A stretch of DNA of 39,208 bases, taken from assembly GCA_018816555.1 (NCBI GenBank), contig JAHIVT010000112.1, positions 1 to 39,208 on the forward strand. The letters run 5' to 3'. This document shows, piece after piece, positions 1 to 39,208 of this stretch. Made by a program: the position numbers and the translations under genes. A model generated the notes under the pieces. The model did not search any database, was not told the origin of the DNA, and saw only the letters and a list, made by a program, of their open reading frames with translations. Source of the DNA: Pseudomonadota bacterium. GTDB taxonomy: Bacteria; Desulfobacterota; Desulfobulbia; Desulfobulbales; SURF-16. Position 1 is the stretch's first letter; each line of letters begins with the position of its first letter.

Positions 1-126
1 AGGGGCATGAAGAAACAGCAAAGCGATATAAAGATAAGCGAAAGGGTGACCTTCTTATTCATTTTTCTCTCCCAATATGTTGTCTGCCCTGGCTCTATCC
101 CTCATGCAGGGCGGAGTTTTTCATTA

Positions 127-549
127 TTAGAGGCTCAGCATCAATACCGCCAGGTCAGTGCCGTCGATGTCATTATCCTTGTCAAAATCACAGCCCCTGT
201 TATAACCGGGATCCACGCTGCTTAAGCCATAGCACGACGCAAAAGCGGCGACACCCGCACAGCCTGCCTCGCCATCCATGGTATACCAGTAGCCTGGGTA
301 GTTGGCAAAGTTGGTTGATCCCGGTGGCACGGGGATATCATCCTGATCCATTATCGGTGTGGGTTGTCCGATGGTGGCGTTGCTGGAAAAACTGCCGGAT
401 GTCATGCCTCCTCCTCCTCCGGAGATCACCGAGGTGTCAAGATTGAATGATGTACTGGAACCGGCGGCAAGCAGCAACGCAGGATAAAGCAGTCCTCCTG
501 CCAGCAGCATCTGGAAAACGCCCTGTCGCCTCCTTCTTTTCTTTTTCAT
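127..549 (-). CDS. Small secreted protein with C-terminal dockerin-like calcium loop
   Basis: This 140-residue protein opens with a very basic stretch (KKKRRRRQ) and a hydrophobic segment at about residues 12-29, as in a signal peptide. A low-complexity Ser/Gly/Thr region follows at about 30-60. The last 22 residues contain DFDKDNDIDGTDL, which has the Asp/Asn spacing of a type I dockerin or EF-hand calcium loop. Only one loop is present, whereas a full dockerin has two. Four Cys residues in the C-terminal half could form disulfides. The start has a good Shine-Dalgarno sequence (AGGAGG) and lies only 15 bases behind the large fibre-like gene, so the two are probably co-transcribed. The function is unknown. 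Export and calcium binding are inferences from sequence. The same kind of tail occurs on the protein at 32648-34273. Confidence 0.7.
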   Translation of the reverse strand: MKKKRRRRQGVFQMLLAGGLLYPALLLAAGSSTSFNLDTSVISGGGGGMTSGSFSSNATIGQPTPIMDQDDIPVPPGSTNFANYPGYWYTMDGEAGCAGVAAFASCYGLSSVDPGYNRGCDFDKDNDIDGTDLAVLMLSL

Positions 550-564
550 ATTTCCCTCCTTTTA

Positions 565-3156
565 TTAATCCTGTCTCATTTGCTCTTCACGATCAGGCAA
601 GCCGTGTTCTTTGCGGTATCTTGGATCTTCTTCATCATCAATAACCTGCCACCCGAGTTTGGCAGCCATACCTTTGTTGAGTTTGCCTTCGGCGGTCATG
701 AGGCCGTTCTCCTTAAGCATTCCCCTGATGGCCCTGTTTGACGGGGTATCATCGCTGTAGCGGTTTTCAAACTCCCAGGCGCTGACATTATCCGCCGTGA
801 AGTGTGTGTTTTCCTGGATGGACTCATGTCCCTCAAATCCCTGGCGCAGGGCGCTGATGTGATAGGAGAAGACCACATCTCCGTATCGAGTTTCGGCTGA
901 ACGGATGATGACTTGGTCCACGGATTTTTCAGCCACATAGAGCGGGGCCCAGCCCTGCTCCGGGGTCACCGTCACAGTCAGGCTGTCTTCCGCCGCCGCC
1001 TGCTGCCAGGCCTCCGGCAGGTCGATAATCGCCTCGCCGTCGACGAGTTCGGAATTACCCCGGAGAAAGATGACATTTTCCGGGCTTTCCATGGACACAT
1101 AAACAATCTCTTTAGTGGGGTCATCCCGGTGGGGCTGGACAAAGGATTTGCTGACGGCCGACATTGTGCCGCCGATATAAACATTGCCGGAGAAATAGCC
1201 GGCATAGTTGCCGCCGCCGGATTTGTAGAAATAGCTGGCATATTTTGTGCCGGTGGTGTCGTTGTCGACATAAGCATAGATGCCAAAGAGGTAGCAGGTA
1301 TCACCTGTATAGCTTGTTGCAGAAAAAACGCCGCCATAGGCGGTTCCGCTGTTGCTGGCAGCGACATCAGTATAAACACCATAGGCATACCCTTCATTAC
1401 CGGAATGATCGACAAACGCCCTGTAACCATAAAGAGTCCCTGTTGCCGCGCCGGTTGTGTCAATGTCAACATAACCGCCATAGGCACTCGTGGTACTGTC
1501 GGTGCCGATTTCGGCGTAATAGCCGATCGCCGTGCCGTTGGTATTTTGCACCTGGGAATAGACTCCGTAATTGGTATAGGAGTTTGTCCCGGAGGTGATG
1601 ACCTTGTTGTAGAGTCCATAACGCCGGCCATTGGTGCCGATGGCCTCGCTGTAGAGACCGTAGGAGTAGCCTCCACTCCGGTGGTTATCGGCGATATAAT
1701 AGCCGCCAAAGGCATCACCTCCTGTGTCCCCGCTGCTTTTTACGGAAGATGCGTAGTAGCCGTAGGCGTCACCGGTGTTGCTGCCGGTAACCTGTGAATA
1801 GGAGCCGTAAACCGGGCCGGCTGTGCCGTAATGAAAGGCGTCGCTATACGAGCCGTAGACCGTGTTGGTGCTGTCCGAGCTGCTGGCGTAGGACCTGGAA
1901 TAGGTGCCATAGGCCGTTCCCAGGGATGAGACGCCGAGCAGAAAGCCGCCATAGGCCGGGCCGCCGATGCTGGCGTCGGAATAGGTGTTTGCGCCGTAGC
2001 TGTAAAGCCCGAATGAAGTTGCAGGGCCCGAGCCATAGGATGCCAGAGAGGCGCCGTAGGCCGTATAATCATTATGAACCTCGGAGCGGATGCCGTAACG
2101 GTGGTTGCTGCCGCCGGCGGTGTTATCAAGTGAATTGATGAATAAACCATAGGTGGTGCCGGCGTAGTTGCCGTCGTTTTCAAGCCAGGCGGCGGCGGAT
2201 CTGTTTGCTCCCATAACCGTCAGCGGATAGCCCGGGGTGGTGGTGCCGATGCCCACGTCGCCGTCAGCGTCCACAGAGAGGGCATTGGTTGGGGCGCCAT
2301 CCGAGGCGTTTAGAAAGGAATGCCAGTGGGAGGTGAGGGCAAAGGCGCTTGAGTCATTGCCGTCAAGGCGGTCGGCATCAAGTTTTGATCCCGCGCCGTC
2401 GTCATCCAGGATCTCGGCCAGGGTGGCGCCGTCGATCAGCATGCCCGAGGAGATGGAGGAAGCCTGGCCCTCGTTGACGTATCGGGAAGTAAGCGTTGAG
2501 GTTCCTTCATAGAGATTGGCGGCAACCCCGGAACGGCCGAAGTCACTGGCTGGCTGCAGGAAAGAGCCGGCATGCAGCCCGTCAAGGAGGTCGGCGTCAA
2601 GGCCTGAGCCCGAACCGTCATCATCAAGAATTTCCGCCAGGGCCGCGCCGTCAACCAGCATGGCGCCGGTTATTGATAACGGCTGGCCCTCATTGACATA
2701 GGTGGTGTCATGGTCGTGCCCCGCCTCGGCGAAATCAGTCGCCGCAAAGCCAGACAGGGTTTGGGCATCCTCCGCCACCATGGCGTAAGGGGTTGAGGTG
2801 AGCTTTTGTCTGGGGTCAAATACCTCCCATGTGGTTGTGTTTACATTATAGATTCGCACTTCAAGAAAAAGCTCTGTGGCAAACAGGCCGGACGGAAAGG
2901 CCACATCCTTGCCCAACTGGACATCGTAAATGCCGTTTGTCATTGTAACGGCCTGGGTTTCGTTCCAAAAGCAGGTGCCGCCGGTTACGGCATCACAGAG
3001 AAAGAACTGCATATTGAAGGTGCCGTTTAACGGCAATTCCGCGCTGTCGGTCAATTTGCCCTGGAAATTAATGTTTTGCGGAACCGCCAAAACCAGCTTG
3101 CAGCTGATCATGACGGAAAAGACGATAATTCCCGTAAATGACAACAGTCTTCTCAT
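565..3156 (-). CDS. Large secreted fibre-like protein with YG-containing repeats
   Basis: The 863-residue protein has a signal peptide (about 1-24, cleavage near VLA/VPQ; a weak lipobox-like MISC at 16-19 is also visible). Residues 27-130 form a globular N-terminal domain. Two tandem copies of a YVNEGQ...AEILDDDGxGSxLDAD unit follow (about 153-200 and 226-270), then a GIGTTTPGYPLTV motif (303-315) like those before tail-fibre repeats. Residues 335-655 hold about 20 imperfect repeats of 15-25 residues, each with a core such as YGLY, YGSY, YGYY or FGGY. A C-terminal domain begins near 671 (HRDDPTKEIVYVSMESPE) and resembles a tail found on other bacterial surface proteins. No catalytic motif was recognised. 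A trimeric or beta-solenoid surface fibre is the best inference. The 140-residue dockerin-loop protein lies directly downstream. Confidence 0.7.
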   Translation of the reverse strand: MRRLLSFTGIIVFSVMISCKLVLAVPQNINFQGKLTDSAELPLNGTFNMQFFLCDAVTGGTCFWNETQAVTMTNGIYDVQLGKDVAFPSGLFATELFLEVRIYNVNTTTWEVFDPRQKLTSTPYAMVAEDAQTLSGFAATDFAEAGHDHDTTYVNEGQPLSITGAMLVDGAALAEILDDDGSGSGLDADLLDGLHAGSFLQPASDFGRSGVAANLYEGTSTLTSRYVNEGQASSISSGMLIDGATLAEILDDDGAGSKLDADRLDGNDSSAFALTSHWHSFLNASDGAPTNALSVDADGDVGIGTTTPGYPLTVMGANRSAAAWLENDGNYAGTTYGLFINSLDNTAGGSNHRYGIRSEVHNDYTAYGASLASYGSGPATSFGLYSYGANTYSDASIGGPAYGGFLLGVSSLGTAYGTYSRSYASSSDSTNTVYGSYSDAFHYGTAGPVYGSYSQVTGSNTGDAYGYYASSVKSSGDTGGDAFGGYYIADNHRSGGYSYGLYSEAIGTNGRRYGLYNKVITSGTNSYTNYGVYSQVQNTNGTAIGYYAEIGTDSTTSAYGGYVDIDTTGAATGTLYGYRAFVDHSGNEGYAYGVYTDVAASNSGTAYGGVFSATSYTGDTCYLFGIYAYVDNDTTGTKYASYFYKSGGGNYAGYFSGNVYIGGTMSAVSKSFVQPHRDDPTKEIVYVSMESPENVIFLRGNSELVDGEAIIDLPEAWQQAAAEDSLTVTVTPEQGWAPLYVAEKSVDQVIIRSAETRYGDVVFSYHISALRQGFEGHESIQENTHFTADNVSAWEFENRYSDDTPSNRAIRGMLKENGLMTAEGKLNKGMAAKLGWQVIDDEEDPRYRKEHGLPDREEQMRQD

Positions 3157-3457
3157 TTTTCTCTCCCTTTTTTATTTTCACATTTGACCAACGGACAGGA
3201 GGTTTCTTGAAGGAAAAAAGACATTTTTATGCCCGAGTTTTTGTTCCCGGCAGGGCAAAAAAAATATCACAACGTATAGTATAAATGACATAGAAAACGC
3301 AGGCTGCGGAGAGGATTATTCCAGGAATATCATCAAGTTCGTAACGCAGCCTGTAAAACGCAAAAAACCGAGTAACCATCATGGCGACCCGGCTGGCTCT
3401 GAAAGCCCCGTGGCTTTCCGTCCCCACCTTGCAATGGGTTTGGCTTTGTCCGAAAGC

Positions 3458-3567
3458 GGGAACAACAATGCATGAAAGTTCGGGTAGGAGCGGGCCATGC
3501 CCGCGACCTTTGGTATTGAAAAAACTTCGTTATCGCGGGCATGGCCCGCTCCTACTGCAGGAAGCAT
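3458..3567. repeat. REP-like palindrome pair (REPIN), copy 1
   Basis: Two 23-base arms at 3484-3506 and 3533-3555 are perfect reverse complements, each beginning GTAGGAGCGGGCC and containing TGCCCGCGA. The loop is 26 bases. The arms are nearly identical to those of the copy at 18744-18813, and flanking sequence is also shared (AAGCGGGAACAA and GAAAGT to the left, GCAGGAAG to the right). The arm strongly resembles REP sequences known from Pseudomonas. No RAYT transposase gene is visible in the window. Confidence 0.85.
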
Positions 3568-3653
3568 TACCCTGCGGAAAGGACTTTCATGTAAACGTGC
3601 AGATATGACAAAAAACCGCAAACTATTGCCGGTCACTAATAGAGCGAGTTGCA

Positions 3654-3770
3654 GAGGGGACTGATTTTATTTTTCCTTTGTCAAAGCCGGGGACAGAATG
3701 ATTTTCGCCAAAACAGCGAAAAAAATTCAGCCCCCTCAGTCTGGAAGAAAAATTAAATCTGTCTCTCGAC
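3654..3770. repeat. Palindromic element with four GGGGACTGA/GGGGACAGA-type arms
   Basis: Two direct copies (GAGGGGACTGATTTTATTTT near 3654, CCGGGGACAGAATGATTTT near 3688) are followed by two inverted copies (AAAATTCAGCCCCCTC near 3722, AAATTAAATCTGTCTC near 3750). The whole folds into a nested hairpin. Such GGGGACAGA(T)TTA-type ends are, from memory, often seen around REP-associated (Y1) transposases. No coding remnant is seen here. Confidence 0.6.
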
Positions 3771-3772
3771 CT

Positions 3773-4126
3773 TAGGTCTTACAGTTAAAAAAAGATCAAA
3801 GTGAACAAATAAGCAAGATTTACGCCGTGTTACAGCCTGGCTGACGGATGAGTGGAAATTCCCCGAAAAAGTAGTAACAACATGATAAATAAAACAAATT
3901 ACCCTCACCAATGGTTGGAAATCCGTAAGCCGGCTTCAATTTTTTCCGGAAAATCGGTCCGTTTTCCTGGAAAAGGATCGCGGACAGTGGGCAACGGTGC
4001 CTTTCTTTAGGCGGAAGTTCGCTTTCTCATGAAACGGTTGGCAGGATAGGTAACAGGTATCCTTCCATTGATTACCATTGACGTTGAGCCATGTTCCCAA
4101 TAGTGCTCTTGCTGCAATCGCAAAGA
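3773..4126. other. Gene-free stretch, no feature recognised
   Basis: No open frame with a ribosome-binding site, no tRNA-like fold and no clear repeat was seen. The nearby stretch 3188-3457 is also non-coding, apart from an inverted repeat (CAGGCTGCG and CGCAGCCTG near 3300 and 3346). Base composition is close to that of the flanks. Confidence 0.5.
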
Positions 4127-4230
4127 GTTTACGGTTGGCGGTTTACAGTTTACAGTTTACGATCTACCAATATCAAAATCTGACAAGATAATTTCCTTCA
4201 ACTGCCAACTGTAAACCGTAAACCGTTAAC
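4127..4230. repeat. Inverted pair of 7-base tandem arrays (GTTTACR)
   Basis: Five 7-base units run forward at 4127-4161 (GTTTACG, GTTGGCG, GTTTACA, GTTTACA, GTTTACG). After a 39-base spacer, four units run on the opposite strand at 4201-4230 (GTTAACG, GTTTACG, GTTTACA, GTTGGCA read on the minus strand). The pair lies about 330 bases upstream of the biotin carboxylase gene. Units vary most at the last base and include a shared GTTGGC variant. Confidence 0.85.
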
Positions 4231-4560
4231 ATATCGAACAATTCGGACAGCAAACTTTTAACCCTAATCTGGCTGAAGATTAATGGTAATCACAATAGCC
4301 TATCCCCCTGTTTGCCTGAATTTCGGTTTCTGCTTGCCTAATGTAACATTCTCTGTTAAATTTTTTTTCGGCTGATTTTTCAGCCCCGGGCTGTCCTTGC
4401 TAACCTCCTTCTCCCCTGAGAAACTCGATACACGCTCATTTTCAGAGGTCAGATCTACGAATATCAGGGGATAACTATGTGCAGCGACTGCCGGTTTCTT
4501 GAAACTTAAGATAGAGAAATGTTTGTCTGACAAGCAACAGAAATGATATGAGGTGATCTT

Positions 4561-6003
4561 TTGAAAAAGAAGATAATGGTAGCAAATCGGGGTGAAATCG
4601 CCCTGCGGATCATTCGCGCGATTCAGGAGCTTGGGCATACTGCAGTGGCCATATATGAAACGCCGGATAATGCGGCACTCCATATCCGGGTGGCGGATGA
4701 GGCCATCTGGATAGGCGACGGCCCCCGGCGTGATTACCTGAGTATCCCTAAAATCATCAAGGCCGCCAAAGATCACGGGGTTGACGCCATCCATCCCGGC
4801 TATGGTTTCCTGGCTGAAAATCCTGATTTTGCCAAGGCCTGCGAAGAGGCCGGCATCATATTTGTCGGTCCTCCCCATGAGGTAATCAGTAAATTGGGGG
4901 ATAAGGTGACGGCCAGAAATATCATGGCCCAGGCCGGCATTGCCATGGTTCCCGGCACGGAGAATCTCTCCCACGGCGAGGCCGGCCTGCAGGAGGCACT
5001 GGAATTCGCGGCAAAGTATGGTTATCCGGTCATGCTGAAGGCCACAGCCGGCGGTGGCGGCAGAGGGATCAGGCTCATTGAAAACGATGCCCAGCTCAAG
5101 GAGCAGCTGCCCACGGCCAGATCCGAGGCCAAGGCCGCCTTTAACAACGACAATATTTACCTGGAAAAGGTGGTAATCAAACCCAGGCATGTCGAAGTGC
5201 AGATCATGGCGGACAATTTCGGTAATACCCTCCATCTGGGGACCCGGGACTGTTCCATTCAGCGCCGCAACCAGAAGCTGGTGGAAATCGCTCCGTCCAT
5301 GATCCCGGACAAGAAGCTGCTTGATGATATCTGTGCCACCGCGGTACAGGCGGCAAAGGCGTCAAACTACTTTAATGCCGGCACGGTTGAGTTCCTGGTG
5401 GATAAGGACAACAAGTTCTATTTCATGGAGATCAACACCAGGGTGCAGGTTGAGCATACCGTCACTGAAATGGTAAGCGGCATTGATATTGTCAGAACCC
5501 AGATCAAGCTGGCCCTGGGCAGGCCGCTCTCCTTCACCCAGGATGATATAAGGTTGCGCGGTCATGCCATTGAAATGCGGATTAATGCCGAGGACCCGCA
5601 GAACAACTTCATGCCGGAAGGGGGGAAGACCGTTTCCGTTTATCGCTCGCCCGGCGGCTACGGCGTGCGGCTGGACGGTTTTGTCTACCAGGGTTTTACC
5701 ATCCCCGAGGTCTATGATTCACTTTTGGTGAAACTGACCGTGTTCGGCTTTACCTGGAACGAGACGGTGGACAGGATGCGGCGCTGTCTGCGCAACTATA
5801 CGATCGTCGGCCCCAAAACCACCATCCCCTTTTATTTGAATCTGGTCAATGATCCTGATTTCCAGAAGGGGGATTTTGACACCTCATTTCTGGAAACCCA
5901 TCCTCATCTCTTCGATTACAAGGATGATCCCAGCGAGGTGAACAAGCTGGCCAGACTGATTGCCGAGATTCATTTCAAAAAGGAAAACAAATACGCTATT
6001 TAG
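4561..6003 (+). CDS. pycA: Biotin carboxylase subunit (pyruvate carboxylase subunit A type)
   Basis: The 480-residue protein is a complete biotin carboxylase. It carboxylates the biotin of a carrier protein using ATP and bicarbonate. It has the N-terminal MVANRGEIALRI motif, the ATP-grasp glycine-rich loop KATAGGGGRGIRL (160-172), the catalytic segment MEINTRVQVEHT (289-300) and GHAIEMRINAEDP (334-346). It ends without a biotinyl domain, which is supplied by the next gene. The start is TTG at 4561, set by AGGTGAT five bases upstream. ATG at 4576 is possible but less well placed. The carboxyltransferase partner follows 75 bases downstream. AccC of acetyl-CoA carboxylase has the same fold, but the adjacent carboxyltransferase-BCCP subunit favours a pyruvate-carboxylase-type enzyme supplying oxaloacetate. 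Confidence 0.9.
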   Translation: MKKKIMVANRGEIALRIIRAIQELGHTAVAIYETPDNAALHIRVADEAIWIGDGPRRDYLSIPKIIKAAKDHGVDAIHPGYGFLAENPDFAKACEEAGIIFVGPPHEVISKLGDKVTARNIMAQAGIAMVPGTENLSHGEAGLQEALEFAAKYGYPVMLKATAGGGGRGIRLIENDAQLKEQLPTARSEAKAAFNNDNIYLEKVVIKPRHVEVQIMADNFGNTLHLGTRDCSIQRRNQKLVEIAPSMIPDKKLLDDICATAVQAAKASNYFNAGTVEFLVDKDNKFYFMEINTRVQVEHTVTEMVSGIDIVRTQIKLALGRPLSFTQDDIRLRGHAIEMRINAEDPQNNFMPEGGKTVSVYRSPGGYGVRLDGFVYQGFTIPEVYDSLLVKLTVFGFTWNETVDRMRRCLRNYTIVGPKTTIPFYLNLVNDPDFQKGDFDTSFLETHPHLFDYKDDPSEVNKLARLIAEIHFKKENKYAI

Positions 6004-6036
6004 GGGCGTTGGGGAATAAACATTACTTTCCGACCA

Positions 6037-6049
6037 TTTCGTTACGGCC
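6037..6049. repeat. Dispersed 13-base motif TTTCGTTACGGCC
   Basis: The 13 bases between the two carboxylase genes are the exact reverse complement of 14295-14307 (GGCCGTAACGAAA). Similar bases (GGAAA-type, TAATG) follow on the same side in both places. The motif may be part of a short dispersed repeat; nothing more can be said. Confidence 0.4.
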
Positions 6050-6078
6050 CCTGTGCCATTATATAGAAAGGAGTCACC

Positions 6079-8001
6079 ATGGACCGAATTGTTCAAGGTA
6101 TGCATAGCAGTGAAGTTTTAAAAAGAGTACGCGAGGCGGAGGGCTATTTCATCACCAACACCGCCCGCGACCTGTCCCAGTCCGACTTCAAGAACCGGAT
6201 ACTGCTCCATACGGATCTGCTGGCCGCCGACGCCCGTGAGCGGGCCAATTATTTTTCCCTGGAAATCACCGGCGGCGCCTCGGTGCATGTGGATATTCTG
6301 CGCAAACAGGTAGATCCGTTCCTGAAGCTGAAACTGCTGCGGGAAAAGATGCCCAATACCATGTTTCAGACACTCTGCCGGGGAGTCAATCTCTTCGGCT
6401 ACCGGCCCTATCCCCAGAATGTCATCCGGCTGGTTGTGCGGGAGTTTGCCAAGTACGTGGATGTGTGGCGCGTGTTTGACTTCATGAATCACGTGCCGAA
6501 CATGCAGGCGGTTTTCGAGGAGGTGCAGATGTCGGGCAAGCTGTTGGAGCCCAGCATCTGTTTTTCCACCGGGCCGGAGCACACGGACGAATATTACGTG
6601 AAGAAGGTGGGCGAGATCATCGAGGTGACCGGCGAGGAGATCTCCCTCTGCATCAAGAACCATGGCGGACTCGGCACACCGAAACGGATCGGCGAGCTGG
6701 TGAAGGCCATCAGGGACAAATATTCGGATCTGGTTATTCATTACCATGGCCACAATACCGACGGCGATGATATCGGCCGGATCACTGCGGCGGTGGTGAA
6801 CGGCGCCAACATCGTGGATGCCGCTGATCATGCCTTTACCGGCTACTTCGGGCCGCCGCCGATTCTGAGCGTCATTCAGACCCTGAAGGACTATGGTCAT
6901 ACGGCTGTCGGTGTTGATGAGGCGGCGGTGATCGAAACTTCCGAGGTGCTGCGCGATCAGCGCCAGCATTACGAATATTTCGAGTCCCAGTTCAAAGGCT
7001 TCCTGCCCACGGTGCAGATTCATAAACTGCCCGGCGGGGCCATGGGCAGCAGCTTCGAGCAGGCGGTCAAGGGCGGCTTTCTCAATAAGATGTCCGAGAT
7101 CCTCCATGAGGAGCTTCCCAAGGTGCAGCGGGAACTGGGCAACTGGTGGAGTGTAACCCCCGGTTCCCAGATTCTCTGGACCACCGCGGTGAGCAATGTT
7201 CAGAGCGGTGAGAGGTACGGCAACTGCTCCGGGGATCTGAAAAATCTGCTGCTCGGCAAATACGGGCCTTTCCCCTTCTACCGTCCGGAAGACTGGATTT
7301 ACGAGAAGGCCTTCGGGCCGGATTGGCGGAAGATTGTCGCGGAGCAGGGCGGCGTTATGCAGATCGAGGATATGGACATTGACAAGGAGCGGTCGATTCT
7401 GCAGGACCGTCTCGGCTATGAGCCGACTACGCAGCAGCTGGTAACCTATCTCCAGCATCCCAATGATGCGGTTGATTTCTTCAAGTTTGAGGAAAAATTC
7501 GGCAAGGTTTATGTGCTGCCCCCTGCCTTGTTCTTCAAGCGCGGCGGGTTTACCCTGGGCGAGGCCCTGGAGTTCACCGACCATGACGGCAAAGAGCATG
7601 TCCTCGAGGTTGGTCCCCTGCACAAACATGAGGATGGTTCGACCAGCATCTATTTCAATGTGGACCATCACCAGCGGGTTTTCATTATGGCCGCCGAGGC
7701 GAAGGTGGAGGGTGCTGCCCAGGAAGTGACCCTGTCCAAGCAGGAAATTCAGGAGCTCGCCAAAATAGGTGATATCAGGGCACCCTTTGGCGCCAATGTC
7801 TGTGAGGTCAGTGTTGAAGTCGGACAGGAGGTTGCGGTGGGCGACAAACTGGTTGTGCTGGAGGCCATGAAAATGCAGACACCTGTCATGGCTGCCGTGG
7901 CCGGCAAGGTGGAAAAGATTGCTGCCAAAGTCGGTGACGCCGTAAAGGTGGGCGGCAAGGTTCTTAAGATCTCTTGCGCGGCGGATGGTTCAGGCAAGTA
8001 G
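6079..8001 (+). CDS. pycB: Divergent biotin-dependent carboxyltransferase with C-terminal biotinyl domain
   Basis: The 640-residue protein has an HMGL/DRE-TIM-like carboxyltransferase domain (about 20-320), a carboxylase-conserved region (to about 500) and a biotinyl domain (about 570-635) with EAMKMQ and biotin-lysine K598. Metal-site residues of the pyruvate carboxylase/oxaloacetate decarboxylase family appear kept: D31 in RDLSQS, K193 in CIKNHGGLG, and H223/H225 in HYHGHN. R101 in LCRGVNLFGY matches the keto-acid-binding arginine. Several usual signatures are changed, however: LEITGGASVHVD for ETWGGATFDV, KNH for KDM, and FGPPP for TSQP. The start has AAAGGAG upstream. Pairing with the upstream biotin carboxylase makes a two-subunit carboxylase. 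Pyruvate is the likeliest acceptor, but another 2-oxo acid or a decarboxylase role is possible. Confidence 0.75.
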   Translation: MDRIVQGMHSSEVLKRVREAEGYFITNTARDLSQSDFKNRILLHTDLLAADARERANYFSLEITGGASVHVDILRKQVDPFLKLKLLREKMPNTMFQTLCRGVNLFGYRPYPQNVIRLVVREFAKYVDVWRVFDFMNHVPNMQAVFEEVQMSGKLLEPSICFSTGPEHTDEYYVKKVGEIIEVTGEEISLCIKNHGGLGTPKRIGELVKAIRDKYSDLVIHYHGHNTDGDDIGRITAAVVNGANIVDAADHAFTGYFGPPPILSVIQTLKDYGHTAVGVDEAAVIETSEVLRDQRQHYEYFESQFKGFLPTVQIHKLPGGAMGSSFEQAVKGGFLNKMSEILHEELPKVQRELGNWWSVTPGSQILWTTAVSNVQSGERYGNCSGDLKNLLLGKYGPFPFYRPEDWIYEKAFGPDWRKIVAEQGGVMQIEDMDIDKERSILQDRLGYEPTTQQLVTYLQHPNDAVDFFKFEEKFGKVYVLPPALFFKRGGFTLGEALEFTDHDGKEHVLEVGPLHKHEDGSTSIYFNVDHHQRVFIMAAEAKVEGAAQEVTLSKQEIQELAKIGDIRAPFGANVCEVSVEVGQEVAVGDKLVVLEAMKMQTPVMAAVAGKVEKIAAKVGDAVKVGGKVLKISCAADGSGK

Positions 8002-8013
8002 AAGTGGAAAATG

Positions 8014-8063
8014 ATTTCACAGAGCACGCAGAGCGGTTAATTGGCACTGTGCGCTCTGTGAAA
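8014..8063. terminator. CACAGAG-type inverted repeat between convergent genes
   Basis: TTTCACAGAGCACGCAGAGC and GCACTGTGCGCTCTGTGAAA form an imperfect stem directly after the carboxylase operon, between two convergent genes, so it may act as a terminator in both directions. The arms belong to the CACAGAG 9-base family also seen at 26294-26378 and 35339-35415. No long U tract follows. Confidence 0.45.
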
Positions 8064-8085
8064 GGTATTTCTTCGGGTATCCGGA

Positions 8086-8427
8086 TTAACTGACCACGTT
8101 GTCGCCAATCTCGATCACGGAGTTTTCCGAACCAAAGGAATTCGGCTGACGGTCGGGGTTGGCCGGGTCAGTCCACCATTGGCCGTCAACAATAAACTGG
8201 TATTCGTATCTGCCCGGTTTCAGCTTCAGCATTTTGGTGTATTTCCCGTCTTTGAATTTACGCATCGCATGTTCGGATGCGTTCCAGTCATTGAAATTTC
8301 CGGCAATAAAGACCTCCTTGGCTTCCGGAGCTATAATGGAAAACTCGGTAGACTGGATCGTTTTCCTTTTTGCTTTGGCCTTGGTGCCGGTGGTCTTGGA
8401 AGTTGCATTAGTTGTTTTCGCTGCCAT
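8086..8427 (-). CDS. Stand-alone CBM48/AMPK-type glycogen-binding protein
   Basis: The 113-residue protein has a Lys/Thr/Ala-rich N-terminal tail (about 1-25) and then one beta-sandwich module of the CBM48 or AMPK glycogen-binding kind. Typical features are FSIIAPEAKEVFIAGNFNDW (about 30-49), GKYTKMLKLKPGRYEYQFIVDGQWWTD in the middle, and the final NPDRQPNSFGSENSV. No catalytic domain is attached, whereas this module usually precedes isoamylase or branching-enzyme domains. A role in binding alpha-glucan, perhaps as a glycogen-associated regulator, is an inference. The start has a strong GGGAGG and the gene has its own promoter candidate (8501-8530). It converges with the carboxylase operon. 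Confidence 0.8.
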   Translation of the reverse strand: MAAKTTNATSKTTGTKAKAKRKTIQSTEFSIIAPEAKEVFIAGNFNDWNASEHAMRKFKDGKYTKMLKLKPGRYEYQFIVDGQWWTDPANPDRQPNSFGSENSVIEIGDNVVS

Positions 8428-8500
8428 CGTCTTTCCTCCCTGTTTGCCCAGTTTCTATAGCTTCATCGTTTCAGAGATAACCTGTCTTGATTATTAATTT

Positions 8501-8530
8501 ATAATGGATTGATTAAAAGTTGGTTGTCAA
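8501..8530 (-). promoter_or_regulatory. Candidate sigma-70 promoter of the CBM48 gene
   Basis: On the minus strand a perfect TTGACA (8525-8530) is followed after 18 bases by CATTAT (8501-8506). It lies about 75 bases upstream of the ATG in an AT-rich divergent gap. Confidence 0.5.
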
Positions 8531-8654
8531 TGAAAAAAACAAGATAATACAAAAAGATGGTTGGGATAATCATATCTGCTTTGCCGTTCCTGCCTTACCT
8601 GATTAGTAATTGCCCACCATCACTCCCTGATTTCTTATTTGGTATTTGACCAGC

Positions 8655-10103
8655 ATGTTTCGCAAGCGACTTGTTACGGCCGGGAAAATTATGGTCATAC
8701 TGGTCTGGGCAGCACTTTTTGTCGCCCTTCTCCAGCGTGATTACTTTGTCAAGCGGCTTGATCTCCATGAAAATGCGGTGCTTGAAAAGGCCGGCCAGGA
8801 GAGTTTTCTCGGGGTTTACTTCAAGAATGAGCGCATCGGGTATGTGAAAAACGACTTGCGCCGGGGCGATGACGGACTTGTCCACCTTACCCAGGACGCT
8901 GTGCTTAATCTGCTTGTTCTCCAGAAAAATTATCCGGTACAGTTGCAGGCGGAGGCCAGGTTGTCCACTGATTTCCTCCTGCAGGATTTTACCTTTTCCA
9001 TGTCCTCACCATTTTATACAATGAAGGCCGGCGGCAAGGTGACCGGCAAAAGGGTTGACTTCACCCTGGTGACCGGCAAGGAAAAAATCAGCGACTCGGT
9101 GACATTGAACTCGCCGCCGTTTCTGTCTCTTAACCAGCGCGGTTATCTGCTCAGGCAGGGGCTGCATGCCGGCGACAAGGTCAAGATCGCCTATTTCGAT
9201 CCGCTTACCTTGAGCGGCAAAGACACGGTGATCGAGTACAGGGGGCTGGTCAAAACCCTGATCAAGGATCGTATTTATCTGCTGCACCATTTTGAGGAGG
9301 ATTTTTCCGGCATCAGAATCAACAGCTGGCTCGATGACAACGGCAAGGTGATCAAGGAGGAGTCGCCGGCAGGTTTTGTTTTCCTCAGTGAGCCGGAGTT
9401 TCAGGCCAGGGATATAACCAGCAAGGGGCAGGACATTCTGCAGAGCGTGGCCGTGCCTTTTCATGGGGACCTGTCACACCTGGACCAGCGTCAGGAGATT
9501 TCTTTCAGGCTTGAGCTGCCCGAGGCAACCGGCTTTGATTTGGACGGCGGTAGGCAGCAGTGGCACAATGGAATCCTGACCATCCGCCGGGAGAAAATGA
9601 CTGTTGATGATGCCATGATCTGCCAGGGCAGGAAAGAGGAGCTGGCGGCAACGCCCTATATTCAGTCGGATCATGCCAAGATCAAAGCCCTGGCCGGCAA
9701 GATAACCGGAAACATGGTCAACCCGTTGGACCGGGTAAAGGCCATCGCCCGCTGGGTATATGAGAATCTGGAAAAAAGACCGGTGATCGGCATCCCGGAT
9801 GCGGTGGCAACCCTGGAGCGCGGCATGGGTGACTGTAACGAACACGCCGTGCTCTTTGCCGCCCTGGCGCGCAGTGCGGGCATACCGACGCGTATTGCCT
9901 CAGGCGTGACATTCCACGCGGGCGCCTTTTATTATCATGCCTGGAATGAGGTGTGTGTGGGCGATGAGTGGCTGAGCCTTGATACCACCACGGATCAGCT
10001 GCCCGCCGATCTCAGTCATATCCGCTTTGTTGTCGGTGAAACCAGGGAGCAGGTGAAGATCGGAGCCCTGCTCGGCAACCTGCAGATCCTCCCGGTCAAG
10101 TGA
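8655..10103 (+). CDS. Membrane-anchored transglutaminase-like (papain-fold) protein
   Basis: An N-terminal membrane segment (about 10-28) anchors a roughly 300-residue extracytoplasmic region that is not recognised. A transglutaminase-like domain follows at about 345-460. Counting from an in-frame TTG at 8646, the catalytic triad is C397 (in MGDCNEHAVLF), H431 (in YYHAWNEV) and D446 (in LSLDTTTD), so the fold appears active. Such bacterial proteins are usually peptidases or cross-linking enzymes rather than true transglutaminases. ATG at 8655 is taken as the start; TTG at 8646 would add three residues, and neither has a clear ribosome-binding site. An ABC ATPase follows after 18 bases and its permease after that. 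The trio therefore looks like one operon, with the protein acting on something the transporter moves or on the envelope near it. Confidence 0.8.
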   Translation: MFRKRLVTAGKIMVILVWAALFVALLQRDYFVKRLDLHENAVLEKAGQESFLGVYFKNERIGYVKNDLRRGDDGLVHLTQDAVLNLLVLQKNYPVQLQAEARLSTDFLLQDFTFSMSSPFYTMKAGGKVTGKRVDFTLVTGKEKISDSVTLNSPPFLSLNQRGYLLRQGLHAGDKVKIAYFDPLTLSGKDTVIEYRGLVKTLIKDRIYLLHHFEEDFSGIRINSWLDDNGKVIKEESPAGFVFLSEPEFQARDITSKGQDILQSVAVPFHGDLSHLDQRQEISFRLELPEATGFDLDGGRQQWHNGILTIRREKMTVDDAMICQGRKEELAATPYIQSDHAKIKALAGKITGNMVNPLDRVKAIARWVYENLEKRPVIGIPDAVATLERGMGDCNEHAVLFAALARSAGIPTRIASGVTFHAGAFYYHAWNEVCVGDEWLSLDTTTDQLPADLSHIRFVVGETREQVKIGALLGNLQILPVK

Positions 10104-10121
10104 GAACCGGTAAAAAAAATC

Positions 10122-10910
10122 ATGAAGAGAGACGATGAGACCAGCGCCCTGGACGTTGCCGGGCTGACCAAGCGCTTCGGCAGTTACACGGCGGTGGATG
10201 AGGTGAGCTTTTCAGTCGGGCGGGGTGAGATTTTCGGGTTTCTCGGCCCCAATGGCGCGGGGAAAACAACCACCATTAAAATGCTGGCCGGACTGCTCAA
10301 GCCTGACGGCGGGGCCATTACCATCTGTGATCACCAGATGGCGACTGATCCCACAGCCTGCAAGAAACTCACGGCCTATATCCCGGACAGGCCCTATCTG
10401 TACGAGAAGCTGACCGGCTATGAGTTTCTTCAGTTTGTCGCCAGCCTGTACAGTCTGTCCCGGGAACAGTTCGGCAGCATCGAGCAGTATCTGCAGCTTT
10501 TTGACCTATTGGACTGGCAGCATCATCTGATTGAGTGCTATTCCCACGGCATGAAGCAGAAGATCATCATGACCGCCGCCTTCATGCTGGACTGCCCGCT
10601 GATCATTGTGGATGAGCCCATGGTGGGTCTTGACCCGAAAAGCGCCAGAATCGTCAAGGAGCTGCTCAAGAATCATGCCCGCAAGGGCAACAGCATTTTT
10701 CTTTCCACCCATTCGCTGGAAATCGCCGAGGAACTCTGCGACCGCATCGGCATCATTGTGCACGGCGAACTGCGTTCGCTTGGCACGCTGGAGAGTCTGC
10801 GGCGGGAGGCGCAGCTGGATAACTCCGACCTGGAGGAGATCTTCCTGGAGTTGACCGGAGCGGATGAACTGACCGCCATCATCTCCGCCCTGAAGGGGGA
10901 TAACGGCTAA
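10122..10910 (+). CDS. ABC transporter ATP-binding protein
   Basis: The 262-residue protein is a single ABC ATPase. It shows Walker A GPNGAGKTTTIKML (about 43-56), a Q-loop region around AYIPDRPYLYEKLTGYE, a signature region YSHGMKQKI where the usual LSGGQ is replaced by YSHGMKQ, and Walker B LIIVDEPMVGLD. A H-loop histidine follows in LSTHSLEIAEELC. It lacks membrane segments and must work with the permease that begins two bases after its stop. The class is that of ABC-2-type exporters. The non-canonical signature is common in that group. The substrate is unknown. Confidence 0.9.
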   Translation: MKRDDETSALDVAGLTKRFGSYTAVDEVSFSVGRGEIFGFLGPNGAGKTTTIKMLAGLLKPDGGAITICDHQMATDPTACKKLTAYIPDRPYLYEKLTGYEFLQFVASLYSLSREQFGSIEQYLQLFDLLDWQHHLIECYSHGMKQKIIMTAAFMLDCPLIIVDEPMVGLDPKSARIVKELLKNHARKGNSIFLSTHSLEIAEELCDRIGIIVHGELRSLGTLESLRREAQLDNSDLEEIFLELTGADELTAIISALKGDNG

Positions 10911-10911
10911 C

Positions 10912-12564
10912 ATGCGGCTGAGGCTTCTGACCCCCTTTCTGCGCACCATGCGCAACCGCTTTTTTCCGGCCGGCACGGTGCCAATGAAAAGCCTGGCAGT
11001 CGGGCTCTTCGGTCTGCTGATCTGTCTGGTCCTTTATCTTGTCTCGCTGAAAGTAGTAGGCTATTTCCACCGCCAGAGTGAACTCGGCGTGATCCTCAGT
11101 CTGAAAATCTTTCAGATGGCCTGGATCGTCATGTTCGCCATGCTCATCTTTTCCTGCATGGTGTCCTCTGTTTCCACCCTCTTTCTTTCCCAGGACAACG
11201 AGATCATTTTTGCCGCGCCCGTGACTCCTGGGGAAATCTATTTCATGCGTTATCTGACCACCACCTTTTATACCTCATGGATGATGGCCGTTTTCTCCCT
11301 GCCTGTGTTCGGGGCCTACGGCAAGGTTTTTCAGGCCGGGGTATTTTACTGGCCGCTGCTGATCGTCTGCGTGGTCGCCACCGCGCTCATTGCCTCGGGA
11401 ATCGGCATGTCTCTCACCGTGGTATTGGTCCGCTTTTTTCCGGCGCGGCAGACCAAGGATATCATTTTTTACCTGTCGCTCTGCTTCGGAATTTTTATTT
11501 ACATCATCTTTCGCCTGCTGCGGCCGGAGGATCTGGTCAATCCGGACAAATACGTCCATTTTGTCGAATATCTCTCCTCCATCTCCCAGCCGGCCGGTCC
11601 CTATGTGCCGGCGGCCTGGTCGGCCAATCTGCTGTCGCTCTACCTGATGGACCGGGAAATAGACTGGCTGCTGCTTGCCCTGCTCGTGGTCGGGGCGCCT
11701 TCTCTCTTTTTTATCGGGGAATGGGCCATGCAGCGTTTCTTTCTTGTCGGCTATACCAAATCCCAGGAGTCATTCGGCGGCTTCCGGCCCTTCACCCGCA
11801 CAGGCAGATACCATCCCGGCACGGCGCAATGGATCTTCAAAAAGGAGTCGAAGACCTTTCTGCGGGATTCCGCCGAGTGGTCCCAGCTCTTTATGATCGC
11901 CGCCCTGGTGGTGGTCTATCTCTACAGCTTCAAGGCCTTGCCGGTGGAACGTTCCCCCCTGCAGACCGAGTATGTGACAAACCTTATTTCCTTTCTGAAT
12001 GTGGGGATGACGGGTTTTATCATCACATCATTAGCCGGCCGCTTTGTCTTTCCGGCAGTGGGGGCTGAAACAGCAGCCTTCTGGCTGATTCAGTCCTCGC
12101 CGCTTTCCGTGGGCCGCTTTCTTCTCTACAAGTTTCTTTTTTATCTGGCACCATTCACCCTGCTCTCCCTGCTGCTGGTGGTCACCTCGGACGCACTGCT
12201 TAAGATTTCCGGGCCCATGTGGTGGTTTTCCGTGACGGCAAGTCTTGTCATCTGCTGGACCGTGGTGGGCATGGCGGTCGGTTTCGGGGCGCTCTACGCC
12301 GATTTCAAGGCGGAAAACCGGGCCGCCGCCCTGGGGGGCATGGGGGCTCTGCTCTTTCTTTTCACGGCCATGACCGTGGTCTTTCTCATCATCGCCGGCG
12401 GTGCTTCCCCCATGTATCATTTCATGCGGCACTGGATGAGTGGGCGGGAGATTCACCTGGCGCAGCGGATCGCCCTGCTTGCCTGGTTTATGGGCTCCCT
12501 GCTGCTTGGCGTACTCTCCGTGGGGTTTTTCTGGCGCAAAGGGTGCCGCAGCCTCACTGGCTGA
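10912..12564 (+). CDS. ABC-2-like exporter permease (PF16949-type)
   Basis: The 550-residue protein has about 12 hydrophobic segments spread through its length, such as about 24-45, 70-95, 150-180, 345-370 and 490-540. Length and architecture suit the large ABC_tran_2-type permeases that pair with a lone ATPase. The ATG lies two bases after the ATPase stop, indicating translational coupling. Its 3' end is only three bases from the convergent GGDEF-EAL gene. No substrate-specific motif was seen. Its function is inferred from its partner and from hydrophobicity. Confidence 0.8.
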   Translation: MRLRLLTPFLRTMRNRFFPAGTVPMKSLAVGLFGLLICLVLYLVSLKVVGYFHRQSELGVILSLKIFQMAWIVMFAMLIFSCMVSSVSTLFLSQDNEIIFAAPVTPGEIYFMRYLTTTFYTSWMMAVFSLPVFGAYGKVFQAGVFYWPLLIVCVVATALIASGIGMSLTVVLVRFFPARQTKDIIFYLSLCFGIFIYIIFRLLRPEDLVNPDKYVHFVEYLSSISQPAGPYVPAAWSANLLSLYLMDREIDWLLLALLVVGAPSLFFIGEWAMQRFFLVGYTKSQESFGGFRPFTRTGRYHPGTAQWIFKKESKTFLRDSAEWSQLFMIAALVVVYLYSFKALPVERSPLQTEYVTNLISFLNVGMTGFIITSLAGRFVFPAVGAETAAFWLIQSSPLSVGRFLLYKFLFYLAPFTLLSLLLVVTSDALLKISGPMWWFSVTASLVICWTVVGMAVGFGALYADFKAENRAAALGGMGALLFLFTAMTVVFLIIAGGASPMYHFMRHWMSGREIHLAQRIALLAWFMGSLLLGVLSVGFFWRKGCRSLTG

Positions 12565-12567
12565 GGT

Positions 12568-14193
12568 TCAGTTGGGGGAATGGGCGCTGAGCCAGGCCAG
12601 GAAGTTGTCTGCCGCCAGGGGTTTGCTGAAATAATAGCCCTGCAGGATATCGCAGCCAAGCTCCTTCAGGCGCTCGGCCGTCTCTTTGTTTTCCACCCCT
12701 TCGGCCACCACCTTCATGCCCAGGTTGTGGGCCAGATCAATGGTTGCCTGCACGATTGCCGCGTCGTTTTCATCGACCAGCATGTCCAGCACAAAGGATT
12801 TGTCTATTTTTACTTCGCTGGCCGGCATTCTCTTGAGATAGGCCAGGGAGGAATAGCCTGTGCCGAAATCGTCGATGGAGATACGGATACCCATCTTATC
12901 GAGCCGGGTCAGGATCTCCAGTGCCCTTTCCGGATCTTTGATAATGGAGCCCTCGGTGATCTCAAAGGTAATGTAATGGGGGGGCAGACTGCAGGAAGCC
13001 AGGGTGCCGGTGATGACGTCCGGCAGTTCCGTATCCAGCAGGGTGGAGGGGCTGAGGTTGATGGCAATGCCCAGTTTCAGATGCGCGTCGTGCCACTTGA
13101 CCGCCTGCTCGATGGCGTGTTTCAGCACCCAGATGGAAAGCGGTTTGATCAGGCCTGTGCGTTCCGCCAGGGGAATGAACTCGTCCGGCGGCATGAAGCC
13201 GTGCTGGGGATGCTGCCACCGCACCAGGGCCTCGACCCCGCTGACGATGTTGGAATTGATGTTGATTTTCGGCTGAAAGTGCAGCAGCAGCTCGTCGTTG
13301 TCAATGGCCTGGCGCAGTTCACCCATCAGGGTCAGGCGATGGGGGCTGTGTTTGTCGAGACCGGTTGAGTAGATGGTCGATCCCTGCTGGTTCTGTTTGG
13401 CGGCGTACATCGCCACATCTGCCCGCTGCATGATGGTGTCCACATCCCTGCCGTGGTCAGGAAAGACGGCTATGCCGATGCTGGCCTGCACTTCAAGTTT
13501 GAGGGATTCGAGCATGAAAGGGGAGAGAAAAGCGGTCTGGATTTTCTTGAGCACGATGTGCACATCACTGCTCTCCTTGATCATTGGCAGCAGAATGGCG
13601 AACTCATCACCGCCGAGCCGCGACAGGGTGTCCGAACCGCGCATAACCCCCCTGAGACGCATGGCCACATGTTTCAGCAACCGGTCGCCGCTGTAATGTC
13701 CCAGGGTGTCATTGACCTCCTTGAAACGGTCCAGGTCCAGGATGAACAGGGCCAGTTTTTTATCTTCCCGCAGGGCAACGTGAATGGCCTGCTCCAGCCG
13801 GTCCCGCAGCAGAACTCTGTTGGGCAGGTCGGTGAGTTGGTCATGGGTTGCATCATGCATGGCCTGGTATTCCAGGGCCGCGGTTTGGGTCCGCAGTTCA
13901 TTGGTCTGGTCGAGGACCATGGTGCCTGCCTCATAGGCCATGATGGAGCTGACATACTGGCCCCAGAAGGCGAAGATGAACGGCATGGCATCGAGTATCC
14001 ACAGTGTGGGGTTGGTTTTCTGCACCTGCAGGATGCCGATGGGGGTTATTTCACCGAACTGCAGATAGCTGTTGAGCAGGGTGGCGGTGACAATGGCGCC
14101 AAAGGCGATGATCACCCCGTACACCGCATACCTGGTGACCCGGGTCTTCATGATTTTGACGTTTGTTTTGAGACTCTGGCCTAATCTGTCCAT
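12568..14193 (-). CDS. Membrane GGDEF-EAL cyclic-di-GMP enzyme
   Basis: Two membrane segments (about 22-42 and 64-86) flank a short periplasmic loop. They are followed by a coiled linker, a diguanylate cyclase domain and a phosphodiesterase domain. GGDEF is intact at 194-198, with an inhibitory-site RGSD at 185-188. The EAL domain has EAL at 321-323, the metal-site DDFGTGYSSL at 441-450 and KIDKSF at 462-467. Both activities could therefore be real, with product feedback on synthesis. The sensory loop is too short to name a ligand. It is transcribed alone, and the gap upstream has an imperfect inverted repeat. Confidence 0.92.
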   Translation of the reverse strand: MDRLGQSLKTNVKIMKTRVTRYAVYGVIIAFGAIVTATLLNSYLQFGEITPIGILQVQKTNPTLWILDAMPFIFAFWGQYVSSIMAYEAGTMVLDQTNELRTQTAALEYQAMHDATHDQLTDLPNRVLLRDRLEQAIHVALREDKKLALFILDLDRFKEVNDTLGHYSGDRLLKHVAMRLRGVMRGSDTLSRLGGDEFAILLPMIKESSDVHIVLKKIQTAFLSPFMLESLKLEVQASIGIAVFPDHGRDVDTIMQRADVAMYAAKQNQQGSTIYSTGLDKHSPHRLTLMGELRQAIDNDELLLHFQPKININSNIVSGVEALVRWQHPQHGFMPPDEFIPLAERTGLIKPLSIWVLKHAIEQAVKWHDAHLKLGIAINLSPSTLLDTELPDVITGTLASCSLPPHYITFEITEGSIIKDPERALEILTRLDKMGIRISIDDFGTGYSSLAYLKRMPASEVKIDKSFVLDMLVDENDAAIVQATIDLAHNLGMKVVAEGVENKETAERLKELGCDILQGYYFSKPLAADNFLAWLSAHSPN

Positions 14194-14294
14194 GGGAAAT
14201 CGTAGTGATTGAGTTTGCTGTATTGGGAATAACGATTTAAACCGTTACGAAAAACGATAACTATAACAGCCTGTTACTGTTGGTCGACATAAGT

Positions 14295-14341
14295 GGCCGT
14301 AACGAAACCGATGGAAATATAATGGAAATTTCGTAACGGCC
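14295..14341. repeat. Imperfect inverted repeat GGCCGTAACGAAA / TTTCGTAACGGCC
   Basis: Arms at 14295-14307 and 14329-14341 pair with one mismatch. The left arm recurs as its exact reverse complement at 6037-6049, and a related CCGTTACGAAA is found at 14242-14252. The repeat lies between two minus-strand genes. There is no U tract, so a terminator is not supported. Confidence 0.45.
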
Positions 14342-14396
14342 TCTAAATTATTGGGGAAAAGAAAAAAGAAGTCAAAACAAAAAGTGCAAGGATTTT

Positions 14397-15545
14397 TCAG
14401 GCGATGTCGAATTTGACCAGTACCCCCTCAAGGCCCCCGGTCAGGAGAGGTTTTTGCCAGGCGGGACGGAGGGCGAGTTCTTTCACCAACTCCGGTCTGC
14501 CGAGATAGAGGTAGGCCGCGGTGCAGTGCTTCTGTTTTTTCAGAAAATCTCCCAGCTCCCGCATGAATCGCTCGGCTCCCTCGTTTTGTTTTAAGCGGAT
14601 GCCGTAGGGCGGGTTGGTGATGATGATTGCCTCCCTGGTCGGAGAACTCTCCTGGTATCTTTTGTTCTTGATAATGATTTTGTCGCCGTGAGGCAGCATG
14701 CGGCAGTTGTGCAGGGCAGCCTTGACCGCCTCAGGCGAGGCGTCGCTGCCGGTCAGCAGACCGCCGGGCAGCCGCTTTATGAAGCTGTTTGCTTCTGCCC
14801 TCACTTTGTCCCATATGCCTTTGTCGTATTCCGGCATCATCTCGAACCCGAATTTTTTACGCAGATAGGCGGCGGGGATTTGGCAGCAGTGCATCAGCGC
14901 CTCGGTGAGGATGGTGCCCGAACCGCACATGGGATCAAGAAGGGGAGTGACGCCGTCCCAGTTGCTCAAGCGGATGATGGCGGCAGCCACGGTTTCCTGC
15001 ATGGGCGCCTCCACGCCCATCTGCCGGTATCCCCTGCGGTGCAGGGAGCCGCCGGAGGTGTCCAGGCTGATGATGGCCCGGTTGCGTTCAATGCGCAGAT
15101 GAAACCAGAGGTCCGGGTTTTCCGTGTCAACATCCGGCCGGATGCCTGAGCGGTCCCGGAAATGGTCGACAATGGCGTCTTTCAGGCAGAGGGCGGCATA
15201 CTGGGAATGCTTGATGCTGCTGCCCGTGACCGAGGCGTTGATGGCAAAGGTGTTTTTTTCGGAAAGCAGCACGTGCCAGTCGATCTTTCTTGCCGTTTTG
15301 TAGAGATACTTGGTGCTGTGGCAGTCGAAGGTCAGCAGCGGGGCCAGGATTCGCGTGCAGAGACGGGACATGTAGTTGGCCCGGTAGAGAGTGGCCGGGT
15401 CGGCATCAAAATAAATGCCCATGAACATCGGTTTAACATCTTGGCAGCCAAGGCCTGCCAGTTCTTCGGCCCCGTACTGTTCAAGGCCCCGGGAAATCTG
15501 GGCAAAAAATCTGTTTGTTTTCTGATAGGTGAACATGGGCGGCAA
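14397..15545 (-). CDS. THUMP-domain RNA methyltransferase (RlmL N-domain/Trm14-like)
   Basis: The 382-residue protein has an N-terminal THUMP-type RNA-binding region (about 10-165) and a UPF0020-type Rossmann methyltransferase domain (about 165-380). SAM-site motif LLDPMCGSGTILTEA is at about 200-214, and the NPPYGIRL catalytic motif, typical of N-methylation of guanine, is near 313-320. Length matches single-domain relatives of the RlmL N-terminal half (23S rRNA m2G). A tRNA target as in Trm14 cannot be excluded. ATG at 15545 is used; a second in-frame ATG three codons on is possible. The gene ends a minus-strand group of five cytosolic genes from darP onward. Confidence 0.85.
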   Translation of the reverse strand: MPPMFTYQKTNRFFAQISRGLEQYGAEELAGLGCQDVKPMFMGIYFDADPATLYRANYMSRLCTRILAPLLTFDCHSTKYLYKTARKIDWHVLLSEKNTFAINASVTGSSIKHSQYAALCLKDAIVDHFRDRSGIRPDVDTENPDLWFHLRIERNRAIISLDTSGGSLHRRGYRQMGVEAPMQETVAAAIIRLSNWDGVTPLLDPMCGSGTILTEALMHCCQIPAAYLRKKFGFEMMPEYDKGIWDKVRAEANSFIKRLPGGLLTGSDASPEAVKAALHNCRMLPHGDKIIIKNKRYQESSPTREAIIITNPPYGIRLKQNEGAERFMRELGDFLKKQKHCTAAYLYLGRPELVKELALRPAWQKPLLTGGLEGVLVKFDIA

Positions 15546-15572
15546 TAATATCCAGGGAAAAGGTTGTTCGAG

Positions 15573-16316
15573 CTAGCGTTCCGTAGTCTTTTTTTTGCTG
15601 GTGAGAAAATTCAGGCTCTCCTCGTCGTGCAGCTTGTAGGCGCGATCGAGGAGTTTGTTCAGATCCTTGACAATATGGGCGAGAGGCGGCATGGGCTTGA
15701 TGACCGGCAGATAGTTTTCAATGGGCAGCGGTGGGGCAATGGTCATCTTTTTTTCCAGACTCTGGGACATGCCGATCTCCATGCCGCCCTCTAAGTCCCC
15801 CATCTTGTGGCTGCTGCCCAGGGAACGGAGAAAGCCCATAATGCTGCCCAGGTCATTCTGCTGGTAGAAGACATCGATCTCCTCGGCAATGTTTTCGTTG
15901 GCCTCTTTCAGCTCGGCAAATTTCTGTCGGTACTGTTCGCTATGCAGTTCAAGGCGTTCATAACAGTCTTTGGCCAGATTGTGAAACCTGCCGGATCTGG
16001 TCAGTCCGTGGACTTTTATACCTTCGAAAACCCTGTTTCTGATGGTGGTGGACTGGGTGAAATGGGGATCAAAGAACTGCTTCTTGTCAATGCCTGTCAG
16101 GGAAAGAAAAGAATCAATGAGCTCTTCGTCCTTTAAGATAATATAGAGGCGTATCAGGTCGAAACTGATCCGTTTCTCCAGGATGAAGGAATGGATTCTG
16201 ATCTCTTTTTCCAGATCGAGCTTGTCCTGCTCGATGAGCTTGCGGAACCCGAAATAGCGATCAGCAATATCCCTTTTGATCTCATAGGCAATGGCATCGG
16301 TGATATCCGGTTTCAA
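15573..16316 (-). CDS. Helical protein of unknown function
   Basis: This 247-residue protein was not recognised. It is predicted mostly helical, with charged heptad-like stretches (about 20-60 and 120-155, for example EQYRQKFAELKEANENIAEE) that suggest a coiled coil. No signal peptide or membrane segment is seen. The start is TTG at 16316, ten bases after the stop of the DUF296 gene. The upstream GAGAG is only a weak ribosome-binding site, so translational coupling is likely. It sits between an RNA methyltransferase and a PPC-domain protein, which does not define a role. Confidence 0.65.
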   Translation of the reverse strand: MKPDITDAIAYEIKRDIADRYFGFRKLIEQDKLDLEKEIRIHSFILEKRISFDLIRLYIILKDEELIDSFLSLTGIDKKQFFDPHFTQSTTIRNRVFEGIKVHGLTRSGRFHNLAKDCYERLELHSEQYRQKFAELKEANENIAEEIDVFYQQNDLGSIMGFLRSLGSSHKMGDLEGGMEIGMSQSLEKKMTIAPPLPIENYLPVIKPMPPLAHIVKDLNKLLDRAYKLHDEESLNFLTSKKKTTER

Positions 16317-16325
16317 GGGCCGCTC

Positions 16326-16766
16326 TCAGCAGAAGGTGACAATGTTGAAGCCTTTTTCCTCTGACCAGGGGCGGCTTGCCTCGAAGCCGGCAATCTCGAA
16401 GAGAATGACTTCGAGCAGCAGATAGGTCTTGCTCCCCTTGCGCAGGCAGCCGGTGATGGTCTCGCCATGGTGCCCCAGGGCGGCATGCAGGTGGATCCGC
16501 GGTTCGTCCTTTTCATCCCAATAGATGCTGCCGCTGCCCAGGGTCTCCCGGGCGTTCCTCACCTCCTGCCAGACCGGTTCCGGCGGCATGACCGGTTCTC
16601 TGGGGCCGGTGACCACGTCGGCTTCCCGCAATCCGCCGATGACATGGAACCAGCCGTTGCGGATGTTTTCCTTTTTGATCAGTTCCGTAAGGCAGCCGAG
16701 AAAGTCGTCACCATCGTCAAAGCGGATGGAAAAGACCCTGGCCACGGAGCCGGTGCGGTAATCCAT
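16326..16766 (-). CDS. PPC/DUF296-domain protein
   Basis: The 146-residue protein spans a single PPC (DUF296) domain. It has the opening beta-strand and helix (RVFSIRFDDGDDFLGCLTEL), NGWFHVIGGLREADVV at about 37-52, and the metal-site-like IHLHAALGH near 90-98. The final TYLLLEVILFEI strand is also typical. In bacteria such proteins occur alone as trimers and are often called DNA-binding, but their role is poorly defined. The start is set by AAGGAGAT eight bases upstream. It lies just downstream of darP on the same strand. Confidence 0.85.
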   Translation of the reverse strand: MDYRTGSVARVFSIRFDDGDDFLGCLTELIKKENIRNGWFHVIGGLREADVVTGPREPVMPPEPVWQEVRNARETLGSGSIYWDEKDEPRIHLHAALGHHGETITGCLRKGSKTYLLLEVILFEIAGFEASRPWSEEKGFNIVTFC

Positions 16767-16809
16767 ATTAATGATCTCCTTAGTGCCTGTTCAAAAATAA
16801 CATGATCAT

Positions 16810-17367
16810 CTATTGTGTTTGCCAGCGTTGCCTTTCTGCCGCGGCCTTCAGCAGGCGGAAGATCTCTTTGCTGAGCGCCGCCTTGCGGCTGCGGGTGTAG
16901 CGCCAGGCGGAAACGCGGATCGCGTCCAGGTCGAGGTCGGGAAAGAGTTCGGCGGCGGACTCCAGGGCTGGACTGTGCCACTGGCGGTCAAGCTCCTCCT
17001 GCACCGCCATGGCATCCCGGGACGCGGCAATGGCGTCATTGATAATGTTGTCCCGCAGATTTTCCAGTTCGTGAAATTCCTTTCTCTGCTGCAGGTGCGA
17101 GCCCTTTTTCTCGGTGAGAAAATCAAACAGCGGGCCGGGGTCCATTTCACGCAGATTCTTGGTAAGGTACTTTATCTGTCTCTTTCTGGCTCCGGCCTTG
17201 AGATCCCGGGCTGTTAAGATTTCGTTTTTGAGGAAGTCCTCGCAGGGCAGTTTCTTGATCTCCTGGGGGGAGAGGTCCACCAGTTCCGTGGCCAGTTCTT
17301 CGAGGTTCTTGGCGCGCCGTTTTTTTTCCGATTTAGACAGGGAATATTCCATTATTTTAGTTGCCAT
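16810..17367 (-). CDS. darP: Ribosome biogenesis factor DarP/YjgA (DUF615)
   Basis: The 185-residue protein matches the YjgA/DUF615 family in length and pattern. It has the basic SKSEKKRRAKNLEELATELV start (about 10-29), the LxxLPxEDFLKNEIL-like stretch, and the GARKRQIKYLTKNLREMD motif (about 68-85), followed by helical segments. In E. coli DarP helps mature the 50S subunit. No N-terminal signal is seen. The gene is divergent from the iron alcohol dehydrogenase across a 110-base gap and heads the minus-strand group. Confidence 0.85.
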   Translation of the reverse strand: MATKIMEYSLSKSEKKRRAKNLEELATELVDLSPQEIKKLPCEDFLKNEILTARDLKAGARKRQIKYLTKNLREMDPGPLFDFLTEKKGSHLQQRKEFHELENLRDNIINDAIAASRDAMAVQEELDRQWHSPALESAAELFPDLDLDAIRVSAWRYTRSRKAALSKEIFRLLKAAAERQRWQTQ

Positions 17368-17477
17368 CTCTCTTTGGGCTACGGTAGTATGAAAAGCTTA
17401 AGGTTTAATCTGCAATGTAACCTTAAAGTGGCTGAGGAAGCAAAGATTTATTTTTCTCTTGAGAAAAGGAACCAAGT

Positions 17478-18647
17478 ATGACAGCGCGAAAATTCACCGT
17501 CACCCAACCCACCCAGATCCGGTTTGGCGTTGGCGCTATTAATGATCTGGCCCAGGCCGTCCAGGATCTGGGCGGCAAAAAGGTATTACTCGTTGTTGAC
17601 CCGAATCTCAAAGGCGTGGGCCTGCTTGGCAGCATAACCGGGCCGCTTGACACCAGTGGTGTGAAATATGAGATTTTTGATCATGTTGATCCGGAGCCGG
17701 GCCTGAAGCTGGCGGATGAGGGGACAGCCCTGGCCGCCAAAACAGGGTGTGACTGTGTCATCGGTGTGGGCGGCGGATCAGCCATGGATGTGGCCAAGGC
17801 CGTCAGCATCCTGCTCACCAACGGCGGCAAGGCGGAAGATTATCTGGGGCTTGGCAAGATCAAGAAACCCGGTGTACCCAAGATCATGGTGCCCACCACC
17901 GCCGGTACCGGGGCGGAAGTAACCTTTACCGCTGTTTTCATCAACGAGAAAACCAAAAGCAAAGGCGGCATGAACGGCGATCCTCTTTATCCGGATATTG
18001 CCGTGCTGGACCCTGCTCTTACCCTTACCCTGCCCAGGCAGGTGACCGCTGCCCCGGGTATCGACGCCTTCACCCATGCCCTGGAGGCCTTTGTCTCCAC
18101 CCAGTCTCATACCATCTCCGATATGTACGCCCTGGAGGCCATTTCGCTGATCAGCGGCAATCTGGCCATGGCCTATGCCAACGGCGGAAATCTTGAGGCC
18201 CGCACCGCCATGCTCATGGGCAGTCTGCTGGGCGGCAAGGCCCTGGCCACCGCCGGCGTGGGACTGGTCCATGCCATGGCCTACCCTCTGGGCGGCATGT
18301 TCAATATCCCCCATGGCCTGGCCAACGCGGTGTTGCTGCCCTTTGTGGTTGATTACAACATCATCGGCAATCCGGAAAAATTCGCCCGCGTTGCCGCTGT
18401 CATGGGCTATGATGTCGATGATCTGCCCCTGCGCGAGGCGGGCCAGGTAGCGGTTGAGGCGGTGTATGATCTTAACGGCGATGTGGAGATTCCCCGGAGC
18501 CTCGACGAACTCGGCATCCCGGCCGACCAGATTCCGGAAATGGCCCGCATCGCCCTGACCGTCACCCGGCCGGTGGAGAACAATCCCCGCAAGCCCAGCC
18601 TGGAGGATGTGATCCGGGTCTATGAGATTGCCCATAAGGGCTGGTAA
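17478..18647 (+). CDS. Iron-containing alcohol dehydrogenase (candidate KdnB)
   Basis: The 389-residue protein is a complete type III alcohol dehydrogenase. The NAD-binding loop GGGSAMDVAK is at 98-107, and the expected metal ligands are D196, H200, H265 and H279 (in GIDAFTH, HAMAYP and HGLANA). The start has AAAGGA upstream. The family covers alcohol, lactaldehyde and propanediol dehydrogenases, and also KdnB, which oxidises the 8-hydroxyl of Kdo. The next plus-strand gene resembles KdnA and the third is KdsB, so the 8-amino-Kdo role is plausible. The sequence alone does not fix the substrate. A 355-base repeat-filled gap separates it from the aminotransferase, so co-transcription is uncertain. 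Confidence 0.85.
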   Translation: MTARKFTVTQPTQIRFGVGAINDLAQAVQDLGGKKVLLVVDPNLKGVGLLGSITGPLDTSGVKYEIFDHVDPEPGLKLADEGTALAAKTGCDCVIGVGGGSAMDVAKAVSILLTNGGKAEDYLGLGKIKKPGVPKIMVPTTAGTGAEVTFTAVFINEKTKSKGGMNGDPLYPDIAVLDPALTLTLPRQVTAAPGIDAFTHALEAFVSTQSHTISDMYALEAISLISGNLAMAYANGGNLEARTAMLMGSLLGGKALATAGVGLVHAMAYPLGGMFNIPHGLANAVLLPFVVDYNIIGNPEKFARVAAVMGYDVDDLPLREAGQVAVEAVYDLNGDVEIPRSLDELGIPADQIPEMARIALTVTRPVENNPRKPSLEDVIRVYEIAHKGW

Positions 18648-18649
18648 AA

Positions 18650-18685
18650 AACTTGTCTTACAGGTCCAACTGGTCTGCTTGTCTA
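18650..18685 (-). repeat. 9-base tandem array, minus-strand half
   Basis: Read on the minus strand this stretch gives units AGACAAGC, AGACCAGTT, GGACCTGTA and AGACAAGTT. These are the same family as the forward array at 18904-18992. The two halves face each other across the REP palindrome pair. Confidence 0.7.
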
Positions 18686-18692
18686 ACTGATC

Positions 18693-18730
18693 AAAAGCGG
18701 GAACAATAATAACACGGTGTTTCCGCTTTT
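18693..18730 (+). terminator. Possible terminator hairpin after the alcohol dehydrogenase
   Basis: AAAAGCGGGAACA and TGTTTCCGCTTTT pair with one mismatch and end in TTTT. The hairpin lies 46 bases after the dehydrogenase stop. Half of it (AAGCGGGAACAA) is also found beside the REP copy at 3484, so it may instead belong to the repeat. Confidence 0.4.
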
Positions 18731-18743
18731 GAAAGTTTCGGGG

Positions 18744-18813
18744 GTAGGAGCGGGCCTTGCCCGCGATAACGGCTTTCGCCATGACAAAGGTCGCGGGCAA
18801 GGCCCGCTCCTAC
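18744..18813. repeat. REP-like palindrome pair (REPIN), copy 2
   Basis: Perfect 23-base inverted arms lie at 18744-18766 and 18791-18813 and differ from copy 1 at one position per arm (CTTG for CATG). The loop matches the loop of copy 1 only when one of them is reverse-complemented (CCTTTG...CGTTA). The outer flanks (GAAAGTT left, GCAGGAAG right) match in direct orientation. The core therefore appears inverted relative to copy 1. Confidence 0.85.
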
Positions 18814-18903
18814 CGCAGGAAGATAGATCAGTTAGCTGAATATGCGACCCGAGCCGTCATTACGGGCAAGCGAAGCGCGACCCGAAATCCATTGTGACTC
18901 TTC

Positions 18904-18992
18904 GGACCAGCAAGACTAGTAAGACTAACCAGACCAATAAGACTAACCGACAAGTAATACCAGTCGGACCAATAAGACCAGTAAGGCCAATA
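18904..18992 (+). repeat. 9-base tandem array (AGACCAATA-like), forward half
   Basis: About ten degenerate 9-base units run from 18904 to 18992 (GGACCAGCA, AGACTAGTA, AGACTAACC, AGACCAATA, AGACTAACC, then one 8-base slip, then GGACCAATA, AGACCAGTA, AGGCCAATA). The final unit runs directly into GGAG, the ribosome-binding site of the aminotransferase gene. Confidence 0.85.
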
Positions 18993-19002
18993 GGAGAAAA
19001 GC

Positions 19003-20205
19003 ATGCCAGGTTTTGAGGTTTTTGGAGAGGAAGAGAAAAAAGAGATTCTGGAGGTGCTGGATACCGGCGTCCTCTTTCGCTATGAGTTTCCCGAGCAGCG
19101 GCGCGGGGTTTACAAGGTCCGCACCTTTGAAGAAAATTTTGCCCGCTACTGCGGGGTGAAGCATGCCCAGGCCGTCACCTCGGGTACCTCGGCCCTGAAG
19201 GTTGCCCTGACCGCTTTGGGCGTTGGGCCGGGAGACGAGGTGATCACCCAGTGTTTCACCTTTGTCGCCACCTGGGAGGCGATTTTTGACGTGGGCGCGG
19301 TGCCGGTCTTTGCCGAAGTGGACGAAACACTGAACATGGACCCCAATGATCTGGAGAAAAAGATCACCAGTCGGACCAAATGCATTGTCCCGGTGCACAT
19401 GCTGGGAGCACAGGCCCGCATCAGAGAGATCAAGGCCATTGCCGACAGACACAACATCCCGGTGCTGGAAGACACTGCCCAGGCAGCAGGCGGCTCGCTT
19501 GACGGCAAACGGCTGGGGACATTCGGGGCCTGCGGCACCTTTTCCTTTGACGCGGTGAAGACCATGACCACCGGGGAAGGCGGCATGATCATCACCGATG
19601 ACGAGAAGCTGTGGCGCGACATGTCCGAATACCATGATCACGGCCATGACCATGTGCCGAACCCGGGCACCCGGGGAGGCGAGGGCCGCAATTTCATCGG
19701 CTTTAACTTCCGTATGATGGAACTGCAGGGCGCCATCGGCATCGCCCAGCTGGCCAAACTGGATGACATGATCAGCAGCCAGAAGAAGAACAAGGCGGCA
19801 TTGAAGGCGGCCATCGCCAAAATAAAGGGCGTGACCTTCCGCACCATTCTCGATGAACAGGGTGATTCCGCGACCTTTATCGGCTTTTTCCTGCCTGACG
19901 GTGCCAAGGCCAAGGCGGTGAACGCCGTGCTTGCCGCAAACGGCGCGGGCGCCATTGCCTTTGGTGCCAATACCTGGCATTTTTATCCCAAATGGGAGCA
20001 TCTGCTGGCCGGCTCCACTCTGGCCAAATCAGGCTGGCCCTTTGCCGGTCCTGACGGCAAGCGCCGGGTGGTCTATGACAAGGACGCCCTGCCTGTCTCC
20101 GCCGCCCTGATGGACCGCTTGCTGGTGTACCAGGTTCCGGTGAAACTCTCAGAGCAGCGGCTGGCCCAGATGGTTGCCGCCTTGGACAAGGCGGCACAGA
20201 TTTGA
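19003..20205 (+). CDS. kdnA: DegT-family PLP aminotransferase, KdnA-like (8-amino-Kdo synthesis)
   Basis: The 400-residue protein is a DegT/DnrJ/EryC1/StrS aminotransferase. SGTSAL (60-65) is the phosphate-binding loop, D157 lies in LEDTAQA, and K186 in FSFDAVKTMTTGEGG is the PLP lysine. The opening MPGFEVFGEEEKKEI, the FRYEF segment and the DHGHDHV motif near 208-216 resemble, from memory, Shewanella KdnA. KdnA aminates 8-oxo-Kdo to 8-amino-Kdo. An iron dehydrogenase upstream (KdnB class) and kdsB downstream agree with that. AGGAG lies just before the start. Other sugar aminotransferases of this family are the alternative. Confidence 0.78.
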   Translation: MPGFEVFGEEEKKEILEVLDTGVLFRYEFPEQRRGVYKVRTFEENFARYCGVKHAQAVTSGTSALKVALTALGVGPGDEVITQCFTFVATWEAIFDVGAVPVFAEVDETLNMDPNDLEKKITSRTKCIVPVHMLGAQARIREIKAIADRHNIPVLEDTAQAAGGSLDGKRLGTFGACGTFSFDAVKTMTTGEGGMIITDDEKLWRDMSEYHDHGHDHVPNPGTRGGEGRNFIGFNFRMMELQGAIGIAQLAKLDDMISSQKKNKAALKAAIAKIKGVTFRTILDEQGDSATFIGFFLPDGAKAKAVNAVLAANGAGAIAFGANTWHFYPKWEHLLAGSTLAKSGWPFAGPDGKRRVVYDKDALPVSAALMDRLLVYQVPVKLSEQRLAQMVAALDKAAQI

Positions 20206-20208
20206 GGG

Positions 20209-20288
20209 AATGTTCCAACGTTTAAGCGTTCCAGCGTTCTAACGTTCTAACGTTTAAGCGTTTAAACGTTGGATCGCTTAAACGGTTT
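20209..20288. repeat. 8-base tandem array (AACGTTNN), array 1
   Basis: Ten consecutive 8-base units with no slip fill the gap between two convergent genes: AATGTTCC, AACGTTTA, AGCGTTCC, AGCGTTCT, AACGTTCT, AACGTTTA, AGCGTTTA, AACGTTGG, ATCGCTTA, AACGGTTT. The six-base core is palindromic, and the last two bases vary freely. The array begins three bases after the aminotransferase stop and ends at the rsmJ stop codon. Confidence 0.9.
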
Positions 20289-21071
20289 TCACCCCAGGTA
20301 GATGTCAAACCGGCTGTTTTTGCCGTTGATGACAAAGGCAGGTTTTCTGTCGTCCAGGGTGGGCGCCCCTTGGGGGCGTTTGACCACCACTCTTACCCCC
20401 TGATGGCTGAGCGCCCAGTCAAGCAGCAGGCAGGCGTCGCTATCGTCGCCCACCAGGGCGCGGACCAGGCGCATCTCCTTTTTGACCAGGGCGCTTTTGC
20501 TGCGGTGCGGGTACATGGGGTCCAGATAGATGACATCCGGAGCCGGGGCAAGGTGGTTCAGGGTCAGGCAGTCGGCATGGATGATCCGCATGCGGGCAAC
20601 AATGGCTGCCAGTTCCGGGTCCCGGGCTGCCCGCGCCAGACCGTCTTCCAGCAGGGCGGCGATAATGGCTGAACGTTCCACCAGCAGCACCCGGCAGCCG
20701 AGGCTTGCCAGGATGAAGCTGTCCCGGCCGAGTCCGGCGGTGGCGTCAAGCACCGAGGGGCAGCGGTTGGCCTTGAGCCCCACCGCCCGTGCCAGGGCCT
20801 CTTTCCTGCCGCCGCCGAATTGTCTTCTGTAGCGCAGGGCGCCACTGGTGAAATCGACAAAAACCGGACCAGGGGCATGGGCGTCTGTCTGCCTCAGCTC
20901 CAGTCTGTCGCCGGTCACGGCCAGCAGAAAATCGCAGGCCCCCATATCCCCCAGGACCGGGATTGTCAGTTGGGCTGCCAGCTTTTCCGCCTGGTCTTTA
21001 TGTTGGTCATCCTCACAGACCAGGGCGATTTTTGCGGTTGTCTCAGGCATTGGGGCTTTGGCTGTTTGCAC
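20289..21071 (-). CDS. rsmJ: 16S rRNA m2G1516 methyltransferase RsmJ
   Basis: The 260-residue protein fits the RsmJ (YhiQ) family. FGGGRKEALARAVGLK at about 85-100, the SAM-site LDATAGLGRDSF (108-119), and the YLDPMYPHRSKSALVKKEM motif near 184-202 are characteristic. The tail carries VVVKRPQGAP. The enzyme methylates G1516 of 16S rRNA. The reading frame opens with GTG at 21071, and an ATG seven codons later may be the true start. Neither has a clear ribosome-binding site. It lies opposite to, and between, the kdnA-like and kdsB genes, and AACGTTNN arrays bound this two-gene block. Confidence 0.9.
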   Translation of the reverse strand: MQTAKAPMPETTAKIALVCEDDQHKDQAEKLAAQLTIPVLGDMGACDFLLAVTGDRLELRQTDAHAPGPVFVDFTSGALRYRRQFGGGRKEALARAVGLKANRCPSVLDATAGLGRDSFILASLGCRVLLVERSAIIAALLEDGLARAARDPELAAIVARMRIIHADCLTLNHLAPAPDVIYLDPMYPHRSKSALVKKEMRLVRALVGDDSDACLLLDWALSHQGVRVVVKRPQGAPTLDDRKPAFVINGKNSRFDIYLG

Positions 21072-21133
21072 TGACGGGTGAAATGGTTACGCCGTCAATA
21101 CAGATTAAACGAATGTGAATTTAATATATTATT

Positions 21134-21901
21134 ATGGACTTACAACATAAGCTGGAACCCAAAGTGGTGGCCATTATCCCGGCCCGCTATTACTCTAATC
21201 GGTTTGAGGGAAAACCTTTAGCGAAAATTAAGGGCAAGCCGATGATTCAGCATGTCTATGAGCGTGCCATGGAGGCGCCTATCCTTTCCCGGGTGGCGGT
21301 GGCCACCGATGATGAGCGCATTGCCGACTGTATCCGCAGTTTTGGCGGCGAGGTTGTCATGACCCGCCCTGATCATGCCTCGGGCACCGACAGGCTGGCG
21401 GAGGCAGCGTCCCTTATGGATGTGCCGGAGCAGGATGTGGTGGTGAACATCCAGGGGGATCAGCCGCTTTTTCCGGTGGAGGTGGTGGAGCAGGTGGCAC
21501 GGCCCCTGCTCGATGATCCGGCCCTGCCCATGGCCACCCTGATCTATCAGATCATCCGCAAGGAGGAGATCGATGACCCCAATCATGTCAAAACGGTTTT
21601 TGACCGCCATGGCATGGCGCTCTATTTTTCCCGGGCATCCATCCCCTACCAGCGGGACCCTGAGCATCCGCCACCACCGACCTATTATAAACACCTGGGC
21701 TTCTATGCCTACCGCAAGGGCTTTCTGCTCACCTTTGTCAGTCTGCCGGAAGGGGAGTGGGAGCGTTTTGAAAAGCTTGAGCAGCTCAGGGCTCTGGAAT
21801 ACGGTTACCGGATCAAGGTGGTGCTGACCGAGCATGATTCCATTGAGGTGGATACGCCCAAGGATCTGGCTCGGGTGGAGGAGATGTTGAAAAACGTTTG
21901 A
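21134..21901 (+). CDS. kdsB: 3-deoxy-manno-octulosonate cytidylyltransferase (KdsB)
   Basis: The 255-residue protein is a KdsB-family nucleotidyltransferase that makes CMP-Kdo or CMP-8-amino-Kdo from CTP. It has VVAIIPARYYSNRFEGKPLA (11-30), GKPMIQHVYERA (34-45), VATDD (about 57-61), NIQGDQPL (near 107-114) and the final HDSIEVDTPKDLARVE. The RYYSNRFEG loop is slightly off the usual RYGSTRLPG form. No ribosome-binding site is visible ahead of the ATG; a TATATT sits just upstream, so a short leader is possible. Its position next to kdnA suggests it is the 8-amino-Kdo-activating form, which cannot be proven from sequence. Confidence 0.88.
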   Translation: MDLQHKLEPKVVAIIPARYYSNRFEGKPLAKIKGKPMIQHVYERAMEAPILSRVAVATDDERIADCIRSFGGEVVMTRPDHASGTDRLAEAASLMDVPEQDVVVNIQGDQPLFPVEVVEQVARPLLDDPALPMATLIYQIIRKEEIDDPNHVKTVFDRHGMALYFSRASIPYQRDPEHPPPPTYYKHLGFYAYRKGFLLTFVSLPEGEWERFEKLEQLRALEYGYRIKVVLTEHDSIEVDTPKDLARVEEMLKNV

Positions 21902-21980
21902 GCGCTCAAACGCTTAAACGCTGGAACGTTGAAACGTTGGAACGCTATCATGCTGAAACGTTTAAACGTTGAAACGATTA
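21893..21980. repeat. 8-base tandem array (AACGTTNN), array 2
   Basis: Eleven 8-base units without a slip run from inside the last codons of kdsB to just before the mdh ribosome-binding site: AACGTTTG, AGCGCTCA, AACGCTTA, AACGCTGG, AACGTTGA, AACGTTGG, AACGCTAT, CATGCTGA, AACGTTTA, AACGTTGA, AACGATTA. The stop codon of kdsB lies within the first two units. Confidence 0.9.
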
Positions 21981-21998
21981 ACTAAAAAGGAAATGATA

Positions 21999-22925
21999 AT
22001 GCGTAATAAAGTAACGATTATAGGTGCGGGAAATGTAGGGGCCACGGCGGCCCATTGGGCTGCCAGCCGCAGGCTCGGTGATATTGTGCTGCTTGATGTG
22101 GTGGAGGGCGTGCCCCAGGGCAAGGCCCTTGATCTGCTGCAGGCCGGGCCGGTTGACGGCTTTTCCGGCCGCATCACCGGCAGCAATGATTATGCCGATT
22201 CCGCCGGTTCCGATGTGGTCATCATTACCGCAGGTCTTGCCCGCAAGCCGGGCATGTCCCGCGATGATCTGCTGGCCAAGAACGTGGCCATCGTCAAATC
22301 ATGCGCGGAGAACGCGGCCAAGCATTCTCCCAACGCCGTGCTCATCGTGGTGACCAACCCCATCGACGCCATGGTCTATACCGCCTTCAAGGTATCGGGA
22401 TTTCCTAAAAACAGGGTGGTGGGCATGGCAGGCGTGCTGGATTCGGCCCGTTACCGCACCTTCCTGGCCGAGGCCCTGGGGGTTGCCCCCCGGGATGTCA
22501 ATGCCATGGTCATGGGCATCCACGGCGATAACATGCTGCCCCTGGTGCGGCTGGCCAATGTGGCCGGCATCCCGGTCACCGATCTGCTGGACGAAGATCA
22601 GTTGGCCGCCATTGTCACACGCACCCAGCATGGCGGCGCCGAGATCGTCAATCATCTGAAAACCGGCTCCGCCTTTTATACGCCGGGTCTGGCTGCCGTG
22701 GAAATGGCCGAGGCCATTTTGACCGACAGCAAGCGGGTGCTGCCCTGCGCCGCCTATGTGGAAGGGGAGTTCGGTGTCTCCGGCTGTTTTCTCGGCGTAC
22801 CGGTTGTTCTGGGCTCCGGCGGGGTGGAAAGGATTGTGGAATTTGCCCTGACCGACGATGAAAAGAAGGCCCTGGCCGAATCCGAGGTTGCCGTGCGCAA
22901 GCAGATGGCAGCCACCGGCCTGTAA
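21999..22925 (+). CDS. mdh: Malate dehydrogenase (NAD-dependent, LDH-like class)
   Basis: The 308-residue protein interconverts malate and oxaloacetate. GAGNVGATA (9-17) is the NAD loop, D33 favours NAD over NADP, R82 and R88 in ARKPGMSR plus R151 in LDSARYR bind the dicarboxylate, D148 pairs with the catalytic H175 in MGIHGDNM. R82 instead of Gln is what separates malate from lactate enzymes. ATG at 21999 is chosen because AAAAAGGA lies about eight bases before it. An in-frame ATG at 21993 is too close to it, and a TTG at 21969 falls inside the tandem array. Together with the biotin carboxylase pair, the window supplies both oxaloacetate formation and its reduction. Confidence 0.93.
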
Positions 22926-23052
22926 CATCCCCTGCGGTGGACATGTCCTGTGCACCGATTCTTGCGTTAACTTTTGTCCTGCGGCGCGCTGAGGGCTCAG
23001 ATTCATCTGCAGTCCCTCAGTGCCTTTGATATCAGCTTACCCTGTTGCAACT

Positions 23053-25332
23053 ATGGTTCAATTAGTGGACGATCCTGTATCGATACGTGTAAAACAGCTG
23101 GAAAAGAACAGAATTTTTCCTCTGGATCTTGTTCAACGCCGCAATCTGGTGGAAAAGCTCATTGAGCTGGTGCTGGTGGGTCCGCCCCCGGCTCCTCCCC
23201 ATATCACCGCCTCCCTGGAAGATATGGCGGCCAGCCTGTGCAATGTTGATACGTCCAAGCTCCGGGTGGTGGTGCTCGGCGGGGGCAGCGGCCTGTCCAC
23301 GGTTATCGGCGGTGACAGCCGTCAGACCGATTGGCCGGCTGACCCGTTCCAGGGCATGAAAAGGCTCTTTCCCCATACCACCTCCATTGTCTGCGTCACC
23401 GATGACGGCGGCTCCACCGGCGAACTGCTGAAGGATCTGCCTATCATTGCCTTGGGGGATATCCGTCATGTGCTGCTTTCTTCCATCAGCTACAAGATAC
23501 TGAGCGAAACTTACCGGCTGACCGGTGAAGAGTCCCGCCAGACCGCGGAGATCCTGCACAGTCTTTTTAATGTCCGTTTCGACAAACGTCCGGCATCGGT
23601 CAATGATCTGCTGACCGACTGTCTGTCGCTTTCCGGTTTGCCCATCAAAATGGCCGGTGAACTTTTTGCCCTGCTGGATTCCCTGTTTAGCGATCTGCGT
23701 TTATTGCAGCTGCTGGAGAGGCCGCACTGCCTGGGAAATCTGCTGCTTGCCGCGGCGATTTACCAGGGCATCGACAATGCAATCACCGTATCGCCTGCGG
23801 ATTTGCTGGCCGGCATTAACCGGCTGGCAAAATTGATCGGCGCCCGGGAGGGAGGCGTGCTGCCCTGTACCACCACACCGGCCCATCTTCGGGTGCTGTA
23901 CAGTAACGGGGTGGTGGTCAGCGGGGAAAACAAGACCTCCACGGCCAGGCGTAATACCGCAATCGACCGGGTTTTTGTCGAGTTTGTTGATGAGCCGGTT
24001 GTGCCGCCCGAGGTGATGGACGCCATCAGCGGGGCTGACATCATCGTGTTTGCCCCGGGCAGTCTCTACACCAGCATTATCCCCATTCTGCAGGTTCCGG
24101 GACTGGTTCAGGCGGTGCGGGAAAATGAACATGCCCTGAAGATTCTGGTGGCCAACCTGTGGATCCAGAAAGGGGAAACCGATCTGGTGCTGGAGGATCC
24201 GCGCCGCCGCTTCTATGTTTCCGATTTGATCAACGCCTATCACCGCAATATCCCCGGCGGGGTGGCCGATCTTTTTGAGCAGGTGATGCTGGTCGGTCTG
24301 CAGGACATTCCCGGCAATATCCTGCAGAGCTATGCGGTGGAGGATAAGGTGCCCATCTATCTGGACCGGGGCAAGGTCTGGCAGATGGGGTTTGCTCCGG
24401 TGGAGGCGCGGATCTTTTCGGAAGCGGAGCTCAAAGAACGAAAGGTGCGGCATGATCCGGCCTCCCTGGCCAAGGCGATCAAAATCATCTGGGCGGTACG
24501 GGATAGCATCCCCCGGGAGGTCAAGGCCAATCTGCCGGCAGCCTACCGGATCAAACATTCCTGCCGAAGAGACCATCTGACCCTTGACCGGCGCAGAAAT
24601 CTTTTTGTCCGCCGTCTGCAGACCTGGGAGATTGACCGAAAGATCAGAAATCAGCTGGAGGATATCTTCTGGCGGCATACCGATATCCTCCTTGAGCATC
24701 TTGATCATGTCAAAGGCCTGCTGCTGGTGAAAAAAGAGCAGTGGCAGCGCAGCATGCGGTGGGACAGTGTCTTTTCCTATTATGATCCGGTTGACTGCCT
24801 GATAAAGGTCAGGGAGGATATCCTCCCTGATCGATCGGTGTTCGAGTGTGCCGTGCTCGTTGCCCTGGGTCAGGCGCTGCTGGGCAACTATGCGGCCGGC
24901 AAGGAAGTGCTGCCGGTGGAGCAGGATGGCCTGTTGCTGGGCAAGGTGTATCGGCTCACCCTGGAACCGGAAGAGACGCGGCGCTGCTATTTTTCCACCG
25001 GCGAGCTGGCCCGTTTTCTGCGCATGGTACGCATGAACCAGGCTGCAGACAATGAGCTGCTCTACACCCGGCTGATCAGCGGCTCGGAAGGGTTCACCCC
25101 GCCGGGCATGCTGATGGGACTGATCTATGCCTGGTACCTTGACAGCCGGTATGTCTCCAATATCGAATACAAGATGGCCATCACCCGTATTCCCATGACC
25201 GGCATGGTCAGGGAGCAGGTGAGAATGCTCAACCGCCGCATGGATACCATTGATTTCTTCCGCAAGGTGGTTTTCCGCCACACCTCCCCGGTCTTTGAGG
25301 AACAGCTGGTGATGGTCGATGAAACTCAGTGA
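23053..25332 (+). CDS. YvcK/CofD-like protein with long C-terminal extension
   Basis: The first 450 or so residues are a CofD/YvcK (PF01933) domain. It has VVVLGGGSGLSTVIGG, VCVTDDGGSTGELL, ALGDIRHVLL and the FAPGSLYTSIIPIL motif, about 335 residues into the protein. YvcK relatives bind UDP-sugars and are linked to gluconeogenesis and cell shape. About 300 extra C-terminal residues, rich in Arg, Tyr and Leu, match nothing recognised. A typical YvcK is 310-450 residues. The frame opens with GTG at 23020. ATG at 23053 is preferred, although no clear ribosome-binding site is seen. The PrmA-like gene overlaps its 3' end by 14 bases. A CofD-like member of the delta-proteobacterial GAK system is an alternative name, but no ATP-grasp partner is nearby. 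Confidence 0.75.
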   Translation: MVQLVDDPVSIRVKQLEKNRIFPLDLVQRRNLVEKLIELVLVGPPPAPPHITASLEDMAASLCNVDTSKLRVVVLGGGSGLSTVIGGDSRQTDWPADPFQGMKRLFPHTTSIVCVTDDGGSTGELLKDLPIIALGDIRHVLLSSISYKILSETYRLTGEESRQTAEILHSLFNVRFDKRPASVNDLLTDCLSLSGLPIKMAGELFALLDSLFSDLRLLQLLERPHCLGNLLLAAAIYQGIDNAITVSPADLLAGINRLAKLIGAREGGVLPCTTTPAHLRVLYSNGVVVSGENKTSTARRNTAIDRVFVEFVDEPVVPPEVMDAISGADIIVFAPGSLYTSIIPILQVPGLVQAVRENEHALKILVANLWIQKGETDLVLEDPRRRFYVSDLINAYHRNIPGGVADLFEQVMLVGLQDIPGNILQSYAVEDKVPIYLDRGKVWQMGFAPVEARIFSEAELKERKVRHDPASLAKAIKIIWAVRDSIPREVKANLPAAYRIKHSCRRDHLTLDRRRNLFVRRLQTWEIDRKIRNQLEDIFWRHTDILLEHLDHVKGLLLVKKEQWQRSMRWDSVFSYYDPVDCLIKVREDILPDRSVFECAVLVALGQALLGNYAAGKEVLPVEQDGLLLGKVYRLTLEPEETRRCYFSTGELARFLRMVRMNQAADNELLYTRLISGSEGFTPPGMLMGLIYAWYLDSRYVSNIEYKMAITRIPMTGMVREQVRMLNRRMDTIDFFRKVVFRHTSPVFEEQLVMVDETQ

Positions 25333-26224
25333 GTGTGTGGATGCAGGTGATGATGCCAGGCTGCTGGTTCTCATCGAGACAGAGGACGGTCGGTGCGCCC
25401 GGTTCCTGTGCAGTGAGCTGCAGGAAATGGGCGAGATCAGCTGTTATGACAAGTCCGGAACCTGGCAACTCGGTATGCTGGCCCATAGCGGCGTAAAGTT
25501 TGATGTCTGCCTCACTGCCGTCCAGGAAAAACTGGAGTCGCTAAACAGCAGGGGGGGATCCGACCAGGCGGAACTGGTGGAGACCAGACTGGTCAGCGGA
25601 TCGACAGCTTCTCTTGCTGCCGCGCCCGTTACCATCGGCTCTTTCACCCTTGTCAGCCAGGCCGAAAAAGAATGCCGGCCCCATGAAATCTTTTTTGATG
25701 GCGGCAAGGCCTTTGGCTCCGGCAGTCACCCGAGCACCAGGCTGGCCGTGTCGCTGCTTGAAGCGGCAGCAGATCAGATGTCGACTGCCGAGGTGCTTGA
25801 TGTGGGCTGCGGCTCCGGGGTATTGTCCCTGATCAGTGCCCGGCTCGGCGTCCGGCGTACGGTGGGGGTGGACATCTGTTCTGATTCGCTGGCCGTGGCC
25901 CGGCGCAATGTGGAGCAGAACAACCTCTGTGACTGCATCACCATTCTCAACACGCCTGTGCAGGACATTGCCGGACCCTTTGATCTCATTATGGCCAACC
26001 TCACCCTGTCGGTCCTCTATTGCCTGCTGGCAGATCTTGGTCGTCTCAGCAGGGTCGGCGGCTTGCTCATTGTCTCCGGTCTGCAGGGTCAGCAGGCGCA
26101 AGGCGTGCTGCCCCGCTTGCAGGAGAGTGGCTGGCAACTGGAGAAAAGCGCCCGTGAAGGCAAGTGGCAGGCCATGCTGTTGCGCCGCATCGCGAACGAC
26201 AATGCTGGTCTGCGTCCGGCATAA
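25319..26224 (+). CDS. PrmA-like (ribosomal protein L11 methyltransferase-type) protein
   Basis: The C-terminal half is a class I SAM methyltransferase of the PrmA type. The AFGSGSHPSTRL motif (131-142) is the PrmA FGTGTHPTT signature, followed by VLDVGCGSGVLS (159-170) and ANLTLSVL (226-233), where canonical PrmA has ANI and L positions. The N-terminal 110 residues are shorter and less like the usual PrmA substrate-binding domain. The protein may therefore methylate L11 lysines or another target. Its start overlaps the YvcK-like stop by 14 bases, which implies coupled translation. Confidence 0.78.
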   Translation: MKLSECVDAGDDARLLVLIETEDGRCARFLCSELQEMGEISCYDKSGTWQLGMLAHSGVKFDVCLTAVQEKLESLNSRGGSDQAELVETRLVSGSTASLAAAPVTIGSFTLVSQAEKECRPHEIFFDGGKAFGSGSHPSTRLAVSLLEAAADQMSTAEVLDVGCGSGVLSLISARLGVRRTVGVDICSDSLAVARRNVEQNNLCDCITILNTPVQDIAGPFDLIMANLTLSVLYCLLADLGRLSRVGGLLIVSGLQGQQAQGVLPRLQESGWQLEKSAREGKWQAMLLRRIANDNAGLRPA

Positions 26225-26293
26225 GCCTCTCATTTTTTCTGCCAAAAGTTGATGGTCTCGTATTTATGCCCCTTGTGGGTAAAAAGTCTTTTT

Positions 26294-26378
26294 TCACCAC
26301 GGAGCACACAGAGATCACAGAGAACGTTTTTATTATAATCAGTTAGCTCTGTGGGCTCTATGCTCTCTGTGGTAACTT
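26294..26378. repeat. Inverted pair of 9-base CACAGAGNN arrays
   Basis: Forward units CACGGAGCA, CACAGAGAT, CACAGAGAA lie at about 26297-26324. Reverse units (CTCTGTGGG, CTCTATG, CTCTCTGTGG) lie at about 26346-26373 with a T/A-rich spacer. Related copies are at 8014-8063 and 35339-35415. Confidence 0.8.
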
Positions 26379-26384
26379 TTCAGT

Positions 26385-26460
26385 TTTTACGAAGTCATCA
26401 ATTTTATCGCGCCATTTCTTGACATTTCGTAATTTTTTCCCCCACTATATAACTGCGGCC
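26385..26460 (+). promoter_or_regulatory. Upstream region of the hybrid kinase with TTGACA
   Basis: TTGACA (26419-26424) is followed by TATATA about 21 bases on, a poor spacing; CACTAT at 18 bases is the alternative. TTACGAA (near 26388) and TTTCGTAA (near 26425) form an inverted repeat around it. It is a weak promoter candidate for the kinase gene about 100 bases further on. Confidence 0.3.
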
Positions 26461-26531
26461 GATCCGACGCCTTTGCCGGTTCTGGCCGGTATGACACGTT
26501 TTATTTTCTACCTACCGATAACATTGATTGA

Positions 26532-29500
26532 ATGACTTCAACTGAAAAAGCACCGTGCGGCAGCACCCTGCAGTTGCTGCTCCTTATTCTCTGGATGCAG
26601 CTTGTTGCGCCATTCTCTTTTTTTCCCATGGCAGCAACGGCACAGGCTGGAAATCCGTCCGCCGATCAGGCGGTCCAGCATGACATGGGGGCAGAAAACA
26701 GTCCACCTCCGGACAGGGCAACCCAGGCACCAGTTGCCGCTGATAAAGGCAGGGAGTATCGCGGCAGGGTGATGCTCACCCCTGCCGAGCAGCAGTGGCT
26801 TGCCTCCCATCCGGTCATCACCCTGGCGGTGGATGAAGGTTATCCTCCCAAGAATTTCCGCAACAGTGCCGGAGTGATCGATGGTATCAACATCGATTTC
26901 ATTCGGCTGCTGGCAGAGAAACTGGGCATTACCATCCAATTTGCCGGCTCCACCTGGCCCGAGGCTTTACAAAAGGCCATGGGGCATCAGGTCGACGGTA
27001 TCGTCAACGCCGAAATGCTGGAGGAGAGGAGGCCCTTTCTCAACTTCACTGATGCCTGTGTCATCTACCCCCTGGCCCTGGTCACCCGGCAGGGAGAACA
27101 GGTCATCCGCAGCCTGGCTGATTTCGGCGGCCATAAAATCGCGGTCAAGAAATCAAGCGCCAAACTGGCTATCCTGGTGCAGAAATACCCCCGGGTTGAA
27201 GCCGTCCAGGTGGATACGCTGAACGAGGCCTTTAACCTTCTCATTGAGCAGAAGGTCGATGGGGTATTTGATGACGCCACGGTGCTCTACTATCATATTG
27301 CCGAGAACTTTCTGCAGAACCTGAAATTTGCCTATATCCAGACGGATGATCATATCGGCCATTCCCGTATCGGCCTGCGCAACGACGGGCCGGAACTGCT
27401 CTCCATTTTCAACAAGGCCATTGCCTCCATCACCGATGCCGAGCGGCGGCAGATCCAGAGGAAATGGCTGGACATTGATCTGCAGCAGGGCAGGATTTTT
27501 CAGATGGAGCATCTGCCCGCCTTCACCGCAGAGGAATTTGCCTGGCTCAAGGCGCATCCGGTGATCAAAGTGGCAAGTGATCCGGCTTGGGCGCCCATTG
27601 AGTTTGTCGATGAGCATGGGGAGTATCAGGGATTTGCCATTGATTATCTGCAACGGCTTTCCGACCTGCTCGGCATCAGCTTTGAGATTGAGAAGGGCAA
27701 GACCTGGCAGGAACTGGTCTCCCAGGTGAAGAACCGGGAACTTGACATGTTTTCCTGCCTGACCCTCACCCCGGCGAGAAAGGCCTTTGTGAATTTCACC
27801 AGGCCGTATCTCTCCTTTCCCATTGTCATCTTTACCCGTAAGGACATGAGTTATGCCGGCAAGCTCGATGACCTTGCCGGCCAAAAGGTCGCAGTGGTGG
27901 AAAGTTACGCCATTCATGACCTGCTCAGAGCAAATCATCCCGAGCTTGACATCGTACCGGTGAAAACCGTCAGTGACGGGCTGAAAATGCTTGATAATTC
28001 CCAGGTGACCGCCCTGGCCGGCAATCTGCTCACGGTCAGCTACTATATTACCCAGCAGGGTTTTGCCAACATCAAGGTAGGCGGGGAAACGCCCTACAAA
28101 AACGAGATGTCGCTTGCGGTGCGCAGTGACTGGCCTGAGTTCGTGTCCATTCTGCAGAAGGCCCTGGATGCCGTCAGTGAGGAGGACAAGGCCGGCCTTT
28201 ACCGGAAATGGGTTCTGCTCACCTATAATGAGCGGAAGGTGGATTATTCCCTGTTATTCAAGGTGCTGGCCGGGGTTATTGTGCTCTTTGCCGCCTTCCT
28301 CTACTGGAACAGACGGCTTGCCCGGGAAGTGAATACCCGCCGCAAAGCGGAGGAATGCCTCAGGCAACACCAGCAGGAGCTGCAAAATATCGTGGCTGCC
28401 AAGACCAAGGATCTCACCGAGTCAAATCAGCGGCTGCAGGCAGAAATCGAGGATCGCCGCAAGGCCTATGAGGAACTGCACAAAGTCGAAGCGCGCCATT
28501 CTCTCATTCTCCGCTCCCTGCCAATGGCCTTTTATATCGCCCGGCCGGCCGACACCTATGGCGGGGTCTGGGTAAGCGGCCAGATTGAAAAGATATCCGG
28601 TTTCACCGCCGAGCCCTTTATCAATGATCCGGACTTCTGGGAAGCACGGCTGCATCCGGAAGACCGTTCCCAGGTACTCAAGGTTTTCGACAGCATCATT
28701 GCCGAGAAAGTAGTCATGGTGGAATATCGCTGGCTGCATGCCGACGGAGCCTACCGTTGGTTTGAGGACAATGCCATCCTGGTCAGAGACGGCAACGGTG
28801 ATCCCAAGGAAATTGTCGGCATCTGGCTCGACATCACGGAGAGCAAGGTTGCGGAGGAGGAGCGGATGCGGCTTGGGGAACAGCTGCAGCAGGCCCAGAA
28901 GATGGAATCAATCGGTACCCTGGCCGGCGGTATTGCCCATGATTTCAACAATATTTTGTCAGCCATCATCGGTTACGCCGAACTGGTGAAACAGCGACTG
29001 ACCAAAGACAGTGAGATATGGATCTTCCAGCAGCAGGTGATCAGGGCCGGCATGCGGGCCAGGGACCTGGTCCAGCAGATTCTTGCCTTCAGCCGCCAGG
29101 CGCCCCAGGAATACAAGCCGCTAAAAATTCATATTTTTGTCAAGGAGGCCTTGAAGCTGCTCCGCTCCACCATCCCCACCACTATTGAAATCAGGCAGGA
29201 CATTAACCCTCATTGCGGCACGATAATGGCCGATCCCACCCAGATTCACCAGATCATGATGAATCTGTGCACCAATGCCTATCAGGCCATGCGGGATACC
29301 GGCGGTGTGCTGACTGTCGGATTGGGCGAAGTGGAGGTCCGGGTCGATGATTATCTTGCCGGTCTGCATCTGACCCCGGGAAGGTATGTCAGGCTTGATG
29401 TGAGTGACACCGGCCCCGGCATCCGTCCGGAAATCAAAAACAGGATATTTGAGCCCTACTTCACCACCAAGGACAAGGGAGAGGGAACGGGCATGGGGCT

Positions 29501-30023
29501 GGCCGTGGTTCATGGCATCGTGCAGAGCCACCACGGGCATATCTCGGTCTTCAGCGAGTTGGGCAAGGGAACCACCTTTCATGTCTATCTGCCCTGCGTG
29601 GCCATGGAGACCTGCGCAACGGAAACGGAAAACGAGGGAGCCATACCCAGGGGCCATGAGCGGATTCTGGTGGTGGATGATGAAGAGGAAATCATCAGCC
29701 TTTCACGGCAGATACTTGAGGGTCTCGGTTACAAGGTGACCGCTCTAACCGGCAGTATCGATGCCTGGCAGGCCTTCAGCAGTCATCCCCAGGACTATGA
29801 CCTGGTCATCACCGATATGACCATGCCCGATATGACCGGCGCGGAACTGGCGGTGAAAATTTTTGGCCTCAGGCCGGACATGCCCATTGTGCTGTGCACC
29901 GGTTTCAGTGAGCAGATCAGTGAGGAAAAGGCAAAATCGCTGGGGATCAAGGCCTATATCACCAAGCCTGTTCTCAGAAACGATTTTGCCATGGTGGTCA
30001 GGAGGACGCTGGACGAGGCTTAG
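26532..30023 (+). CDS. Hybrid sensor histidine kinase with two periplasmic SBP_bac_3 domains
   Basis: Domains in order over 1163 residues: signal/membrane segment (about 13-38), first SBP_bac_3 domain (about 80-315), second SBP_bac_3 domain (about 333-570), membrane segment (about 577-597), coiled linker, PAS (about 650-775), HisKA with H803 in GGIAHDFNNIL, HATPase (about 895-1020, DTGPGIRPE, FEPYFTTK, GTGMGLA) and REC (about 1045-1160) with D1095 in VITDMTMPDM and the K of YITKPV. It should sense small polar solutes in the periplasm, as amino-acid-type binding domains do. No separate response regulator or transporter lies next to it, so output may pass through its own REC to a distant partner. 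Its stop overlaps the convergent thi4 stop by four bases. Confidence 0.92.
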   Translation: MTSTEKAPCGSTLQLLLLILWMQLVAPFSFFPMAATAQAGNPSADQAVQHDMGAENSPPPDRATQAPVAADKGREYRGRVMLTPAEQQWLASHPVITLAVDEGYPPKNFRNSAGVIDGINIDFIRLLAEKLGITIQFAGSTWPEALQKAMGHQVDGIVNAEMLEERRPFLNFTDACVIYPLALVTRQGEQVIRSLADFGGHKIAVKKSSAKLAILVQKYPRVEAVQVDTLNEAFNLLIEQKVDGVFDDATVLYYHIAENFLQNLKFAYIQTDDHIGHSRIGLRNDGPELLSIFNKAIASITDAERRQIQRKWLDIDLQQGRIFQMEHLPAFTAEEFAWLKAHPVIKVASDPAWAPIEFVDEHGEYQGFAIDYLQRLSDLLGISFEIEKGKTWQELVSQVKNRELDMFSCLTLTPARKAFVNFTRPYLSFPIVIFTRKDMSYAGKLDDLAGQKVAVVESYAIHDLLRANHPELDIVPVKTVSDGLKMLDNSQVTALAGNLLTVSYYITQQGFANIKVGGETPYKNEMSLAVRSDWPEFVSILQKALDAVSEEDKAGLYRKWVLLTYNERKVDYSLLFKVLAGVIVLFAAFLYWNRRLAREVNTRRKAEECLRQHQQELQNIVAAKTKDLTESNQRLQAEIEDRRKAYEELHKVEARHSLILRSLPMAFYIARPADTYGGVWVSGQIEKISGFTAEPFINDPDFWEARLHPEDRSQVLKVFDSIIAEKVVMVEYRWLHADGAYRWFEDNAILVRDGNGDPKEIVGIWLDITESKVAEEERMRLGEQLQQAQKMESIGTLAGGIAHDFNNILSAIIGYAELVKQRLTKDSEIWIFQQQVIRAGMRARDLVQQILAFSRQAPQEYKPLKIHIFVKEALKLLRSTIPTTIEIRQDINPHCGTIMADPTQIHQIMMNLCTNAYQAMRDTGGVLTVGLGEVEVRVDDYLAGLHLTPGRYVRLDVSDTGPGIRPEIKNRIFEPYFTTKDKGEGTGMGLAVVHGIVQSHHGHISVFSELGKGTTFHVYLPCVAMETCATETENEGAIPRGHERILVVDDEEEIISLSRQILEGLGYKVTALTGSIDAWQAFSSHPQDYDLVITDMTMPDMTGAELAVKIFGLRPDMPIVLCTGFSEQISEEKAKSLGIKAYITKPVLRNDFAMVVRRTLDEA

Positions 30024-30790
30024 AGCTTTTTGAGGATCTCCGTTGCCGCCTTCTGGCCGGACAGCAGCATGCCGCCGAAGACCGGCCCCATGCGATAGCC
30101 GCCGCAGACCGTGTTGGCGGCCATGCCGCTGACAAACAGGCCGGGGTAAACCTCCCGGGTGTTCTCCACCGTCTGCATCTCGCCTTTTTCCGCATTCATC
30201 GATTTCTCGCCGACAATGCCGCCGGTTTGGGTATCGAGTTTCACCCCCATCTTGCGCACCAGCACCTCGGCGACGTTGGCCGGATGACCGGTGGAGTCAA
30301 TGACAAATTTGCTGTGGATCACCAGGGGGTCAACCGGCCAGTCCAAGGTGGCAACAGCACCCCAGTTGAGCACCAGCCCACCCACTCGGTCATCCTTGAT
30401 GACCACATCCTCCATGGCCACCAGATTAAAGATCGTCAGACCTGCATCCATGGCCCGCTGGGTCAGGCTGCTGGCGAGATAAACCGCATCCACGGTGTAA
30501 TAGCCGTCGGTAAAGGTCCGGGCCGGGATATGGAATTCATCAAGCAGGGCTTTGCCCGCCTCCTGCACAACCACTTCATTAAACATCATGCCGCCGGCCC
30601 AGACGCCGCCGCCTATGGAGAGTTTCTTCTCAAACAGGGCAACCTTGTGCCCGGCGCGGGCAAGATAACAGCCGGCCACCAGACCGGAGGGACCGCCGCC
30701 GACAATGGCCACATCCAGCTCAAGGTTTGCCGTGAGTTTCCGGCAGTAGGTTTCGATAATGGCTTTTGAGATCTGTACTTCGTTTAACAT
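30020..30790 (-). CDS. thi4: Thi4-family thiazole synthase
   Basis: The 256-residue protein belongs to the prokaryotic Thi4 family, which makes the thiazole moiety of thiamine from NAD, glycine and a sulfur source. DVAIVGGGPSGLVAG (26-40) is the dinucleotide loop. EKKLSIGGGVWAGGM (54-68), DSTGHPANV (about 165-173) and GGYRMGPVFGGML near the end are typical. In the suicidal yeast enzyme a Cys, and in archaeal sulfide-using enzymes a His, precede the xDP motif. Here this residue appears to be P152 (DWPVDPL). ATG at 30790 is chosen because GGAGG is placed just upstream; a longer frame would run into the riboswitch terminator. A TPP riboswitch lies upstream, consistent with thiamine synthesis. 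Confidence 0.92.
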   Translation of the reverse strand: MLNEVQISKAIIETYCRKLTANLELDVAIVGGGPSGLVAGCYLARAGHKVALFEKKLSIGGGVWAGGMMFNEVVVQEAGKALLDEFHIPARTFTDGYYTVDAVYLASSLTQRAMDAGLTIFNLVAMEDVVIKDDRVGGLVLNWGAVATLDWPVDPLVIHSKFVIDSTGHPANVAEVLVRKMGVKLDTQTGGIVGEKSMNAEKGEMQTVENTREVYPGLFVSGMAANTVCGGYRMGPVFGGMLLSGQKAATEILKKL

Positions 30791-30842
30791 GTATACCTCC
30801 GTAAACGTTTCGGTTTGAGAGGTGGCGACAGGGGGCCTGAAA

Positions 30843-30877
30843 AAGAAAAAACGCCATTTCTGCACTGAAATGACGTT
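30843..30877 (-). terminator. Rho-independent terminator of the TPP riboswitch
   Basis: On the minus strand ACGTCATTTC and GAAATGGCGT form a ten-base-pair stem with a six-base loop and are followed by TTTTTTCTTTTT. It lies between the aptamer and the thi4 start, as expected for control by early termination. Confidence 0.85.
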
Positions 30878-30897
30878 GGTCTATCATTTTTATGAAA

Positions 30898-30970
30898 ATG
30901 CTCCCTCCGCCGGTACGATCCGGATCAGGTTCAAAGGGTATAATCTCAGGCCCAACGGCCACCCCCGCGA
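30898..30970 (-). promoter_or_regulatory. TPP riboswitch (THI element)
   Basis: Read on the minus strand, the stretch has the conserved GGGGGTG start, the CCTGAGATTATACCC core, the CTTTGAACCTGATC box and a closing ACCGGCGGAGGGAG. Spacing and order match the TPP aptamer. It controls thi4 through the terminator immediately downstream. Confidence 0.95.
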
Positions 30971-30979
30971 TATGGTTCT

Positions 30980-31008
30980 AATTAATGATAAATGGTGGAT
31001 GCTGTCAA
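30980..31008 (-). promoter_or_regulatory. Promoter candidate for thi4
   Basis: A perfect TTGACA on the minus strand (31003-31008) is followed after 17 bases by TTAATT (30980-30985). Transcription would begin just at the riboswitch. Confidence 0.5.
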
Positions 31009-31207
31009 GGGATTTTCCGGCAAATGGCCGGGCGGCTCCCCCATATCCAGCAGGCTGGTTTCTTGAGCGATAATCCCAACAAATCATTGTGTTTTATCTT
31101 GCAGGCTTTGTTTATTTGCGATATTGAATGAAAATTCATTTTTTTGTCCACGATGCAAAAAGAGCGATAAATGGCGGAGTAACAACTTCGCCATAAGGAG
31201 AAAGGAC

Positions 31208-31663
31208 ATGCCGGAATTGCTGCAGTTGCTGGGGTTCGCCCTGCTGGGCATAGGAGCCGGAGTGAGCTTTGTCGTCCAGCAGGCCCTGAACGCCAACCTG
31301 CGGGCCTGCCTTGAATCAGCATCATGGGCGGCATTCATCAGCTATCTCGGCGGTACGTTGACCATGCTGATCGTGCTGTTGGTCATGCGGGAGTCGTGGC
31401 TGTCCGGTGCCTCGGTGGCCAGAAGCTCCTGGTGGTTGTGGACCGGCGGTTTTTTCGGGGCCATCTATATCGTGGTGGCCATTGCTCTGCTGCCAAGGCT
31501 TGGCGCAGCAACCGTGGTGGCATTGATCGTCACCGGTCAGATGCTCGCCTCCCTGGCTTTTGACCACTTGGGTCTGCTTGGGCTTACCCAGCAGCCGGTC
31601 AGCTTGCCGCGCCTTGCCGGGGCTCTGCTGCTCATCGCCGGTGTGGTGCTGATTCGATTATGA
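31208..31663 (+). CDS. YdcZ/DUF606-type small membrane transporter
   Basis: The 151-residue protein has five hydrophobic segments (about 5-25, 37-57, 70-92, 95-115 and 130-150) and the order expected of the DUF606 part of the drug/metabolite transporter group. The motif GxSFVVQQALNANLR at about 19-33 is typical for YdcZ. ATG at 31208 is preferred because AAGGAGAAAGGAC precedes it; upstream in-frame codons lack a ribosome-binding site. It is divergent from thi4. The substrate is unknown. Confidence 0.82.
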   Translation: MPELLQLLGFALLGIGAGVSFVVQQALNANLRACLESASWAAFISYLGGTLTMLIVLLVMRESWLSGASVARSSWWLWTGGFFGAIYIVVAIALLPRLGAATVVALIVTGQMLASLAFDHLGLLGLTQQPVSLPRLAGALLLIAGVVLIRL

Positions 31664-31775
31664 GCGAGCGGGGTACCGGGGCAAAGGCCGGTGACAATAT
31701 GCTCCCTGCTGTAACGAATCAAAAAAGAGGGGCATCCTCTATTCCGTGCCGGATACCTTGCCTGAAAGGTTTCCG

Positions 31776-32651
31776 ATGAACAGGTTCCCTGGCCTTGGCC
31801 GCGCAGGCAAAGCGGCCTTACTGTCAGTGCTTTTATTGGCTATGGCCTTCCTTGGCGTGATCATCTGTTGGCAACCGTTGGCGGACAGGAAGAGCACGGC
31901 AAAGGTTTTTGCCCCATTAGATAAGAGCCTGGTTGCTGAGGGGATTGCCGCCGAAGAATGCACTGCCGGAGGAAAACGGGCATCGGTGCAGATAGAAACA
32001 GTCCGGATTACCGGTAAAAAGAAAGGTTTTCTCCGTCTTGGTTTCTGTAAGGTTCTCAGCTGCGAGGGGATGATTATTGATATTTATCCTCCGGTTACCG
32101 GCAGGATTCTGCGCGGGGAATTTTTGTCGCCGCCGTTGAGCGGGAAGAACGGTACGCCAGGCACGGTTCTCTCTCCGGTGGATCAGCGGCAACAGGTTGG
32201 AGTAGCGGACCGGACATCAGGAGAGACTGATACCGGGCGGTCAGCAGCTGATGATGGTGACTGGCAGGATTTTCTCGGCTGGAAACTGGCTTTATCCTGC
32301 GGTATTTCTCCATTTACCGTCAAGGGCCTGGAAATGAAGAACAGCATTGTACTGCGCCTGCATGACCAAGGGCGGATCATACTCAGCCTGCAGAGTATGC
32401 GCGCAGATTTTGATCCACAGCGCAAAAGTATTGTGTTCGAGGATGCCGTGCGTGTTGTGTCTCCTGATGGGAGAATGCTTGAGACCAACAGGCTGGAGTG
32501 GCTCATGGAAAAAGGGGTCCTGCAAACCCGGCAATTTTATACATTTATCAATGATGGGCGGCAGCAACAGGGAACACGTTTCGGGACGGATCTTTATCTG
32601 AGACCGCTTGAACCTGCAGCACCAGCAGAAATGAAGAGGAAAGAAACATGA
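31776..32651 (+). CDS. Membrane-anchored protein with LptC/OstA-like C-terminal part
   Basis: The protein has one N-terminal hydrophobic segment (about 12-33) and an exported body of about 250 residues. The C-terminal 70 residues (SLQSMRADFDPQRKSIVFED, then ETNRLEW and a strand ending RFGTDLYLRP) recall the beta-jellyroll strands of LptC/OstA-type lipopolysaccharide transport proteins. The similarity is weak and no gene for LptA or LptB is adjacent. ATG at 31776 has an AAAGG upstream. A GTG at 31746 would add ten residues. The stop overlaps the next start by four bases (ATGA), so the two are translationally coupled. Confidence 0.6.
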   Translation: MNRFPGLGRAGKAALLSVLLLAMAFLGVIICWQPLADRKSTAKVFAPLDKSLVAEGIAAEECTAGGKRASVQIETVRITGKKKGFLRLGFCKVLSCEGMIIDIYPPVTGRILRGEFLSPPLSGKNGTPGTVLSPVDQRQQVGVADRTSGETDTGRSAADDGDWQDFLGWKLALSCGISPFTVKGLEMKNSIVLRLHDQGRIILSLQSMRADFDPQRKSIVFEDAVRVVSPDGRMLETNRLEWLMEKGVLQTRQFYTFINDGRQQQGTRFGTDLYLRPLEPAAPAEMKRKET

Positions 32652-34273
32652 GAAGTGAAAAGCGAAAAGGTATTACACTGTCCGGTTGGGTCTCTCTCGT
32701 TACCCTTGTCCTGATCGGCATGCTTGTCGTGGCAACCGGTAGAGCGCCGGCCGACGAGGACCCAGCCAATGCCCTGGTTGACCAGGGGAGAGCCTATCTT
32801 GCCCAGCAGGATATCGTCAATGCCAACAGCTGCTTCCAAACCGCCGTGCTTGTGGATGCCAGCAACCAAAACGCGAATATGTTTTATGCGGTAACCCGGC
32901 TGCTGGTTCTCGTCTATGATCCCGAATTCCAGCTCATGCTTGATCAAAGCGGCGTCAGCCCCTTGGGCAGAAATATTTATGATTGGACTGCGGACTGGAC
33001 AAGAGATGCTGATGGGGGACTTGTGCTGCCGGAGGGAACACCTGCCGGAGATGAGGTAACTGCTCTTTTTGTCAACCTTGTCGTGCCGGAGATCGAAGGA
33101 GCGCTGGCCAACCTCGCTGTCGTCGATCCATCATTTAATATCATGCTTGAGCCGGCCGAAATTCTCAGCGGTGAACAGGTCGAGGTTGACTACGGTGACG
33201 TTTGTTTATATCGCTCCGTACTTTACGGCGCGAAATCGATGATCCTGATCACCGACTCCTACAACCTCAATGTGGAACCAGCAGTGCTGCTCGAAAAAAT
33301 CAAGGCCGGTATTTTTTCAATCAACACCGATCTCTTTGCCGCCTATATCGATTTCCTCAAAGTGAAAACCCCGGACCAGCTTGCCCCTGCCAAAGAGGCG
33401 ATTGACAACTCAATTGACAGTTATTTTGTCGCCTCCGCAGTTATAAGAGGCGAGGTTGATGATCAGCTCAATGATTTTGTCGCCTTTGATGTTGACAGCC
33501 TGCTCGACGAGGAAGAATTCAGAAATACCCTGGCTGAGCTTCAAACCTCCCTGGCAGGCCCGGCCATGGTAGGTGGCGGTGAAGACGATGATCCTTTACC
33601 GCTTGACCTGAGCAGGTTCTTTGATGATCCTTTTCATCTTCGCGATATGCTGCCAAGCTTTGACGCAGAGAATAACCTGTTACTCTGCAGCCTGCCTGAT
33701 CCCACTTTAAACGGAGTGCTGCCCGAATTCACCAATGATACCTGGAACAATATGCTGCAACTGCCCATTGCCGTAAACGGCACGGTTATCTGTCCGGAAT
33801 GGACCGGCGGACCGATCATTATTGAAGGGTACAGCGATGCATGGTTTCTGCCATGGGACTTGGTGAACAGTACGACGATTGCCGAACCCGGTTATTATAG
33901 TGTTAATTTTGCCGCCGATTCGGATATCTGGCTTTTTGCTTACTGGGACCGGGATAATAACGGCTATTTCAGCACCGGTGATGTGGCGGCAAGCCTGGAT
34001 ATGTATAATCCCGTTCATGTCCTCTCTGAAAGCTGCAGCTATCCGGATTTTCTGCCGTTTATCCTGTCCACGGAATGTGTCGGCGATATGGATGACGATA
34101 ATGACAAGGACGGTTCTGATCTGGATGTCATTGCCGCATCTTTCGGCGCGTCCGCCTGTGTGGGGGATTGTTCCGGCGATTTAAACGGTGATCTGCAGGT
34201 GGACGGCCGTGACCTTTTCATCATGGGTGTGAGTATGATGCAGCCTGTCTGCGAGGCCGGCTTATCTTTATGA
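32648..34273 (+). CDS. Secreted protein with C-terminal dockerin-like double calcium loop
   Basis: The 541-residue protein has a signal peptide (about 1-36) and a helical, TPR-like section (about 40-80, ALVDQGRAYLAQQDIVNANS). The long acidic middle matches nothing known to me. It ends with two calcium-loop motifs, DMDDDNDKDGSDLDVIAASF and DLNGDLQVDGRDLFIMGVSM (about 481-525), with the spacing of a type I dockerin. Six or more Cys residues suggest disulfides. The start overlaps the previous gene by four bases. No cohesin is in view, so what the dockerin-like part binds is unknown. Confidence 0.75.
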   Translation: MRSEKRKGITLSGWVSLVTLVLIGMLVVATGRAPADEDPANALVDQGRAYLAQQDIVNANSCFQTAVLVDASNQNANMFYAVTRLLVLVYDPEFQLMLDQSGVSPLGRNIYDWTADWTRDADGGLVLPEGTPAGDEVTALFVNLVVPEIEGALANLAVVDPSFNIMLEPAEILSGEQVEVDYGDVCLYRSVLYGAKSMILITDSYNLNVEPAVLLEKIKAGIFSINTDLFAAYIDFLKVKTPDQLAPAKEAIDNSIDSYFVASAVIRGEVDDQLNDFVAFDVDSLLDEEEFRNTLAELQTSLAGPAMVGGGEDDDPLPLDLSRFFDDPFHLRDMLPSFDAENNLLLCSLPDPTLNGVLPEFTNDTWNNMLQLPIAVNGTVICPEWTGGPIIIEGYSDAWFLPWDLVNSTTIAEPGYYSVNFAADSDIWLFAYWDRDNNGYFSTGDVAASLDMYNPVHVLSESCSYPDFLPFILSTECVGDMDDDNDKDGSDLDVIAASFGASACVGDCSGDLNGDLQVDGRDLFIMGVSMMQPVCEAGLSL

Positions 34274-34316
34274 GGAAGAAAGGCGGCATTCTTGTCTGGG
34301 GTTGGGGAGGATCCAT

Positions 34317-35318
34317 ATGATTACCGATAAGCTGGTTAATGCCCTGCTGGAGTCGGCCATGGCCTCTTTTGCCCTGCTGGAGAGGCTGGAGGCCAAGGTG
34401 GATGCCCAGGCCATCGGCAAGCTGCGCGGGGCCTTCCGTTCCCTGCAGATGGCCGGTGAAAAGAAAAAAGGCACGGAATTGGCGGTGCAGATGGCGCTTG
34501 GTTCGTTTACCGAAAGCGCCGAGTATTTCCGTTCATTGATCGCCTCGCTCAATGGCGAGCTCAGTTTTGACCGCAAGTTCGAACGTCGCTCCAAAGTGGG
34601 CAAGATCCTGGGCTGGGGAAAGTTTGCCGCAGGGTCGGTGCGGGATCTGCTCGGTCTCGGCCAGGGGCGGTTGAACAAGATGCTGTGGCATGAGATCGAA
34701 CGGATCGACTGCATCAATCTTCTCATGCTTGCGGAAATAGGCCGCATCGCCTGTATGGCCGAGCTTGATTTTGAGGCAAAAATCGTCTCCCGCGACCTCG
34801 ATCTGCTGCGCTCCATTGACTTTGATGTCGATTCCGATCCTTTTCTTGAGAGAATCGTGGAGCTTGGTCTGCTGCCGGCCCATGTCGCAGGCATGGAAAG
34901 TCGTGAGTTTGTCCGGCATTACGGCGCGGTGCTCAAACCAGACGACGTGCGTTCCATGGATGAACGAGACGAGATGAAGGCGTTCGTCATTGAGCATTAC
35001 GGCACCATGGTCAGTGACATCAAGCAGAACAACCCGGCAGGGTACAAGTCTTTTTGTCTGCAGGCGGGCCGCGAGCCGGTTGATGTGGATGACTATGTGG
35101 ACATGGTCATGGCTCACTCGGCTGAAAACGATGGTCTGCTGGATAAAATGGAGGACTGGGGTGAGAAAAAAATTCTGTACTGGGCAGACAAGGATATGCT
35201 GGACAAATGGGCACAGGCCTTTTTCCGCTATGCCTCCCTGCAGACGGTACTCAAGGCCTGTAACCACCCTCGGCGGCTCTTTGCCTCGGTGGCTGCCGGC
35301 GCGCTGGCAGGCGGTTGA
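34317..35318 (+). CDS. Unknown, largely helical protein
   Basis: The 333-residue protein has no signal peptide and is mostly helical. A Gly/Lys-rich stretch near 90-115 (KVGKILGWGKFAAGSVRDLLGLG) and the Ala/Gly-rich end (ASVAAGALAGG) could touch membrane. No catalytic motif was recognised. ATG at 34317 is chosen because GGGGAGG is placed seven bases upstream. It follows the dockerin-tailed gene by 43 bases and may share its transcript. Confidence 0.65.
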   Translation: MITDKLVNALLESAMASFALLERLEAKVDAQAIGKLRGAFRSLQMAGEKKKGTELAVQMALGSFTESAEYFRSLIASLNGELSFDRKFERRSKVGKILGWGKFAAGSVRDLLGLGQGRLNKMLWHEIERIDCINLLMLAEIGRIACMAELDFEAKIVSRDLDLLRSIDFDVDSDPFLERIVELGLLPAHVAGMESREFVRHYGAVLKPDDVRSMDERDEMKAFVIEHYGTMVSDIKQNNPAGYKSFCLQAGREPVDVDDYVDMVMAHSAENDGLLDKMEDWGEKKILYWADKDMLDKWAQAFFRYASLQTVLKACNHPRRLFASVAAGALAGG

Positions 35319-35338
35319 TAAGGAGCTTATTTACGAAA

Positions 35339-35415
35339 GAAAGCACAGAGCCCAAGGCGTTGACAGACTGCAATAAAAATATTTCTCTGTGATCTCTGTG
35401 TGCTCTGCGGTGAAA
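35339..35415. repeat. CACAGAG-family inverted repeat
   Basis: GAAAGCACAGAGCCC (left) and TTTCTCTGTGATCTCTGTGT plus GCTCTGCGGTGAAAA (right) are the same family as at 26294. The repeat fills the gap between convergent genes, where it might also act as a terminator. Confidence 0.7.
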
Positions 35416-35459
35416 AAAAATTTTGACGATTTCAGTAAAAATGCTTGTTTCATCTCTGG

Positions 35460-36242
35460 TCAGATGGCGATGGTGCCCTGCAGATAGCAAACCGCCCTGC
35501 CGGCAATGCTGACCCGCTCACCCAGGTATTCACAGAATAATTCGCCGCCTCGTGCGGAAACCTGCAGGGCATGCAAGCGTTTTTTCTGCAATTTTTCCTG
35601 CCAGTAGGGGATCAGGGTGCAATGGGATGAGCCGGTAACCGGGTCTTCGTCAATGCCGAGAGCAGGGGCAAAGAAACGAGAAACGAAATCATGTTTTTTA
35701 CCCCTGGCGGTGGCGATCACTCCGCGCAGATCCAGTGATCTCAGCAGGCTGAAATCGGGCCGAAGCGATCTGACCTCATCCTCTGAGACAAAGACACAGA
35801 GATAGTCTGCGGCGCGCCATGTTTCCAAGGGACTTACACCAAGGGCCCGGGTGAGCAGGGCGATCGGATCACAGGCCACGGCGGGTCGGCTGGGAAAATC
35901 CAGGGTGTACAGATAGTCTTTTCTGCCGACCTGCAGTTTTCCGCTGCAGGGTGAGACAAAGGTGATCACGGGCTCGGGAAAACCCATGGAATTGAAGAGG
36001 GCGTACGCTGCGGCAAGGGTGGCATGACCGCACAGATCGATCTCGGTTTGGGGCGAGAACCAGCGAATGGCATAGGATTCTCCCTGCTGGACGATGAAGG
36101 CGGTTTCCGGCAGATTGTTTTCCGCGGCGATCTGCTGCAGCAGCGCGTCGACCGGCCAATGGGCCAGCAGGCAGACACCGGCGGGATTGCCGCTAAAGAC
36201 CTCGCCGGTGAAGGCGTCGATATGAAAAAAAGGGATCTCCAT
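35460..36242 (-). CDS. PhzF-family isomerase
   Basis: The 260-residue protein fits the PhzF/YddE fold. It has the typical start HIDAFTGEVFSGNPAGVC, the catalytic glutamate E46 in ENNLPETAFI, the WFSPQTEIDLCGHATLAAA motif (about 61-79) and the second-half mirror DEDPVTGSSHC. PhzF relatives isomerise small acids; only those in phenazine clusters make phenazines, and no other phenazine gene is present. ATG at 36242 has AGGAAG upstream and lies 14 bases after a small membrane-protein gene on the same strand. The MocR gene is divergent to this pair. Confidence 0.88.
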   Translation of the reverse strand: MEIPFFHIDAFTGEVFSGNPAGVCLLAHWPVDALLQQIAAENNLPETAFIVQQGESYAIRWFSPQTEIDLCGHATLAAAYALFNSMGFPEPVITFVSPCSGKLQVGRKDYLYTLDFPSRPAVACDPIALLTRALGVSPLETWRAADYLCVFVSEDEVRSLRPDFSLLRSLDLRGVIATARGKKHDFVSRFFAPALGIDEDPVTGSSHCTLIPYWQEKLQKKRLHALQVSARGGELFCEYLGERVSIAGRAVCYLQGTIAI

Positions 36243-36256
36243 GGCAAAGCTTCCTG

Positions 36257-36469
36257 TTATAAGGCCTTGAGTTCCGGGTTGGGATATTTTCTTGGCGAGA
36301 CCGCGGGGTTATCCAGCATGACATCTCTGTTGATCAGGGAAAAGGAGACGATCAGCGTAACAAAAAAGATCACGATGATCGCCAGGGCCAGCGCCAACTT
36401 TTCCCAATCCAAAACACGTCTTGCTTTTTCACTCTGTAGCTCAGTTTCCATTTTGCTCACCGGTTTCAT
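36257..36469 (-). CDS. Small single-pass membrane protein
   Basis: The 70-residue protein has one strong hydrophobic segment (about 25-47, ALALAIIVIFFVTLIVSFSL), a charged N-terminal part and a proline-containing tail. ATG at 36469 is used. ATG at 36451 (METELQ) has a better ribosome-binding site (GGTGAG) and may be the true start. It lies just upstream of phzF on the same strand. The function is unknown. Confidence 0.6.
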   Translation of the reverse strand: MKPVSKMETELQSEKARRVLDWEKLALALAIIVIFFVTLIVSFSLINRDVMLDNPAVSPRKYPNPELKAL

Positions 36470-36515
36470 TCTGTCATTAAAAACTTGCCTTGAGTGTAGC
36501 AGAACGGTTAATTTA

Positions 36516-36556
36516 TAACAGATGCAGATTTTTAAGAAAAATACCATAACAGATGC
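36516..36556 (+). promoter_or_regulatory. 11-base direct repeats ATAACAGATGC, putative MocR operator
   Basis: ATAACAGATGC occurs at 36516-36526 and again at 36546-36556, exactly 30 bases apart. The second copy contains the mocR start codon. TTGCCT and TTAATT (a poor -35/-10 pair) lie just upstream. MocR proteins such as GabR and PdxR bind direct repeats, and the gap is shared with a divergent gene pair. Confidence 0.5.
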
Positions 36557-38025
36557 GCGGCAAAGTAAGGGCAACCATAGAAAAAAGCGGGCAGAGATAT
36601 CAGTATCTGAAATTGGCGGACGACATTGAAAGCAGGATCAACAACGGCAGCTTTCGGGCCGGCGACAGGCTGCCGTCGTTAAGGAACCTGCATACCCGGA
36701 CCGGGCTCAGTATCAGCACGGTCTATCAGGCCTATATGGAACTTGAGAACAGGGGTGCGGTGGAGCCCAGAGAGAAATCAGGTTATTTTGTCAAGCCGCG
36801 TTTTGGCAATACTCTGCCGCCGCTGGAGATGAAAAAGCTTAAACCTCGGCCCCAGAAGGTGGGGGTGAATCTGCTGGCCGAGTCTATCCACGAGGCAATC
36901 AATGACCCTGACATGCTGCCCTTTGGCGCGGCGGTACCCAGCATGGATCTGCTGCCGCTTGCGCAGCTTGCCGCCTCTCTGCGCAGTGTGTCAGCCCGCT
37001 ACATGAAGAAAAAAGAGATGAATTACGGCAATCCCACCGGCGCTCCGGAGCTGAAGCGGGAGATCGTCAAAAGGGCGCTGGGGTATCAGGAAAATATCGA
37101 TGAGGAAGAGGTGGTCATTACCAACGGCTGCATGGACGCCATTCATTTATGTCTGCGCGCCGTGGCCAGGCCCGGCGACACCATCCTGGTGGAGTCTCCG
37201 ACTTTTACCTGTTATCTGCAGCTGATTGAGGATCTGAACATGCTGGCCCTGGAAGTGCCCACTGATCCGGAAAAGGGTCTTGACCTCGACCTGGTGCGCG
37301 CCTCGCTGGCCCGACATGACGTCAAGGCCTGCATTGTTTGCCCCAGTTTTCAGAATCCCCTGGGCTTTGAGATGCCGGTTGCCGCCAAGAAGGAGTTGGT
37401 CGAACTGTTTGTCGAAAAAGGCATCCCCATCATCGAGGATGATATTTACGGCGATCTCTATTTCGGCGCAGCCCGGCCCCGCACCCTGAAATCATTTGAT
37501 GAAAAAGGCATGGTGCTCTACTGTTCTTCCTTTTCCAAAACACTGGCTCCGGATCTGCGGGTGGGCTGGACCCTGCCCGGCAGGTTTCTGAAAAAGGTGA
37601 AACGAATCAAATTCAATACCGTCATCGCCTCGTCCAAATTCAATCAGCTCATCGTCGCCGATTTTCTGCACAATGGCGGCTATGAGCGGCATCTGCGCCG
37701 GTTGCGCAATGCCCTGAGGAATCAGGCGGGAAATATGTCGCTTGCCATCAGTCGGGAGTTCCCCCAGGGCACCAAGATATCATCCCCACGGGGCGGCTAT
37801 GTGCTGTGGGTAGAACTGCCGGAAGGTGTTGACGGGCTGGCGCTTTTTCATGAAGCGAAACGAAATGGCATTTTTATCATTCCCGGTGTCATCTGCACCA
37901 CTACAAATAAATACGGGAACTGCATTCGCATCAGCTGTGGTCACCCGTGGAATGAGCGCTGGGCTGCGGGGATTGAAAAACTCGGTGGACTGATTGCCGA
38001 CCAGCTGGGGAGAGGTTTACAGTAG
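36553..38025 (+). CDS. MocR-family GntR/aminotransferase regulator
   Basis: The 490-residue protein joins a GntR winged helix (about 16-84, LADDIESRINNGSFRAGDRL, TGLSISTVYQAYMELENRG) to a fold type I aminotransferase domain (about 120-485). The PLP lysine is K329 in SSFSKTLAPDLRVGW, with the PSFQNPLG and DDIYGDLYF motifs before it. It should bind PLP and regulate transcription, commonly of a neighbouring divergent gene. That would be the small membrane protein and phzF. No ribosome-binding site is seen before the ATG, which lies in a repeat. An alternative is an ordinary aminotransferase (such as 2-aminoadipate type) with a GntR head. Confidence 0.9.
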   Translation: MRGKVRATIEKSGQRYQYLKLADDIESRINNGSFRAGDRLPSLRNLHTRTGLSISTVYQAYMELENRGAVEPREKSGYFVKPRFGNTLPPLEMKKLKPRPQKVGVNLLAESIHEAINDPDMLPFGAAVPSMDLLPLAQLAASLRSVSARYMKKKEMNYGNPTGAPELKREIVKRALGYQENIDEEEVVITNGCMDAIHLCLRAVARPGDTILVESPTFTCYLQLIEDLNMLALEVPTDPEKGLDLDLVRASLARHDVKACIVCPSFQNPLGFEMPVAAKKELVELFVEKGIPIIEDDIYGDLYFGAARPRTLKSFDEKGMVLYCSSFSKTLAPDLRVGWTLPGRFLKKVKRIKFNTVIASSKFNQLIVADFLHNGGYERHLRRLRNALRNQAGNMSLAISREFPQGTKISSPRGGYVLWVELPEGVDGLALFHEAKRNGIFIIPGVICTTTNKYGNCIRISCGHPWNERWAAGIEKLGGLIADQLGRGLQ

Positions 38026-38156
38026 GAATGTAACGTTTTGAATTGTTTTAAGTATTCAGATATTTGATGAGGCAATCTCAAGGGCAGAATTTGAAAATCA
38101 CCGGTTTATCCAGTGCATTTTGGTAATATAATTATATATGCTGTCCCCGGAACTCC

Positions 38157-38627
38157 GTGGAGGACAAAGGGGAGGCAGGAATCGACAGGATCCGCCTTCA
38201 AACAATCCCCGATGCCTCTGCAGAGAGCCTTGGAGGCTTTGTTCGCGCCATGATCGTCCCAGGAAGCAAAATCATGACGGACGATTGGGCAGGATATCTT
38301 GTCTTGCCAAGCCTTGGCTACGAACGAGCAATAATGGGGGCCAAAGAACTTGCTCTCCCGCATTTGGTGGCCTCTCTTCTCAAGCGTTGGCTTCTCGGGA
38401 CATACCAGGGTGCGGTTAAACCAACTCACCTGGAGTACTATCTCGATGAATTTACGTTTCGTTTCAACCGCAGAACTTCCAAAAGCCGCGGCAAGTTGTT
38501 TTTTCGTCTTGTCCAGCAAGTACTGTCGGTTGAGCCTGTTTTCAACAAAGATCTCCAGGCGATAGCCCCAGCTGGAGAGGACGAAAATTTCGACGACCTT
38601 GAAATCTGGGATGACCACAACCGGTAG
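38157..38627 (+). pseudogene. ISXO2/IS1595-type transposase remnant
   Basis: The 156 residues correspond to the C-terminal half of an ISXO2-like DDE transposase. RIRLQTIPDASAESLGGFV, TDDWAGYLVLPSLGY, and HLEYYLDEFTFRFNRRTS agree with the family. The N-terminal half, including the zinc ribbon and first catalytic Asp, is missing. The region that should read as HxNGIESFW before LLKR is here LPHLVASLLKRW, so the third catalytic position is also lost. It is a dead fragment. No start with a ribosome-binding site and no clear terminal repeat was found. Confidence 0.8.
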
Positions 38628-38639
38628 TAGTCACTTGAA

Positions 38640-39208
38640 TAAAGCGGATACCCCAATTTATTAAATTAACTCCGTCCGCCATCCCCCCATCCCCGCAATC
38701 TATTCATAGCCCTTCTTGGGACAGCGAGGATCTGAACTTGTATATGGGCAAGTAATAGGATCGCAATTGTCACAATTAGGTCCATCCTTATCATCAATGC
38801 TGCTTGCAGTACCTGATCCGCCCAGAGCAGATAAGCCACTTAAAAATCCTATAGATAAGCCAAATAAAAATCCTATGTAGTAAAACAAGAAACCTGTATT
38901 CGGCCTGCCAATTATTTGGATATCGGTGAATACAGAAATTCTTATTAATGACATTACCCATGAAATCAAATTTGCGATCAATGAAAATGGGGAAATGATT
39001 CCATGCCAGATACCACTGAAGAATCCATAAGGATCAGAGTAGGTCGCTGGTGTATAGTGTTGCGCACACAGCAATTCCCAGAGTGCCCGGAAATGCAGTA
39101 ATAGCTTAGTTGTTTAAAATTGGTTTCGTAAACTTTTTTAAATTTTTTACCCAAATTAAAATTTTTCTTGACATATCAATAAGATAGCGATTTTCACCTT
39201 TTATAAGC
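38640..39208. other. AT-rich right edge
   Basis: Base composition drops clearly after 38640 compared with the rest of the window. The last 134 bases hold no gene and no clear motif. A TTGACA near 39169 faces out of the window. Confidence 0.5.
38700..39074 (-). CDS. Small membrane protein, lipoprotein-like, N-terminus uncertain
   Basis: The protein (about 124 residues) has CAQHYTPATYSDPYGFFSG near its start, then two or three hydrophobic segments (about 25-50 and 65-85) and a Cys-rich end. Related small proteins, from memory, carry a signal peptide ending in such a Cys. Here only TTG at 39074 opens the frame and nothing upstream to the stop codon gives a proper signal sequence or ribosome-binding site. 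It may be broken at its 5' end. The surroundings are AT-rich and next to a transposase remnant, which suggests recent transfer. Confidence 0.45.
   Translation of the reverse strand: MLCAQHYTPATYSDPYGFFSGIWHGIISPFSLIANLISWVMSLIRISVFTDIQIIGRPNTGFLFYYIGFLFGLSIGFLSGLSALGGSGTASSIDDKDGPNCDNCDPITCPYTSSDPRCPKKGYE

Follow-up and report, generated by a model that had tools for sequence, protein, structure and literature searches.

Tandem arrays of 7-9-base units in facing and single layouts, and their turnover at orthologous gaps, in a Desulfobulbales genome and its relatives

Results

Repeat arrays in the window

The DNA analysed here (the window) is an entire contig of 39,208 nucleotides (JAHIVT010000112.1; contig C169 in our numbering) from a Desulfobulbales genome (GCA_018816555.1; 4.93 Mb, 183 contigs). 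Gene borders were taken from simple ORF calls (at least 100 codons) and not from a gene finder. The window was scanned by lag matching at periods 5-15 with a score of at least 13. Only five segments rose above this threshold, at 4127-4167, 4199-4230, 18905-18946, 20209-20270, and 21903-21981; five third-order Markov sequences per period, scanned in the same way as the null, gave none. The copies of the CACAGAG family and the left GGTC arm described below were too short to reach the threshold; the short array at 26298-26371 was accepted because of its dispersed copies and the left GGTC arm because of its orthologues. All four array families named in a preliminary description of this DNA were confirmed at their places by direct reading. 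Their degenerate units stand head to tail, above chance and in gaps, so that the 7-9-base arrays qualify as short tandem repeats of the SSR or STRR type. The units had been called strictly periodic; periodicity was indeed observed, but steps off by one base and missing units occur. When eight stretches of the window were folded as RNA and compared with shuffles, five gave z values from -4.3 to -6.9. The window also contains a c-di-GMP-I-GGC riboswitch (3379-3453, minus strand) upstream of ORF 565-3156, which itself matches a chimeric trimeric fibre family below the cut-off, a TPP riboswitch (30885-30976, minus strand) upstream of ORF 30020-30865, and a 24-base unit in two tandem copies (38829-38876).

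The GTTTACR heptamer array at 4127-4167 (plus strand), seen by direct reading and in the lag scan, is faced by a YGTAAAC heptamer array at 4199-4230 (plus strand), and the two arms fold together with a z of -6.3. Copies of 4148-4230, spacer included, were found in contigs C60 and C34, a nearly complete copy in C29, and a copy extending up to 4208 in C1, with 75-95% identity; two further contigs match only within the array and not in the spacer. Because the copies have the central spacer in common, this family is also dispersed as whole elements.

Two arms of nonamers, referred to as the GACCA family, occupy the gap between ORFs 17478-18647 and 19003-20205. The first arm, a GGTCYNAYT array at 18655-18689 (plus strand), lies just 3' of the stop codon of the former and was established by reading and by its orthologues, and the second, a GACYARTAA array at 18905-18992 (plus strand) supported by the lag scan and orthologues, extends to the likely ribosome-binding site of the latter. 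Folded separately, the two halves gave z values of +0.3 and -0.3. A REP-like doublet, GTAGGAGCGGGC...GCCCGCTCCTAC, lies between the arms at 18744-18813. This motif also occurs on either side of a Y1 transposase match elsewhere in the genome, at locus L082 (motif at 1294 and 2067), with which it perhaps forms a cognate pair; no array is present at that locus. Mobilisation of the arrays by Y1 transposases (RAYT) was rejected as a candidate, as no array of period 7-9 (score 11) was found at any of the six Y1 loci of this genome. The stretch GTCATTACGGGCAAGCGAAGCGCGACCCGAAATCC at 18856-18890 has a similar counterpart in the same gap of relative G004 and looks like another dispersed repeat.

The AACGTT family is represented by two unstranded arrays of the octamer AACGTTNN, whose unit is palindromic. 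One (20209-20288; folding z, -6.9) fills the gap between the convergent ORFs 19003-20205 and 20289-21071, and the other (21893-21981; z, -4.3) contains the stop codon of ORF 21134-21901.

The fourth family consists of short copies with one to three units per arm, of which two out of three fold well. Facing CACAGAG and CTCTGTG units lie at 8018-8060 (plus strand; z, -6.7), directly 3' of ORF 6079-8001; relative G001 has a copy in the same gap, and the flanks fail to align with the dispersed element of this family. That element is MITE-like and is represented at 26248-26401 (minus strand; z, -5.9), with dispersed copies, the core CACAGAGNN..CTCTGTGNN at 26298-26371, and imperfect, TTTGATGRACTCGTAAAAAGTC-like ends. 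A degenerate copy of it, recognised by alignment, lies at 35344-35409 (plus strand), where one CACAGAG unit faces three CTCTGTGNN-type units (z of -0.7 for 35335-35415). The element measures approximately 145 bases, has imperfect terminal inverted repeats, and is present in tens of copies in this genome (G000) and in relatives G001 and G002. When 20 of the own-genome matches listed were aligned, TTTGATGRACTCGTAAAAAGTC-like ends were common to most copies by eye, and some copies were without them. In its terminal inverted repeats and dispersed copies, the family is MITE-like. Furthermore, the element is present in a gap of G002 that measures 55-62 bases in G000, G001, and G004. The end pattern with up to three mismatches gave no match inside the window, indicating that the window copy has imperfect ends. 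The strict end pattern gave 10 end matches in the genome, none at transposon length and including one inverted pair on one contig approximately 120 bases apart; a full-length parent transposon was thus not found with this pattern.

Turnover at orthologous gaps

Six gaps (A-F) were compared with those of relatives G001-G005, G011, and G018 through their conserved coding flanks. Species rather than strains were compared; the genus comprises six genomes including G000, G003 is a congener, and L054 represents another genus of the same family. Unit number or family differed between species at all six gaps. The change of unit number for which close strains were to be compared, according to the preliminary description, was seen between congeners (species, not strains).

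At gap A (18648-19002), the left and right GACCA arms hold 2 and 9 units in G000 by strict count, 3 and 9 in G001, 9 and 19 in G002, 4 and 16 in G004, and 3 and 11 in G005, with approximately two units in G011 and none in G018. The REP-like doublet lies between the arms in four of the five genus alleles (all but G005). At gap B (20206-20288), five genomes have AACGTT arrays; in G005 the DNA there is unrelated, and in G018 the gap is only 3 bases long. AACGTT arrays were found at gap C (21890-22000) in six genomes; in L054, facing GGCACAGA arrays stand there instead, before the malate dehydrogenase gene. Gap C of G018 is 297 bases long and carries, in place of the octamer array, an inverted element with TAGGTTGGGTTAA...TTAACCCAACCTAC halves.

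Gap D lies between proB and proA. Three families, two of which form facing pairs, occupy it in five species of the genus. G000 has a degenerate single AAGGCAW-like array (fewer than three units by strict count), G001 and G004 have facing RAGTGAG-type arrays, G002 and G005 have facing GGCTCAT arrays, between which G002 has a central AGGCAAT array, and G003 has no array. At gap E, between proA and nadD, RAGTCAG arms were found in four genomes, in G002 together with a central facing GTTTAC pair, and the gaps of G003 and G005 after proA measure 21 and 25 bases and are array-free. Gap F lies further along; AAGGCAW arms occur there in G000 and G002, whose place is taken by RAGTGAG-type units in G004 and by a mixture in G001. 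Array-free alleles thus occur in G003, G005, or G018, and an additional element occupies the arm-flanked centre at gaps A, D, and E. Different units use identical slots across species. A search of the open-access literature returned no paper on one family replacing another at an orthologous gap.

Other families and their distribution

Further families were sought in 663,101 bases of the same genome, the window included; contigs C29, C34, C60, and C94 of this sample were chosen for GTTTACR matches, and C1 and C15 also have such matches. Intergenic heptamer arrays of AAGGCAW, RAGTCAG-like, and GGCTCAT units were found, together with GGATTGC arrays that lay within ORFs of the crude ORF mask. A Markov copy of the whole sample gave one match, of period 6. 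Scanning stretches of the seven relatives brought in RAGTGAG and other units; in those of G003 and G018, no named family scored. An array of six perfect GCTCATG units at L026 (6196-6238) looks like a very recent expansion. The claim that many families have one layout was borne out by AAGGCAW, RAGTCAG, RAGTGAG, GGCTCAT, and GGATTGC in the genome or its relatives and by facing partners in excess of two controls (see below).

The families are patchily distributed. Runs of three GACYARYAR units and runs of three and a half AACGYTNN units were each found in 7 of 58 genomes, both times including five of the six genus genomes and not G003, with zero matches of the reversed control. Of the 395 phylum genomes surveyed, 30 had four RGCTSAT units (reversed control, 2), 14 had four RRGGCAW units (control, 5), and 4 had four GTTKACR units (control, 0). 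Five RAGTSAG units were found in at least 117 stretches of public genomes, and the hosts among the matches listed included many Cyanobacteria as well as Bacteroidota, Acidobacteria, Gammaproteobacteria, Clostridia, and Verrucomicrobia. Among 20 blindly drawn stretches from 14 genomes (400 kb in total), there were only two intergenic arrays, both of the same genome. In the passages of PMC4060949 concerned, longer-unit tandem repeats of prokaryotes are mostly normally or weakly over-represented, in line with dense arrays not being universal.

These distributions bear on the possibility that the arrays are paired binding sites for nucleoid-associated or global regulator proteins (IHF/HU combinations), with the facing orientation serving binding or looping. 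The anatomy equals that of the opposite-strand pairs at variable distance in passages of PMC2700814, and units recur within a genome although the spacers of GACCA arrays differ between loci by eye. However, close species lack, gain, or swap families at orthologous gaps, the families are patchy in the surveys above, and divergent, promoter-bearing gaps hold few arrays. Regulator sites would accordingly be an improbable common basis in our estimate. Before paired sites of such a kind are given this reading, an experiment is called for.

Facing layout and growth of the arms

An array with a non-palindromic unit was regarded as facing when a reverse-complement array lay within 300 bases; arrays with palindromic units were dropped (9, 38, and 17), and the unit reversed without complementing and random windows served as controls. 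These controls took the place of a plain reversed-unit pattern for RAGTSAG, which was flawed because GASTGAR matches RAGTSAG arrays in another phase. Opposite-strand partners were found for 28 of the 42 arrays of the genome and its relatives (controls, 2 and 2), for 21 of 79 in the phylum set (controls, 4 and 2), and for 52 of 269 among the matches listed of the cross-phylum set (controls, 24 and 16). The last set was drawn from the at least 117 RAGTSAG matches with a single purine-rich query; Cyanobacteria are prominent in it, and some genomes contribute several loci. Facing is a strong feature close to this species and a clear one in the phylum; elsewhere it is modest, and single arrays are common. 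The description of the arrays as mostly facing thus holds among the relatives and fails outside them, where facing pairs are in the minority.

Growth of the arrays was examined in those with at least six units and three variants. The resemblance between neighbouring units exceeded that under shuffling (z below -1.65) in 12 of 33 arrays of the relatives, 31 of 49 of the phylum set, and 85 of 137 of the cross-phylum set (matches listed), and the likeness was gone by the fourth neighbour, where the mean z was no longer negative. The likeness of adjacent units indicates local unit duplication of the slippage type; lag-based detection may add somewhat to the first-neighbour likeness and less to the second. 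Next to this, the order of variant units was compared between the two arms, with 80 of the at least 117 cross-phylum loci used for this test and for that of arm order. None of 49 facing pairs showed mirror order at p<0.05 against shuffled unit order; the mean z was -0.06 over 38 informative pairs, the other 11 being without variation under shuffling. Mirror order fitted better than reversed order in 7 pairs, worse in 16, and equally in 26. Maintenance of the arms as mirror copies, by quasi-palindrome correction or hairpin selection, was accordingly rejected (0 of 49 pairs), with the power of the test limited by the likeness of the units. The arms have the unit in common and not the unit order, as expected if they have long been parted and have grown separately.

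A layout without any common process, in which ordinary slippage of chance tandem seeds and ordinary mobile elements coincide, would account for part of these observations. Slippage alone suffices for tandem growth, the GTTTACR and CACAGAG families lie within dispersed elements, and the cross-phylum excess of facing partners is modest. Coincidence is weakened by the 28 facing partners against 2 in the controls among the relatives and by the presence of one unit in many gaps of one genome and its absence from most relatives, and we regard it as improbable.

Position and strand

For stop-side arrays of the relatives and the cross-phylum set (matches listed), the median distance from the stop codon was 5 nt, and 97 of 164 lay within 10 nt. 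Arrays were present in 8% of divergent gaps and in 23-28% of other gaps. An own-phylum replicate gave a median of 3 nt, 27 of 40 stop-side arrays within 10 nt, and arrays in 19% of divergent against 29-38% of other gaps.

The position behind stop codons would fit an RNA or terminator function, in which transcription is stopped, or the mRNA protected, by a 3'-end hairpin of the facing arms and any folding sequence is selected. Consistent with this, folding was much stronger than in shuffles for five of the eight stretches of the window. Variable positions, however, lack mirror order between the arms, and 217 of 269 cross-phylum arrays (matches listed) and 58 of 79 phylum arrays are without a detected facing partner. 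In addition, arrays lie within the conserved co-directional run obgE-proB-proA-nadD, and G003 and G005 manage with the short array-free gaps after proA. A hairpin function as the general cause is therefore unlikely.

The strand of the arrays was counted leaving out those with a GC skew within 0.1, those in ORFs, and those without an ORF on both sides. Stop-side arrays of the relatives and the cross-phylum set (matches listed) were G-rich in the sense strand in a ratio of 112:36, against 223:201 for background stop flanks. The ratio was 76:21 for single arrays, 41:10 without RAGTSAG-like units, and 15:6 for the relatives alone, and was similar in co-directional (64:21) and convergent (48:15) gaps; by unit clusters, 36 were mainly G, 7 mainly C, and 2 tied. 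Start-side arrays were G-rich in sense in a ratio of 27:47, and single ones showed no bias (22:29). Within facing pairs of the same material, the G-rich arm came first in 52 of 62, with 8 against and 2 at zero, and in 18 of 18 for RAGTSAG units alone. By gap, 22 of the 62 pairs were cleanly co-directional, 10 convergent, and 2 divergent, the remainder lying at edges or having an ORF inside. The G-rich arm came first in 16 of 24 pairs of an own-phylum set (7 against, 1 zero) and in 11 of 17 of overlapping 3-kb loci of the phylum (5 against, 1 zero), from which 6 duplicate and 4 own-genus loci had been removed; by unit orientation with duplicates still in, 7 pairs were unit-first and 6 reverse-first. 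The stop-side sense-G ratio was 13:12 for the 3-kb loci and 20:13 (p 0.30) for the other own-phylum replicate. The G-rich arm coming first was therefore rejected as a general law, being strong in the mixed cross-phylum sample and not significant in the own-phylum replicates. The strand rule may be confined to certain lineages or to units rich in G; moreover, loci within one genome are not independent.

Such a bias would be expected from transcription-coupled generation, in which ribosome-free RNA after the stop codon forms an R-loop, the G-richer sense strand is exposed, slippage seeds arrays there, and convergent genes yield facing pairs. The excess over the background flanks, its similar size in co-directional and convergent gaps, and the same side preference of the GGGNATC-type heptamers in passages of PMC4692102 point in this direction. 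Against it stand the own-phylum ratios, the origin of the first sample in one purine-rich, Cyanobacteria-rich query with several loci per genome, and the unbiased single start-side arrays; moreover, it leaves the facing pairs in the 22 clean co-directional gaps unexplained. We consider this mechanism distinctly unlikely as the shared cause.

Discussion

The arrays are best explained, at a probability that we place just short of an even chance, as fold-back short tandem repeats, that is, lineage-specific families of 7-9-base units in the few permissive places of a compact genome, above all directly after stop codons. Each facing pair would begin as one fold-back event, either when a strand folds back on itself and its array is copied or when a hairpin element inserts, and slippage within each arm would later erase the mirror order. 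The arrays would lengthen through local duplication, move in part as complete elements, and succeed one another in permissive gaps behind stop codons, and the unit vocabulary common within a genome would come from copying between gaps. Since no fold-back was observed under way and mirror order was absent from all the pairs tested, the founding fold-back step is one that we infer, and we give it, like any single common process, about even odds. The modest cross-phylum excess and the single-armed proB-proA allele of G000 make the fold-back explanation slightly weaker and raise the reading without a common process. The fold-back explanation requires no function, and individual arrays may carry one.

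A common generating process, as the preliminary description had proposed, is hinted at by layout and turnover, but a single one for all four families was not shown, because the CACAGAG and GTTTACR families are partly cores of dispersed elements and have spread as such. For the GACCA and AACGTT families, by eye, no terminal inverted repeats or fixed ends were recognised in orthologous gaps and no spacer was common to different loci; whole-element copying does not explain the arrival of their units at new gaps.

A bolder form, one directional process across bacteria in which arrays are born at gene 3' ends with the G-richer strand pointing away, gain a facing arm, and later give way to new, unrelated units at the same site, appears unlikely; if it were true, intergenic DNA would be under constant rewriting with a shifting set of 7-9-base words. 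If a shared process of any kind holds, it would supply bacteria with new intergenic DNA that annotation mostly passes over, and the proB-proA gap offers a concrete place for studying array turnover.

REP/BIME elements and MITEs are dispersed inverted intergenic elements, and the cyanobacterial repeats named STRR are tandem heptamers. The former have counterparts here in the CACAGAG family within its MITE-like element and in the REP-like doublet between the GACCA arms; unlike them, the GACCA and AACGTT arrays have variable unit numbers and, by eye, no fixed ends. In passages of PMC4692102, which cites three tandem heptanucleotides in Calothrix, the heptamers GGGNATC and GGGGAYT of Xanthomonas and Nostoc lie on the coding strand near stops and on the other strand near starts. 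They are intergenic and variable in unit number, as here, but are explained there by G-quadruplexes, which is impossible for the window units; G-quadruplexes were rejected as a common cause because the four window families are without four tracts of at least three G. According to parts of PMC4679880, TAACTGA heptamers of Beggiatoaceae, Cyanobacteria, and Bacteroidetes occupy many gaps, are patchy over phyla, and reach up to 43 copies; unlike the present arrays, those of Maribeggiatoa form 169 direct sets and one indirect set, mostly just 5' of starts. According to passages of PMC2996986, 12% of the intergenic regions in G. bemidjiensis contain multicopy sequences, among them families of direct repeats 6 to 42 bases long; such sequences are mentioned for Pelobacter carbinolicus in an extract of PMC3543383.

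The closest precedent is Geobacter metallireducens, for which the relevant passages of PMC2700814 (2009) describe three classes (1-3) of predicted global regulator binding sites on opposite strands, composed of four tandem octamers GTTGCTYN, three tandem TCTCCGTS[Y] units, or five tandem heptamers MTYCTGA. Classes 1 and 2 are paired at variable distance, IHF/HU binding is proposed, and the sites are called unique to that genome. Two of these units resemble the CACAGAG/CACGGAG and RAGTCAG families, and the arrays described here are likewise tandem units paired on opposite strands at variable distance. Those passages contain neither a comparison of orthologous gaps nor a test of unit order, both of which were made here. 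The layout with several unrelated units is already in print for Geobacter, so that the present observation is real and partly known, with the mechanism being what we infer from it.
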